Origin: a virus
Direction: 5' to 3' (one strand)
IMG/VR virus record: IMGVR_UViG_3300031669_000143
Coordinates: 1-33,140 of that record
Length of the DNA stretch: 33,140 bases
Position numbers and translations under genes: made by a program. Every line of letters starts with the position of its first letter. The first letter of the stretch is position 1. The notes below the pieces were generated by a model, which was given only the letters and a program-made list of their open reading frames with translations, made no database searches and was not told where the DNA came from. This document shows, piece after piece, positions 1 through 33,140 of this stretch.

Positions 1-521
1 ATCCGTGTGCCTCAAGTGTTCCTTCTTTTGGATTTGTCTTTCTTTTAACTATAAGTTTATCCATGTTCCAGGAGCCTGGCGGCGGTGATTCATCTTCATT
101 GTATAGTATGTCAGGAAACACTGTATGAAGTATCTTATTGTTATCTAACTCTTTCTTGATTTGTTGTAGGAATTCACCAGCAATACCGCCGGTGTGAGAG
201 AAGATACCTATTGTAATCTCAGGATTCTTTAAGATCTCTTGTATTGTTCCTGCGTATGTGATGATCGTCGATTTGTAATGTTCTCGGTCAGCGTGCCCAG
301 AGATCTAAATGATGGTCTGGGCAATCCTCCACTTCACGACAACGAGCATACAGCCAAGGATGAAGAAGATCATGTCTTCCAAATACCTTAACCAATAAAT
401 AATAACGATCAACTAAGCAAAGTGCTCTGATTGCCGATAGGTTAGTTCCCTTGCAGTCAATTTTATCCCATTCTTCTAATAATGTTGGTATGTCTTTTAT
501 TTTATGAAGATAGGTCGTCAT
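1..521 (-). CDS. terL: Terminase large subunit, N-terminal part, interrupted by a +1 frame break
   Basis: This is the ATPase/nuclease motor that packages DNA into the prohead; the gene continues beyond the left edge. The first 77 codons (521 to 291) include [12 protein letters not shown] and end HLDLWAR followed by TGA at 290-288. The next frame, from GAC at 289-287, reads [20 protein letters not shown] and later IGIFSHT, FPDILY and [14 protein letters not shown], and stays open to base 1. From memory of this podophage terminase family, [15 protein letters not shown] is normally continuous, so the two frames are one gene with a break at CGC TGA C, just before the Walker-A-like REHYKST. The ATG at 521 is chosen because GGAG and GAGAG lie just upstream; an in-frame ATG at 551 is possible. 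It overlaps the end of the homing endonuclease gene by 20 bp. The break may be programmed frameshifting, a real mutation or a sequence error. Family assignment is strong; functional status is open. Confidence 0.85.
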
Positions 522-1014
522 TATTTCTCTCACTCCAAACTCTAATACCATTGATAATTTTCCAGGTTTTTCCTTTAAAAGGCATTACTTTTCCTCTATT
601 AGCAGCTGGCTTACCATAACGATGATTACGCTCGCCTATACATCTTTTTTCTATTGGTATGGTTTTACCTTTATTTGCTGAGCCGTATTTATTTCCTAAG
701 TTTATACCTTTTGGTGAACCTCCCTCTAATGTCTCGGGTTTTTCATTTGCGTATCTTTTCTTACTGTATTTATCAACACTATTTACTATGTCTTCTACCT
801 CTGAGAAGAATGTAGCAAACTCATACGCATCATCTCTACTATTAAATTTTTTAGTCCATACTGTTATAACATGTTCTTTCCCATGTATTCTAAGATGATT
901 CTTCCAGTATTTTCCTGACCCCAAATACTTGTATGGGTCTCGACGAGTAAATCCAAAATAACGAAGTTTAGTAACCGAATGTTGTTTAAGATAAAGAGTT
1001 ATAATTTGATTCAT
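502..1014 (-). CDS. Free-standing homing endonuclease, GIY-YIG-like with NUMOD3 motifs
   Basis: A 170-residue protein resembling the mobile endonucleases of T4-like and other phages. Residues 7-23 (LYLK to RYFGFT) and the following [20 protein letters not shown] look like a divergent GIY-YIG module. Residues 127-135 (GERNHRYGK) match a NUMOD3-type DNA-binding motif, and residues 147-160 ([14 protein letters not shown]) resemble the C-terminal motif that often follows such modules. Such enzymes cut an allele lacking the gene and spread by repair. The gene sits between the small and large terminase genes with a good GGAG six bases before its ATG, and its end overlaps the terL start by 20 bp. 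No intron core was recognised around it, so it appears to be free-standing. Activity cannot be judged from sequence; the catalytic residues of the canonical family are not all obvious. Confidence 0.75.
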
Positions 1015-1049
1015 AATGTTCTCCGTATTAGATAGGTGTTTCTATAATA

Positions 1050-1430
1050 CTATTTTTTCTCTCTTGATTTTAACTTCTCAATTAAACTATCTGCCGTTGC
1101 TACCATAGTCGAAGTTGGATCTATTGTATTGCCATTTGATGTTACATCTACTGGTGATTTTGGTTTTCCGAATACTCTATCTCCAACTGCATTGTAAGCC
1201 GCAACATCACCATCCTGTGCTTTCTTTAAGATTGATACAGTAGCATTGTTAAATTCAGCAATCCATTGATCAGCATTTGCCATGAAGATTTCCTTCAACT
1301 CTTTTTCGAGATTGCGTTTCTTCTTGCGTTCTGCTCTTTCTTTAAGATGTGCTTCTTTTTCTTCAGGAGTAAGTGTGCGTAGCCATTCAGCATAAGTGCC
1401 AACTCCAGGTTGAAATAGATGATCTTTCAT
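1050..1430 (-). CDS. terS: Terminase small subunit (DNA recognition)
   Basis: A 126-residue protein lying two genes upstream of terL in the direction of transcription. It has a highly charged helical segment (about residues 23-48, rich in K, R and E), then ADQWIAEFNNATVSILKKAQDGDVAAYNAVGDR and the signature DRVFGKPKSPVDV near residue 84. A 'DRv.GKPkq.v' tail is typical of phage small terminases and related packaging initiators. The small subunit binds the packaging site and hands DNA to TerL. The ATG at 1430 follows AAAGG by about nine bases. The homing endonuclease gene separates it from terL, an insertion point also seen in other phages. Confidence 0.7.
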   Translation of the reverse strand: MKDHLFQPGVGTYAEWLRTLTPEEKEAHLKERAERKKKRNLEKELKEIFMANADQWIAEFNNATVSILKKAQDGDVAAYNAVGDRVFGKPKSPVDVTSNGNTIDPTSTMVATADSLIEKLKSREKK

Positions 1431-1435
1431 TAAAC

Positions 1436-1618
1436 TTATACCTTTCTTATTTCTGCTATTTCGGTGTAGTTAAAATCTTCATTTTCGGTAAGGATCTTCT
1501 CTACTAGAGACTTACTTACCAATAGATCCGATAATTTATCCGTAGGTATTTCAGCAAGAACTTTCCAAGATTTATCTTCTGATTTTAATCTATCTAAATC
1601 TTCTTGCGTTATCATCAT
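1436..1618 (-). CDS. Small acidic hypothetical protein (60 aa)
   Basis: No family recognised. The product begins MMITQEDLDRLKSEDKSWKV and is acidic and probably helical, with no cysteines or membrane segment. It is translationally coupled to the gene upstream: the TAA of that gene and this ATG share a base (TAATG). A second ATG directly follows the first. Its position immediately before terS suggests a late, packaging-associated transcript, but that is inference from location only. Confidence 0.6.
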   Translation of the reverse strand: MMITQEDLDRLKSEDKSWKVLAEIPTDKLSDLLVSKSLVEKILTENEDFNYTEIAEIRKV

Positions 1619-1815
1619 TATTTATCCATCTTCCTTGAATCATAAAGATCAGAACTGACATACATACTTAGTCGTCCAAGCATGTCTTTATTCTTTGATT
1701 GAGCAATAACCGCATCAAGTTCATAAGATCCTGTGATGTTAGGTATTGATTCATAGCATTTAGGACAGATGTCGTGATTTTTGCCGTTTGAGATTTGTTT
1801 TAAGTGTCTTTCCAT
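1618..1815 (-). CDS. Small hypothetical protein with one CxxC (65 aa)
   Basis: A 65-residue product with a single CPKC at residues 17-20 and a nearby H14, which might be half of a zinc site; no second pair is present. The rest (about residues 31-65) is mixed and soluble. The start ATG at 1815 follows directly after the TAA of the preceding small gene, whose last codons supply an AAGGAG ribosome-binding site. The stop overlaps the next start by one base. No function is assigned. Confidence 0.6.
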   Translation of the reverse strand: MERHLKQISNGKNHDICPKCYESIPNITGSYELDAVIAQSKNKDMLGRLSMYVSSDLYDSRKMDK

Positions 1816-1956
1816 TTATTTCTCCTTTTTCTTGCGTTTGTCTGCTTGATTAAACTCTTTTGCTACCTTTTGTGGTATTCCTGCTTTTTTAGCAAATTCT
1901 GGGTTATGGGCCGCTGCTGCCATAAATTTCTTTTGTTTTGGTGATTTACTTGGCAT
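1816..1956 (-). CDS. Conserved small basic phage protein (46 aa)
   Basis: A 46-residue, lysine-rich protein reading MPSKSPKQKKFMAAAAHNPE, then FAKKAGIPQKVAKEF. This 'MPSKS..Q..FMAAaAHNPeFAKK.GIP..VakeF..AD' layout is a recurring small protein in many tailed phages, of unknown role. GGAG lies upstream of the ATG, and a TATAAATA motif lies 27 bases upstream at 1983-1990 on the same strand, which may be its promoter. It is followed without a gap by the CPKC protein gene. Recognition is by the family's characteristic N-terminal half. Confidence 0.7.
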   Translation of the reverse strand: MPSKSPKQKKFMAAAAHNPEFAKKAGIPQKVAKEFNQADKRKKKEK

Positions 1957-1982
1957 CGTGTTTTGTTTCTCCGTGTATTATG

Positions 1983-1990
1983 TATTTATA
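1983..1990 (-). promoter_or_regulatory. TATAAATA motif, candidate late promoter element
   Basis: On the minus strand TATAAATA overlaps the end of the 64-aa gene and lies about 27 bases before the ATG of the 46-aa protein. The same octamer recurs in several other gaps of this window. It matches the late-promoter core known from T4-type phages and could also act as an extended -10. Assignment is by motif and position only. Confidence 0.35.
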
Positions 1991-2180
1991 GTTTATCGTC
2001 TTTTTGTAAGAAATTCTTTACTTTGAGGTCAGTTTGGTCTAATTCATTGTCAGAACCATAGTATAGTGTTTTCATCAGACCCCAAGAGTAAATCTTACCA
2101 TCAATCTTACCTACGATTCTGTCATCTGGGTTGTGTCCGTGACATTGTTCGAAGAAGGTAAAGTTGTTAGTGTTAGACAT
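1986..2180 (-). CDS. Hypothetical protein (64 aa)
   Basis: A 64-residue soluble product with the central segment GHNPDDRIVGKIDGKIYSWG and a lysine/aspartate-rich C-terminus. The start at 2180 lies inside the last codons of the preceding gene (8-bp overlap), consistent with coupled translation. No family recognised. The surrounding genes are similarly tiny, so this belongs to a cluster of small late genes between the nucleases and terS. Confidence 0.6.
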   Translation of the reverse strand: MSNTNNFTFFEQCHGHNPDDRIVGKIDGKIYSWGLMKTLYYGSDNELDQTDLKVKNFLQKDDKL

Positions 2181-2346
2181 TCGCTTGTGTATCTGTTACC
2201 GGGGTATCTACAATCACATTTGCTTCTGTTTTGTATAATGCCTCAAGTTCTGCTTTTGCGTGTAGATAATCTTGTTCTACTGCATGTTCTACTGAGTGTT
2301 TGAGATCATTAAGATAAACTTCCCATGCTGATGTTAGTGTAGCCAT
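2173..2346 (-). CDS. Small helical hypothetical protein (57 aa)
   Basis: A 57-residue product beginning MATLTSAWEVYLNDLKHSVE. The first 40 residues look like one long amphipathic helix, ending in a threonine/valine-rich tail. The ATG follows AAGGAGCAGCAAAAC, a good ribosome-binding site at an acceptable distance. It overlaps the upstream nuclease gene by 13 bp and the downstream gene by 8 bp, a packing typical of real phage genes. Function unknown. Confidence 0.6.
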   Translation of the reverse strand: MATLTSAWEVYLNDLKHSVEHAVEQDYLHAKAELEALYKTEANVIVDTPVTDTQANV

Positions 2347-2729
2347 TGTTTTGCTGCTCCTTTATTTTTAAGTAACCACATTTTGATTTCCAACTCTTCT
2401 TGGAAACCGAAATTAGTGATGTTGTGCTGATCACACCATTCACTGTATGTCAGATTTAGCTCTGGTATTACTGTATTCTTGTTTTGGAATACCATTACTA
2501 TTGTTATTTCTGGGTTCTGACTTACCACCGCTGCCATTTTATCTCTTTCTGAATCTGTGAAGAGACCTTTTGTTTCTATGTATTTATTTATGCTTACTCG
2601 AAAGTCTGGCAAATAATACTTCCTGTTTAAATCTAATGTGTAAGGAATCTTGTCATCTTCATACGCTTCGATGTGTTTGTAGAACTTCTCGAAGAATTGT
2701 TGCTCTAAGAGTGATCTAAAATCTTTCAC
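2334..2729 (-). CDS. T7 endonuclease I-like nuclease, second copy
   Basis: A 131-residue protein with the layout of phage T7 endonuclease I (gp3), the branched-DNA and Holliday-junction resolvase: acidic helix at residues 9-14, YYLPDF with D42, YIETKG with E52 and K54, then a strand ITIVMVFQNK and YSEWCDQHNI. The D-(x9)-E-x-K spacing equals that of the T7 enzyme's D55, E65 and K67. It is clearly related to the 120-aa protein at 3600-3962 but only moderately similar. It lies downstream of the endolysin in a chain of overlapping small genes. In T7 this enzyme trims branched DNA before packaging, which fits its placement upstream of the terminase genes. The substrate is inferred from the family. 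Confidence 0.72.
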   Translation of the reverse strand: MKDFRSLLEQQFFEKFYKHIEAYEDDKIPYTLDLNRKYYLPDFRVSINKYIETKGLFTDSERDKMAAVVSQNPEITIVMVFQNKNTVIPELNLTYSEWCDQHNITNFGFQEELEIKMWLLKNKGAAKQWLH

Positions 2730-2895
2730 CTTCAGATGCCTTTATGTATTCTTCTTTGGTCCAAGAGTAATAATACAGGATTAAGTCTATTTTGTATTTG
2801 TCCCATTGATGGAAGTAAGCTAAGTCTTTTATTAGTTGAGTCATCTCGTGAGATCCTGGTCTTGCCAATAATCTCCAAACCGGGTCTTGTATCAT
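2716..2895 (-). CDS. Small hypothetical protein (59 aa)
   Basis: A 59-residue product starting MIQDPVWRLLARPGSHEMTQ, with aromatic-rich AYFHQWDKYKIDLILYYYSW in the middle. Its ATG shares bases with the TGA of the upstream gene (ATGA), and its end overlaps the following nuclease gene by 14 bp. No family recognised. The overlap on both sides and the consistent strand argue that it is translated. Confidence 0.6.
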   Translation of the reverse strand: MIQDPVWRLLARPGSHEMTQLIKDLAYFHQWDKYKIDLILYYYSWTKEEYIKASEGERF

Positions 2896-3125
2896 TTTGG
2901 TTTATGCGCCTTTAAGTCGGTTGAGTGTAACTTTCTTACCGCGTGTTTGTTTTGTCCTGCCTCTTTTGCTATCTTTGCTGCTTGTGTTCTTGATTTGAAC
3001 TTATTGTCTGATGCTATAAAGCCGTGTTCTCCAGGTCCTGGGATGTCAATGTGTTCATTTCCCATTTTAGTTGTCTTTATTGATCCGTCTTTAGTTCTTT
3101 TTGCGATTTTGATTATCTTTTTCAT
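2892..3125 (-). CDS. Basic small hypothetical protein (77 aa)
   Basis: A lysine-rich 77-residue protein starting MKKIIKIAKRTKDGSI, containing IPGPGEHGFIASDNKFKSR and ending VRKLHSTDLKAHKPK. The ATG at 3125 is preferred over the upstream in-frame ATG at 3176 because GGAG sits six bases before it and it starts two bases after the endolysin stop; the longer version would run 50 bp into the endolysin gene. High charge suggests nucleic-acid or virion DNA association, but no family was recognised. Confidence 0.65.
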   Translation of the reverse strand: MKKIIKIAKRTKDGSIKTTKMGNEHIDIPGPGEHGFIASDNKFKSRTQAAKIAKEAGQNKHAVRKLHSTDLKAHKPK

Positions 3126-3126
3126 T

Positions 3127-3600
3127 TTATTCTCCGTAGCAGCGTGAATGCCATCCATTCTTGTATTTAACATCATTTGGATGAACTGCGATGATTTGTT
3201 CGTAATAATCCCAAAGTTTGTCTTGTATTTGTGTAAGCATCTCTGACTTATAGTTGTTATTGACTGCTTGTATTGTATTTATACCTATTATACCATCTTC
3301 TGTTGTATTCACTGTATTTTGTATGATTTTTGTTATTGGTTTGATTCCAACATTTACTGCGTGGTCGAACCAATAAGTTGCTAAATCATCATCATCTATT
3401 TGGAAGAATTGATACTTTAACCACCAGTTGATTTTGTAGTAGTTGATTGCATCTTGTTTTGTAAGATTCTTTATGTCAAGATTTGGATTATCTCTTTGAC
3501 AAATACCAAAGTTTGTCATTCCGCCTGCGTCAGATAAGTCATCTACGAATCCACCTTCGTGTTGTAGAACCACTGCGATTGCTTGATTAAAGTCTGCCAC
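3127..3600 (-). CDS. Endolysin, GH108 family N-acetylmuramidase
   Basis: A 157-residue lysozyme-type endolysin that cleaves peptidoglycan at the end of infection. The N-terminus carries the GH108 signature HEGGFVDDLSDAGGMTNFGI (about residues 14-33), with E15 the expected catalytic acid. The C-terminal part resembles the small peptidoglycan-binding domain usually paired with GH108 (GIIGINTIQAVN near residue 100). There is no signal peptide, so release should depend on a holin. The start is GTG at 3600, sharing bases with the TAG of the upstream nuclease (TAGTG), with AAAGG ten bases upstream. Holin and spanin genes lie upstream in the same transcript. Confidence 0.9.
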   Translation of the reverse strand: MADFNQAIAVVLQHEGGFVDDLSDAGGMTNFGICQRDNPNLDIKNLTKQDAINYYKINWWLKYQFFQIDDDDLATYWFDHAVNVGIKPITKIIQNTVNTTEDGIIGINTIQAVNNNYKSEMLTQIQDKLWDYYEQIIAVHPNDVKYKNGWHSRCYGE

Positions 3601-3962
3601 TATTGATTATCCTTTATGAACTTATTTATTCCTGCTGTATCTTTCTGATCGAACCAGGTTATTCCCTTTTTATCGCAATAATCAGCATAAGTTGTAGTTG
3701 ATCCTTTGTTGATTGGAGTATCTGCCTTCATAAACACCATAGCGAGTTTTAACCTCGGATTTTGAAGTAATACCTTCACAATTTTTGTTCTGTCTGAACT
3801 TAACCATCTACCTTTTGTCTCTATAAAGCAAGTATCTGACACTTTCCAATCTGGTGTGTATGTATGGGTCAGAACGTATGTAAAGCAAGTAGTTTCGTAT
3901 CCCTTTAAGGATTTACCGTATTGGTCGTTGAATGTCTTTTCGAACTTACTTTTGAATTTCAT
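3600..3962 (-). CDS. T7 endonuclease I-like Holliday-junction resolvase
   Basis: A 120-residue homologue of phage T7 endonuclease I. Candidate active-site residues are E8 in the N-terminal helix, D38 in YTPDWK, and E48 and K50 in FIETKG, followed by WLSSDRTK, the hydrophobic strand LKLAMVF and TYADYCDKKGITWF. The match to T7 gp3 (TPDF, ETKG, Y-x-x-[FY]C-x-K-x-GI-x-[FW]) is close over nearly the whole length. It resolves branched DNA so that the terminase can pass along it, and in some phages degrades host DNA. It directly precedes the endolysin with a one-base-shifted stop/start overlap. A divergent paralogue lies at 2334-2729. Confidence 0.85.
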   Translation of the reverse strand: MKFKSKFEKTFNDQYGKSLKGYETTCFTYVLTHTYTPDWKVSDTCFIETKGRWLSSDRTKIVKVLLQNPRLKLAMVFMKADTPINKGSTTTYADYCDKKGITWFDQKDTAGINKFIKDNQ

Positions 3963-4014
3963 TATTTCTCCGTGATGTTGTTAAATCTGCTTCTACCGCC
4001 CTATCTTCGTTTTT

Positions 4015-4293
4015 CTATTTTGTGTCTTTATGAGTCTTTTTCTCTTTTTGCTTGATTTCTATTATCTTATAGTCTGTGACCGGCGGATAAATTGATCTGT
4101 CGAACTTCGCAAGTATGTCAAGATAAGCCCACTCTGGTTCTTCGGTAGTATCGTAAGAAGTATTTATAGATACACAACCGGTTATTTCTTTCTCTTCTTC
4201 GAGCTTTTTCTTAAATCTTTGGCGTTGTTTGTATAGTCTTTGGTATTCTTTTGCTTTTGCTTTATTTCTGGTATTTCTTTTAAGAGTTGCCAC
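4015..4293 (-). CDS. Lysine-rich hypothetical protein (92 aa)
   Basis: The N-terminal 40 residues are strongly basic and helical (KAKEYQRLYKQRQRFKKKLE), possibly a short coiled coil. The middle (PEWAYLDILAKFDRSIYPP) is neutral, and the end is again lysine-rich. There is no signal peptide or membrane segment. The start overlaps the end of the holin candidate by 14 bp, so it is probably translated from the same lysis transcript. A basic tail could bind nucleic acid, but no family was recognised. Confidence 0.6.
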   Translation of the reverse strand: MATLKRNTRNKAKAKEYQRLYKQRQRFKKKLEEEKEITGCVSINTSYDTTEEPEWAYLDILAKFDRSIYPPVTDYKIIEIKQKEKKTHKDTK

Positions 4294-4534
4294 CGGAGTC
4301 TCCCTTGGATGTTGCTTGTTTTGCTCCCAAGTAGATTGCTGTTCCTGCTAAAACAGTAGCCAGTCCAGTGCCAAGCGCAACAAGATCGACACTATGAGAA
4401 AGATGAACAGAATAAACAGCAATACCCAAATAAGAGAACAGAGCAATAAAACCAGAAAGTCGTGCAGGGCAGAAACTTTCACCATCATTTTCCGTCAGAA
4501 CATCCTTGATTACTTTTTTGATTGTGTTGAACAT
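4280..4534 (-). CDS. Putative holin (two membrane segments)
   Basis: An 84-residue protein with a charged N-terminus (MFNTIKKVIKDVLTENDGES), two predicted membrane spans at about residues 27-45 (LSGFIALFSYLGIAVYSV) and 50-70 (LVALGTGLATVLAGTAIYLG), and a short hydrophilic tail KQATSKGDSGGNS. Size, topology and its place between the spanins and the endolysin fit a holin, which forms membrane lesions that release the endolysin. Holins are too diverse for certainty, and it could instead be another small lysis-associated membrane protein. Confidence 0.65.
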   Translation of the reverse strand: MFNTIKKVIKDVLTENDGESFCPARLSGFIALFSYLGIAVYSVHLSHSVDLVALGTGLATVLAGTAIYLGAKQATSKGDSGGNS

Positions 4535-4540
4535 CTTGTT

Positions 4541-4726
4541 TCATTTCCCTTCGATTGTTTTCAGATTTGCTGCTATTTCGTTGTATTCTTTCTTTTGAGT
4601 CCATCCGATCTTTCGGAGTTTTTTCCATAGTTGAACATCTGTAAGTTCAAAGATGTTTATTCCTTGATTTATTAGTTTCGCGTATGCTTCTTCGAGTGAT
4701 TTTGGACTATTCAATTTTAACTCCAT
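4541..4726 (-). CDS. Small hypothetical protein in the lysis block (61 aa)
   Basis: A soluble 61-residue protein beginning MELKLNSPKSLEEAYAKLIN. The pattern of charged and aliphatic residues suggests two or three helices (LEEAYAKLINQ, ELTDVQLWKKLRKI, KKEYNEIAANLKTIE). The start overlaps the end of the Rz-like gene by 20 bp, and the next gene (holin candidate) starts seven bases after its stop. No family recognised. Confidence 0.6.
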   Translation of the reverse strand: MELKLNSPKSLEEAYAKLINQGINIFELTDVQLWKKLRKIGWTQKKEYNEIAANLKTIEGK

Positions 4727-5180
4727 CTTTGATTAGTAGTTGCTGTAGTTCTGTTAGTTGTGATCCTACTGCTTCACATTCTTGTTCGCTGTATGCTGAG
4801 AAATACCCAGTTGTAGATTCTGGGGTATTGGCTTCATAAGGGATTTTGGGATTACTATTGGCTTGGGACACTGAACTGCGACCGGTATTGGCGTCGAACA
4901 CCCGAACATACTTAATAGCGGGATGAGACAGATAATAGTCAGAAGCACTCTTTGCGATTGTTTCTTCATTTTTTGCTGATTGTATAGCATTGTCTTGTAT
5001 CTCCTTGTTTTTTGCGGTGACGATTGCTTGTTGTTGTTGGCCGACCAGTTTTGTCTTATCGACGAAGGTATTAAATCGTTTTGCTTCATACTGGTAACCT
5101 TCGTATGCTGATCCAGCACATAGAGACAAGATGAGAATCAACAGTAAGACTGCTTCGACAAGTTTTATTTCTGATCCCAT
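4707..5180 (-). CDS. Rz: Rz-like i-spanin
   Basis: A 157-residue inner-membrane spanin component. Starting at the ATG at 5180 it has an N-terminal membrane anchor (about residues 8-24, VEAVLLLILILSLCAGS), then a long helical periplasmic region (KRFNTFVDKTKLVGQQQQAI, KNKEIQDNAIQSAKNEETIA), matching Rz layout. The ATG at 5180 forms TAATG with the upstream stop and has AAGGAG upstream; a longer reading from 5219 would only add residues inside the previous gene. A second frame inside it encodes an Rz1-like lipoprotein, which supports the call. Together the pair fuses inner and outer membranes in the last lysis step. Confidence 0.75.
   Translation of the reverse strand: MGSEIKLVEAVLLLILILSLCAGSAYEGYQYEAKRFNTFVDKTKLVGQQQQAIVTAKNKEIQDNAIQSAKNEETIAKSASDYYLSHPAIKYVRVFDANTGRSSVSQANSNPKIPYEANTPESTTGYFSAYSEQECEAVGSQLTELQQLLIKDGVKIE
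4766..4969 (-). CDS. Rz1: Rz1-like o-spanin lipoprotein nested in Rz
   Basis: A 67-residue protein encoded in another frame wholly inside the Rz-like gene. From the ATG at 4969 it reads MKKQSQRVLLTIICLIPLLS then MFGCSTP: a basic start, a hydrophobic signal and a lipobox-type cysteine at residue 24, followed by the proline-rich CPKPIVIPKSLMKPIP typical of Rz1. Upstream in-frame ATGs (to 5119) would put an implausible charged extension ahead of the signal peptide. The -3 to -1 residues M, F and G are not ideal for lipoprotein processing, but position, length, proline content and nesting all fit an outer-membrane spanin subunit. Confidence 0.75.
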   Translation of the reverse strand: MKKQSQRVLLTIICLIPLLSMFGCSTPIPVAVQCPKPIVIPKSLMKPIPQNLQLGISQHTANKNVKQ

Positions 5181-5626
5181 TATTTGAAATGCTCCTTTTC
5201 CCCTGAATAATGAATCCATAACACCCTTGATTGTGGAGTAGGATTCCCTAGTAATGAAGTATTTAGCATCGATGTAAGAAGGAAGGTTGATGCCACTTCC
5301 AGAACTACATCGTTTTTATTGCGTTTCTTGACAAAATCAACGATAATGTCACTAAATTCACAGTGAGAGCAATAGTTTTCGTCATAAATAACGAAAAAAT
5401 CTCGTTCTGTTCCTGTTTTTAACCACTTAAGAACCATTTTTATGTCTTTGGGTATTTTATTCTTTGGTTTTGCTCGTGATTTACCTACCACTTGAACACC
5501 CATCTGATAGCAATGCTCGTTGTTTTGATCTATTGCTTGTGCCATCTCAAGAACAAATGACTCAAACCAATCAGCAACTACTGCATTATAATTAGGATCT
5601 GTTGCTTGTATAACATTATGTGCCAT
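5180..5626 (-). CDS. Hypothetical protein (148 aa)
   Basis: A 148-residue soluble protein; no family recognised. It contains DWFESFVLEMAQAIDQNN near the start, a basic stretch KSRAKPKNKIPKD (about residues 49-61), YCSHCEFSD with two cysteines three apart near residue 85, and a more hydrophobic C-terminal third. The ATG at 5626 has AGGAG at good spacing. Its stop is joined to the Rz start (TAATG), so it is the first gene of the lysis transcript, downstream of the hairpin-rich stretch at 5640-6248. A role in lysis or its timing is possible only by position. Confidence 0.65.
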   Translation of the reverse strand: MAHNVIQATDPNYNAVVADWFESFVLEMAQAIDQNNEHCYQMGVQVVGKSRAKPKNKIPKDIKMVLKWLKTGTERDFFVIYDENYCSHCEFSDIIVDFVKKRNKNDVVLEVASTFLLTSMLNTSLLGNPTPQSRVLWIHYSGEKEHFK

Positions 5627-5681
5627 CTGATTTATCTCCTGGTTTAAGTATTTATTGATTGATTGATTTTTACTTGTGTCT

Positions 5682-5729
5682 CGACGATTGAGTAATCAGT
5701 CGCTTTGCTTACGCATTCGCTTCTGATTA
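5682..5729. repeat. Two overlapping, mutually exclusive hairpins
   Basis: TAATCAG at 5693-5699 pairs with CTGATTA at 5723-5729, with an inner TGC/GCA stem around a four-base loop. Alternatively CGACGATT at 5682-5689 pairs with AATC-a-GTCG at 5694-5702. The two structures share bases 5694-5699, so only one can form at a time. They lie 56-103 bases before the start codon of the first lysis-block gene at 5626. Confidence 0.5.
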
Positions 5730-5766
5730 GTCTTCGTGCCTTCACTTCGTTCCAGCACTTGACCTA

Positions 5767-5982
5767 CTAAGTAAGACTATTTGAGGCTTTTGTTTTTGCC
5801 TTTTGCTTTTGACTCAAAAGAACCAATGTTTGCCTCGAAAAGGACACAAGTGAAGTTGCGTAAGCAACGGAACGCGGTGTCTGATCAACGCGAAGCGGCT
5901 GATCACTTAATCTTAATCTGTTTTGATTTATTATGTAGTTCCTTAGTGCCCTTGTCTCCTTATCACCTAAACCTGAAAACAT
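5767..5982 (-). CDS. Questionable small ORF (71 aa) inside the hairpin-rich region
   Basis: The ORF starts ATG at 5982 with GAGGTG six bases upstream, a good ribosome-binding site. The first 26 residues (MFSGLGDKETRALRNYIINQ, then NRLRLS) look protein-like. The remainder is encoded by the hairpin segments at 5843-5905 and a low-complexity KAKTKAS tail, which looks less like selected protein. It may be a real small gene whose 3' part was overwritten by hairpins, a leader peptide, or chance. No family recognised. Confidence 0.35.
   Translation of the reverse strand: MFSGLGDKETRALRNYIINQNRLRLSDQPLRVDQTPRSVAYATSLVSFSRQTLVLLSQKQKAKTKASNSLT
5843..5905. repeat. Adjacent hairpins with GTAA and GAA loops
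   Basis: GACAC (5843-5847) pairs with GTGTC (5877-5881); inside it GTTGC-GTAA-GCAAC (5855-5868) is a perfect stem with a GNRA-type loop on the plus strand. Immediately next, TGATCA (5882-5887) pairs with TGATCA (5900-5905) around CGC-GAA-GCG (5889-5897). The base pairing is visible directly; function is unknown. Confidence 0.55.
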
Positions 5983-6248
5983 AGCAACACCTCGAAATTT
6001 GAAATGACGAAGTTTTTTTAAAAGTAGCGATGGTTTATCATGTTTATGGTCTGGGCTGCTACTGCCGCACCAACTATTAAGTGTTTATCTTTACGTCGTA
6101 TAAGCCACCGTATCTACCGTTCGACTTACCCTCTCGGACCGTGAAGCACTTTGTATAGTTCTGCTATTCAAGGACACCTACATCGTTATTTCGCGTTTCG
6201 GTGCTGAAAACTGACCGGGTCGTGTTTTAACCCCCAGTGTGATACTAT

Positions 6249-6470
6249 TTATTTCTTTTTGTTGTTATACCAATCTAATGCTTTCCGTCTTGCTTGATCA
6301 GCAGTAAGTTCAGGGTGTTTAGATCTAATAGTAATAGTTGCGGTATCAACTGCTCTCTGCTTCATCAGAAACTCCGAAGAGGCCGTTGTCTTACCACCTA
6401 CATTAGATCTACCATACCCGATCTTTGATCTATTTAACTCTGATCTTGCTTTTCTGGTTGCTTTAGACAT
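6249..6470 (-). CDS. Small basic hypothetical protein (73 aa)
   Basis: A 73-residue, strongly basic protein (MSKATRKARSELNRSKIGYG to ALDWYNNKKK) with a Gly/Thr/Ser-rich middle and a helical C-terminal half (DTATITIRSKHPELTADQARRKALDWY). No family recognised; high charge suggests nucleic-acid contact. GGAAATAATAA precedes the ATG, and a TATAAATA element lies about 22 bases upstream at 6492-6499. It is the first leftward gene after the divergent control region and is followed by the hairpin-rich stretch. Confidence 0.65.
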   Translation of the reverse strand: MSKATRKARSELNRSKIGYGRSNVGGKTTASSEFLMKQRAVDTATITIRSKHPELTADQARRKALDWYNNKKK

Positions 6471-6487
6471 TTATTATTTCCTATACA

Positions 6488-6502
6488 TACTTATTTATAC
6501 TC
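6488..6502 (-). promoter_or_regulatory. 15-bp repeat, copy 1, with TATAAATA late-promoter-like core
   Basis: On the minus strand this reads GAGTATAAATAAGTA. It is identical over 15 bases to 6647-6661. It lies about 20 bases before the ATG of the 73-aa gene, leaving room for a short leader with GGAAA. The octamer equals the late-promoter core of T4-type phages. Confidence 0.45.
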
Positions 6503-6519
6503 CGTGCCAGACACTTTTT

Positions 6520-6549
6520 ACTTTTTTGACCATTTTCGGTGAAAAAAGT
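6520..6549. repeat. AT-rich hairpin
   Basis: ACTTTTTT (6520-6527) pairs perfectly with AAAAAAGT (6542-6549), and after one mismatch ACC pairs with GGT around a six-base loop. It sits between the two promoter-like repeats. There is no T-run after the stem on either strand, so it is not a classic terminator. Confidence 0.5.
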
Positions 6550-6560
6550 TGGCAAACAAT

Positions 6561-6643
6561 AGCCCAATAACCGGAGAGAAATTGGGCTGATTGCCGTCTT
6601 AGGAGACAGTGGCATCTGGCGATGCCTGTAAGATCTGCGTCTT
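6561..6643. ncRNA. Candidate structured RNA, four consecutive stem-loops
   Basis: Four perfect or near-perfect stems lie end to end: AGCCCAAT/ATTGGGCT (6561-6568/6581-6588), GTCT-TAGG-AGAC (6596-6607), GGCATC-TGGC-GATGCC (6611-6626) and AAGAT-CTGC-GTCTT (6630-6643). The block is more GC-rich than its surroundings and contains no ORF. The upstream 15-bp repeat (minus strand, 6647-6661) would start a leftward transcript directly into it. It could be a small RNA, a leader, or a DNA-level structure such as an origin. Strand is uncertain. Confidence 0.4.
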
Positions 6644-6646
6644 ACT

Positions 6647-6661
6647 TACTTATTTATACTC
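6647..6661 (-). promoter_or_regulatory. 15-bp repeat, copy 2, with TATAAATA core
   Basis: Identical to copy 1 at 6488-6502 (GAGTATAAATAAGTA on the minus strand). No coding start follows within 150 bases; the first thing downstream is the block of four stem-loops. This suggests a promoter for an untranslated RNA or a second start site for the leftward transcript. Confidence 0.4.
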
Positions 6662-6700
6662 TACACTTTTCTGATCAGATAATCTACTAAATCGGATAAT

Positions 6701-6740
6701 AATAGTATTTAACTATTTGTTATCTACACTAAATACTATT
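6701..6740. promoter_or_regulatory. 10-bp inverted repeat, candidate operator of the rightward operon
   Basis: AATAGTATTT at 6701-6710 is exactly complementary to AAATACTATT at 6731-6740, with 20 bases between, about two helical turns centre to centre plus a half-site. It lies 31-71 bases before the ATG at 6772, where a promoter and operator are expected. A convincing -35/-10 pair was not found. The operon's last gene encodes a possible HTH protein that could bind here. Confidence 0.45.
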
Positions 6741-6771
6741 GTAGCACACAACTTAACCGGAGAATAACAAA

Positions 6772-7047
6772 ATGGAAAAAAGCAAACCGAATAGATCATC
6801 AAATGTATGGGGCAAAGATTTAAAAGCAGAAGAGAAAGATGGAACACTTCGTATCTATTATACAGGAGATAATGGAGTTGAACATTTCTGGGAAGTTCCT
6901 AAAGATAGTGACTTTGAACCACCAGAATGGTTCGTCGAAGGAGTATCTTTCGAGGCTTGGACCAAGAATAGATCAACATCAAGAAGTTTTACCGATTATG
7001 ATTGGGTCTGGGTTGAACCACGTAAACCAAGAATAGGGAGAAGATAA
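6772..7047 (+). CDS. Hypothetical protein (91 aa), first gene of rightward operon
   Basis: A 91-residue soluble protein rich in aromatic and acidic residues. The middle reads IYYTGDNGVEHFWEVPKDSD, suggesting a small beta-rich fold, and the C-terminus is basic (VEPRKPRIGRR). GGAG lies nine bases before the ATG. Its TAA shares a base with the start of the next gene (TAATG). No family recognised. It is transcribed against the late genes, so it may be expressed at a different time. Confidence 0.65.
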   Translation: MEKSKPNRSSNVWGKDLKAEEKDGTLRIYYTGDNGVEHFWEVPKDSDFEPPEWFVEGVSFEAWTKNRSTSRSFTDYDWVWVEPRKPRIGRR

Positions 7048-7208
7048 TGATTACTCAAGAGATGATAAATAAAGTATCAACCGAATTTAAATCAATACCA
7101 CAAACAAAGATAACTTATCAATGGGTAAATCAGAAGTGGGAAGAATACGAAGAAGAATTAGAGTTTAATGAATCAGCATTATTTGATTCACTTTTTGAGG
7201 AGGAATAA
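7047..7208 (+). CDS. Small acidic hypothetical protein (53 aa)
   Basis: A 53-residue product starting MITQEMINKVSTEFKSIPQT and ending in a strongly acidic helix (WEEYEEELEFNESALFDSLFEEE). It is coupled to the 91-aa gene by TAATG, and its GAGGAGGAA end provides the ribosome-binding site of the following gene. The acidic character could suggest a DNA mimic or an interaction partner of a basic protein, but that is speculation. No family recognised. Confidence 0.55.
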   Translation: MITQEMINKVSTEFKSIPQTKITYQWVNQKWEEYEEELEFNESALFDSLFEEE

Positions 7209-7211
7209 GAA

Positions 7212-7583
7212 ATGATTCCATCAATTTTACCAAGTGTTATGTGTATTACAAATAACAATGTTATGTGTAATTTAGATCAAAGTTATTTAGGTCAACAAAA
7301 TGGAACAGGGGGAAGCAGCGGTTCTCATGTAGGTGGCGCGCATTTCGGAACAAGTGCTGGTGGCGCAGCTGGTGCCGGAGGACACGGACTCCAGACCGGA
7401 GGACACGGACTCCAGTCAGCGAATCAAAATCAATGGTTCACAAATCTACGAAGACAGATTCTTTTAGCTGAAGAGATGGAGTTGCTTGCCGCAGATGAAG
7501 GGTTGCGAGCATTAAAAGATGCTGCTATTAAAGCAGAAGGCGAGTATCAGATGTGGCTTGCTCTTAAAAGAAAGGCAGACTAA
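7212..7583 (+). CDS. Glycine-rich hypothetical protein (123 aa)
   Basis: A 123-residue protein in three parts: an N-terminal segment with two cysteines and Asn-rich ITNNNVMCNLDQ (about residues 12-23), a Gly/Ala/His-rich linker (about residues 30-70) containing GGHGLQ twice, and a C-terminal amphipathic helix (QILLAEEMELLAADEGLRAL, then KDAAIKAEGEYQMW). The linker repeat comes from a 21-bp tandem duplication. GGAGG precedes the ATG at good spacing. No family recognised. A flexible linker between a helix and a compact end suggests an adaptor, but there is no direct evidence of role. Confidence 0.6.
   Translation: MIPSILPSVMCITNNNVMCNLDQSYLGQQNGTGGSSGSHVGGAHFGTSAGGAAGAGGHGLQTGGHGLQSANQNQWFTNLRRQILLAEEMELLAADEGLRALKDAAIKAEGEYQMWLALKRKAD
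7375..7416 (+). repeat. 21-bp tandem duplication in the glycine-rich gene
   Basis: Two back-to-back 21-base units (7375-7395 and 7396-7416), starting CCGGAGGACACGGACTCCAG, differ only in the last base. The unit is a multiple of three and encodes GGHGLQ plus one residue, so the frame is kept. Near-identity at DNA level indicates a recent duplication. Confidence 0.9.
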
Positions 7584-7586
7584 AAA

Positions 7587-7970
7587 ATGAAGAAGAACCA
7601 TCTATACTTAGGATTATACGATTTAGAGTGGATTCAGACACACGCAGACTATGTGATTGAAACAGACGCTAACATCATTAAAGAGTCACTTGGATTATCT
7701 ATTAAAAAGGTGTATAAACTAAGGCAGGTGGTTCGTAAAGTAATGAAACGACCGTTTGTCAAGAAAGATCAAGCAAACATTCCAGATTGGGTAAAGTTAA
7801 ATTCTCATTACTTCTTAAAACATAATGATCAAGAAATAGCCAGTAGATTTAACATCACAGAAGGCAGAGTTAGAGTTTTGCGAACACTTCTCAGAAATAA
7901 GTATAAACGAGAAGCAGTTGTTGAGATTATTTACTTACCCGACTACTGGATTAAACAACAGTCCCAGTAG
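7587..7970 (+). CDS. Putative DNA-binding regulator with two HTH-like segments
   Basis: A basic 127-residue protein. Residues 27-51 (DANIIKESLGLSIKKVYKLR onward) and 80-106 (NDQEIASRFNITEGRVRVLR onward) each have the spacing of a helix-turn-helix, suggesting tandem DNA-binding motifs. It is the last gene of the rightward operon that starts behind the inverted repeat at 6701-6740, so autoregulation or control of the late switch is a reasonable hypothesis. The gene ends inside the last codons of the opposing gene (20-bp convergent overlap). No specific family was recognised, and the HTH reading is by eye only. Confidence 0.5.
   Translation: MKKNHLYLGLYDLEWIQTHADYVIETDANIIKESLGLSIKKVYKLRQVVRKVMKRPFVKKDQANIPDWVKLNSHYFLKHNDQEIASRFNITEGRVRVLRTLLRNKYKREAVVEIIYLPDYWIKQQSQ
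7943..7970. terminator. Inverted repeat in the convergent gene overlap
   Basis: CTACTGG (7943-7949) pairs perfectly with CCAGTAG (7964-7970) across a 14-base loop. It lies exactly where the rightward operon and a leftward late gene end against each other, where a bidirectional terminator would be useful. Neither side has a T-run after the stem, so this is tentative. Confidence 0.25.
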
Positions 7971-8235
7971 CATCAATCCATACAACTGGTTGAATAGTCT
8001 TTATCCAAATAGGCTTGTTCAGAGTTGTGTCAAAATACATTTGTCCTACCCATAAGTTTTGAGTAGGTCTTCCTAAAGTAGATCCCGATAGTGTCAATCC
8101 AAATAAGACTGTATAAGCCATAGTCATCCAGTTTTCCCAGATAGATGTGATTGAGTCACCTTTCGTGTCAAGAGGTGATTGTGTTGGTGGTGGTGTAATA
8201 ACCGAACCAGATGATTGTGGGACGCGAGTTACCAT
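7951..8235 (-). CDS. Small tail or collar structural protein (94 aa)
   Basis: The C-terminal half (NLWVGQMYFDTTLNKPIWIK, then VVWIDATGTVV) carries the 'GQ.yFDttLnkPi.....WvDATG' motif found at the ends of many phage tail fibre, collar and neck proteins. The N-terminal half is proline/serine-rich, followed by a hydrophobic helix (MTMAYTVLFGLTLSG). AAGGA lies nine bases before the ATG. It follows directly after the gp10-like gene and is the last leftward gene before the divergent operon. A virion role is inferred from the motif and position. Confidence 0.6.
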   Translation of the reverse strand: MVTRVPQSSGSVITPPPTQSPLDTKGDSITSIWENWMTMAYTVLFGLTLSGSTLGRPTQNLWVGQMYFDTTLNKPIWIKTIQPVVWIDATGTVV

Positions 8236-8241
8236 TATTGA

Positions 8242-9933
8242 TTATCCTTGTTGTGCTTTACTTATGACTGCCGCACCGCCTATAAGTATAAACGGAACCG
8301 GGTCTGTCATTGTAAATTTGAATACAAAATCTCTTGCTGAACCGATTCTTCTCCAACTTACTCTTGCTAAGTAATCACCTACTTTACCGATGTTAGCAGG
8401 CATAGGTGATCCGAAAGTTCTTCCTCCATCCTTACTTACTTGTAACATTATTTGTGGATTCTTACCTTGTCCTATTTGTGTCCCAGAACCAGTTTCCATG
8501 TCAAGCCATAATTCGCCAATAGTGAATACGTCACCATCTGACCAAATGTGACGAGTATCTACTTCTCTAAGTATAGCATCACCTTCTTCGTAGTAATAGT
8601 CTGTTTTCAACTCATAGATTTTGCCCGAAGCAAAGTCAGTAACATAGTTTTTGTTCTTAAACACAATACCGAATTGAGCCTGGTGTCTTCCTGGAGATAA
8701 TCCTGTTTGAACTTGTGACCAAGCCTTTGTCGTTGTATCGTAAAGAAGAGATAGATTTGAGCTTGGGAAAGTAAGTTGATACATAAAGTGACCATCGACG
8801 ATGTAAGATAGTCCAATAGCATCTTCAGCAACGGTAAGACCAGAAATAATGTGTTCTATAGCACGAGTTGATACTTGCTCAATAGAGAAGTCAATCATTG
8901 AATAAACTTGCATTGTTCCTTGTGGTGTTTGACCTAAGAAGTAAATAGAGTCACCTACTCGTGCTCTTGAGTAAATACCTGCCAAACCATACGATAAGGT
9001 TGAACCATTTAATCGTGTCATTGGGAATGGGAATGTTCCAGCATCTTGCCAGAACTCAATAGATTGCTCACCCCATAAAATAATCTGTCCGTCAATAACA
9101 TCACAAGCAACTACGTTGTCTGGTGCTGAATCTTTAAGTGAGAACTGAAGTGCGTTCCATTGCATTCCATCACCGTTGTTTGAAATTGACCATTCTTGTG
9201 AGTTTGGGAAGATTGCAACAAAATAGTTATCAAGGTTGGCAATTGACGTTGTTCCGTTTGGAAAACCATTATTTATTTGTGTCACGTTTGTCACTAAACC
9301 AGAACCAGTTCCACCAAGATTAGTATTTGCGGCAGATAAAGCATCACCCACAACATAGTTTTGACCATAAGTTGTAAGATTGATGTTAGTGACTTTAGTT
9401 CCTGAAACAACAATCGTTGCCTTAGCACCAGTTCCTGTTCCACCTGTAAGAGGAACATTTGTGTATGTGCCATCAACATAGCCAGTTCCTTGAGCATAAG
9501 GAGAACCACCACCATAAGATGAGTTATCTAATACCATAGCCCAACCGATTTGTTTTAGTGTTCCTGCTGCTAAATCATAAACATAACCATTTAGTCCATC
9601 GACCATAATGATTTGCTGTCCATTGTTTGAGAAGATAACATTGCCGTTTGTAGAGTATAAACTTCCTAAAGTAGTAATAGTCTCTGCTTGATTGACGGAA
9701 TACATAATAGAACCAGCAACGAAGTAAAGAATAGAGTTGTAGGTATAGATTCCTCTGATAGGCAAGTTATTGGGTGCCGAAATCCATTTAAGAAGACCGG
9801 GTGTTCCTCTGATGTAAATCTTTTCTTTGTCTCCATCAGGAATAAGTTCATAGAAACAGTTGATTCTGACTTGAGCAGATACCTGAGATGCTATTCCTTT
9901 TGTTCCTGATCCAAAGAGTGCTATTTTTTTCAT
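8242..9933 (-). CDS. P22 gp10-like packaged-DNA stabilisation protein (tail plug)
   Basis: A 563-residue beta-propeller-type virion protein. P22 gp10 extends the portal vertex and keeps packaged DNA from leaking. Family-like features are the N-terminal NCFYELIPDGDKEKIYIRGTPGLLKW (about residues 25-50), the central WGEQSIEFWQDAGTFPFPMTRL and SYGLAGIYSRARVGDSIYFL, and the C-terminal VSWRRIGSARDFVFKFTM. Inserted at about residues 137-222 is a glycine/threonine-rich module (GTGYVDGTYTNVPLTGGTGT, then YGQNYVVGDALS) that resembles domains found in other phage tail proteins. It lies downstream of the tail fibre gene. The start has a weak ribosome-binding site and begins two bases after the upstream stop, so coupling is likely. 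Confidence 0.8.
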   Translation of the reverse strand: MKKIALFGSGTKGIASQVSAQVRINCFYELIPDGDKEKIYIRGTPGLLKWISAPNNLPIRGIYTYNSILYFVAGSIMYSVNQAETITTLGSLYSTNGNVIFSNNGQQIIMVDGLNGYVYDLAAGTLKQIGWAMVLDNSSYGGGSPYAQGTGYVDGTYTNVPLTGGTGTGAKATIVVSGTKVTNINLTTYGQNYVVGDALSAANTNLGGTGSGLVTNVTQINNGFPNGTTSIANLDNYFVAIFPNSQEWSISNNGDGMQWNALQFSLKDSAPDNVVACDVIDGQIILWGEQSIEFWQDAGTFPFPMTRLNGSTLSYGLAGIYSRARVGDSIYFLGQTPQGTMQVYSMIDFSIEQVSTRAIEHIISGLTVAEDAIGLSYIVDGHFMYQLTFPSSNLSLLYDTTTKAWSQVQTGLSPGRHQAQFGIVFKNKNYVTDFASGKIYELKTDYYYEEGDAILREVDTRHIWSDGDVFTIGELWLDMETGSGTQIGQGKNPQIMLQVSKDGGRTFGSPMPANIGKVGDYLARVSWRRIGSARDFVFKFTMTDPVPFILIGGAAVISKAQQG

Positions 9934-9935
9934 AA

Positions 9936-11588
9936 TTATAAGTAATCGATACAGAATGCTGCTGTAAAATAAGAACTTCCGTATTGAGTTATTCTAAAAG
10001 TAAAGTTTCCATTAGCCATAAAAACTGCTGCGAAAGAAGGATTAAATGCCGCAACATAATTTACCGATGCTGTGGTGCCATTGATAATAGATCCGTTTAG
10101 ATAAAAATTCCAAGACAAGTTGTCTGCTCCCCCTTCAAGCACGCCGCCGTAGTAAGTTATTTTAACTGGACCAATGTATGATCTTGTTATTGTTCCTGTA
10201 TCTGCTGTTCCACCATAATTCAAAAACTCAGGGACTTGATTTATTCTGACATTGCCACCAGCACCCTGAACTAATGTTGGTGCGGCTGCCCAAGTTCCTG
10301 CTACAGACTGAACACTATCAATAAATCCTAATACTTTATACGCAACTCCAGTCAGTGCTGCTGCTGAGTAGATGACTGCTGCTGAATCTGATGCAGTTGT
10401 CATTGCTGTAGTTGATACTAAGTTTGTTTCATCAAGTTGTAAGTGACCAAATAAATTTGTTATACCAAGACTTACTGTTCCAGCATTATTAAGTGCTAAC
10501 AGAACTAATCTATTTTTAGTTGCGTCTGTTCCTAATGTAGCACCAGAAACAATACTCAAAGAGAGTACCGTCGGAACATTTATAATAATACCCGGGCCGC
10601 TTGCTAAAGTAAAATTTCTAAATTCAAGAGTGCAAGCATTTAATCCAACCACTAAGTTATTTGAACCGTCGACGGTTGCTGTAATAGGATAAATTGCTTC
10701 AACTGGTGTATTTAGAGTATTTGATTGGTATTGAGTGCATACCCAATTCCCAGAACCGAAAGAAACGAAAGTTGCTGTATCTCCAGCCAAAACTATCTTA
10801 TTTACTCCTCCAGGAAGAGACAACGCTGATGAACTTGTTAAAGTAGGTGTTCCTGTAAATTGGACAAACCTAATAGCACCTTCATCATACACACCAAAAC
10901 TATTGATTGTTGTGTTCCCATCTACAATAACAGTGGTTGTAGGAACACCAATTAAAGTAGTTGATGCTGCGGTCACATGTATAGGAGTAGTGCCAAACAC
11001 CGATGGAACTGCGGTTGGGCTCCCAGTTAAGAGCGACACAGAAACAGTTGATAATCCAGAATCAAGTGTTGCTCCATTATCTAAAATAACTGTAATCACA
11101 GTTGATGGTGATGTATAAGAAGAACTAACAACTGTTCCGGAAACTAAACCAGCAGTTTCTTGACATTGTAATCTTGTTCCTGCCACAAAAGTTCCTGTCT
11201 GATCACCTTGAAGACTAAAGGTAGATGTTGTAAGATAAAGTGGTTGAAGACTTATTGTAATCCATTGATTCTGTGAGAAAGATACATCGTTGATACCTGA
11301 GATGTCATCATACGTTCCGTGTGTAAGTGGAACATTATTGCTATCGGCAATAACAAATTTGTATTGAATACCAGATTGAAGCCAAATCTCACCAAGTGCT
11401 GGTCTTCCGTAAGCATCTAATGTGATTGGGTTGCCGTTTTGAACAGTTTGATCTATTGTAGTCCAAGTTGCTGTTGCTGTAGTTGTTCTTGCCAAGTAGG
11501 TATAGATGAACCCGCCACTATTTACTGTGCCGTCATCTTTGAATGATTGATAACCTATACCAAATGTGGGTGTTAAGTTTGATGCCAT
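9936..11588 (-). CDS. Tail fibre / tailspike-type protein with virion-binding N-terminus
   Basis: A 550-residue protein. The first 100 residues (TPTFGIGYQSFKDDGTVNSG, GGFIYTYLARTT, NPITLDAYGRPALGEIWL, QYKFVIADSNNVPL) match the N-terminal head-binding type domain of podophage fibres. The rest is Thr/Ser/Val/Gly-rich beta structure, probably the trimeric shaft and tip. The last 80 residues (YIGPVKITYYGGVLEGGADN, then FNPSFAAVFMANGNFTFRIT) could be the receptor-contacting end. AGAGGAATAAAATT precedes the ATG. It sits between a small membrane protein gene and the gp10-like gene. No enzymatic motif (endosialidase or lyase) was recognised. Confidence 0.75.
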   Translation of the reverse strand: MASNLTPTFGIGYQSFKDDGTVNSGGFIYTYLARTTTATATWTTIDQTVQNGNPITLDAYGRPALGEIWLQSGIQYKFVIADSNNVPLTHGTYDDISGINDVSFSQNQWITISLQPLYLTTSTFSLQGDQTGTFVAGTRLQCQETAGLVSGTVVSSSYTSPSTVITVILDNGATLDSGLSTVSVSLLTGSPTAVPSVFGTTPIHVTAASTTLIGVPTTTVIVDGNTTINSFGVYDEGAIRFVQFTGTPTLTSSSALSLPGGVNKIVLAGDTATFVSFGSGNWVCTQYQSNTLNTPVEAIYPITATVDGSNNLVVGLNACTLEFRNFTLASGPGIIINVPTVLSLSIVSGATLGTDATKNRLVLLALNNAGTVSLGITNLFGHLQLDETNLVSTTAMTTASDSAAVIYSAAALTGVAYKVLGFIDSVQSVAGTWAAAPTLVQGAGGNVRINQVPEFLNYGGTADTGTITRSYIGPVKITYYGGVLEGGADNLSWNFYLNGSIINGTTASVNYVAAFNPSFAAVFMANGNFTFRITQYGSSYFTAAFCIDYL

Positions 11589-11592
11589 AATT

Positions 11593-11916
11593 TTATTCCT
11601 CTTCTTTTTTGACTATTGTTTCTTCTATTGCTTCTGCCATTTCTTCTAATAATACGGGAAGTGGCGGATGTTCTCTGTGATCATCTCTTTTTAGTGTTGT
11701 AAGATTCTTCCTATCTACTCTGTTCCAAATCTTATCTCTAACTAAGATAAAAAGCATTATACAAGTATAAATAAAAGTCAGTAGAATCAACCATTGACTT
11801 AATGGGTATCCAAAGAACACCAACACCGATGTTGTTGCTGACGGCGCCAAAGGGATCATCGAATGTAATACTGATGTTTCATTCATTTTAGGTTCCTGAT
11901 TTAAAAAGTCGGTCAC
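11593..11916 (-). CDS. Small membrane protein (107 aa)
   Basis: There is one clear membrane span at about residues 38-60 (QWLILLTFIYTCIMLFILVR) with a weaker hydrophobic stretch before it (LAPSATTSVLVFFGYPL). The cytoplasmic tail is charged, ending EEMAEAIEETIVKKEEE. The reading from GTG at 11916 overlaps the upstream TGA (GTGA) with GGAG ten bases ahead; an in-frame ATG at 11886 with AGGA at ideal spacing is equally plausible and would give 97 residues. Family not recognised; it resembles small membrane proteins of unknown role seen between podophage tail genes. Confidence 0.6.
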   Translation of the reverse strand: MTDFLNQEPKMNETSVLHSMIPLAPSATTSVLVFFGYPLSQWLILLTFIYTCIMLFILVRDKIWNRVDRKNLTTLKRDDHREHPPLPVLLEEMAEAIEETIVKKEEE

Positions 11917-13265
11917 TTGAATTCTTCTCCAAGTCCGTGTTTATGAAGATCAGGTAACCACTTTAGCACCTTTACTCCAATGTCATTCCTGTAAAACTCA
12001 CCAGGAGTATGAAGATCATCTATAGTATTATAGACTCTCTTTCGGCACTGTTCAATAGAGTCGCCTAATGCTGTAACAACCATGTAGTATGTTCCAGCCG
12101 TAACCCAATCCTTAACCTTCTTAAAATTCCCCTTATCGTCCAATACTGTGTATTCACCCATCTTAACAAACTGTGGTGATAAGTATCTGCGATTTCCTGT
12201 TTTGACACCATCTCCTGTAATACCATAAATTGGTAAATCTTGTGATTTTTTGTATGCTTTTGCATCATCCTCGAATGGGAACGGAGGAACAACTAACACA
12301 ACACACAAGGCTATGTCCATCTTTACTTGTAGAGTATCTTTACCATTTATGGCATCAATCATCCACTGTATTGGATCACCTAAATGTTGTTTCTGATTCA
12401 TTTGCCAAGCTGGATAACCAAATCGACTTGTAAATTCAAGTGGCCAAGCCTTACCATCTTCATCTATAATACAATTAACATCTATGTTACCCAAATGACC
12501 CATCTTTACTAAATCTTCTTCAAGTGGGCGAAGTATTTCTTCTCCATAGTTAGAAGACGATACATACTTACATACAGTTCCCATTTCGCCTGTTGCTGGT
12601 CCAACTTCTCCTGCTGCTAATCCTTTGTGTTCGAATCCCTCACAGAACTTGCCAAGAAATCCCTTTGACCCAACCCAAGTATTTACAGCAAACTCAATTC
12701 CTTTGATGAACTTTTGTAAAATAAACGGATCTTTTGGAGCAAGTTTGTTCTTCTTGAGCCAATTGATGTGTTCTATCATGTCACCGGCATCCTTTGAACA
12801 GTATGACATTGATTTATCTTCTTCATCACCAAGTGTCTTAAACACATAGCGACCCTTATCTGTTTTTAAGAAAGCAACTGCTTCATCAAGAGTATTGAAC
12901 TTATGATAAGGAGGAACATCTATGCCGTGATCTTGTAAGAACTTGAGTCCTACTTCTCTTTTTACTTCTAACTCGGTTGATTTAACTGATGGTGAGAAAA
13001 TAGGAAGACCCATTCTTTTGAATGCGTCAAGTCTCTCAACAAATTGACCATTATCCATCAATACAGTTAGATCCATCTTTTTGATAACAGAAACCCAGTT
13101 TTTAACGATTGTTATACCAGGAATACCTTTACCTACATCTTTTGGCCCGGTTGGATTAGTTGTGTCTTCATTTGAAAACCAATAAACATCATACCCTGCC
13201 TCAGCGCAAGAAATACAAAACGGCAAGTTAAGAGGCTCTACATCCACTATTAGTATCTTCTTCAT
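11913..13265 (-). CDS. ATP-grasp ligase, related to phosphoribosylamine-glycine ligase (PurD-like)
   Basis: A 450-residue ATP-grasp enzyme. The N-terminal Rossmann-like part starts MKKILIVDVEPLNLPFCISC and lacks the usual PurD GGGGREHA motif. The ATP-grasp core includes RYVFKTLGDEEDKSMSY (about residues 139-155) and ILQKFIKGIEFAVNTWV, and the metal-binding end is IDVNCIIDEDGKAWPLEFTSRFG with D262, N264, E277 and R281. This C-terminal pattern matches PurD. The enzyme would join a carboxylate to an amine with ATP, but the substrate is not predictable. The gene lies in the structural operon between the ejection proteins and the tail fibre, suggesting a virion or host-surface role or a purine-supply function. 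AGGAAAAC precedes the ATG. Confidence 0.72.
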   Translation of the reverse strand: MKKILIVDVEPLNLPFCISCAEAGYDVYWFSNEDTTNPTGPKDVGKGIPGITIVKNWVSVIKKMDLTVLMDNGQFVERLDAFKRMGLPIFSPSVKSTELEVKREVGLKFLQDHGIDVPPYHKFNTLDEAVAFLKTDKGRYVFKTLGDEEDKSMSYCSKDAGDMIEHINWLKKNKLAPKDPFILQKFIKGIEFAVNTWVGSKGFLGKFCEGFEHKGLAAGEVGPATGEMGTVCKYVSSSNYGEEILRPLEEDLVKMGHLGNIDVNCIIDEDGKAWPLEFTSRFGYPAWQMNQKQHLGDPIQWMIDAINGKDTLQVKMDIALCVVLVVPPFPFEDDAKAYKKSQDLPIYGITGDGVKTGNRRYLSPQFVKMGEYTVLDDKGNFKKVKDWVTAGTYYMVVTALGDSIEQCRKRVYNTIDDLHTPGEFYRNDIGVKVLKWLPDLHKHGLGEEFK

Positions 13266-13285
13266 TAAATTGTTTTCCTATTCTT

Positions 13286-13405
13286 TTATTTATCTTCTGG
13301 ACTATTTTTACTGGTTGCCGGACCGCATTGACTGACAGTAAAGTCTCTGCTCTGATTAAATTCAGCAGGAGTCTGGTTTGTATCTGGTAAGTAGTTGCTT
13401 GGCAT
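13286..13405 (-). CDS. Tiny hypothetical protein (39 aa)
   Basis: A 39-residue hydrophilic product starting MPSNYLPDTNQTPAEFNQSR. AAGGA lies seven bases before the ATG, and the stop is 20 bases before the ATP-grasp start, so it fits as the first gene of that leftward unit. Its start faces the rightward gene at 13490 across an 84-bp gap. No family recognised. The spacing and ribosome-binding site support translation; length limits confidence. Confidence 0.5.
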   Translation of the reverse strand: MPSNYLPDTNQTPAEFNQSRDFTVSQCGPATSKNSPEDK

Positions 13406-13431
13406 TGCTTTTTCCTTGTTGTTCGATTAGT

Positions 13432-13460
13432 TTGACAAAATGCTATCATTGTGTTATTGT
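13432..13460 (+). promoter_or_regulatory. Sigma70-like promoter for the rightward membrane-protein gene
   Basis: TTGACA at 13432-13437 is followed after exactly 17 bases by TATTGT at 13455-13460. A TATAAATA octamer overlaps its end at 13460-13467. This lies about 30 bases ahead of the ATG at 13490. A perfect -35 with correct spacing suggests the gene can be read by host polymerase without phage factors. Confidence 0.55.
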
Positions 13461-13489
13461 ATAAATACTTACTAACTGGAGAAACTATT

Positions 13490-13699
13490 ATGTTTGGATT
13501 ACTTGTTATTGTTGCCTTGCTTGCTGTTGCCTTTGCTTTTCTTTTTATTCTGGACGGAATCATTTGTTATTTAATAGTCTGCCAACAAAGATCCGAAATT
13601 CGAAAAAATCGCATTATGCCGCTAACCGATGAACAATGGATTACTCTTAAGAAAAACATCAAAGAACAGAAAATAAAAGAGTTGTATTGGCTCTTATGA
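13490..13699 (+). CDS. Isolated rightward small membrane protein, moron-like
   Basis: A 69-residue protein with an N-terminal hydrophobic region (MFGLLVIVALLAVAFAFLFI, continuing LDGIICYLIV, about residues 2-29), probably one or two membrane spans, and a basic cytoplasmic tail (QQRSEIRKNRIMPLTDEQWI to ELYWLL). GGAG lies eight bases before the ATG; an upstream in-frame ATG at 13451 lies within the promoter and is unlikely. The gene opposes all its neighbours inside the late block, has its own promoter and ends one base before the opposing gene's stop. This is the layout of a moron: a gene expressed independently, often for host fitness or superinfection exclusion. Function itself is unknown. 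Confidence 0.6.
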   Translation: MFGLLVIVALLAVAFAFLFILDGIICYLIVCQQRSEIRKNRIMPLTDEQWITLKKNIKEQKIKELYWLL

Positions 13700-13700
13700 G

Positions 13701-15719
13701 TTAAATCTTATTCATCATCTTTAATGCTTCTTTAGCATTAGTTGCTGTTTCTTCTATGTGCTTAACTTTATTTTGTTTTCCCTGCTTAATTAACTCTTTC
13801 TTCTTCATTGAATAATTATCAACTGTTTTCGAATCAGTATTCTTAAATTTATCAGGTAAATCTTTCCAATTTGGTGAACCAAGCTCTTTGCTTTTTTCTA
13901 ATCTCTGTGTTCTTGATAAATCAGTATAGTTTGTTGATTTTTCTTTAACAGACATACTATCACGAGCATCCTTGGCCATACTCTCGAAACCACTCTTAAA
14001 TTTGCTTTGAGCAGATTTTAATGCTTGTTTATACTCATCCAATGTCCAGTGATGTTCTGCTAATACTTTTTTAGTAAGATTCTGTTGGTCTTCGAAGGAC
14101 ATAATACCTTTTGCGTGATCTGTTCCTGGTTTATGCATACTTCCTACTCTTTGTTTGAGAATTTGATTCATTTCATCAAACGATTTTGTTCTGGACATAC
14201 GGCGCAGAGTATCCTCAGGTGATCCCACTGAAGAAAGTGGTTGTTGTGGTGATAAATCTTCTTTGGCGATCATACCCAAAGTGTTACGATGCCCGGGTTT
14301 TGTTGTTCTAATTTTATTAATCAATTCTTGTTTTTGTTCAGGCGTTAGATCTTTAGTTGGTTCTTGACTCTTCTCGTATGCTTTTCTTTCTGCCGCAGAC
14401 GGCTCAGTAGCATACTTACCAACAATGTTTAATGGTTTTGCTTCACCAAAATCTTTGTGAAGTTGATCTAACTCTCTTTGAAGAAGCAGACGCTTACCTG
14501 GATTAGATTCTTTACTTAACTCATTCTCAAGACTTATTTTTTTCATTTGAAATTGTTTTGAATAATCTTTAGGGACACCCGATTCCATAGTATGTTGCGG
14601 CATTTCAGCAGCATCTTTTGCTTTTTTAGCATCGTATTCTGCTTTAATTTCCATAGGAGTCATGCCCTCATCTTTTGGAATGAAGGTTTTGGAAGCAGAT
14701 TCTAATGTCTTTTTACTGGCAACAAATTGTCTTACTTTTTGTGTTGCTAAATCTGATTTTGCTTTTTTGGCAGCACTTTCTTCTGCTGCTTTTGCTGCTT
14801 TATCTAATGTTTCGTAGACTTTCTGAATTTCTTCATTATCTAATTGTGATTCTATTGCCTTTTTACCAATAAATGCTTTAGCAGCCCCAATGATGGAACC
14901 AACGACAGCACCTCCACCAACTGTTACTGGAGAGTGGAGCACAGCGGCTCCCTGACCAGCAATGTTTATTGCCCAAGAAGCATACTGCTTCACTGTTTTA
15001 TCTACATTTGGGTCTATTTCATCAATAAGTTTATTTGTTAAGAAATGAAGAGCTTTTGAAGGGGCAACCGCCCCCTTTATTGCGCCTTTACCTGCTGACT
15101 TAAAAGTTCCTGGCATTTGTTGTATTATGTGATTCCTTGTTTCTGGATCTAATGTCGCAAGCTTGTTAATGACTTGTTCGTGTGTCATTGACTTAATACT
15201 ATCTGCTAAGTCGTATAAATCTCTTCCTGCTTGTGTAGAATCTTTATTGGCAATTGATTTAAGTGCTTCTGAAGTTGCTTTTGGTCCCATTGTCCTGACC
15301 CAATTATTTACTTCTTCTACACCCTTAACTCCTGCCCTTTCGGTTCCTGGACCAATTAAAGTTGAAGCAGTTTTCGCAATAGTTGCCAATGCTGGACTTC
15401 CTGTTGCGTTAAATACAGTATCACCAACTTTTTGTGGTAAATCCATCAACTTATTCATACCAGCGGTCACTGATTCACCTGTAGGTAGAGGATACTTTGC
15501 CTTTAGTGCAGCTTGTTCTTGCTCTTTTGTTTGTGGAAGTGCAGGTGCGGGTGTAGGTGAAGCTATACCAAACTTTTGACGAATAGCTGATTTAGTAGCA
15601 TCGTTTGCCGAAGTATAGTTTGGATCAGTCGCAGAATACTTATTAAAAATTGCTTGTTTAGTAGCATCATTTGCTGAAGTATAGTGTGGATCTTTAATAA
15701 TGTCTGATAATGAAGTCAT
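13701..15719 (-). CDS. Large DNA-ejection / internal virion protein (P22 gp16 position)
   Basis: A 672-residue, lysine/alanine-rich protein, third and largest of three consecutive ejection-type genes. The order and sizes (259, 453, 672) parallel P22 gp7, gp20 and gp16. The N-terminus has two repeats of DP-[HN]-YTSANDATK-x-[AS]-AI-x-x-K. There is a hydrophobic glycine-rich segment at about residues 255-285 (GQGAAVLHSPVTVGGGAVVG, SIIGAAKAFIG) that could insert into membrane, followed by long charged coiled-coil regions. Such proteins leave the capsid with DNA and help it cross the envelope. No transglycosylase active site was recognised. AGGAATAAAG precedes the ATG. Assignment rests on context and composition. 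Confidence 0.65.
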   Translation of the reverse strand: MTSLSDIIKDPHYTSANDATKQAIFNKYSATDPNYTSANDATKSAIRQKFGIASPTPAPALPQTKEQEQAALKAKYPLPTGESVTAGMNKLMDLPQKVGDTVFNATGSPALATIAKTASTLIGPGTERAGVKGVEEVNNWVRTMGPKATSEALKSIANKDSTQAGRDLYDLADSIKSMTHEQVINKLATLDPETRNHIIQQMPGTFKSAGKGAIKGAVAPSKALHFLTNKLIDEIDPNVDKTVKQYASWAINIAGQGAAVLHSPVTVGGGAVVGSIIGAAKAFIGKKAIESQLDNEEIQKVYETLDKAAKAAEESAAKKAKSDLATQKVRQFVASKKTLESASKTFIPKDEGMTPMEIKAEYDAKKAKDAAEMPQHTMESGVPKDYSKQFQMKKISLENELSKESNPGKRLLLQRELDQLHKDFGEAKPLNIVGKYATEPSAAERKAYEKSQEPTKDLTPEQKQELINKIRTTKPGHRNTLGMIAKEDLSPQQPLSSVGSPEDTLRRMSRTKSFDEMNQILKQRVGSMHKPGTDHAKGIMSFEDQQNLTKKVLAEHHWTLDEYKQALKSAQSKFKSGFESMAKDARDSMSVKEKSTNYTDLSRTQRLEKSKELGSPNWKDLPDKFKNTDSKTVDNYSMKKKELIKQGKQNKVKHIEETATNAKEALKMMNKI
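15595..15692 (-). repeat. Two 32-bp repeats encoding a duplicated N-terminal motif
   Basis: The units at 15595-15626 and 15661-15692 differ at only three positions visible by eye and lie 66 bases (22 codons) apart. They encode the two DPxYTSANDATK motifs at the start of the large ejection protein. The similarity at DNA level suggests a recent internal duplication or conversion. Confidence 0.85.
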
Positions 15720-15731
15720 TCTTTATTCCTA

Positions 15732-17093
15732 TTATTGTAGTAGAGGATTAGTATGATCAATTTCGTTTGCTATTGGATTACCTGAGGCATCAGTGGGTGA
15801 TCCTGTTGTTCCTCTTACACCTTGTAAGTCAGAAACTGTGTATGGAATCATCTGATCAATTTTCTGCTTAAATTCCTTCATTTTTTCTACTTGTGCTCCA
15901 TTATACATACCACTTATTGTTTGCTCATTTATGTGGGCATCAAGAGCACCTCTCATCATAGCCAAACTATTCATTGCTTGTGCTTTATCTGAGCCTGCTG
16001 GTATTGCGTATCTTTGCTCTAACTCTTTAACATAAGTATCAGTTACGCCTTGCGATTGTCCACCTGATTCTATTGTTCCTATTGCTTTTGCGAAACCAGC
16101 AATTGCTCTATGGGCAAGGTCTGCTTGAGAACTTGCGAGTTCCTGTCCAGTTGCCTTTTTAAATGCTTGGGCAGGCGTTTCATTTCCTTGAGGAACCCAG
16201 AATCTATCTTGTGGTTTTATGCTCGCAAAGACTGGTAAGTCATTATTAACAACTTCATCTATACTTCCCATCACCTTCGAAGCATAACGAAGGTTTACTG
16301 ACGACTGATAAGCACCAAATCCTGATTTAGCTCGAGGTTGAGCAACACCTAAATCAACACTCTTACCAGTCACTGGATTATGTTCAATTACATGTGGTTT
16401 GTTGTCTGTAGGATTCATAATGTTCGAATCTTTTGCTGATTTTGCTACATCAACTGCTTGCTGTCTTATTTTCATTTCTTGATCAAATGTTTGTTTATAA
16501 CCTTCTGATTGATGTGCCAACCCAGCATAATACTGTATTGTTGCTGGATCACTTCCTATTGGCATCTTGGCTGCATCATCAGGAGTAATCACACCATTTT
16601 GAACTTCTCTCTGAATAGCATCGTGTTGAGCATTTCGTATTAGTCGATCTTTAATTTCAGGAGAAGTATTCATTTTTTGAATTGACTGAATACCCGTAAT
16701 AAGATTGTTTGCGGCATTTAAGTGTTGAGTATTTTTAGCAGCAAGTGTTTGTATTTGTTGTAATCCCATTTTTGCTACATTTTCTTGAATCTGTTCTCTT
16801 TGTAGATTTTGTTGAACAGCACTTTTTTGATAAGACAGAGCTGCCTGAGGAGATACTTTGGCAATGTCCTTGAATGTTTGTGTTTGACCATCAACGGTTG
16901 TTTGATCGTGAGCACTCAGCGATGCGGCAGTGACTTGTTGAACAGCAGCATTTTGACCTGCTGCTTTTGCTGCTTCATTTGCTCTGTAAAGTTCGAATCC
17001 GCCTTTTACAGTTGATTCTGTTGTAGGCATTGAACCCAGCATGTTCTGAATGCCTGCTTCTAATGATGATCCACCTGCGCTTACTTGTGCCAT
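15732..17093 (-). CDS. DNA-ejection / internal virion protein (P22 gp20 position)
   Basis: A 453-residue Ala/Gln-rich, mainly helical protein. The N-terminal part includes EAGIQNMLGSMPTTESTVKG and ELYRANEAAKAAGQNAAVQQ, followed by a long glutamine-rich coiled coil (about residues 85-165) and a more globular second half with LRYASKVMGSIDEVVNNDLP and FAKAIGTIESGGQSQGVTD. It lies between the small and large ejection genes with 12-21 bp gaps. P22 gp20 (471 residues) is the positional counterpart. Direct sequence recognition is weak, so the role is assigned from order, size and composition. GAGGAAAAATAA precedes the ATG. Confidence 0.6.
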   Translation of the reverse strand: MAQVSAGGSSLEAGIQNMLGSMPTTESTVKGGFELYRANEAAKAAGQNAAVQQVTAASLSAHDQTTVDGQTQTFKDIAKVSPQAALSYQKSAVQQNLQREQIQENVAKMGLQQIQTLAAKNTQHLNAANNLITGIQSIQKMNTSPEIKDRLIRNAQHDAIQREVQNGVITPDDAAKMPIGSDPATIQYYAGLAHQSEGYKQTFDQEMKIRQQAVDVAKSAKDSNIMNPTDNKPHVIEHNPVTGKSVDLGVAQPRAKSGFGAYQSSVNLRYASKVMGSIDEVVNNDLPVFASIKPQDRFWVPQGNETPAQAFKKATGQELASSQADLAHRAIAGFAKAIGTIESGGQSQGVTDTYVKELEQRYAIPAGSDKAQAMNSLAMMRGALDAHINEQTISGMYNGAQVEKMKEFKQKIDQMIPYTVSDLQGVRGTTGSPTDASGNPIANEIDHTNPLLQ

Positions 17094-17114
17094 TTATTTT
17101 TCCTCTTTTTGTTA

Positions 17115-17894
17115 TTATAATCCAGAATTTACGCCCGGAACATTTAAGTTAGATACATCAACACCAGCACCACCATTAGGATTAAATGCACTTTGTAGTG
17201 TAGATAATTGTTGTTGTGCCTGTTGATTCTGAAGTTGTTGAGCATACTGATTCTGAGTATAAGAATTTAATCCTTGACCAAATGCTTGTGCTATACCCAA
17301 TTGTCCAGATGCTTGTATCTGACCCTGAGCAACAGTAAGATTTGATACATTATTTGCTGTATTCCCAATTTGTGCTGCTTGTCCAGATGCAGCAGCCTGT
17401 CCTTGACTCTCAATACCAGCCATGTTATTGAATTGCTGTTGTTGATTATTCATGTAGTTATTGTATTGTTGCTGATAAGTAGTTGACGCAAGACCTTGAT
17501 TGAAAGTGGCCAATGCTTGTTCTTGAGCACCGCTTCCTGTTCGTCCTGTCGCAGCACCAGCATTTTTAATACCTTGCTGTCCTTGTTGCATTTGGAATTG
17601 ATAAGCAGGAGTATTCTGAAAGTTAGCGGCAGTGAATGGTGTATTGTATTGACCACCTGGTTTTAGTCCAGCCTGCATTGTAGATAATGCTTGTGTTCCA
17701 GCATTTACGAATGGTTGTTCGAGTGCTTTTTGTGAGGCAAGTGCTTGATTTTGCTGATTTATGGCATTTTGTTGAGCATCTGCGGCCGTATTAGCAGCAT
17801 TATTTGCGGCATACGCACCAATAACCGCACTGGCGACCACGGCAGCCCCAACTTGTTTAATTCTTTTTTCACGATCTGGATTATAACCAAACAT
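17115..17894 (-). CDS. Small DNA-ejection protein (P22 gp7 / DNA transfer protein type)
   Basis: A 259-residue Ala/Gln/Asn-rich protein. It starts MFGYNPDREKRIKQVGAAVV with a hydrophobic alanine-rich segment at about residues 14-40, then has KALEQPFVNAGTQALSTMQA, NFQNTPAYQFQMQQGQQGIK and NAGAATGRTGSGAQEQALA. These match the podophage 'DNA transfer protein' family, whose hallmarks are 'F.nt.gYqf.l.qG..ai...aaa.G...SGa..kal'. These proteins are stored in the capsid and injected first to help DNA cross the envelope. AAGGAAACAAATT precedes the ATG. Confidence 0.75.
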   Translation of the reverse strand: MFGYNPDREKRIKQVGAAVVASAVIGAYAANNAANTAADAQQNAINQQNQALASQKALEQPFVNAGTQALSTMQAGLKPGGQYNTPFTAANFQNTPAYQFQMQQGQQGIKNAGAATGRTGSGAQEQALATFNQGLASTTYQQQYNNYMNNQQQQFNNMAGIESQGQAAASGQAAQIGNTANNVSNLTVAQGQIQASGQLGIAQAFGQGLNSYTQNQYAQQLQNQQAQQQLSTLQSAFNPNGGAGVDVSNLNVPGVNSGL

Positions 17895-17909
17895 AATTTG
17901 TTTCCTTAT

Positions 17910-18359
17910 TTATAATAGTTTTGTAAATACTATTTCTGTGTTACTGTATTCTAAATACTCAAATAGTCGAGTATGATTAAAGTGAATCTTTGTTCCTGTA
18001 ATAATCTTTTTAACACCTAACTCTTTTAGTTTCTTTTCGGTAAATTGAAACATTTTAAGTCCAACTCTTCCGTTGCGATGTTCTTTTGCTACAAAGTATA
18101 AATCAACAAATGCATGTAAAGTAGATTTATAGTGAAGATGACCATTTATTATACTTATGTGATAACCAATTATTTCTTCTTCACTTCTTACTGTTACAAG
18201 ATGTAATACACCACTATTGTCTAACTCTTTGTATCTGTCCCAATCCATGTCAAGAGGAACTTCATTATGATTTAGTGCTATCTCTTGCCAATGTATTTCT
18301 GCGAATGGTTCTAATTCTGGTTGAACATCATTCCATCTTTCCACTTGATAAGTAATCAT
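17910..18359 (-). CDS. GNAT-family N-acetyltransferase
   Basis: A 149-residue protein with the GNAT fold order. Strand IIGYHISIINGHLHYKSTLH leads to motif A, VDLYFVAKEHRNGRVGLKMF (about residues 86-105), then the helix TEKKLKELGVKKIITGTK. The acetyl-CoA pyrophosphate loop reads RNGRVG, a variation of the usual RxxGxG seen in several phage members. It would move an acetyl group from acetyl-CoA to an amine on an unknown substrate. It is coupled to the upstream dioxygenase by an ATGA overlap, so the two may act together, for example on virion proteins or host components. Confidence 0.75.
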   Translation of the reverse strand: MITYQVERWNDVQPELEPFAEIHWQEIALNHNEVPLDMDWDRYKELDNSGVLHLVTVRSEEEIIGYHISIINGHLHYKSTLHAFVDLYFVAKEHRNGRVGLKMFQFTEKKLKELGVKKIITGTKIHFNHTRLFEYLEYSNTEIVFTKLL

Positions 18360-18919
18360 TTTGTCACCTTCAAGTTTTCAAACATCTTTGTTCTAATGTC
18401 TATTATCATTGTTAAACGGTCTATTGATGAATTATTGACAACTGAGTGTTCTTTATGATTTGCCACCACAAACACATCACCTGTTTTTGGTGTAAAATTC
18501 TCACCATCAACTGTAAATACAGCACCTTCTTCATTCAGCAAACTTATGTGAAACCTCTGATAATGACTTACTGGAGAACCATAATCTATGTGTGAATCTA
18601 TTTTTGATCCTGGTTTCAATCTTGTTATAACTGCTCGACCAATCCTATCTCCATACACATCGCTCATTAAAGCATACATCAACGGTTTTATTGGTAAGAT
18701 GAATGCTGAATTATACCAGTGACATTCCGCATCATCTATTGCTGCCGAAATACCATTAGATAAATCATTGAATCGCAACACAATGTCATCTACTTCTTTA
18801 TGAGGAGTCATTGGATGAGTTGTTCTTAAATCCATCTGATTCCATAATTCTGGATGTTCATCAAGTTCTTCTAAAATTGGACCAACATTTACATTTGTTG
18901 CTATGGTAATAAAGTTCAT
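18356..18919 (-). CDS. Fe(II)/2-oxoglutarate dioxygenase, aspartyl/asparaginyl hydroxylase type
   Basis: A 187-residue cupin-fold oxygenase. The HxD iron ligands are H110 and D112 in KIDSHIDYGSPVSHYQRFHI, the distal histidine is H158 in NHKEHSVVN, and R168 in SSIDRLTMIIDI is placed to bind 2-oxoglutarate. GDVFVVANHKEHSVVNNS and the strand order match the aspartyl/asparaginyl beta-hydroxylase family. It would hydroxylate a protein side chain or small molecule. AAAGGAAATAG precedes the ATG, and it is translationally coupled to the GNAT gene. It lies just upstream of the ejection genes within the late operon. Confidence 0.8.
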   Translation of the reverse strand: MNFITIATNVNVGPILEELDEHPELWNQMDLRTTHPMTPHKEVDDIVLRFNDLSNGISAAIDDAECHWYNSAFILPIKPLMYALMSDVYGDRIGRAVITRLKPGSKIDSHIDYGSPVSHYQRFHISLLNEEGAVFTVDGENFTPKTGDVFVVANHKEHSVVNNSSIDRLTMIIDIRTKMFENLKVTK

Positions 18920-18937
18920 TATCTATTTCCTTTAAAA

Positions 18938-19081
18938 TTATTGTTTCTTAATCATTGTTTGATAAAAGTGACCATCACTTACTATCATTCCTCCTAAACA
19001 TTCCCAACCGTCTTCTATAAACTTATTTACTAAAAGACAAAGTGTCGGAATTGATCTTTGATTTAGTATGTGGTATTCCAT
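18938..19081 (-). CDS. DUF1737-like small protein (47 aa)
   Basis: A 47-residue product with FIEDGWECLGGMIVSDGHFY, then QTMIKKQ. The 'vn..i.eGW...GGm.vsdg..yQ.Mik' pattern fits the DUF1737 family, small proteins common in phages and some bacteria with no defined role. Its ATG shares a base with the TAA of the preceding gene (TAATG). Confidence rests on that characteristic pattern over most of the length. Confidence 0.65.
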   Translation of the reverse strand: MEYHILNQRSIPTLCLLVNKFIEDGWECLGGMIVSDGHFYQTMIKKQ

Positions 19082-19314
19082 TACTTAATCATCCTATCTA
19101 TTTCAATCGGAAAAGCCAGTTCCCATAGCCAAACACCTTCTCGATAAGTGCATCTTACTGAATAGTATTTACCTTCTTCAATAAGATTATAAGGAAAGTC
19201 ACTATCTCTGCTGATGATGTGATTCTTTACTCCTGGAACATCGAGTATAATGTATTTTAGTGTATGATCTTTCTTCTCTTGAAGATAGATCATTAGTGTT
19301 GATTTTTTTTCCAT
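19081..19314 (-). CDS. Hypothetical protein (77 aa)
   Basis: A 77-residue soluble protein with alternating hydrophobic residues (KYIILDVPGVKNHIISRDSD, YYSVRCTYREGVWLWELAFP) suggesting a small beta-barrel or sandwich. AGGATTAAATTTT precedes the ATG, and its stop overlaps the DUF1737-like gene. No family recognised. It sits between the gp4-like connector gene and the modification genes. Confidence 0.6.
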   Translation of the reverse strand: MEKKSTLMIYLQEKKDHTLKYIILDVPGVKNHIISRDSDFPYNLIEEGKYYSVRCTYREGVWLWELAFPIEIDRMIK

Positions 19315-19319
19315 AAAAT

Positions 19320-19469
19320 TTAATCCTGATAAGTGGTATGTGCTTCTACCGATTCTTTAATGTATCTTAGTGCTATCTTGTGTAATTCTTCGTCCGACTT
19401 TGGCTTACCTACTGCCTTTAATAGTTCATAATACAGAGCAACTATTTCTTTGTCGGTTTTACTATTCAT
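19320..19469 (-). CDS. Small helical hypothetical protein (49 aa)
   Basis: A 49-residue product MNSKTDKEIVALYYELLKAV to EAHTTYQD, predicted as two helices separated by GKPKSDEE. Its start lies inside the last codons of the gp4-like gene (8-bp overlap), and its stop is five bases before the next ATG. No family recognised. Confidence 0.55.
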   Translation of the reverse strand: MNSKTDKEIVALYYELLKAVGKPKSDEELHKIALRYIKESVEAHTTYQD

Positions 19470-20421
19470 CTTCTTCGCATCTAAAGTAAAGAGTTGATGT
19501 TTTTGTGTTTTTGTTTGTTGCTATTGCTACTGATTCTTTTGATAATTCCTCCATCAATGGAGTCCATACACCCAAGAACATAGGGCAAATTTCTCTACTC
19601 AATAACCAAGAAAGTGCTCTGAAATACTCTTGAGGATACTCTAAATTTTCTGATGGAACACCACTTATGTCTTGAATTGGTTCTAAATAACCGAGAACAA
19701 TGTATTTTGTTGTATCTGCTGCTGAACCACAATCTGTTCGCAAAATAGAGTTTGTTAGTTGATTCTCGACATACACTGCTGTAGGATCACTTTGATTGTT
19801 TGGATCAACCTTTGATGGCAATAGAGCCCATTCTTCTAAATTTAGTATTCTTAGTGGAATGTCTTGATTTGCTGTATCTCTCAATAATACAAACTCAACA
19901 TTGAGTGGTTGTTGTGCTTTTTTAGTATAAACAAATACTTGGCTTCCTGTTCCTGAGGAATCAGGTAATGCCGTTGATAAGGTAATCGAATTGCCAATAA
20001 TGCTTGATACTGTTGTCCAGAACATTGATCCGTCTGACTGCTCAATACCGATGCTGTCATTTATTGAAATGCCTGTCGAACTATTCACTGTGATTGCTGT
20101 TGCCAACTTTAGGGCATTATACATCAATGTGGTAGATACAAAAGAGTTTGTCCAGTTGTCACCGGATGGTCCAATGCTGTATTGTCCGGTTTTATTTGAC
20201 AAGAATAAGAAACCTTGGCGTCTTGTCCAAGTCTTTATTCCCTTCGAGAAATCTGTATTTCCTTGAAGTTGCTTGACAATCATGTTCAGTTTTCTGAGTA
20301 TGTCTGCGTATTCTGTAGCTGTAATTGTGTCAGATGAACCCAACTTACCTATGTTTAACATAGATTCTCTTATTATGTCATTTGCTGATACTGTGAAACT
20401 AAATGTTCCTGATGTGCTCAT
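19462..20421 (-). CDS. P22 gp4-like tail accessory factor (head-tail adaptor)
   Basis: A 319-residue neck protein. The first 70 residues (SANDIIRESMLNIGKLGSSD, YADILRKLNMIVKQLQGNTD) match the P22 gp4 family, which binds the portal ring and carries the tail hub. The middle (NDSIGIEQSDGSMFWTTVSS, plus DSSGTGSQVFVYTK) is the beta-rich insert common in longer members, and the C-terminal half (PLRILNLEEWALLPSK, GYLEPIQDISGVPSENLEYP, YFRALSWLLSREICPMF) fits the family. It is about twice the length of P22 gp4 but typical of the broader podophage family. GGAG precedes the ATG at 20421. Confidence 0.8.
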   Translation of the reverse strand: MSTSGTFSFTVSANDIIRESMLNIGKLGSSDTITATEYADILRKLNMIVKQLQGNTDFSKGIKTWTRRQGFLFLSNKTGQYSIGPSGDNWTNSFVSTTLMYNALKLATAITVNSSTGISINDSIGIEQSDGSMFWTTVSSIIGNSITLSTALPDSSGTGSQVFVYTKKAQQPLNVEFVLLRDTANQDIPLRILNLEEWALLPSKVDPNNQSDPTAVYVENQLTNSILRTDCGSAADTTKYIVLGYLEPIQDISGVPSENLEYPQEYFRALSWLLSREICPMFLGVWTPLMEELSKESVAIATNKNTKTSTLYFRCEEDE

Positions 20422-20441
20422 CTATTATTCTCCATCTACTT

Positions 20442-21917
20442 TTATTTATCGTTTTGTTGATTTTTGCGCATTGAAATAGGATCAAGGATGTTGGTTAGTA
20501 TCTTCCAGGTGTCTTCTACATTCATCATTGATTGACATTTTGCCACACCCTTTGTTTTATCGAGGTTACAAGTGCTATAATTCATGTCTGGGTGAAGTTT
20601 ATGACAAGGATAGCAGGATAACTTTTCGGTTGGAGTGAATAATGAATAAGTATTGACCCAATCTCTGGTTAGATTCTTTACCGAACTATGTGACAGAAAT
20701 ACTATCTTTGGGATAGGTAAGTATGCTGCCCAGTTTGCCACACCTGTTTCTGGTGCGAATAATACATCAATGTAATTAAGCATCGTCAATGTTTGTCTGA
20801 TTGACCACTGTCCTGCTGTGAAATGAACTTTCGGAAAGCGAGAGAACATCTCAACCGTTTCTTGTGTCACTACTTCTGGACCACCTACAAACAAAAAATC
20901 TACATCTTCGTAATAGTTGATTACTCTTGGCATTATTTCTGCGAATTGGGTGTTGATTTTGTGACAAGATGAGCCGGTTAAGGACCACATAATCACTCGT
21001 TTGCCCATCTTTTTGCGTTCTTTGATTGCCCAAGCATCTTCTTCTGGTGTAGATACGAACTTGATCTGTGGGTCGTGAGGAACATCTGCCAACTTATGCT
21101 GAAACTCGACATAGTTGTGATCCATTATTGCGTGTCTTGCTTCTTGTGTCCAGTCGTATGCTGGTCTTCCTGTCATTGCCAATAATGTTCCTTCTACTGA
21201 TTCGCATAGATTGACAAAATTATCGCACTTTGACTTTAGGTATTCGAAGTATTCACCGAGCGCTTGATTTGGAACTTGTCCTCTGTCACAAATAACCAAC
21301 TTATCTATGTTCTTATCGTGAAGAATAACATCGCAACCTGGTCGTTGGGTAATCAATGTAAGATGATACCCTTGTTTCTTTAACCCAGCATAAACAGATG
21401 ATGCCTGTGCCTGGTCACCGAAAGCACCGTATCGAACAACGATTGCTTTCTTCTGTAGATTTAATACTTTAAACGATTCAATCTTATCTTTGTTGTGTAG
21501 TTTCTTGAGAACAATAAAGGATACTTCTTCTGATGTTCCATCTGGGTAAGGTTGAGTAATAATAGTTGATTCTACTATGTCTCTGCCTTTTAGGTTTGTG
21601 ATTGCGTATTCTATTGTCTTATTTGGTTCAGACATAATGGTAAGATAACCACCTGGTTTCAATACACGGAAGTATTCTGCTATTGTTGAGGACATGTCAT
21701 TTATGTAGCATAATACACTCTCTGGCGCAGTAAATACTACAAAATCAAGGCTATTTCCTGCTATTAAATCAAGTTTTTCGTATGATTTTAGTCTGATAGT
21801 TGAATCTTCTGTCATACCTGTTTTTATGAAGTGAGGAAAGGCGGTATTTGTTCCGTTTGTAATCTCTAATCCCCTACCTGCTGTGTATTCTACCAGTTTC
21901 CATTGTAAATCACTCAT
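20442..21917 (-). CDS. Methyltransferase-like / GT9-type glycosyltransferase fusion
   Basis: A 491-residue two-domain enzyme. Residues 1-138 look like a class I methyltransferase: GRGLEITNGTNTAFPHFIK, then FRVLKPGGYLTIMSEPNK. The SAM loop lacks the usual GCG (it reads EITNGTN), so methyl transfer may be lost. Residues 155-480 resemble heptosyltransferase-type (GT9) enzymes: AIVVRYGAFGDQAQASSVYA, ITQRPGCDVILHDKNIDKLV, FLFVGGPE, FAPETGVANWAAYLPIPKIV, and a cysteine-rich end (CYPCHKLHPDMNYSTC). The start at 21917 is chosen over the ATG at 21929 because AAGGA sits ten bases before it but abuts the earlier one. It overlaps the upstream gene by 8 bp. It likely adds a sugar to a virion protein or host polysaccharide. 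Confidence 0.75.
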   Translation of the reverse strand: MSDLQWKLVEYTAGRGLEITNGTNTAFPHFIKTGMTEDSTIRLKSYEKLDLIAGNSLDFVVFTAPESVLCYINDMSSTIAEYFRVLKPGGYLTIMSEPNKTIEYAITNLKGRDIVESTIITQPYPDGTSEEVSFIVLKKLHNKDKIESFKVLNLQKKAIVVRYGAFGDQAQASSVYAGLKKQGYHLTLITQRPGCDVILHDKNIDKLVICDRGQVPNQALGEYFEYLKSKCDNFVNLCESVEGTLLAMTGRPAYDWTQEARHAIMDHNYVEFQHKLADVPHDPQIKFVSTPEEDAWAIKERKKMGKRVIMWSLTGSSCHKINTQFAEIMPRVINYYEDVDFLFVGGPEVVTQETVEMFSRFPKVHFTAGQWSIRQTLTMLNYIDVLFAPETGVANWAAYLPIPKIVFLSHSSVKNLTRDWVNTYSLFTPTEKLSCYPCHKLHPDMNYSTCNLDKTKGVAKCQSMMNVEDTWKILTNILDPISMRKNQQNDK

Positions 21918-22557
21918 CGTTATTTTCATCCTTGTAATTATACTTCTTTAGTGCTTGCTTTATCTTCATTGAGAACTTTATTCCTTTGTTTCCGAACAAA
22001 GTTAGTATCTCAACTACATTTGATGTTAGTAAATAAGCATGAATCTCATCAATAAGAACTTCTTCTGTGTATCCTTCGTTTGTAAGAACACGCTTAAATG
22101 TATTTAGTATTCCTGGTGGTATCTGATTGATGAAGTTGATTACTTCTTCTTTGTATTCTTTATTTAATTTGAACTGAGCGTGTGCTATCTCGTGATCTAC
22201 TACACCAGAATCTGCTCCAACAAATGATGCGATTAGGTATTTTGTGTCGGGGAAGAACTTTAATAGTTCCTTTATCTCAATCTCACCTGGAGATAAGTCG
22301 TGAAAGTGATTAAAGAAAGAGTGTGCTGTCTCGATAGGAACATTAAATCCTTCCCAGTAGTTGAAGTAACTCTCTCTTTGTATTCTATCTTCTCCGAAGT
22401 GAGTGAGTAAGAATGTTTCCCAGTTAAATACTTTACCTCTTATACTATCGTAAGGACTTTCATAAAACTCTTGTAATCGTCCGAATCTTATAGATACTTC
22501 TGGTTTAGTATTATACTGGAGAAGCAATACACCATCAATCGGATGACTTATCAGCAT
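21910..22557 (-). CDS. Protein with HExxH motif, possible zinc metallopeptidase
   Basis: A 215-residue protein of unrecognised family. Residues 122-126 read HEIAH inside VVDHEIAHAQFKLN, the classic zinc-binding helix of metallopeptidases. E171 or H173 in VLIDEIHAYLLTSN, 45-50 residues later, could be the third ligand. The N-terminal half (RFGRLQEFYESPYDSIRGKV, SYFNYWEGFNVPIE) has no recognised features. The motif can occur by chance, but the surrounding aliphatic helix pattern and a downstream glutamate helix make a gluzincin-type fold plausible. It overlaps both neighbours and sits between two enzymes that modify glycans or small molecules. Confidence 0.55.
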   Translation of the reverse strand: MLISHPIDGVLLLQYNTKPEVSIRFGRLQEFYESPYDSIRGKVFNWETFLLTHFGEDRIQRESYFNYWEGFNVPIETAHSFFNHFHDLSPGEIEIKELLKFFPDTKYLIASFVGADSGVVDHEIAHAQFKLNKEYKEEVINFINQIPPGILNTFKRVLTNEGYTEEVLIDEIHAYLLTSNVVEILTLFGNKGIKFSMKIKQALKKYNYKDENNDE

Positions 22558-22705
22558 CTTGTTCTTCTGATTGAGTTAAATCAACATAGTGACCAGCAGC
22601 ATCAAAATAATGTCCGTTTTGTTCGTATCTTGCTTGATTGTGTCCTTCGATAACACCGTGTGGTTTCTTTTTGTCGAATACTGGTGTCGTTTTTGTTTTT
22701 GCCAT
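22535..22705 (-). CDS. Small hypothetical protein (56 aa)
   Basis: A 56-residue hydrophilic product with HGVIEGHNQARYEQNGHYFD and AAGHYVDLTQ, followed by an acidic tail (SEEQDADKSSD). The GH-rich centre might bind metal. GGAG lies ten bases before the ATG, and the end overlaps the HExxH protein gene by 23 bp. It follows the FkbM gene by two bases. No family recognised. Confidence 0.55.
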   Translation of the reverse strand: MAKTKTTPVFDKKKPHGVIEGHNQARYEQNGHYFDAAGHYVDLTQSEEQDADKSSD

Positions 22706-22707
22706 AA

Positions 22708-23496
22708 TTATGCGTCTCCGTTAGATGATTTGAAGTGTTCGTGCCAATCTGATGCGTGTGCTACTGTCAATCCGTGAATAGTAATGTCTTTTGGAACACA
22801 CAATACATTGATTGATGCTATTCCTTCGAATAAGTTTTCTTTGTCTTGATTGATGTTGTTAGTATTAAAGAATGGTGCTGAATGCCAGTAGATTTCATAA
22901 CCAAGTGATCTGATGAACTTAAATAGTTCTTCATTCTTCTTCGGACGATCTGCCTCAACATACATTACTGGTTGGTATTCGCGAATCATTTCTGCGGCAC
23001 CTTTTACTACAGCGAGTTCCATACCTTCTACATCAATCTTAATAAAGTGACAAGGAACATTTAGTGGAACAACGTCCATCTCTTGTCCATCTTCTATTTG
23101 TTCGAAAGAATAGCCGCCGAAGTTGTTTTCCTGATTGTAATCCAACTCAACATACTTTACTTTCTCACCTGATACACCTACTGCCGCACACACTGCTGTC
23201 ACATTTGTAAGATTATTTAACGCAAGTGATCCGCAAAGACAATTATACACCTGAACTTGTGGTTCGAAAGCATAAACGTGTCCTGTGTTTCCTACTAAGC
23301 GAGAGAATAACAGAGTGTGAGCACCATAGTTGGCACCGACATCAATAACTGTCATTCCTGGTTTGATTAGTGATCTGAATAAATCACCTTCTGATTCTGA
23401 GAATTCACCATACTTGATAAGTGATGCCCCAACATACTTGTCTTTGTCATTGACAATCATCTTACCGTTTTTAGTTTCTGCTAATACATTACTCAT
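22708..23496 (-). CDS. FkbM-family SAM-dependent methyltransferase
   Basis: A 262-residue methyltransferase. Motif I is VIDVGANYGAHTLLFSRLVG (about residues 50-69), the ribose-binding acidic residue is E78 in VYAFEPQ, and the family-defining IKIDVEGMELAVVKGA lies at residues 152-167. FkbM enzymes methylate hydroxyls of sugars or polyketides and are common in polysaccharide and glycan clusters. Here it probably acts with the glycosyltransferase fusion two genes downstream. GGAG precedes the ATG at ideal spacing, and a TATAAATA motif lies 37 bases upstream, so it may head its own transcript. Confidence 0.88.
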   Translation of the reverse strand: MSNVLAETKNGKMIVNDKDKYVGASLIKYGEFSESEGDLFRSLIKPGMTVIDVGANYGAHTLLFSRLVGNTGHVYAFEPQVQVYNCLCGSLALNNLTNVTAVCAAVGVSGEKVKYVELDYNQENNFGGYSFEQIEDGQEMDVVPLNVPCHFIKIDVEGMELAVVKGAAEMIREYQPVMYVEADRPKKNEELFKFIRSLGYEIYWHSAPFFNTNNINQDKENLFEGIASINVLCVPKDITIHGLTVAHASDWHEHFKSSNGDA

Positions 23497-23532
23497 TATT
23501 TACTCCCTTTAAAATTAGTGTTGCTGTATTAC

Positions 23533-23540
23533 TATTTATA
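23533..23540 (-). promoter_or_regulatory. TATAAATA motif upstream of the FkbM gene
   Basis: The minus-strand octamer lies in a 52-bp gap, leaving a leader of roughly 30 bases before the FkbM start, with a strong GGGAG. It marks the boundary between the capsid genes and the accessory enzyme block. Called from motif recurrence and placement. Confidence 0.4.
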
Positions 23541-23548
23541 CTTGACTA

Positions 23549-24091
23549 TTACTCTTCTGTCCATTCAATGTCGACCCATAAGTTGAGACCAGATGGAATT
23601 GCTTGACCATTTAAGTTGATACTAATGCTTTCTGCTACACCATGAAGTGTAGGCATTTTGCCATTGTGTACTCCGAATGTGAAAACATAAGGTGAGAATG
23701 GATAACCAGTTGTTGTTGCTGATGGTAAAGCATAACCATCTATTCTAATAATCTGACCTGCACCAAGTGCTGATGGATTTGCCGAATACTCTTGTAGAGT
23801 TGCAGTATAAGCAGGATCTTGAGTATCGTGTGCTATTCCTGTTATTGCTGCTGCTGTTCCACCTGTATTTGCTGCTGTTCTTTTAACCAAATAAAGTTCA
23901 AGAATACCAGCGGCAGTAGCATCTGCTGTTATTTGAACTCTTGCTAATTTGATTGTTTTTGATGTCGAACCAATAAGTTGAATAATGTCAGTAGCAGTTG
24001 CAGCAAAGGTTGTTTTCTTAACCCCCGCTGAATACGTTGCCTTTGAACTTTCTGGCGAAATTGGTTGAACAAAATTTGCTGATGGTAACAT
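23549..24091 (-). CDS. Probable virion surface / head decoration protein
   Basis: A 180-residue Thr/Ala/Gly-rich beta protein. Segments such as KTTFAATATDIIQLIGSTSK, IKLARVQITADATAAGILEL and YLVKRTAANTGGTAAA resemble structural proteins encoded just after the capsid gene in other podophages. The end, IPSGLNLWVDIEWTEE, fits the common 'ip.g..L.vdieWtE' finish of these proteins. It lies in the capsid block with AAAAAGGAG before its ATG. It could be a decoration protein or a neck-associated protein. No named family can be stated with certainty. Confidence 0.6.
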   Translation of the reverse strand: MLPSANFVQPISPESSKATYSAGVKKTTFAATATDIIQLIGSTSKTIKLARVQITADATAAGILELYLVKRTAANTGGTAAAITGIAHDTQDPAYTATLQEYSANPSALGAGQIIRIDGYALPSATTTGYPFSPYVFTFGVHNGKMPTLHGVAESISINLNGQAIPSGLNLWVDIEWTEE

Positions 24092-24104
24092 TTACTTCTC
24101 CTTT

Positions 24105-24470
24105 TTAGATTCTGTCGAGATAGTTGTTGCGTTCTAAGAACCCGACATTTCCTTGATCATCTACTGCTTCACCATACCACAAATCAATACCTTCTCCTGG
24201 ATACTGGTCATCTGATGGATTCATTTTTCCACGAGTGTAACCTTTCTTTAATCCTGAGGATACGTGATCAGTTACTGAGTGTTCTCCACCTAACGAAATA
24301 GGTGTAAATTCCTCAACGTGATCTTGATTCATAATGTCATCACCTGGAGGCATGTCTGCCGTATAATCAGATGCTGCGTGTAATGCTGAATTTAAGTCGG
24401 CCCACTTTGTTTTTTCTGGGGGACGAGGTTTGTTTAAGATTTGATTCTTTTCCTGCATGAACTTAGCCAT
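24105..24470 (-). CDS. Small capsid-block protein with PPGxDIxNQ motif (121 aa)
   Basis: A 121-residue hydrophilic protein. It contains DMPPGDDIMNQDHVEEFTPI (about residues 39-58), a motif shared with the 76-residue protein encoded just upstream, which reads LPPGQDIFNQEVADLSPE. The C-terminal half is polar (GYTRGKMNPSDDQYPGEGID) and ends GFLERNNYLDRI. AAAGGAG precedes the ATG. No family recognised. The shared motif and position after the coat gene suggest a capsid-associated pair derived by duplication or binding the same partner. Confidence 0.6.
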   Translation of the reverse strand: MAKFMQEKNQILNKPRPPEKTKWADLNSALHAASDYTADMPPGDDIMNQDHVEEFTPISLGGEHSVTDHVSSGLKKGYTRGKMNPSDDQYPGEGIDLWYGEAVDDQGNVGFLERNNYLDRI

Positions 24471-24495
24471 GGTTTATTACTCCTTTATAGATAAG

Positions 24496-24518
24496 ATGGG
24501 GGACATTTCTGCCCCCAT
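24496..24518. terminator. GC-rich hairpin between two capsid-block genes
   Basis: ATGGGGG (24496-24502) pairs with CCCCCAT (24512-24518) across a nine-base loop. On the plus strand it is followed by TTTCTTATTTTAT, a T-rich tract; on the minus strand, the direction of the genes, only by CTTAT. It is unusually GC-rich for this genome. It may attenuate leftward transcription, stabilise processed RNA ends or stop antisense transcripts. Confidence 0.5.
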
Positions 24519-24532
24519 TTCTTATTTTATGC

Positions 24533-24763
24533 TTACTTGGCAATTCCTGTAGCATACCCTTTGGAATTCACGATTTCCTTGAATACCATTGTGCTTTCAG
24601 GTGATAAATCAGCTACTTCTTGATTGAAGATGTCTTGACCTGGTGGTAGAGCGTTTAATCCGCCTTCCATTGGCTTGATACCTTTCTTGTTCAAGTAAGA
24701 TTTTGACTTACCGTGTTCATCTGCGTTTAAAGATGCGATTGCTGCTGTTACTTGATTGCTCAT
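24533..24763 (-). CDS. Small capsid-block protein with PPGxDIxNQ motif (76 aa)
   Basis: A 76-residue hydrophilic protein encoded directly downstream of the major capsid gene. The middle reads ALPPGQDIFNQEVADLSPES, paralleling the motif in the 121-residue neighbour. It is insulated by a GC-rich hairpin on each side. AAGGAG precedes the ATG. Role unknown; a minor capsid or maturation-related protein is a guess from position. Confidence 0.6.
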   Translation of the reverse strand: MSNQVTAAIASLNADEHGKSKSYLNKKGIKPMEGGLNALPPGQDIFNQEVADLSPESTMVFKEIVNSKGYATGIAK

Positions 24764-24814
24764 TTGTGTTTCTCCTTGTGTATTTTAATGATGTATGCTT
24801 TTATCTGTATAAAT

Positions 24815-24838
24815 ACCCGCCGATTAAGTTCGGCGGGT
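24815..24838 (-). terminator. Hairpin terminator after the major capsid gene
   Basis: A perfect nine-base stem, ACCCGCCGA (24815-24823) with TCGGCGGGT (24830-24838), around a six-base loop. It begins 11 bases beyond the coat-protein stop. On the minus strand it is followed by ATTTATAC, a weak U-tract. The position after the most highly expressed gene and the strong GC stem suggest partial termination or an RNA-stabilising 3' end. Its outer edge also forms TATAAATA on the plus strand (24808-24815). Confidence 0.65.
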
Positions 24839-24849
24839 TATCTATTTGA

Positions 24850-25821
24850 TTAAGCAGCACTGTCCCATGCAACTACACGAGCGTTCAATGCGTCTGTATG
24901 AACAAGACCAAATCCGCCGATGTAATACCATGCCACACCTTTTGAACGACCGAAGTCTGAAGGGATAGCACCACGCATTTCTTCTGGAAGTGTAACACCT
25001 TCAGCAACTGTGTCGTTACCGAAGAAGAAGATCCAGTCTGATTTGCCTGTTGTCCATGGTGTTCCGCTAACGCCGTCTGTTGACTTACCAGCAACGATGT
25101 TTGTTTGCTCAACATAACGAGTATTTTCGTAACGACCAATTTCACCAGCCATGATCAACTTAAAGCCAGTATCGGTGTATTGATGAATGGTTTCAAGGTT
25201 GTTCTTGAATGTGCGAAGTGTTGATGGACGAGCAATAGCGTAGTAATCATCACCAACATACGCTGGAATGTTACGTTCTTTCATTGCGTCTACGATTGAC
25301 TTAGCGTGGTTGTTGTTGAATGCAACACCGTTTGTTCCAGTTACAGTTCCGTTTGTGTAGATTGTTACTGCGGCTGTATCTGTCCCACCAGTAGGAATTG
25401 CACGAAGTGGAGTAGCGTTGAACTGTGCCCATGCTGTGCGATCGAATGCCTTAGCAGCATCGTTCTTTAATACTTTCTGGATCAATTCTTGCACTGGGAA
25501 CTTGGATAAGTTGTCCAATTTTTCGCTGTAAGGAATCGAGTTACCAAGTTCAGTAACTGTCAAAGTTCCCTGAGTGATGGTATAGTTAGATTGTGGCATT
25601 GTTGATGTTTCTGCTAACACACCGCCTGCTGTAACTACGTCACTGAATACGTCCCAAGTGAAGATGTCACCTTTCTTTTTGCCTTGTTGCGAACTATCAC
25701 GAACGTCCGCGAATTGACGAAATTTCGTAAGAGGTTGAACTGTCATACGGAAAATGTCTGATAATTGACGTGAATACATGTATCCACCAAGGGTGTTTAC
25801 GCCCCATACTTGTCCTGCCAT
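24850..25821 (-). CDS. Major capsid protein (HK97 fold, N4gp56/P22-coat-like)
   Basis: A 323-residue coat protein. The N-terminus MAGQVWGVNTLGGYMYSRQL is followed by QPLTKFRQFADVRDSSQQGK, KKGDIFTWDVFSDV (about residues 50-63) and GGVLAETSTMPQSNYTITQG, then TVTELGNSIPYSEKLDNLSK. This matches the coat family of N4gp56-type proteins, an HK97-fold group common in podophages. The end of the protein (GRSKGVAWYYIGGFGLVHTD) is also typical. It follows the scaffold gene by 27 bp, has AAAGGAG before its ATG and is followed by a GC-rich hairpin. Confidence 0.88.
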   Translation of the reverse strand: MAGQVWGVNTLGGYMYSRQLSDIFRMTVQPLTKFRQFADVRDSSQQGKKKGDIFTWDVFSDVVTAGGVLAETSTMPQSNYTITQGTLTVTELGNSIPYSEKLDNLSKFPVQELIQKVLKNDAAKAFDRTAWAQFNATPLRAIPTGGTDTAAVTIYTNGTVTGTNGVAFNNNHAKSIVDAMKERNIPAYVGDDYYAIARPSTLRTFKNNLETIHQYTDTGFKLIMAGEIGRYENTRYVEQTNIVAGKSTDGVSGTPWTTGKSDWIFFFGNDTVAEGVTLPEEMRGAIPSDFGRSKGVAWYYIGGFGLVHTDALNARVVAWDSAA

Positions 25822-25848
25822 AATGTGTTTCTCCTTTTATAAGTTAGA

Positions 25849-26727
25849 TTATGTTTGTTGCCCTCTGGCTGATCTCATTTTAGCCAGAACTGATTCTCTT
25901 GATTCTTCGCCTGATTCTGCATCTACTGATTTTGTTCTTCCTGATGCTTTAGGAACAGTCGGTGCATTTATCTTGCGTTGAACTTTATCGCTTGTTGTTG
26001 CTGTAGTTGCTATTGATTTTACCCATCCTCTGATTGAATTACCGATGTCAGTGTATCTTTCTTCGTATGGACGACGATCTCCACTGTTCATAAGTCTTGT
26101 GTCTTCTTCGAAAGCAAGTTTTCTTAACTTATGATCATTAAAAATGTCTGGAAAGTCATTCGCAAACTTTTGTGCTGCTGAAGTTACCTTTGCTCGTTCC
26201 TCAACTTCTCGAAGTATCTCCTCTTTTGTTACCTGAGGAGTTTGTGACTTCTTGATCTGTTTAAGAGCCGCAATAGCCTCTTCTTCTGTGCCCATTTGTA
26301 ACGCTCGGACAAGCGCAAGGTCATCTACATCTTCTACCTTATCCCCAACGTCCTCATCGGATGGCTGGTTAAACTCTTGTTGTTCGGCAATCTGTTTGGC
26401 AGTGCGTAAATACTCGTCTGCTGCTTCAACTTTTTGTGCTCGCTCAACTAATTCTTCGTAAGTTAAATCAAGTTCTTTACCATTGACTTTAATCTTGTGT
26501 TTCTGAACTGGTTTAACATCTTCTACATCTTCCTGATCTACTTCGTTTCCTCCAGTAGATTCATCTTCAGTATCTTCGTCATCGTAGATTAGTTCTGATT
26601 CATTCTCGTCTGCGTGACGATCTGCTAATCCTTTAAGAAACTCATCGCGAGGATTGTTTCTGTTTAATACTGGTGATTCGTTTGTATCTTCTGATGCTGC
26701 TGTATCTAAATCTAATTCGTCTGACAT
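25849..26727 (-). CDS. Scaffolding protein
   Basis: A 292-residue, highly charged, helical protein between portal and coat genes, the position of the internal scaffold that guides prohead assembly. It begins with a long acidic region (DELDLDTAASEDTNESPVLN, ESELIYDDEDTEDESTGGNE), then KIKVNGKELDLTYEELVERA (about residues 79-98), a motif common to phage scaffold-like proteins, then coiled-coil (QIKKSQTPQVTKEEILREVE). The C-terminus is basic (RKINAPTVPKASGRTK), as in P22 scaffold, whose basic end binds the coat protein. AAAAGGAG precedes the ATG. Confidence 0.82.
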   Translation of the reverse strand: MSDELDLDTAASEDTNESPVLNRNNPRDEFLKGLADRHADENESELIYDDEDTEDESTGGNEVDQEDVEDVKPVQKHKIKVNGKELDLTYEELVERAQKVEAADEYLRTAKQIAEQQEFNQPSDEDVGDKVEDVDDLALVRALQMGTEEEAIAALKQIKKSQTPQVTKEEILREVEERAKVTSAAQKFANDFPDIFNDHKLRKLAFEEDTRLMNSGDRRPYEERYTDIGNSIRGWVKSIATTATTSDKVQRKINAPTVPKASGRTKSVDAESGEESRESVLAKMRSARGQQT

Positions 26728-26775
26728 TATTTACTTCTCCTTTTATTTAGTTAAAATTGTATTTTTCTACTGTTT

Positions 26776-27054
26776 TTACTGATTTTCGCCGAAATAAATC
26801 GATTCAGCATTGTTTCCTGCTACTATTGCTTGTCCTAACCACTGTTCGACAGATTTTGCTACATTTAATCTATTTTGAGCAGTTTGAAACTCTTGTGTTG
26901 CTGTGGGTGTATTTATGTTTATTGAGGTAAGAATTTCTGTAGATTCTGCTATTTCTTCCTCAATCCTTGTCAATAAATACTGCCCAATGCGTGTTTTGAA
27001 GAACTTTCTAATGTCATCTGCCAGAATTATGTCTTCTTCAATGTATTCGTCCAT
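26776..27054 (-). CDS. Small hypothetical protein between portal and scaffold (92 aa)
   Basis: A 92-residue acidic helical protein (MDEYIEEDIILADDIRKFFK, RIGQYLLTRIEEEIAESTEI, then TQEFQTAQNRLNVAKSVEQW). The length and helical pattern are common for small proteins located between portal and scaffold in podophages, but their role is unknown. AAAGGAG precedes the ATG. No family recognised. Confidence 0.65.
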   Translation of the reverse strand: MDEYIEEDIILADDIRKFFKTRIGQYLLTRIEEEIAESTEILTSININTPTATQEFQTAQNRLNVAKSVEQWLGQAIVAGNNAESIYFGENQ

Positions 27055-27077
27055 TATTTACTACTCCTTTATAATTA

Positions 27078-29432
27078 TTATCCTTGTTGCGGTTGCTGTG
27101 GTGGTTGAGGAACCGGGGCTCCATTAGCATTTGTCTTCACAGCGGCTGATTCTGCTACTGCTCCAACTCCTCCTTTTACTAAAGCGTGATAATGATCTAC
27201 CAACTTACGGTTATTGGCATTGCCTTCTTTCATCTGTGCTATTGCCAACTTAGTCTGATTATTCTGATGAGCAATCTGAACTTTAGCATTCTGTGGTGCT
27301 TGTTTGTCCATAAGCATCTTCTTCAACTGCATAATCTGCATGTTAAGTTGTTGAACTTCTGAATTATCACCAAGAGTAACGAATCTCGAACCATCTGCGT
27401 AACCTAATGCGCCGAAGATTTCTTTGCCAACTTCAGTAAGATTCAAGTTTGGAACACCTGATTTAGCGATGTTTGTATAAGCCATCATACCAGTAATAAG
27501 TTTATTTATCTTTTGTTCTGGTGAGGTTGCTCCCATACCGACATTTACTCTTGCGGATAGTTCTTTTTGTAAAAGTTCTTCTGGAGTAATAACCGGTTGC
27601 TGAAGTGCTTGTCCTGGCATACCTTGATTCATACCTTGTGGTTGACCTGGTTGTGGTTGAGGCATACCTGGTTGTGCAGGCGGCATTCCTCCTGCTACTT
27701 TCTGTTGCATCTGCATCTCCTGAACAAGACGCTTGTATTCTTTAGAACGATCACCAAGATTCTTTAACAGTGATTCATTTGTTTCATAGTGTTTCTCAAG
27801 CAATACCAACTGATTAAGAATAGGCTCAAGGAATGTTTCGGTAAATGTTCGTAATGTGTATTCTACCAAGACATTTGCTGATTGATTAAGCATAGCCATA
27901 CCTGATGCGGTCTGAGCAAGTTGTTTGTTGTTCTGCACTGTTCCAGCACCAAAGTTACCAGCAAGTTCATCGAAATCTACATTGATACGATCTTGTTCTA
28001 CATAAGATGATTGCGTAACATCTGGTGTGTTTTCACGACGAACATCTTCAAGACTATCTGCTTGTGTAATACCGCCAGGAACGTTTCGAATAAGTGACTG
28101 TAAATCAACATTCTTGTTGCGAACAACTGTCCAACGACCATTCATTGCGAACTTCACGTTGTCTAATCTCTGATTTGCTATTTCGTTTGCTTCGTCTTGT
28201 AATCCTCTTGTAATTTCAGGAAGAGAAGAAGCAAATACCTTGTGTGTTTCGATGATTGCTGATCCTATAACATAAGGACGCTTTCCGTGGAATACATTCT
28301 GATCAAGAGGAACTGGTTCTGTAAGTAATGCGATGTCTTCTAAAGTATAAAAGTCATAATCTACATCATCTTCTCTGTGAATGTGTCTCTGAACCCACAC
28401 TATTTCATAGTCACTGATTGCTTTACCGTTTGTTTCATACGGATTACCGTGACGACGGTTACGAGTATCGTAAGTTGTATCTACTTTTGATTGTATTGCT
28501 GAACGGATTGTTGCTTCAGATAGTTTTAACCATTCACCAGATGCCATCATTGATTTAACATCACCTACATACATAGGAATACGGTGAATAAGATAAGGAG
28601 AACTATTTACTGGGTCTGTCCAACTTGCTGCTGGATCAATACGAATGTTCTCAATAGGAATAAGATCTACCATTGGTTCATCTTTAATCAGAACCTTTTC
28701 GGTTGTTTTAACTGTCTTCTTACCGACGAAAGTAGGACGATCTGAGATGCTTGGCGCTTGTAGTGGTTCGACGCCGTTGTGTAATACTGGGTTTGACACT
28801 GGTTCGAAATCATCTACTTCTGCTGTGTGAGTAACATTCTTTGTTTTTGTATTCCAATAGATGTGAGCGCAGGCAGCACCAGTAGTAACCGCGTCTTGTA
28901 ATCCACCAGTAACTGTCTGATACCAAGGAATTGATTTGTTTAAGTGATACTGAATAGCCGTCTTCATAAGATCTGCTGCGGCATTCTCAACTATACTTGA
29001 TGGATTTTCTGATTGTATTGAGATAACATCTGAGTTTGAGAAATAAGCAACTGCGGCCGCCGCTTCTAACTTACGGATGATTGATCTTGTCTTAGGACGA
29101 AATAGTTTTGATCTTTTCTCGAACGATGCTGAGTTGTATTTCGAATCAGAAGGATGTTCGTTGTTAAAAGCATTTAACGAATCTTCCCAGCGTTTGCGAT
29201 AGTAAGCATCAACATAGTCGGTTGAGTTTGAATAAGCATCTCTGGCTTTGTTTAACCAATAGTTATTCTGCTCTTGTGACTCTTGTTCATCTATAGACAT
29301 TCCGCTGTATTCAAGATCGTCGATTGTTTCCATGTCAGTTGTATGATTCTCTCTTGCGGAACCAAGTGCTGTATTATCTGCTGCTGGTGGCTTTACATAA
29401 GAAAGCGAATTGTGTGGGATGCGTTGTGCCAT
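27078..29432 (-). CDS. Portal protein (P22-like)
   Basis: A 784-residue portal, the dodecameric ring through which DNA enters and leaves the capsid. Typical segments include YYRKRWEDSLNAFNNEHPSD, RSKLFRPKTRSIIRKLEAAA (about residues 107-126), DAVTTGAACAHIYWNTKTK, VDLIPIENIRIDPAASWTDP, SYVEQDRINVDFDELAGNFG and SGMAMLNQSANVLVEYTLRT. These follow the P22-type portal order. The C-terminal quarter has a Pro/Gln/Gly-rich linker (MPPAQPGMPQPQPGQPQGMN) and ends in a helical and then proline-rich barrel-like tail. AAAGGACTATAA precedes the ATG. Unusually, terL is not next to it but at the other end of the window. Confidence 0.88.
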   Translation of the reverse strand: MAQRIPHNSLSYVKPPAADNTALGSARENHTTDMETIDDLEYSGMSIDEQESQEQNNYWLNKARDAYSNSTDYVDAYYRKRWEDSLNAFNNEHPSDSKYNSASFEKRSKLFRPKTRSIIRKLEAAAAVAYFSNSDVISIQSENPSSIVENAAADLMKTAIQYHLNKSIPWYQTVTGGLQDAVTTGAACAHIYWNTKTKNVTHTAEVDDFEPVSNPVLHNGVEPLQAPSISDRPTFVGKKTVKTTEKVLIKDEPMVDLIPIENIRIDPAASWTDPVNSSPYLIHRIPMYVGDVKSMMASGEWLKLSEATIRSAIQSKVDTTYDTRNRRHGNPYETNGKAISDYEIVWVQRHIHREDDVDYDFYTLEDIALLTEPVPLDQNVFHGKRPYVIGSAIIETHKVFASSLPEITRGLQDEANEIANQRLDNVKFAMNGRWTVVRNKNVDLQSLIRNVPGGITQADSLEDVRRENTPDVTQSSYVEQDRINVDFDELAGNFGAGTVQNNKQLAQTASGMAMLNQSANVLVEYTLRTFTETFLEPILNQLVLLEKHYETNESLLKNLGDRSKEYKRLVQEMQMQQKVAGGMPPAQPGMPQPQPGQPQGMNQGMPGQALQQPVITPEELLQKELSARVNVGMGATSPEQKINKLITGMMAYTNIAKSGVPNLNLTEVGKEIFGALGYADGSRFVTLGDNSEVQQLNMQIMQLKKMLMDKQAPQNAKVQIAHQNNQTKLAIAQMKEGNANNRKLVDHYHALVKGGVGAVAESAAVKTNANGAPVPQPPQQPQQG

Positions 29433-29837
29433 TTATAGTCCTTTTGTGCCTGGATTCACGATAAAGTTTGATCCTGGTAATAGTTTTAATCCTTCTGCTG
29501 TAGGATTTAGTTTTGATTCTGATCCTTCGAAGAATCCGAACTTCTGACCTTCTTGTTTTGCTTTACGATCAATCTTTAATCGTTCGAGCATTTCTCCTCC
29601 TGCTCTCATAATGACTCGTTTGAACTTTTCTGGAGAACCATCTGGTATGTCTTTTCTGTTTATGAAATAACACCAGCCATTCTGAACTGCTTCATTGAGA
29701 CTAATCTTCACATTGTGATCTATAATCTCTATTATCCACATAAATCCTGGATACTTATTGTGTAGTGTGTCACCAACCTCTTTTGCGAGTATGATGTCAT
29801 TGCCTTCCATTGATTTAACAGCAAGTTCTATTGTCAT
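29433..29837 (-). CDS. Hypothetical protein upstream of portal (134 aa)
   Basis: A 134-residue protein with a beta-alpha pattern (GFMWIIEIIDHNVKISLNEA, NGWCYFINRKDIPD) and a charged helical centre (EKFKRVIMRAGGEMLERLKI), ending NFIVNPGTKGL. Its stop lies directly against the portal start, so the two are coupled. Proteins of this size just upstream of the portal recur in related podophages, but no function is known to the annotator. The ATG at 29837 has AAAAGG at a rather long spacing. Confidence 0.65.
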   Translation of the reverse strand: MTIELAVKSMEGNDIILAKEVGDTLHNKYPGFMWIIEIIDHNVKISLNEAVQNGWCYFINRKDIPDGSPEKFKRVIMRAGGEMLERLKIDRKAKQEGQKFGFFEGSESKLNPTAEGLKLLPGSNFIVNPGTKGL

Positions 29838-29853
29838 TATAATTATTTACCTT

Positions 29854-30072
29854 TTAATAATCTGGATCAAGGTTCTGATACTTATTACCATTTTTCCATT
29901 CTTTAAGTTTATTTATCGCTTTGTCTTTATCTGGATCTGACATAATGATTGTTGCTCCCATTATTTGTTCTTGAGCAACCCATTGTTGAGTCTCATCATT
30001 GAAGAAGATCCTTGCTCTCATAACCATTGGTCTTGGAGATGGTGATCCAAACTGATGAGGATTGAATGCCAA
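29854..30072 (-). CDS. Small hypothetical protein with TTG start (72 aa)
   Basis: A 72-residue protein (MAFNPHQFGSPSPRPMVMRA, RIFFNDETQQWVAQEQIMGA, then NKLKEWKNGNKYQNLDPDY). The start is TTG at 30072, supported by AGGA eight bases upstream; no ATG lies nearby upstream in frame. The upstream gene ends one base before. No family recognised. Confidence 0.6.
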   Translation of the reverse strand: MAFNPHQFGSPSPRPMVMRARIFFNDETQQWVAQEQIMGATIIMSDPDKDKAINKLKEWKNGNKYQNLDPDY

Positions 30073-30073
30073 C

Positions 30074-30445
30074 TTATGTTCCTGCTGGATACGATGTTGG
30101 TTTCGTTGGTAATACCGATGTTGCTGTAGCAGTTGTCATCAGTGTTCTCAAATCTTTTCGGTAATTGATCCAAGCAACAACAACAGTATCTGTGCTTGTA
30201 GTTAATCCTAATACTATTGACTCTTGTATTCTTAAGAAGGTTGAGTCTGTTGTAGTCAATAATGTCTTTGCTTGTAATCTAATGTTTTCTGCTATCTGAG
30301 TGTCATTGAGAGGAGGATTTAAGATTGCGTTTGCTTCTGCTTGAGTAATCGGACTCATACCTTTTGGCCAAGATGTGAGTGATAATGCTTCTCCATTCAT
30401 GTCATCGTGTATTGAGTTATCTGCTGTGTTAAACCATAATGTCAT
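30074..30445 (-). CDS. Tail fibre assembly / chaperone-like protein (123 aa)
   Basis: A 123-residue protein. The N-terminal part (LWFNTADNSIHDDMNGEAL, PITQAEANAILNPPLNDTQI) and the C-terminal TDSTFLRIQESIVLG, then AWINYRKDLRTLMTT and LPTKPTSYPAGT follow the layout of small tail-fibre assembly proteins, which end '...W..YR..LR.l......P..P'. It would help fold or attach fibres encoded just upstream. AAGGAAAAATAAA precedes the ATG. Assigned by pattern and position. Confidence 0.55.
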   Translation of the reverse strand: MTLWFNTADNSIHDDMNGEALSLTSWPKGMSPITQAEANAILNPPLNDTQIAENIRLQAKTLLTTTDSTFLRIQESIVLGLTTSTDTVVVAWINYRKDLRTLMTTATATSVLPTKPTSYPAGT

Positions 30446-30456
30446 TTTATTTTTCC

Positions 30457-31080
30457 TTATGCTATCCTTTTAACGGTTATTGTCCCTGTCCACGCATTCG
30501 GTATTGTTATTGTTCCGAGCGATGACCAGACTGTTGTGGTGTCTGGAGCATCCATCATTACTCGAAACTGGTGAGCGCCATTGGTTGTTTCCTGTCCTCT
30601 CGATTCAGCTAAGAACGACTTTACATTGGTAGTTGTAAATACTGTCGCTTTTGCAAAGTAAGGTGAACAACCGGGAGCTATCATAAATCCTGTTGCTGAT
30701 GTGGTATTTCCTGCGCCTACAGTAGACGCCCCAGTTACCTGATGGTAACAGTAGTCAAAATTACCAGACATTGTTGCGTTATTAATCAGCAATAACGTAT
30801 TTGCCCCCACCGCCGCTGGTATAAACGTCCCATTCATGGTCAACTCATAAACCTGCCCATCTCCACAAGCTATGTTCAGAGGCATGGAGGTTGCGGAGGT
30901 GAATGAGTCCGAGGTGTGCTGACCTGCGCCTAATACGCGGTCAGTTGAACCATTCCAAAGAACGGGTAAGAAATACGGCGCGAAACCTGAGGTAATACCT
31001 GTAGAGTTGAATGTAAGAGATGTTACTCCATCTACTGTTATAGCACCATTTCCTGTTGTTGAGTTTATTCCTATTGACAT
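30457..31080 (-). CDS. Tail or fibre structural protein, paralogue B (207 aa)
   Basis: A 207-residue beta-rich protein. It shares with the protein at 31575-32189 the block VLWNGSTDRVLGAGQ, TSATSMPLNI, CGDGQVYE, and the ending AWTG-x-I-x-VKRIA. The centre (TMSGNFDYCYHQVTGASTVG, ARAFKVMM-like region around residue 165) has diverged. The 5' portion is separate (MSIGINSTTGNGAITVDGVT). This pattern, a conserved frame with a different middle, suits receptor-contact or decoration proteins. AAAAGGATAAAATA precedes the ATG. Confidence 0.6.
   Translation of the reverse strand: MSIGINSTTGNGAITVDGVTSLTFNSTGITSGFAPYFLPVLWNGSTDRVLGAGQHTSDSFTSATSMPLNIACGDGQVYELTMNGTFIPAAVGANTLLLINNATMSGNFDYCYHQVTGASTVGAGNTTSATGFMIAPGCSPYFAKATVFTTTNVKSFLAESRGQETTNGAHQFRVMMDAPDTTTVWSSLGTITIPNAWTGTITVKRIA
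30844..30967 (-). repeat. 124-bp near-identical repeat, copy in paralogue B
   Basis: Starts CTCATAAACCTGCCCATC and ends CCAAAGAACGGGT on the plus strand. It is the same length as, and nearly identical to, 31965-32088. DNA identity in this block is far higher than in the rest of the two genes, suggesting a recent duplication or gene conversion. Confidence 0.85.
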
Positions 31081-31092
31081 TATTTTATCCTT

Positions 31093-31575
31093 TTAGCGAA
31101 GTTCATACACTGTAACTGAAGTTGGTGGTTGATCCGTTGTCCAATAATAAGCACTACCGTTTGGAATCACTGTAATAACTGGTTGAAAATAACTACTAGC
31201 AACAGCATAGGGAGATTTAAAGTTAAGCACGTTATCAACGAAAATAGTGGCAGCAGTAATTGTTACTGATGAAGTAATTGGATTCACATAAAGAACTATC
31301 GATTTGCCTGTTGTATTGTAGTATGTTGTCCCTGTTGTTCTACTTGCAGATACATCTTGCCAAGTCTGACCTAAAGTAAATCCTGCTGATGCATCCACAT
31401 TACCAGCAAATACAGTATCTCCAACATTATTTACCGTAAGTATGTTTTGTGATGTGACACCATAGTTTCCTCTTGCCAATGTGACATTACCGGCACCATC
31501 TGGTGTTAGTGAGAAGTTATTTGTTGCTGTTGCTGATGATCCAACCTGTATTCCATTACTATTTATTTGTGACAT
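31093..31575 (-). CDS. Tail fibre-type protein (160 aa)
   Basis: A 160-residue Thr/Gly/Val-rich beta protein. It begins MSQINSNGIQVGSSATATNN and contains GFTLGQTWQDVSASRTTGTT, then YYNTTGKSIVLYV, a module found at the distal end of many podophage fibres and appendages. It sits between the two paralogues and is coupled to the upstream one by TAATG. AAAAGGATAGC precedes the ATG. It may be a subunit of a multi-protein fibre. Confidence 0.65.
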   Translation of the reverse strand: MSQINSNGIQVGSSATATNNFSLTPDGAGNVTLARGNYGVTSQNILTVNNVGDTVFAGNVDASAGFTLGQTWQDVSASRTTGTTYYNTTGKSIVLYVNPITSSVTITAATIFVDNVLNFKSPYAVASSYFQPVITVIPNGSAYYWTTDQPPTSVTVYELR

Positions 31576-32189
31576 TATGCTATCCTTTTAACTACAATCT
31601 GCCCCGTCCACGCAATCGGCATGATGACTGTGCCTATTGATGTATAAGGTGTTGTGGTGTCGTTCCACTCTATCGCCCAATTTGTTTTGTATGAATCGGT
31701 TGAAGTATTGGACGCTGAATCAACAATGATTTTTTTATTTAGCGTCGAGGTGAATAATGTGAATTTCCCTACTAGGATGCTTGCGGAGCCAGCACACAGG
31801 TCAAACCCGTTCACGTTCAGCGCACCGTTTAATCCTGTGACTGTGGTATTTGTCACATACAAGCCGCGACCAGTAAAAATGTTTGTAGTTGGCACAGCAT
31901 TATTTGGTTGCAATACCGGGTCCGTGCCAGCAGCAGCAGCGGTATAACTCCCCACCATGTCAATCTCATAAACCTGCCCATCACCACAAACTATGTTCAG
32001 AGGCATGGAGGTTGCGGAGGTGAAAGAATCTTGCGTAATCTGACCTGCACCTAATACGCGGTCAGTTGAACCATTCCAAAGAACGGGTGAATAGTATGCC
32101 GCCGTTATTGGTAAATTAGCACTTGTGTCTAATGGGACTCCTTCTATTGATGGAGTGTTTATGCCTGTTCCTGAAATTATTGTTGTCAT
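31575..32189 (-). CDS. Tail or fibre structural protein, paralogue A (204 aa)
   Basis: A 204-residue beta-rich protein, paralogue of the 207-aa protein two genes downstream. Shared features are YYSPVLWNGSTDRVLGAGQI, TSATSMPLNIVCGDGQVYEI and the ending IAWTGQIVVKRIA. Between them the sequence (TNIFTGRGLYVTNTTVTGLN, TLFTSTLNKKIIVDSASN) is distinct. A start at 32189 has AAAAGGATAAATA before it. Its placement right after the repeat-rich fibre gene suggests a fibre tip or collar component. Confidence 0.6.
   Translation of the reverse strand: MTTIISGTGINTPSIEGVPLDTSANLPITAAYYSPVLWNGSTDRVLGAGQITQDSFTSATSMPLNIVCGDGQVYEIDMVGSYTAAAAGTDPVLQPNNAVPTTNIFTGRGLYVTNTTVTGLNGALNVNGFDLCAGSASILVGKFTLFTSTLNKKIIVDSASNTSTDSYKTNWAIEWNDTTTPYTSIGTVIMPIAWTGQIVVKRIA
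31965..32088 (-). repeat. 124-bp near-identical repeat, copy in paralogue A
   Basis: Partner of 30844-30967. The block covers the GQVYE to VLWNGSTDRVLGAG coding segment. The few differences cluster in the middle (about 32020-32048). Confidence 0.85.
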
Positions 32190-32200
32190 TATTTATCCTT

Positions 32201-33043
32201 TTATACTATTACCCAAGTTGATCCGGCAGGTATTGTAACATTTGCTAATACGGTAATTGGTCCTGCTGTCATTGCGTTTGTATTCGCAGTTATTGTGTAA
32301 TCGAAATTGACAGTGTTACCATTTTCGTAAAATACCGAATCTCCACCTGAACCTGATGCTCCGCCTAAACCAGACCACACAGTGGTAGTAGCATTGTAGA
32401 TCTCACCTTTATTTAGCTGAGAGTTCCAGCGCAAATAACCAGCCTGAGGAGAAGCATCTCGTTGTGCTGTTGTTCCTACTGGTAATACTGCTGATCCTGT
32501 TGTTGCTGTCTGATTTACGAATGCTGTTGTTGGTTGGTATGCTGCTGTTCCTACTGTGTTTCCCTGAACGGTTAAATTACCTGAGATTGTGACATTCTGA
32601 AGGATTGTCTCGTTGCCTGAGATTGTGACATTGCCAGTTGCTGTAAATTCCTGAACTGTTATTGTTGTTGTATCAATTGTAGGAACAGTAAGAGTATTAC
32701 CTATTGTAGTATTGCCAGTGATTGAGGTATTGCCAGTGATTGAGGTATTGCCAGAAACGGTTAAGTTACCGCCAACTGTAGCATAACTTCCTATTGTTGC
32801 CGATGATGCTACCGAAAGATTACTTCCTAATGTAACGGCACCATTTAGATCTGATGTTCCTGCGACAACCAAGTTGCCAGAAGCATTCACATTTACTAAA
32901 TCACCACCAGCAGCATTGAATAATAGTTTGATCGGGGCCTGTTCTGTTGTAAGAATACCACCTTCGTATTTATTGACAATAACTATGTCTGTGTCTAATA
33001 CACTGGTTGCGAGTGGTAACTGCGAAATCTGTTTATCTGCCAT
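32201..33043 (-). CDS. Tail fibre with GN-type beta-helix repeats (280 aa)
   Basis: A 280-residue fibre-like protein. The N-terminal 40 residues (MADKQISQLPLATSVLDTDI to IKLLFN) resemble the attachment part seen in other phage fibres. Residues 50-175 are a repetitive shaft of 'TxSGN' and 'TITGNT' units (TVSGNTSITGNTSITGNTTI). The C-terminus (DYTITANTNAMTAGPITVLA, NVTIPAGSTWVIV) matches a common distal domain of cyanophage and related fibres. AAAGGATCAATAA precedes the ATG. Upstream is the end of another gene cut by the window. Confidence 0.75.
   Translation of the reverse strand: MADKQISQLPLATSVLDTDIVIVNKYEGGILTTEQAPIKLLFNAAGGDLVNVNASGNLVVAGTSDLNGAVTLGSNLSVASSATIGSYATVGGNLTVSGNTSITGNTSITGNTTIGNTLTVPTIDTTTITVQEFTATGNVTISGNETILQNVTISGNLTVQGNTVGTAAYQPTTAFVNQTATTGSAVLPVGTTAQRDASPQAGYLRWNSQLNKGEIYNATTTVWSGLGGASGSGGDSVFYENGNTVNFDYTITANTNAMTAGPITVLANVTIPAGSTWVIV
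32711..32746 (-). repeat. 18-bp tandem repeat encoding SITGNT twice
   Basis: Two identical 18-base units (32711-32728 and 32729-32746), plus-strand ATTGCCAGTGATTGAGGT. The unit is six codons, so the beta-helix register is preserved. It shows how the fibre shaft can grow or shrink by slippage. Confidence 0.9.
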
Positions 33044-33059
33044 TTATTGATCCTTTGTT

Positions 33060-33140
33060 TTAGTCTATGCTACCATCAAGACTGATTCTATTGCCATCTT
33101 CAGTGAGCAAGCATAGATACATTTCTGATGCTTCTGGTAT
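33060..33140 (-). CDS. C-terminal end of a gene cut by the right edge
   Basis: An open frame enters from the right edge and ends TAA at 33062-33060, reading IPEASEMYLCLLTEDGNRIS then LDGSID. There are 26 codons and no start. The 'LLTEDG.rI.LdG' flavour is common at ends of phage tail proteins. It lies 16 bases upstream of the fibre ATG with correct strand, so it is probably the preceding tail gene. Confidence 0.5.
   Translation of the reverse strand: MPEASEMYLCLLTEDGNRISLDGSID

Follow-up and report, generated by a model that had tools for sequence, protein, structure and literature searches.

A GT9-like glycosyltransferase gene accompanies the capsid gene in a clade of uncultured podovirus-like viruses

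Do six enzyme genes that lie within the structural operon of one uncultured virus make up a single pathway, or do they belong to different modules? The window analysed here, a 33,140-base linear IMG/VR virus record, carries on its minus strand a structural operon of podovirus-like type, recognisable by its SU10-type portal, HK97-type capsid protein, tail adaptor, P22 gp26-type stabilisation protein (Hc3) and DNA-ejection protein; among deposited phages, none is close to it at the DNA level. The initial annotation had read an FkbM methyltransferase, an HExxH protein, a methyltransferase-GT9 fusion, a 2-oxoglutarate dioxygenase, a GNAT and an ATP-grasp ligase as a scattered set of modifying enzymes, interleaved with tail genes and forming one pathway that decorates the virion or alters host surface glycans. 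Profile searches bear out the GNAT, the dioxygenase, the FkbM enzyme and the ATP-grasp ligase (Table 1). The word scattered does not suit GT9, the ATP-grasp ligase, the GNAT or the dioxygenase, the positions of which are conserved in relatives. As for the interleaving, the enzyme genes between positions 17910 and 23496 are separated only by the tail adaptor and one small ORF (19081 to 19314). No sugar-nucleotide synthesis gene was noticed within the window, PADLOC returned no meaningful defence match, and promoter and terminator scans stayed at chance level.

Table 1. Features of the window considered in this analysis
Feature	Coordinates	Strand	Evidence
SU10-type portal, start of the head module	27078..29432	-	
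Major capsid protein (MCP); family one to one with GT9	24850..25821	-	
FkbM-type methyltransferase, optional gene	22708..23496	-	profile search
HExxH protein	21910..22557	-	motif
Methyltransferase-GT9 fusion, 495 aa; core gene, lying between capsid block and tail adaptor	20442..21929	-	
N-terminal class I methyltransferase domain, degenerate	21480..21929	-	
GT9-like (GT-B) glycosyltransferase domain; D172, K324 and E394 invariant	20442..21467	-	
C439-x2-C442-x11-C454-x10-C465 cluster, possible metal finger; invariant in 52 relatives	20535..20615	-	
Tail adaptor (phrog_12985), directly after GT9 in relatives	19462..20421	-	
Fe(II)/2-oxoglutarate dioxygenase, Asp_Arg_Hydrox type	18356..18919	-	PF05118 2.6e-12
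GNAT-family protein, directly upstream of the first ejection protein	17910..18359	-	PF00583 5.5e-8
First DNA-ejection protein (phrog_598)	17115..17894	-	
PurD-like ATP-grasp ligase, after the ejection proteins	11913..13265	-	GARS_A 1.1e-9, GARS_C 2e-8

Co-occurrence of the six genes in other phages, the check that the initial annotation itself had proposed, fails for them as a set. Among 47 non-redundant loci that hold both GT9 and the first ejection protein, the window included, the ATP-grasp ligase is found in 19 (many contigs end too early to show it), the GNAT in 18, the dioxygenase in 9 (a count that rests on an in-house profile, the PF05118 search having had no positive control), the FkbM gene in two and the HExxH gene in the window alone. 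Since the six genes do not co-occur, a single six-enzyme decoration pathway is unsupported, and we reject it as a conserved system. Across dozens of related uncultured viruses, the one fixed companion of the capsid gene among the six enzymes is GT9.

GT9 was found in 61 loci with a constant gene order: portal, MCP, small ORFs, a variable interval, GT9, tail adaptor, stabilisation protein, ejection proteins, ATP-grasp ligase and fibre. A scan anchored on the MCP, chosen so as not to anchor on GT9 itself, yielded 32 loci that extend as far as the tail adaptor, and every one of them has GT9 between the two genes; some of these contigs are near-duplicates, and all of them lie within about 73% capsid identity. 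The MCP gene is upstream of GT9 on the same strand in 65 of 65 non-redundant loci, and the gap between GT9 and the adaptor has a median of 1 bp, with 60 bp or less in 45 of 50 non-redundant loci. Scanning viral contigs with the window's GT9 protein by itself returned nothing, and alignments were required; tblastn with three queries from the family likewise matched none of 50,697 deposited phage records at 1e-5.

The same association extends to phages with other tails. Strong GT9 matches (E of 1e-104 or better) occur in 8 of 398 Pseudomonadota genomes, at nine loci, and a separate search of these genomes with a capsid alignment recovered exactly the same eight, with nine full copies plus fragments. 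These loci, which are either integrated prophages or phage contigs binned into the genomes, contain a portal, a scaffold-like gene, the MCP and GT9. In the Pseudomonadota GT9 stretches that were read, no member of the window's families of tail adaptor, stabilisation or ejection proteins was found, and other connector and structural families replace them. Because these loci keep the MCP and GT9 without the window's tail families, GT9 tracks the head and not the tail. GT9 is associated one to one with the capsid gene, which fits virion head decoration, and this companionship suggests that the viruses put sugars on their own heads. Thus, while the proposed six-enzyme pathway falls, virion decoration by GT9 is strengthened by the lock on the capsid gene, with FkbM as an optional neighbour.

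The sequence of the fusion protein alone gives a partial methyltransferase match (Methyltransf_11, 5.8e-6) and nothing else. We call the protein GT9-like because the Pfam GT9 model finds nothing in it at E ≤ 1; the RfaQ model reaches 0.007 at best, and does so with a relative of the fusion protein. The AlphaFold2 model (mean pLDDT 86.8, from an alignment of 43 family members) has as its best solved structures the Veillonella GT9 3tov (1e-13), WaaF (7e-12), WaaC (8e-8) and TibC (3e-7), and among its viral structure matches are phage proteins annotated as heptosyltransferases and one that is named after Aah/TibC. The protein is therefore GT9-like by predicted structure, so that the glycosyltransferase half of the annotated fusion stands on its fold and not on the Pfam model, and the methyltransferase half is degenerate. 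GD and D/E-S/T-G motifs that are invariant in the family align to a GT9 structure, the sequence match to 3tov being weak (E 0.1). Residues D172, K324 and E394 of the glycosyltransferase half are kept in 52 of 52 sequences, including those with a decayed methyltransferase half.

Across 52 diverse sequences of the family, the SAM motif DxGxG, a later Asp and the sequence SSHxLEH are each about 92-96% conserved. The window has EITNG at residues 22-26 in place of DxGxG, a threonine in place of D44, and PESVLCY in place of SSHxLEH. The SAM motif with its following acidic residue is kept in 47 of the 52, with one more differing by D44 to E alone; among sequences complete at this end, outright loss is confined to the window and two other loci (L109 and L142). 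The window shares 27% identity with its relatives over the methyltransferase half and 45% over the glycosyltransferase half, against 51% and 57%, respectively, among the relatives themselves. In the window, then, the methyltransferase half has decayed and the glycosyltransferase core is intact. Another branch (L179 and others) encodes the methyltransferase in an ORF of its own, upstream of an unfused GT9 of 355 residues, an arrangement that supports a joint role for the two. The glycosyltransferase is the constant part, since the methyltransferase half decays or splits off while the glycosyltransferase residues stay.

The window's FkbM gene scores above both curated cut-offs (PF05050, 1.3e-18, 68.1 against 22.7 bits; TIGR01444, 94 against 37.7) and has counterparts of 45-62% identity in three other phages, lying between the capsid block and GT9 in two of them (L159 and L161) and directly after the capsid block in the third (L202). 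We further note that the interval that holds GT9 in relatives contains further GT2, GT8, TylF or FkbM genes.

The remaining enzymes keep other company. The ATP-grasp ligase, which an alignment search with two sequences found encoded in 303 IMG/VR stretches, follows the tail adaptor, stabilisation protein and ejection proteins in relatives and, in 23 of 25 phage records retrieved by way of the ligase or its neighbours, is unaccompanied by GT9; it is a module of its own that belongs to ejection and tail. The HExxH motif and a later Asp-Glu pair are invariant in seven homologues, which upholds the motif of the annotated protein. A family or fold did not emerge: no Pfam or NCBIfam family matches, and the model of the protein (pLDDT 84.2, from five sequences) has no significant counterpart among solved structures (best E 0.24). 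The only relatives found were in two very large phage genomes, those of Xanthomonas phage XacN1 and of an uncultured phage of 642 kb, and in four MAG contigs; the gene is in none of 38 relatives of the window, and a scan of viral contigs with the window's HExxH protein alone returned nothing.

The GNAT and the dioxygenase together occupy an exchangeable slot directly before the first ejection protein, a place often taken by a cupin in relatives. The dioxygenase scores 47.3 against a PF05118 cut-off of 22.6 bits and retains the HxD...H iron triad (H110, D112, H158) in seven of seven homologues. Of 72 loci whose contig includes the slot, 29 have a GNAT, 21 a cupin and 9 the dioxygenase near the first ejection protein, these counts overlapping; a scan anchored on the GNAT returned one locus only. 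T7 gene 13 lies in the same position, directly before gene 14, which encodes the first internal virion protein, and a study of cobaviruses proposed such a GNAT as the counterpart of gp13 (PMC6775973). The GNAT, like a dioxygenase or cupin in this slot, might accordingly help the internal ejection proteins to assemble, the role proposed for gp13, a reading that we consider a tentative possibility: slot occupancy, the T7 gene order and the cobavirus proposal favour it, but 22 of the 72 slots have other content, and a profile comparison of the GNATs with gp13 homologues found no similarity (hhalign probability 0.2%). Homology of the GNAT with gp13 is rejected on this last ground, the two having position alone in common.

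We propose that the GT9-type glycosyltransferase encoded among the head genes is the functional core of the locus. It would most likely transfer a sugar from a host nucleotide-sugar of the ADP-heptose-like kind to a head protein during late assembly, the acceptor being either the MCP or a small protein from one of the neighbouring genes. In most relatives, the class I methyltransferase domain, fused or separate, would add a methyl group to the sugar or to its acceptor; in the window, the FkbM enzyme of the same gene block may, we infer, replace the decayed domain, and methylation would be a trait that is gained and lost. The ATP-grasp ligase, GNAT, dioxygenase and HExxH protein would not be steps of the GT9 pathway, the HExxH gene probably being an isolated acquisition. 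Enzymatic activity, donor, acceptor and timing are what we infer here, and we hold late glycosylation of a head protein by GT9, with methylation optional, to be about evenly balanced between true and false.

That all six enzymes belong to one decoration pathway, as first annotated, is very improbable. They do share this phage's structural operon, but with the HExxH gene in no relative, FkbM in three other phages and the ATP-grasp ligase mostly apart from GT9, such a pathway could at most have come together recently in this phage. Two further readings concern GT9 itself. It could alter a host surface glycan late in infection, such as the LPS core, and so block re-adsorption of progeny or superinfection. 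LPS is the target of the best-known GT9 enzymes, both WaaF and WaaC rank high among the fold matches, and NCBIfam gives the lipid A hydroxylase LpxO as the best match of the dioxygenase, at a score well under the cut-off. A receptor-modifying gene would, however, be expected to vary with the host and with receptor-binding genes, whereas GT9 keeps to the capsid gene even when the tail genes differ, and we judge this role unlikely. The linkage to the capsid gene could also reflect a role in assembly without catalysis, the GT9-fold protein having become a structural or assembly component of the head that no longer needs enzymatic activity. Such a role would agree with the absolute linkage and with retention of the methyltransferase domain after loss of its motif in the window and two relatives. 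Against it, all 52 sequences share the putative catalytic residues and the four cysteines, and conservation is higher in the glycosyltransferase half than in the decayed one, so that we regard it as quite unlikely.

Glycosylation of phage-head proteins by GT9, the reading that we prefer, would have consequences beyond the window. Few phages are known to glycosylate head proteins. If the reading is true, a glycosyltransferase is as conserved as its capsid gene in a clade that has no representative found among the deposited phage records searched, and phages with this MCP family are predicted to have glycosylated heads, whatever their tail. A broader claim, which we put forward as somewhat doubtful, is that a GT9-fold protein glycosyltransferase equipped with a metal finger is both obligate and specific to the capsid in this large uncultured clade, where it is inherited one to one with the capsid protein across different tail modules, and that head glycosylation is a built-in maturation step, not an optional means of evasion. 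More generally, enzyme genes that lie together in a structural operon need not form one pathway.

Among known systems, the ligase shares the ATP-grasp core and C domain of PurD (GAR synthetase), but scores 96.6 against the cut-off of 288 bits for the PurD equivalog TIGR00877, and its family has a conserved EFTxR near the metal site where PurD has EFNxR. The FkbM enzyme has the full-domain match of FkbM methyltransferases (PF05050, TIGR01444), and differs from them in being an optional gene within the clade. The GNAT resembles T7 gp13 in lying directly upstream of the first internal virion protein, but not in sequence. With LPS heptosyltransferases, the fusion protein shares the GT9 fold (WaaF, WaaC) and GT9 motifs, whereas its cysteine cluster, fused methyltransferase and phage head operon context set it apart from WaaF, WaaC, WaaQ and WaaU; the cluster is absent from these four LPS-synthesis GT9 enzymes of E. 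coli K-12, and further GT9 families may also have cysteine clusters.

The C-terminal cluster is closer to that of a protein-modifying enzyme. In the protein heptosyltransferase TibC, iron is bound by C339, C342, C358 and C370, and activity needs all four (PMC4358343). The spacing of this finger, C-x2-C-x15-C-x11-C, is close to that of the four cysteines of the fusion protein, where metal binding is putative, and by this analogy the cluster hints at a protein acceptor. The fusion protein has the GT9/GT-B fold in common with BAHT heptosyltransferases such as TibC, but carries an N-terminal alpha/beta methyltransferase-type domain where TibC has a beta-barrel, has no autotransporter neighbour, and finds closer fold matches in other GT9 structures. 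We therefore reject its assignment as a TibC-type enzyme on the difference in the N-terminal domain. Virion glycosylation as such is already known: a mycobacteriophage study reports capsid glycans for Che8 and Rita, and places glycosyltransferases near the 3' end of the genome in Maravista, a member of Che8's cluster (PMC11256854). The glycosyltransferases of Che8 and Rita are phage-encoded, as is the one described here, which differs from these systems in being a single GT9-methyltransferase fusion, located between capsid and tail adaptor in an unrelated podovirus-like clade and known from its genes.

GNAT, cupin and dioxygenase genes are mutual replacements at a single position adjoining the ejection genes, directly before the first DNA-ejection protein, as observed across 72 loci (window 17910-18919). 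A long ORF with a cupin can also occupy this position, as in the related locus L235 (14715-15578), and similar ORFs are found in L244, L139 and L066. The L235 ORF carries a SET domain at its C-terminus (PF00856, 3.4e-9), which is of the protein-lysine methyltransferase type and is unusual for a phage. Behind the ejection genes, a conserved PurD-like ATP-grasp ligase is found in the window (11913-13265) and in 303 IMG/VR stretches that cover a wide range of phages, and its residues K143, E277 and R281 are invariant across 48 sequences.

Gene content also varies in the interval between the capsid block and the GT9-like glycosyltransferase, where relatives carry GT8, GT2 and TylF-type methyltransferase genes (see table). 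Just past the stop of the capsid gene in the window lies a strong GC-rich hairpin (24815-24838) with G-C in seven of its nine pairs, a possible attenuator between the capsid gene and those downstream of it. Elsewhere in the window, the endolysin gene is flanked by two copies of the phrog_945 endonuclease.

Coordinates of the endolysin region of the window and of interval genes in relatives
Feature	Location
phrog_945 endonuclease, copy 1	window 2334-2729
Endolysin gene	window 3127-3600
phrog_945 endonuclease, copy 2	window 3600-3962
GT8 gene	L109:7643-8287
GT2 gene	L113:2333-3433
TylF-type methyltransferase gene	L167:2965-3531

The stabilisation protein (Hc3, P22 gp26-like) is encoded after the fibre-like gene in the window (8242-9933), whereas in nearly all relatives it lies immediately behind the tail adaptor; its position here is a rearrangement in this phage.

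ORF432 of Xanthomonas phage XacN1 (L003:11971-12615) is a member of the HExxH family, and its annotation as an 'ABC transporter ATP-binding protein' is without support from the ORF432 sequence. Other members of this family come from a 642-kb phage and from MAGs of archaea and bacteria.
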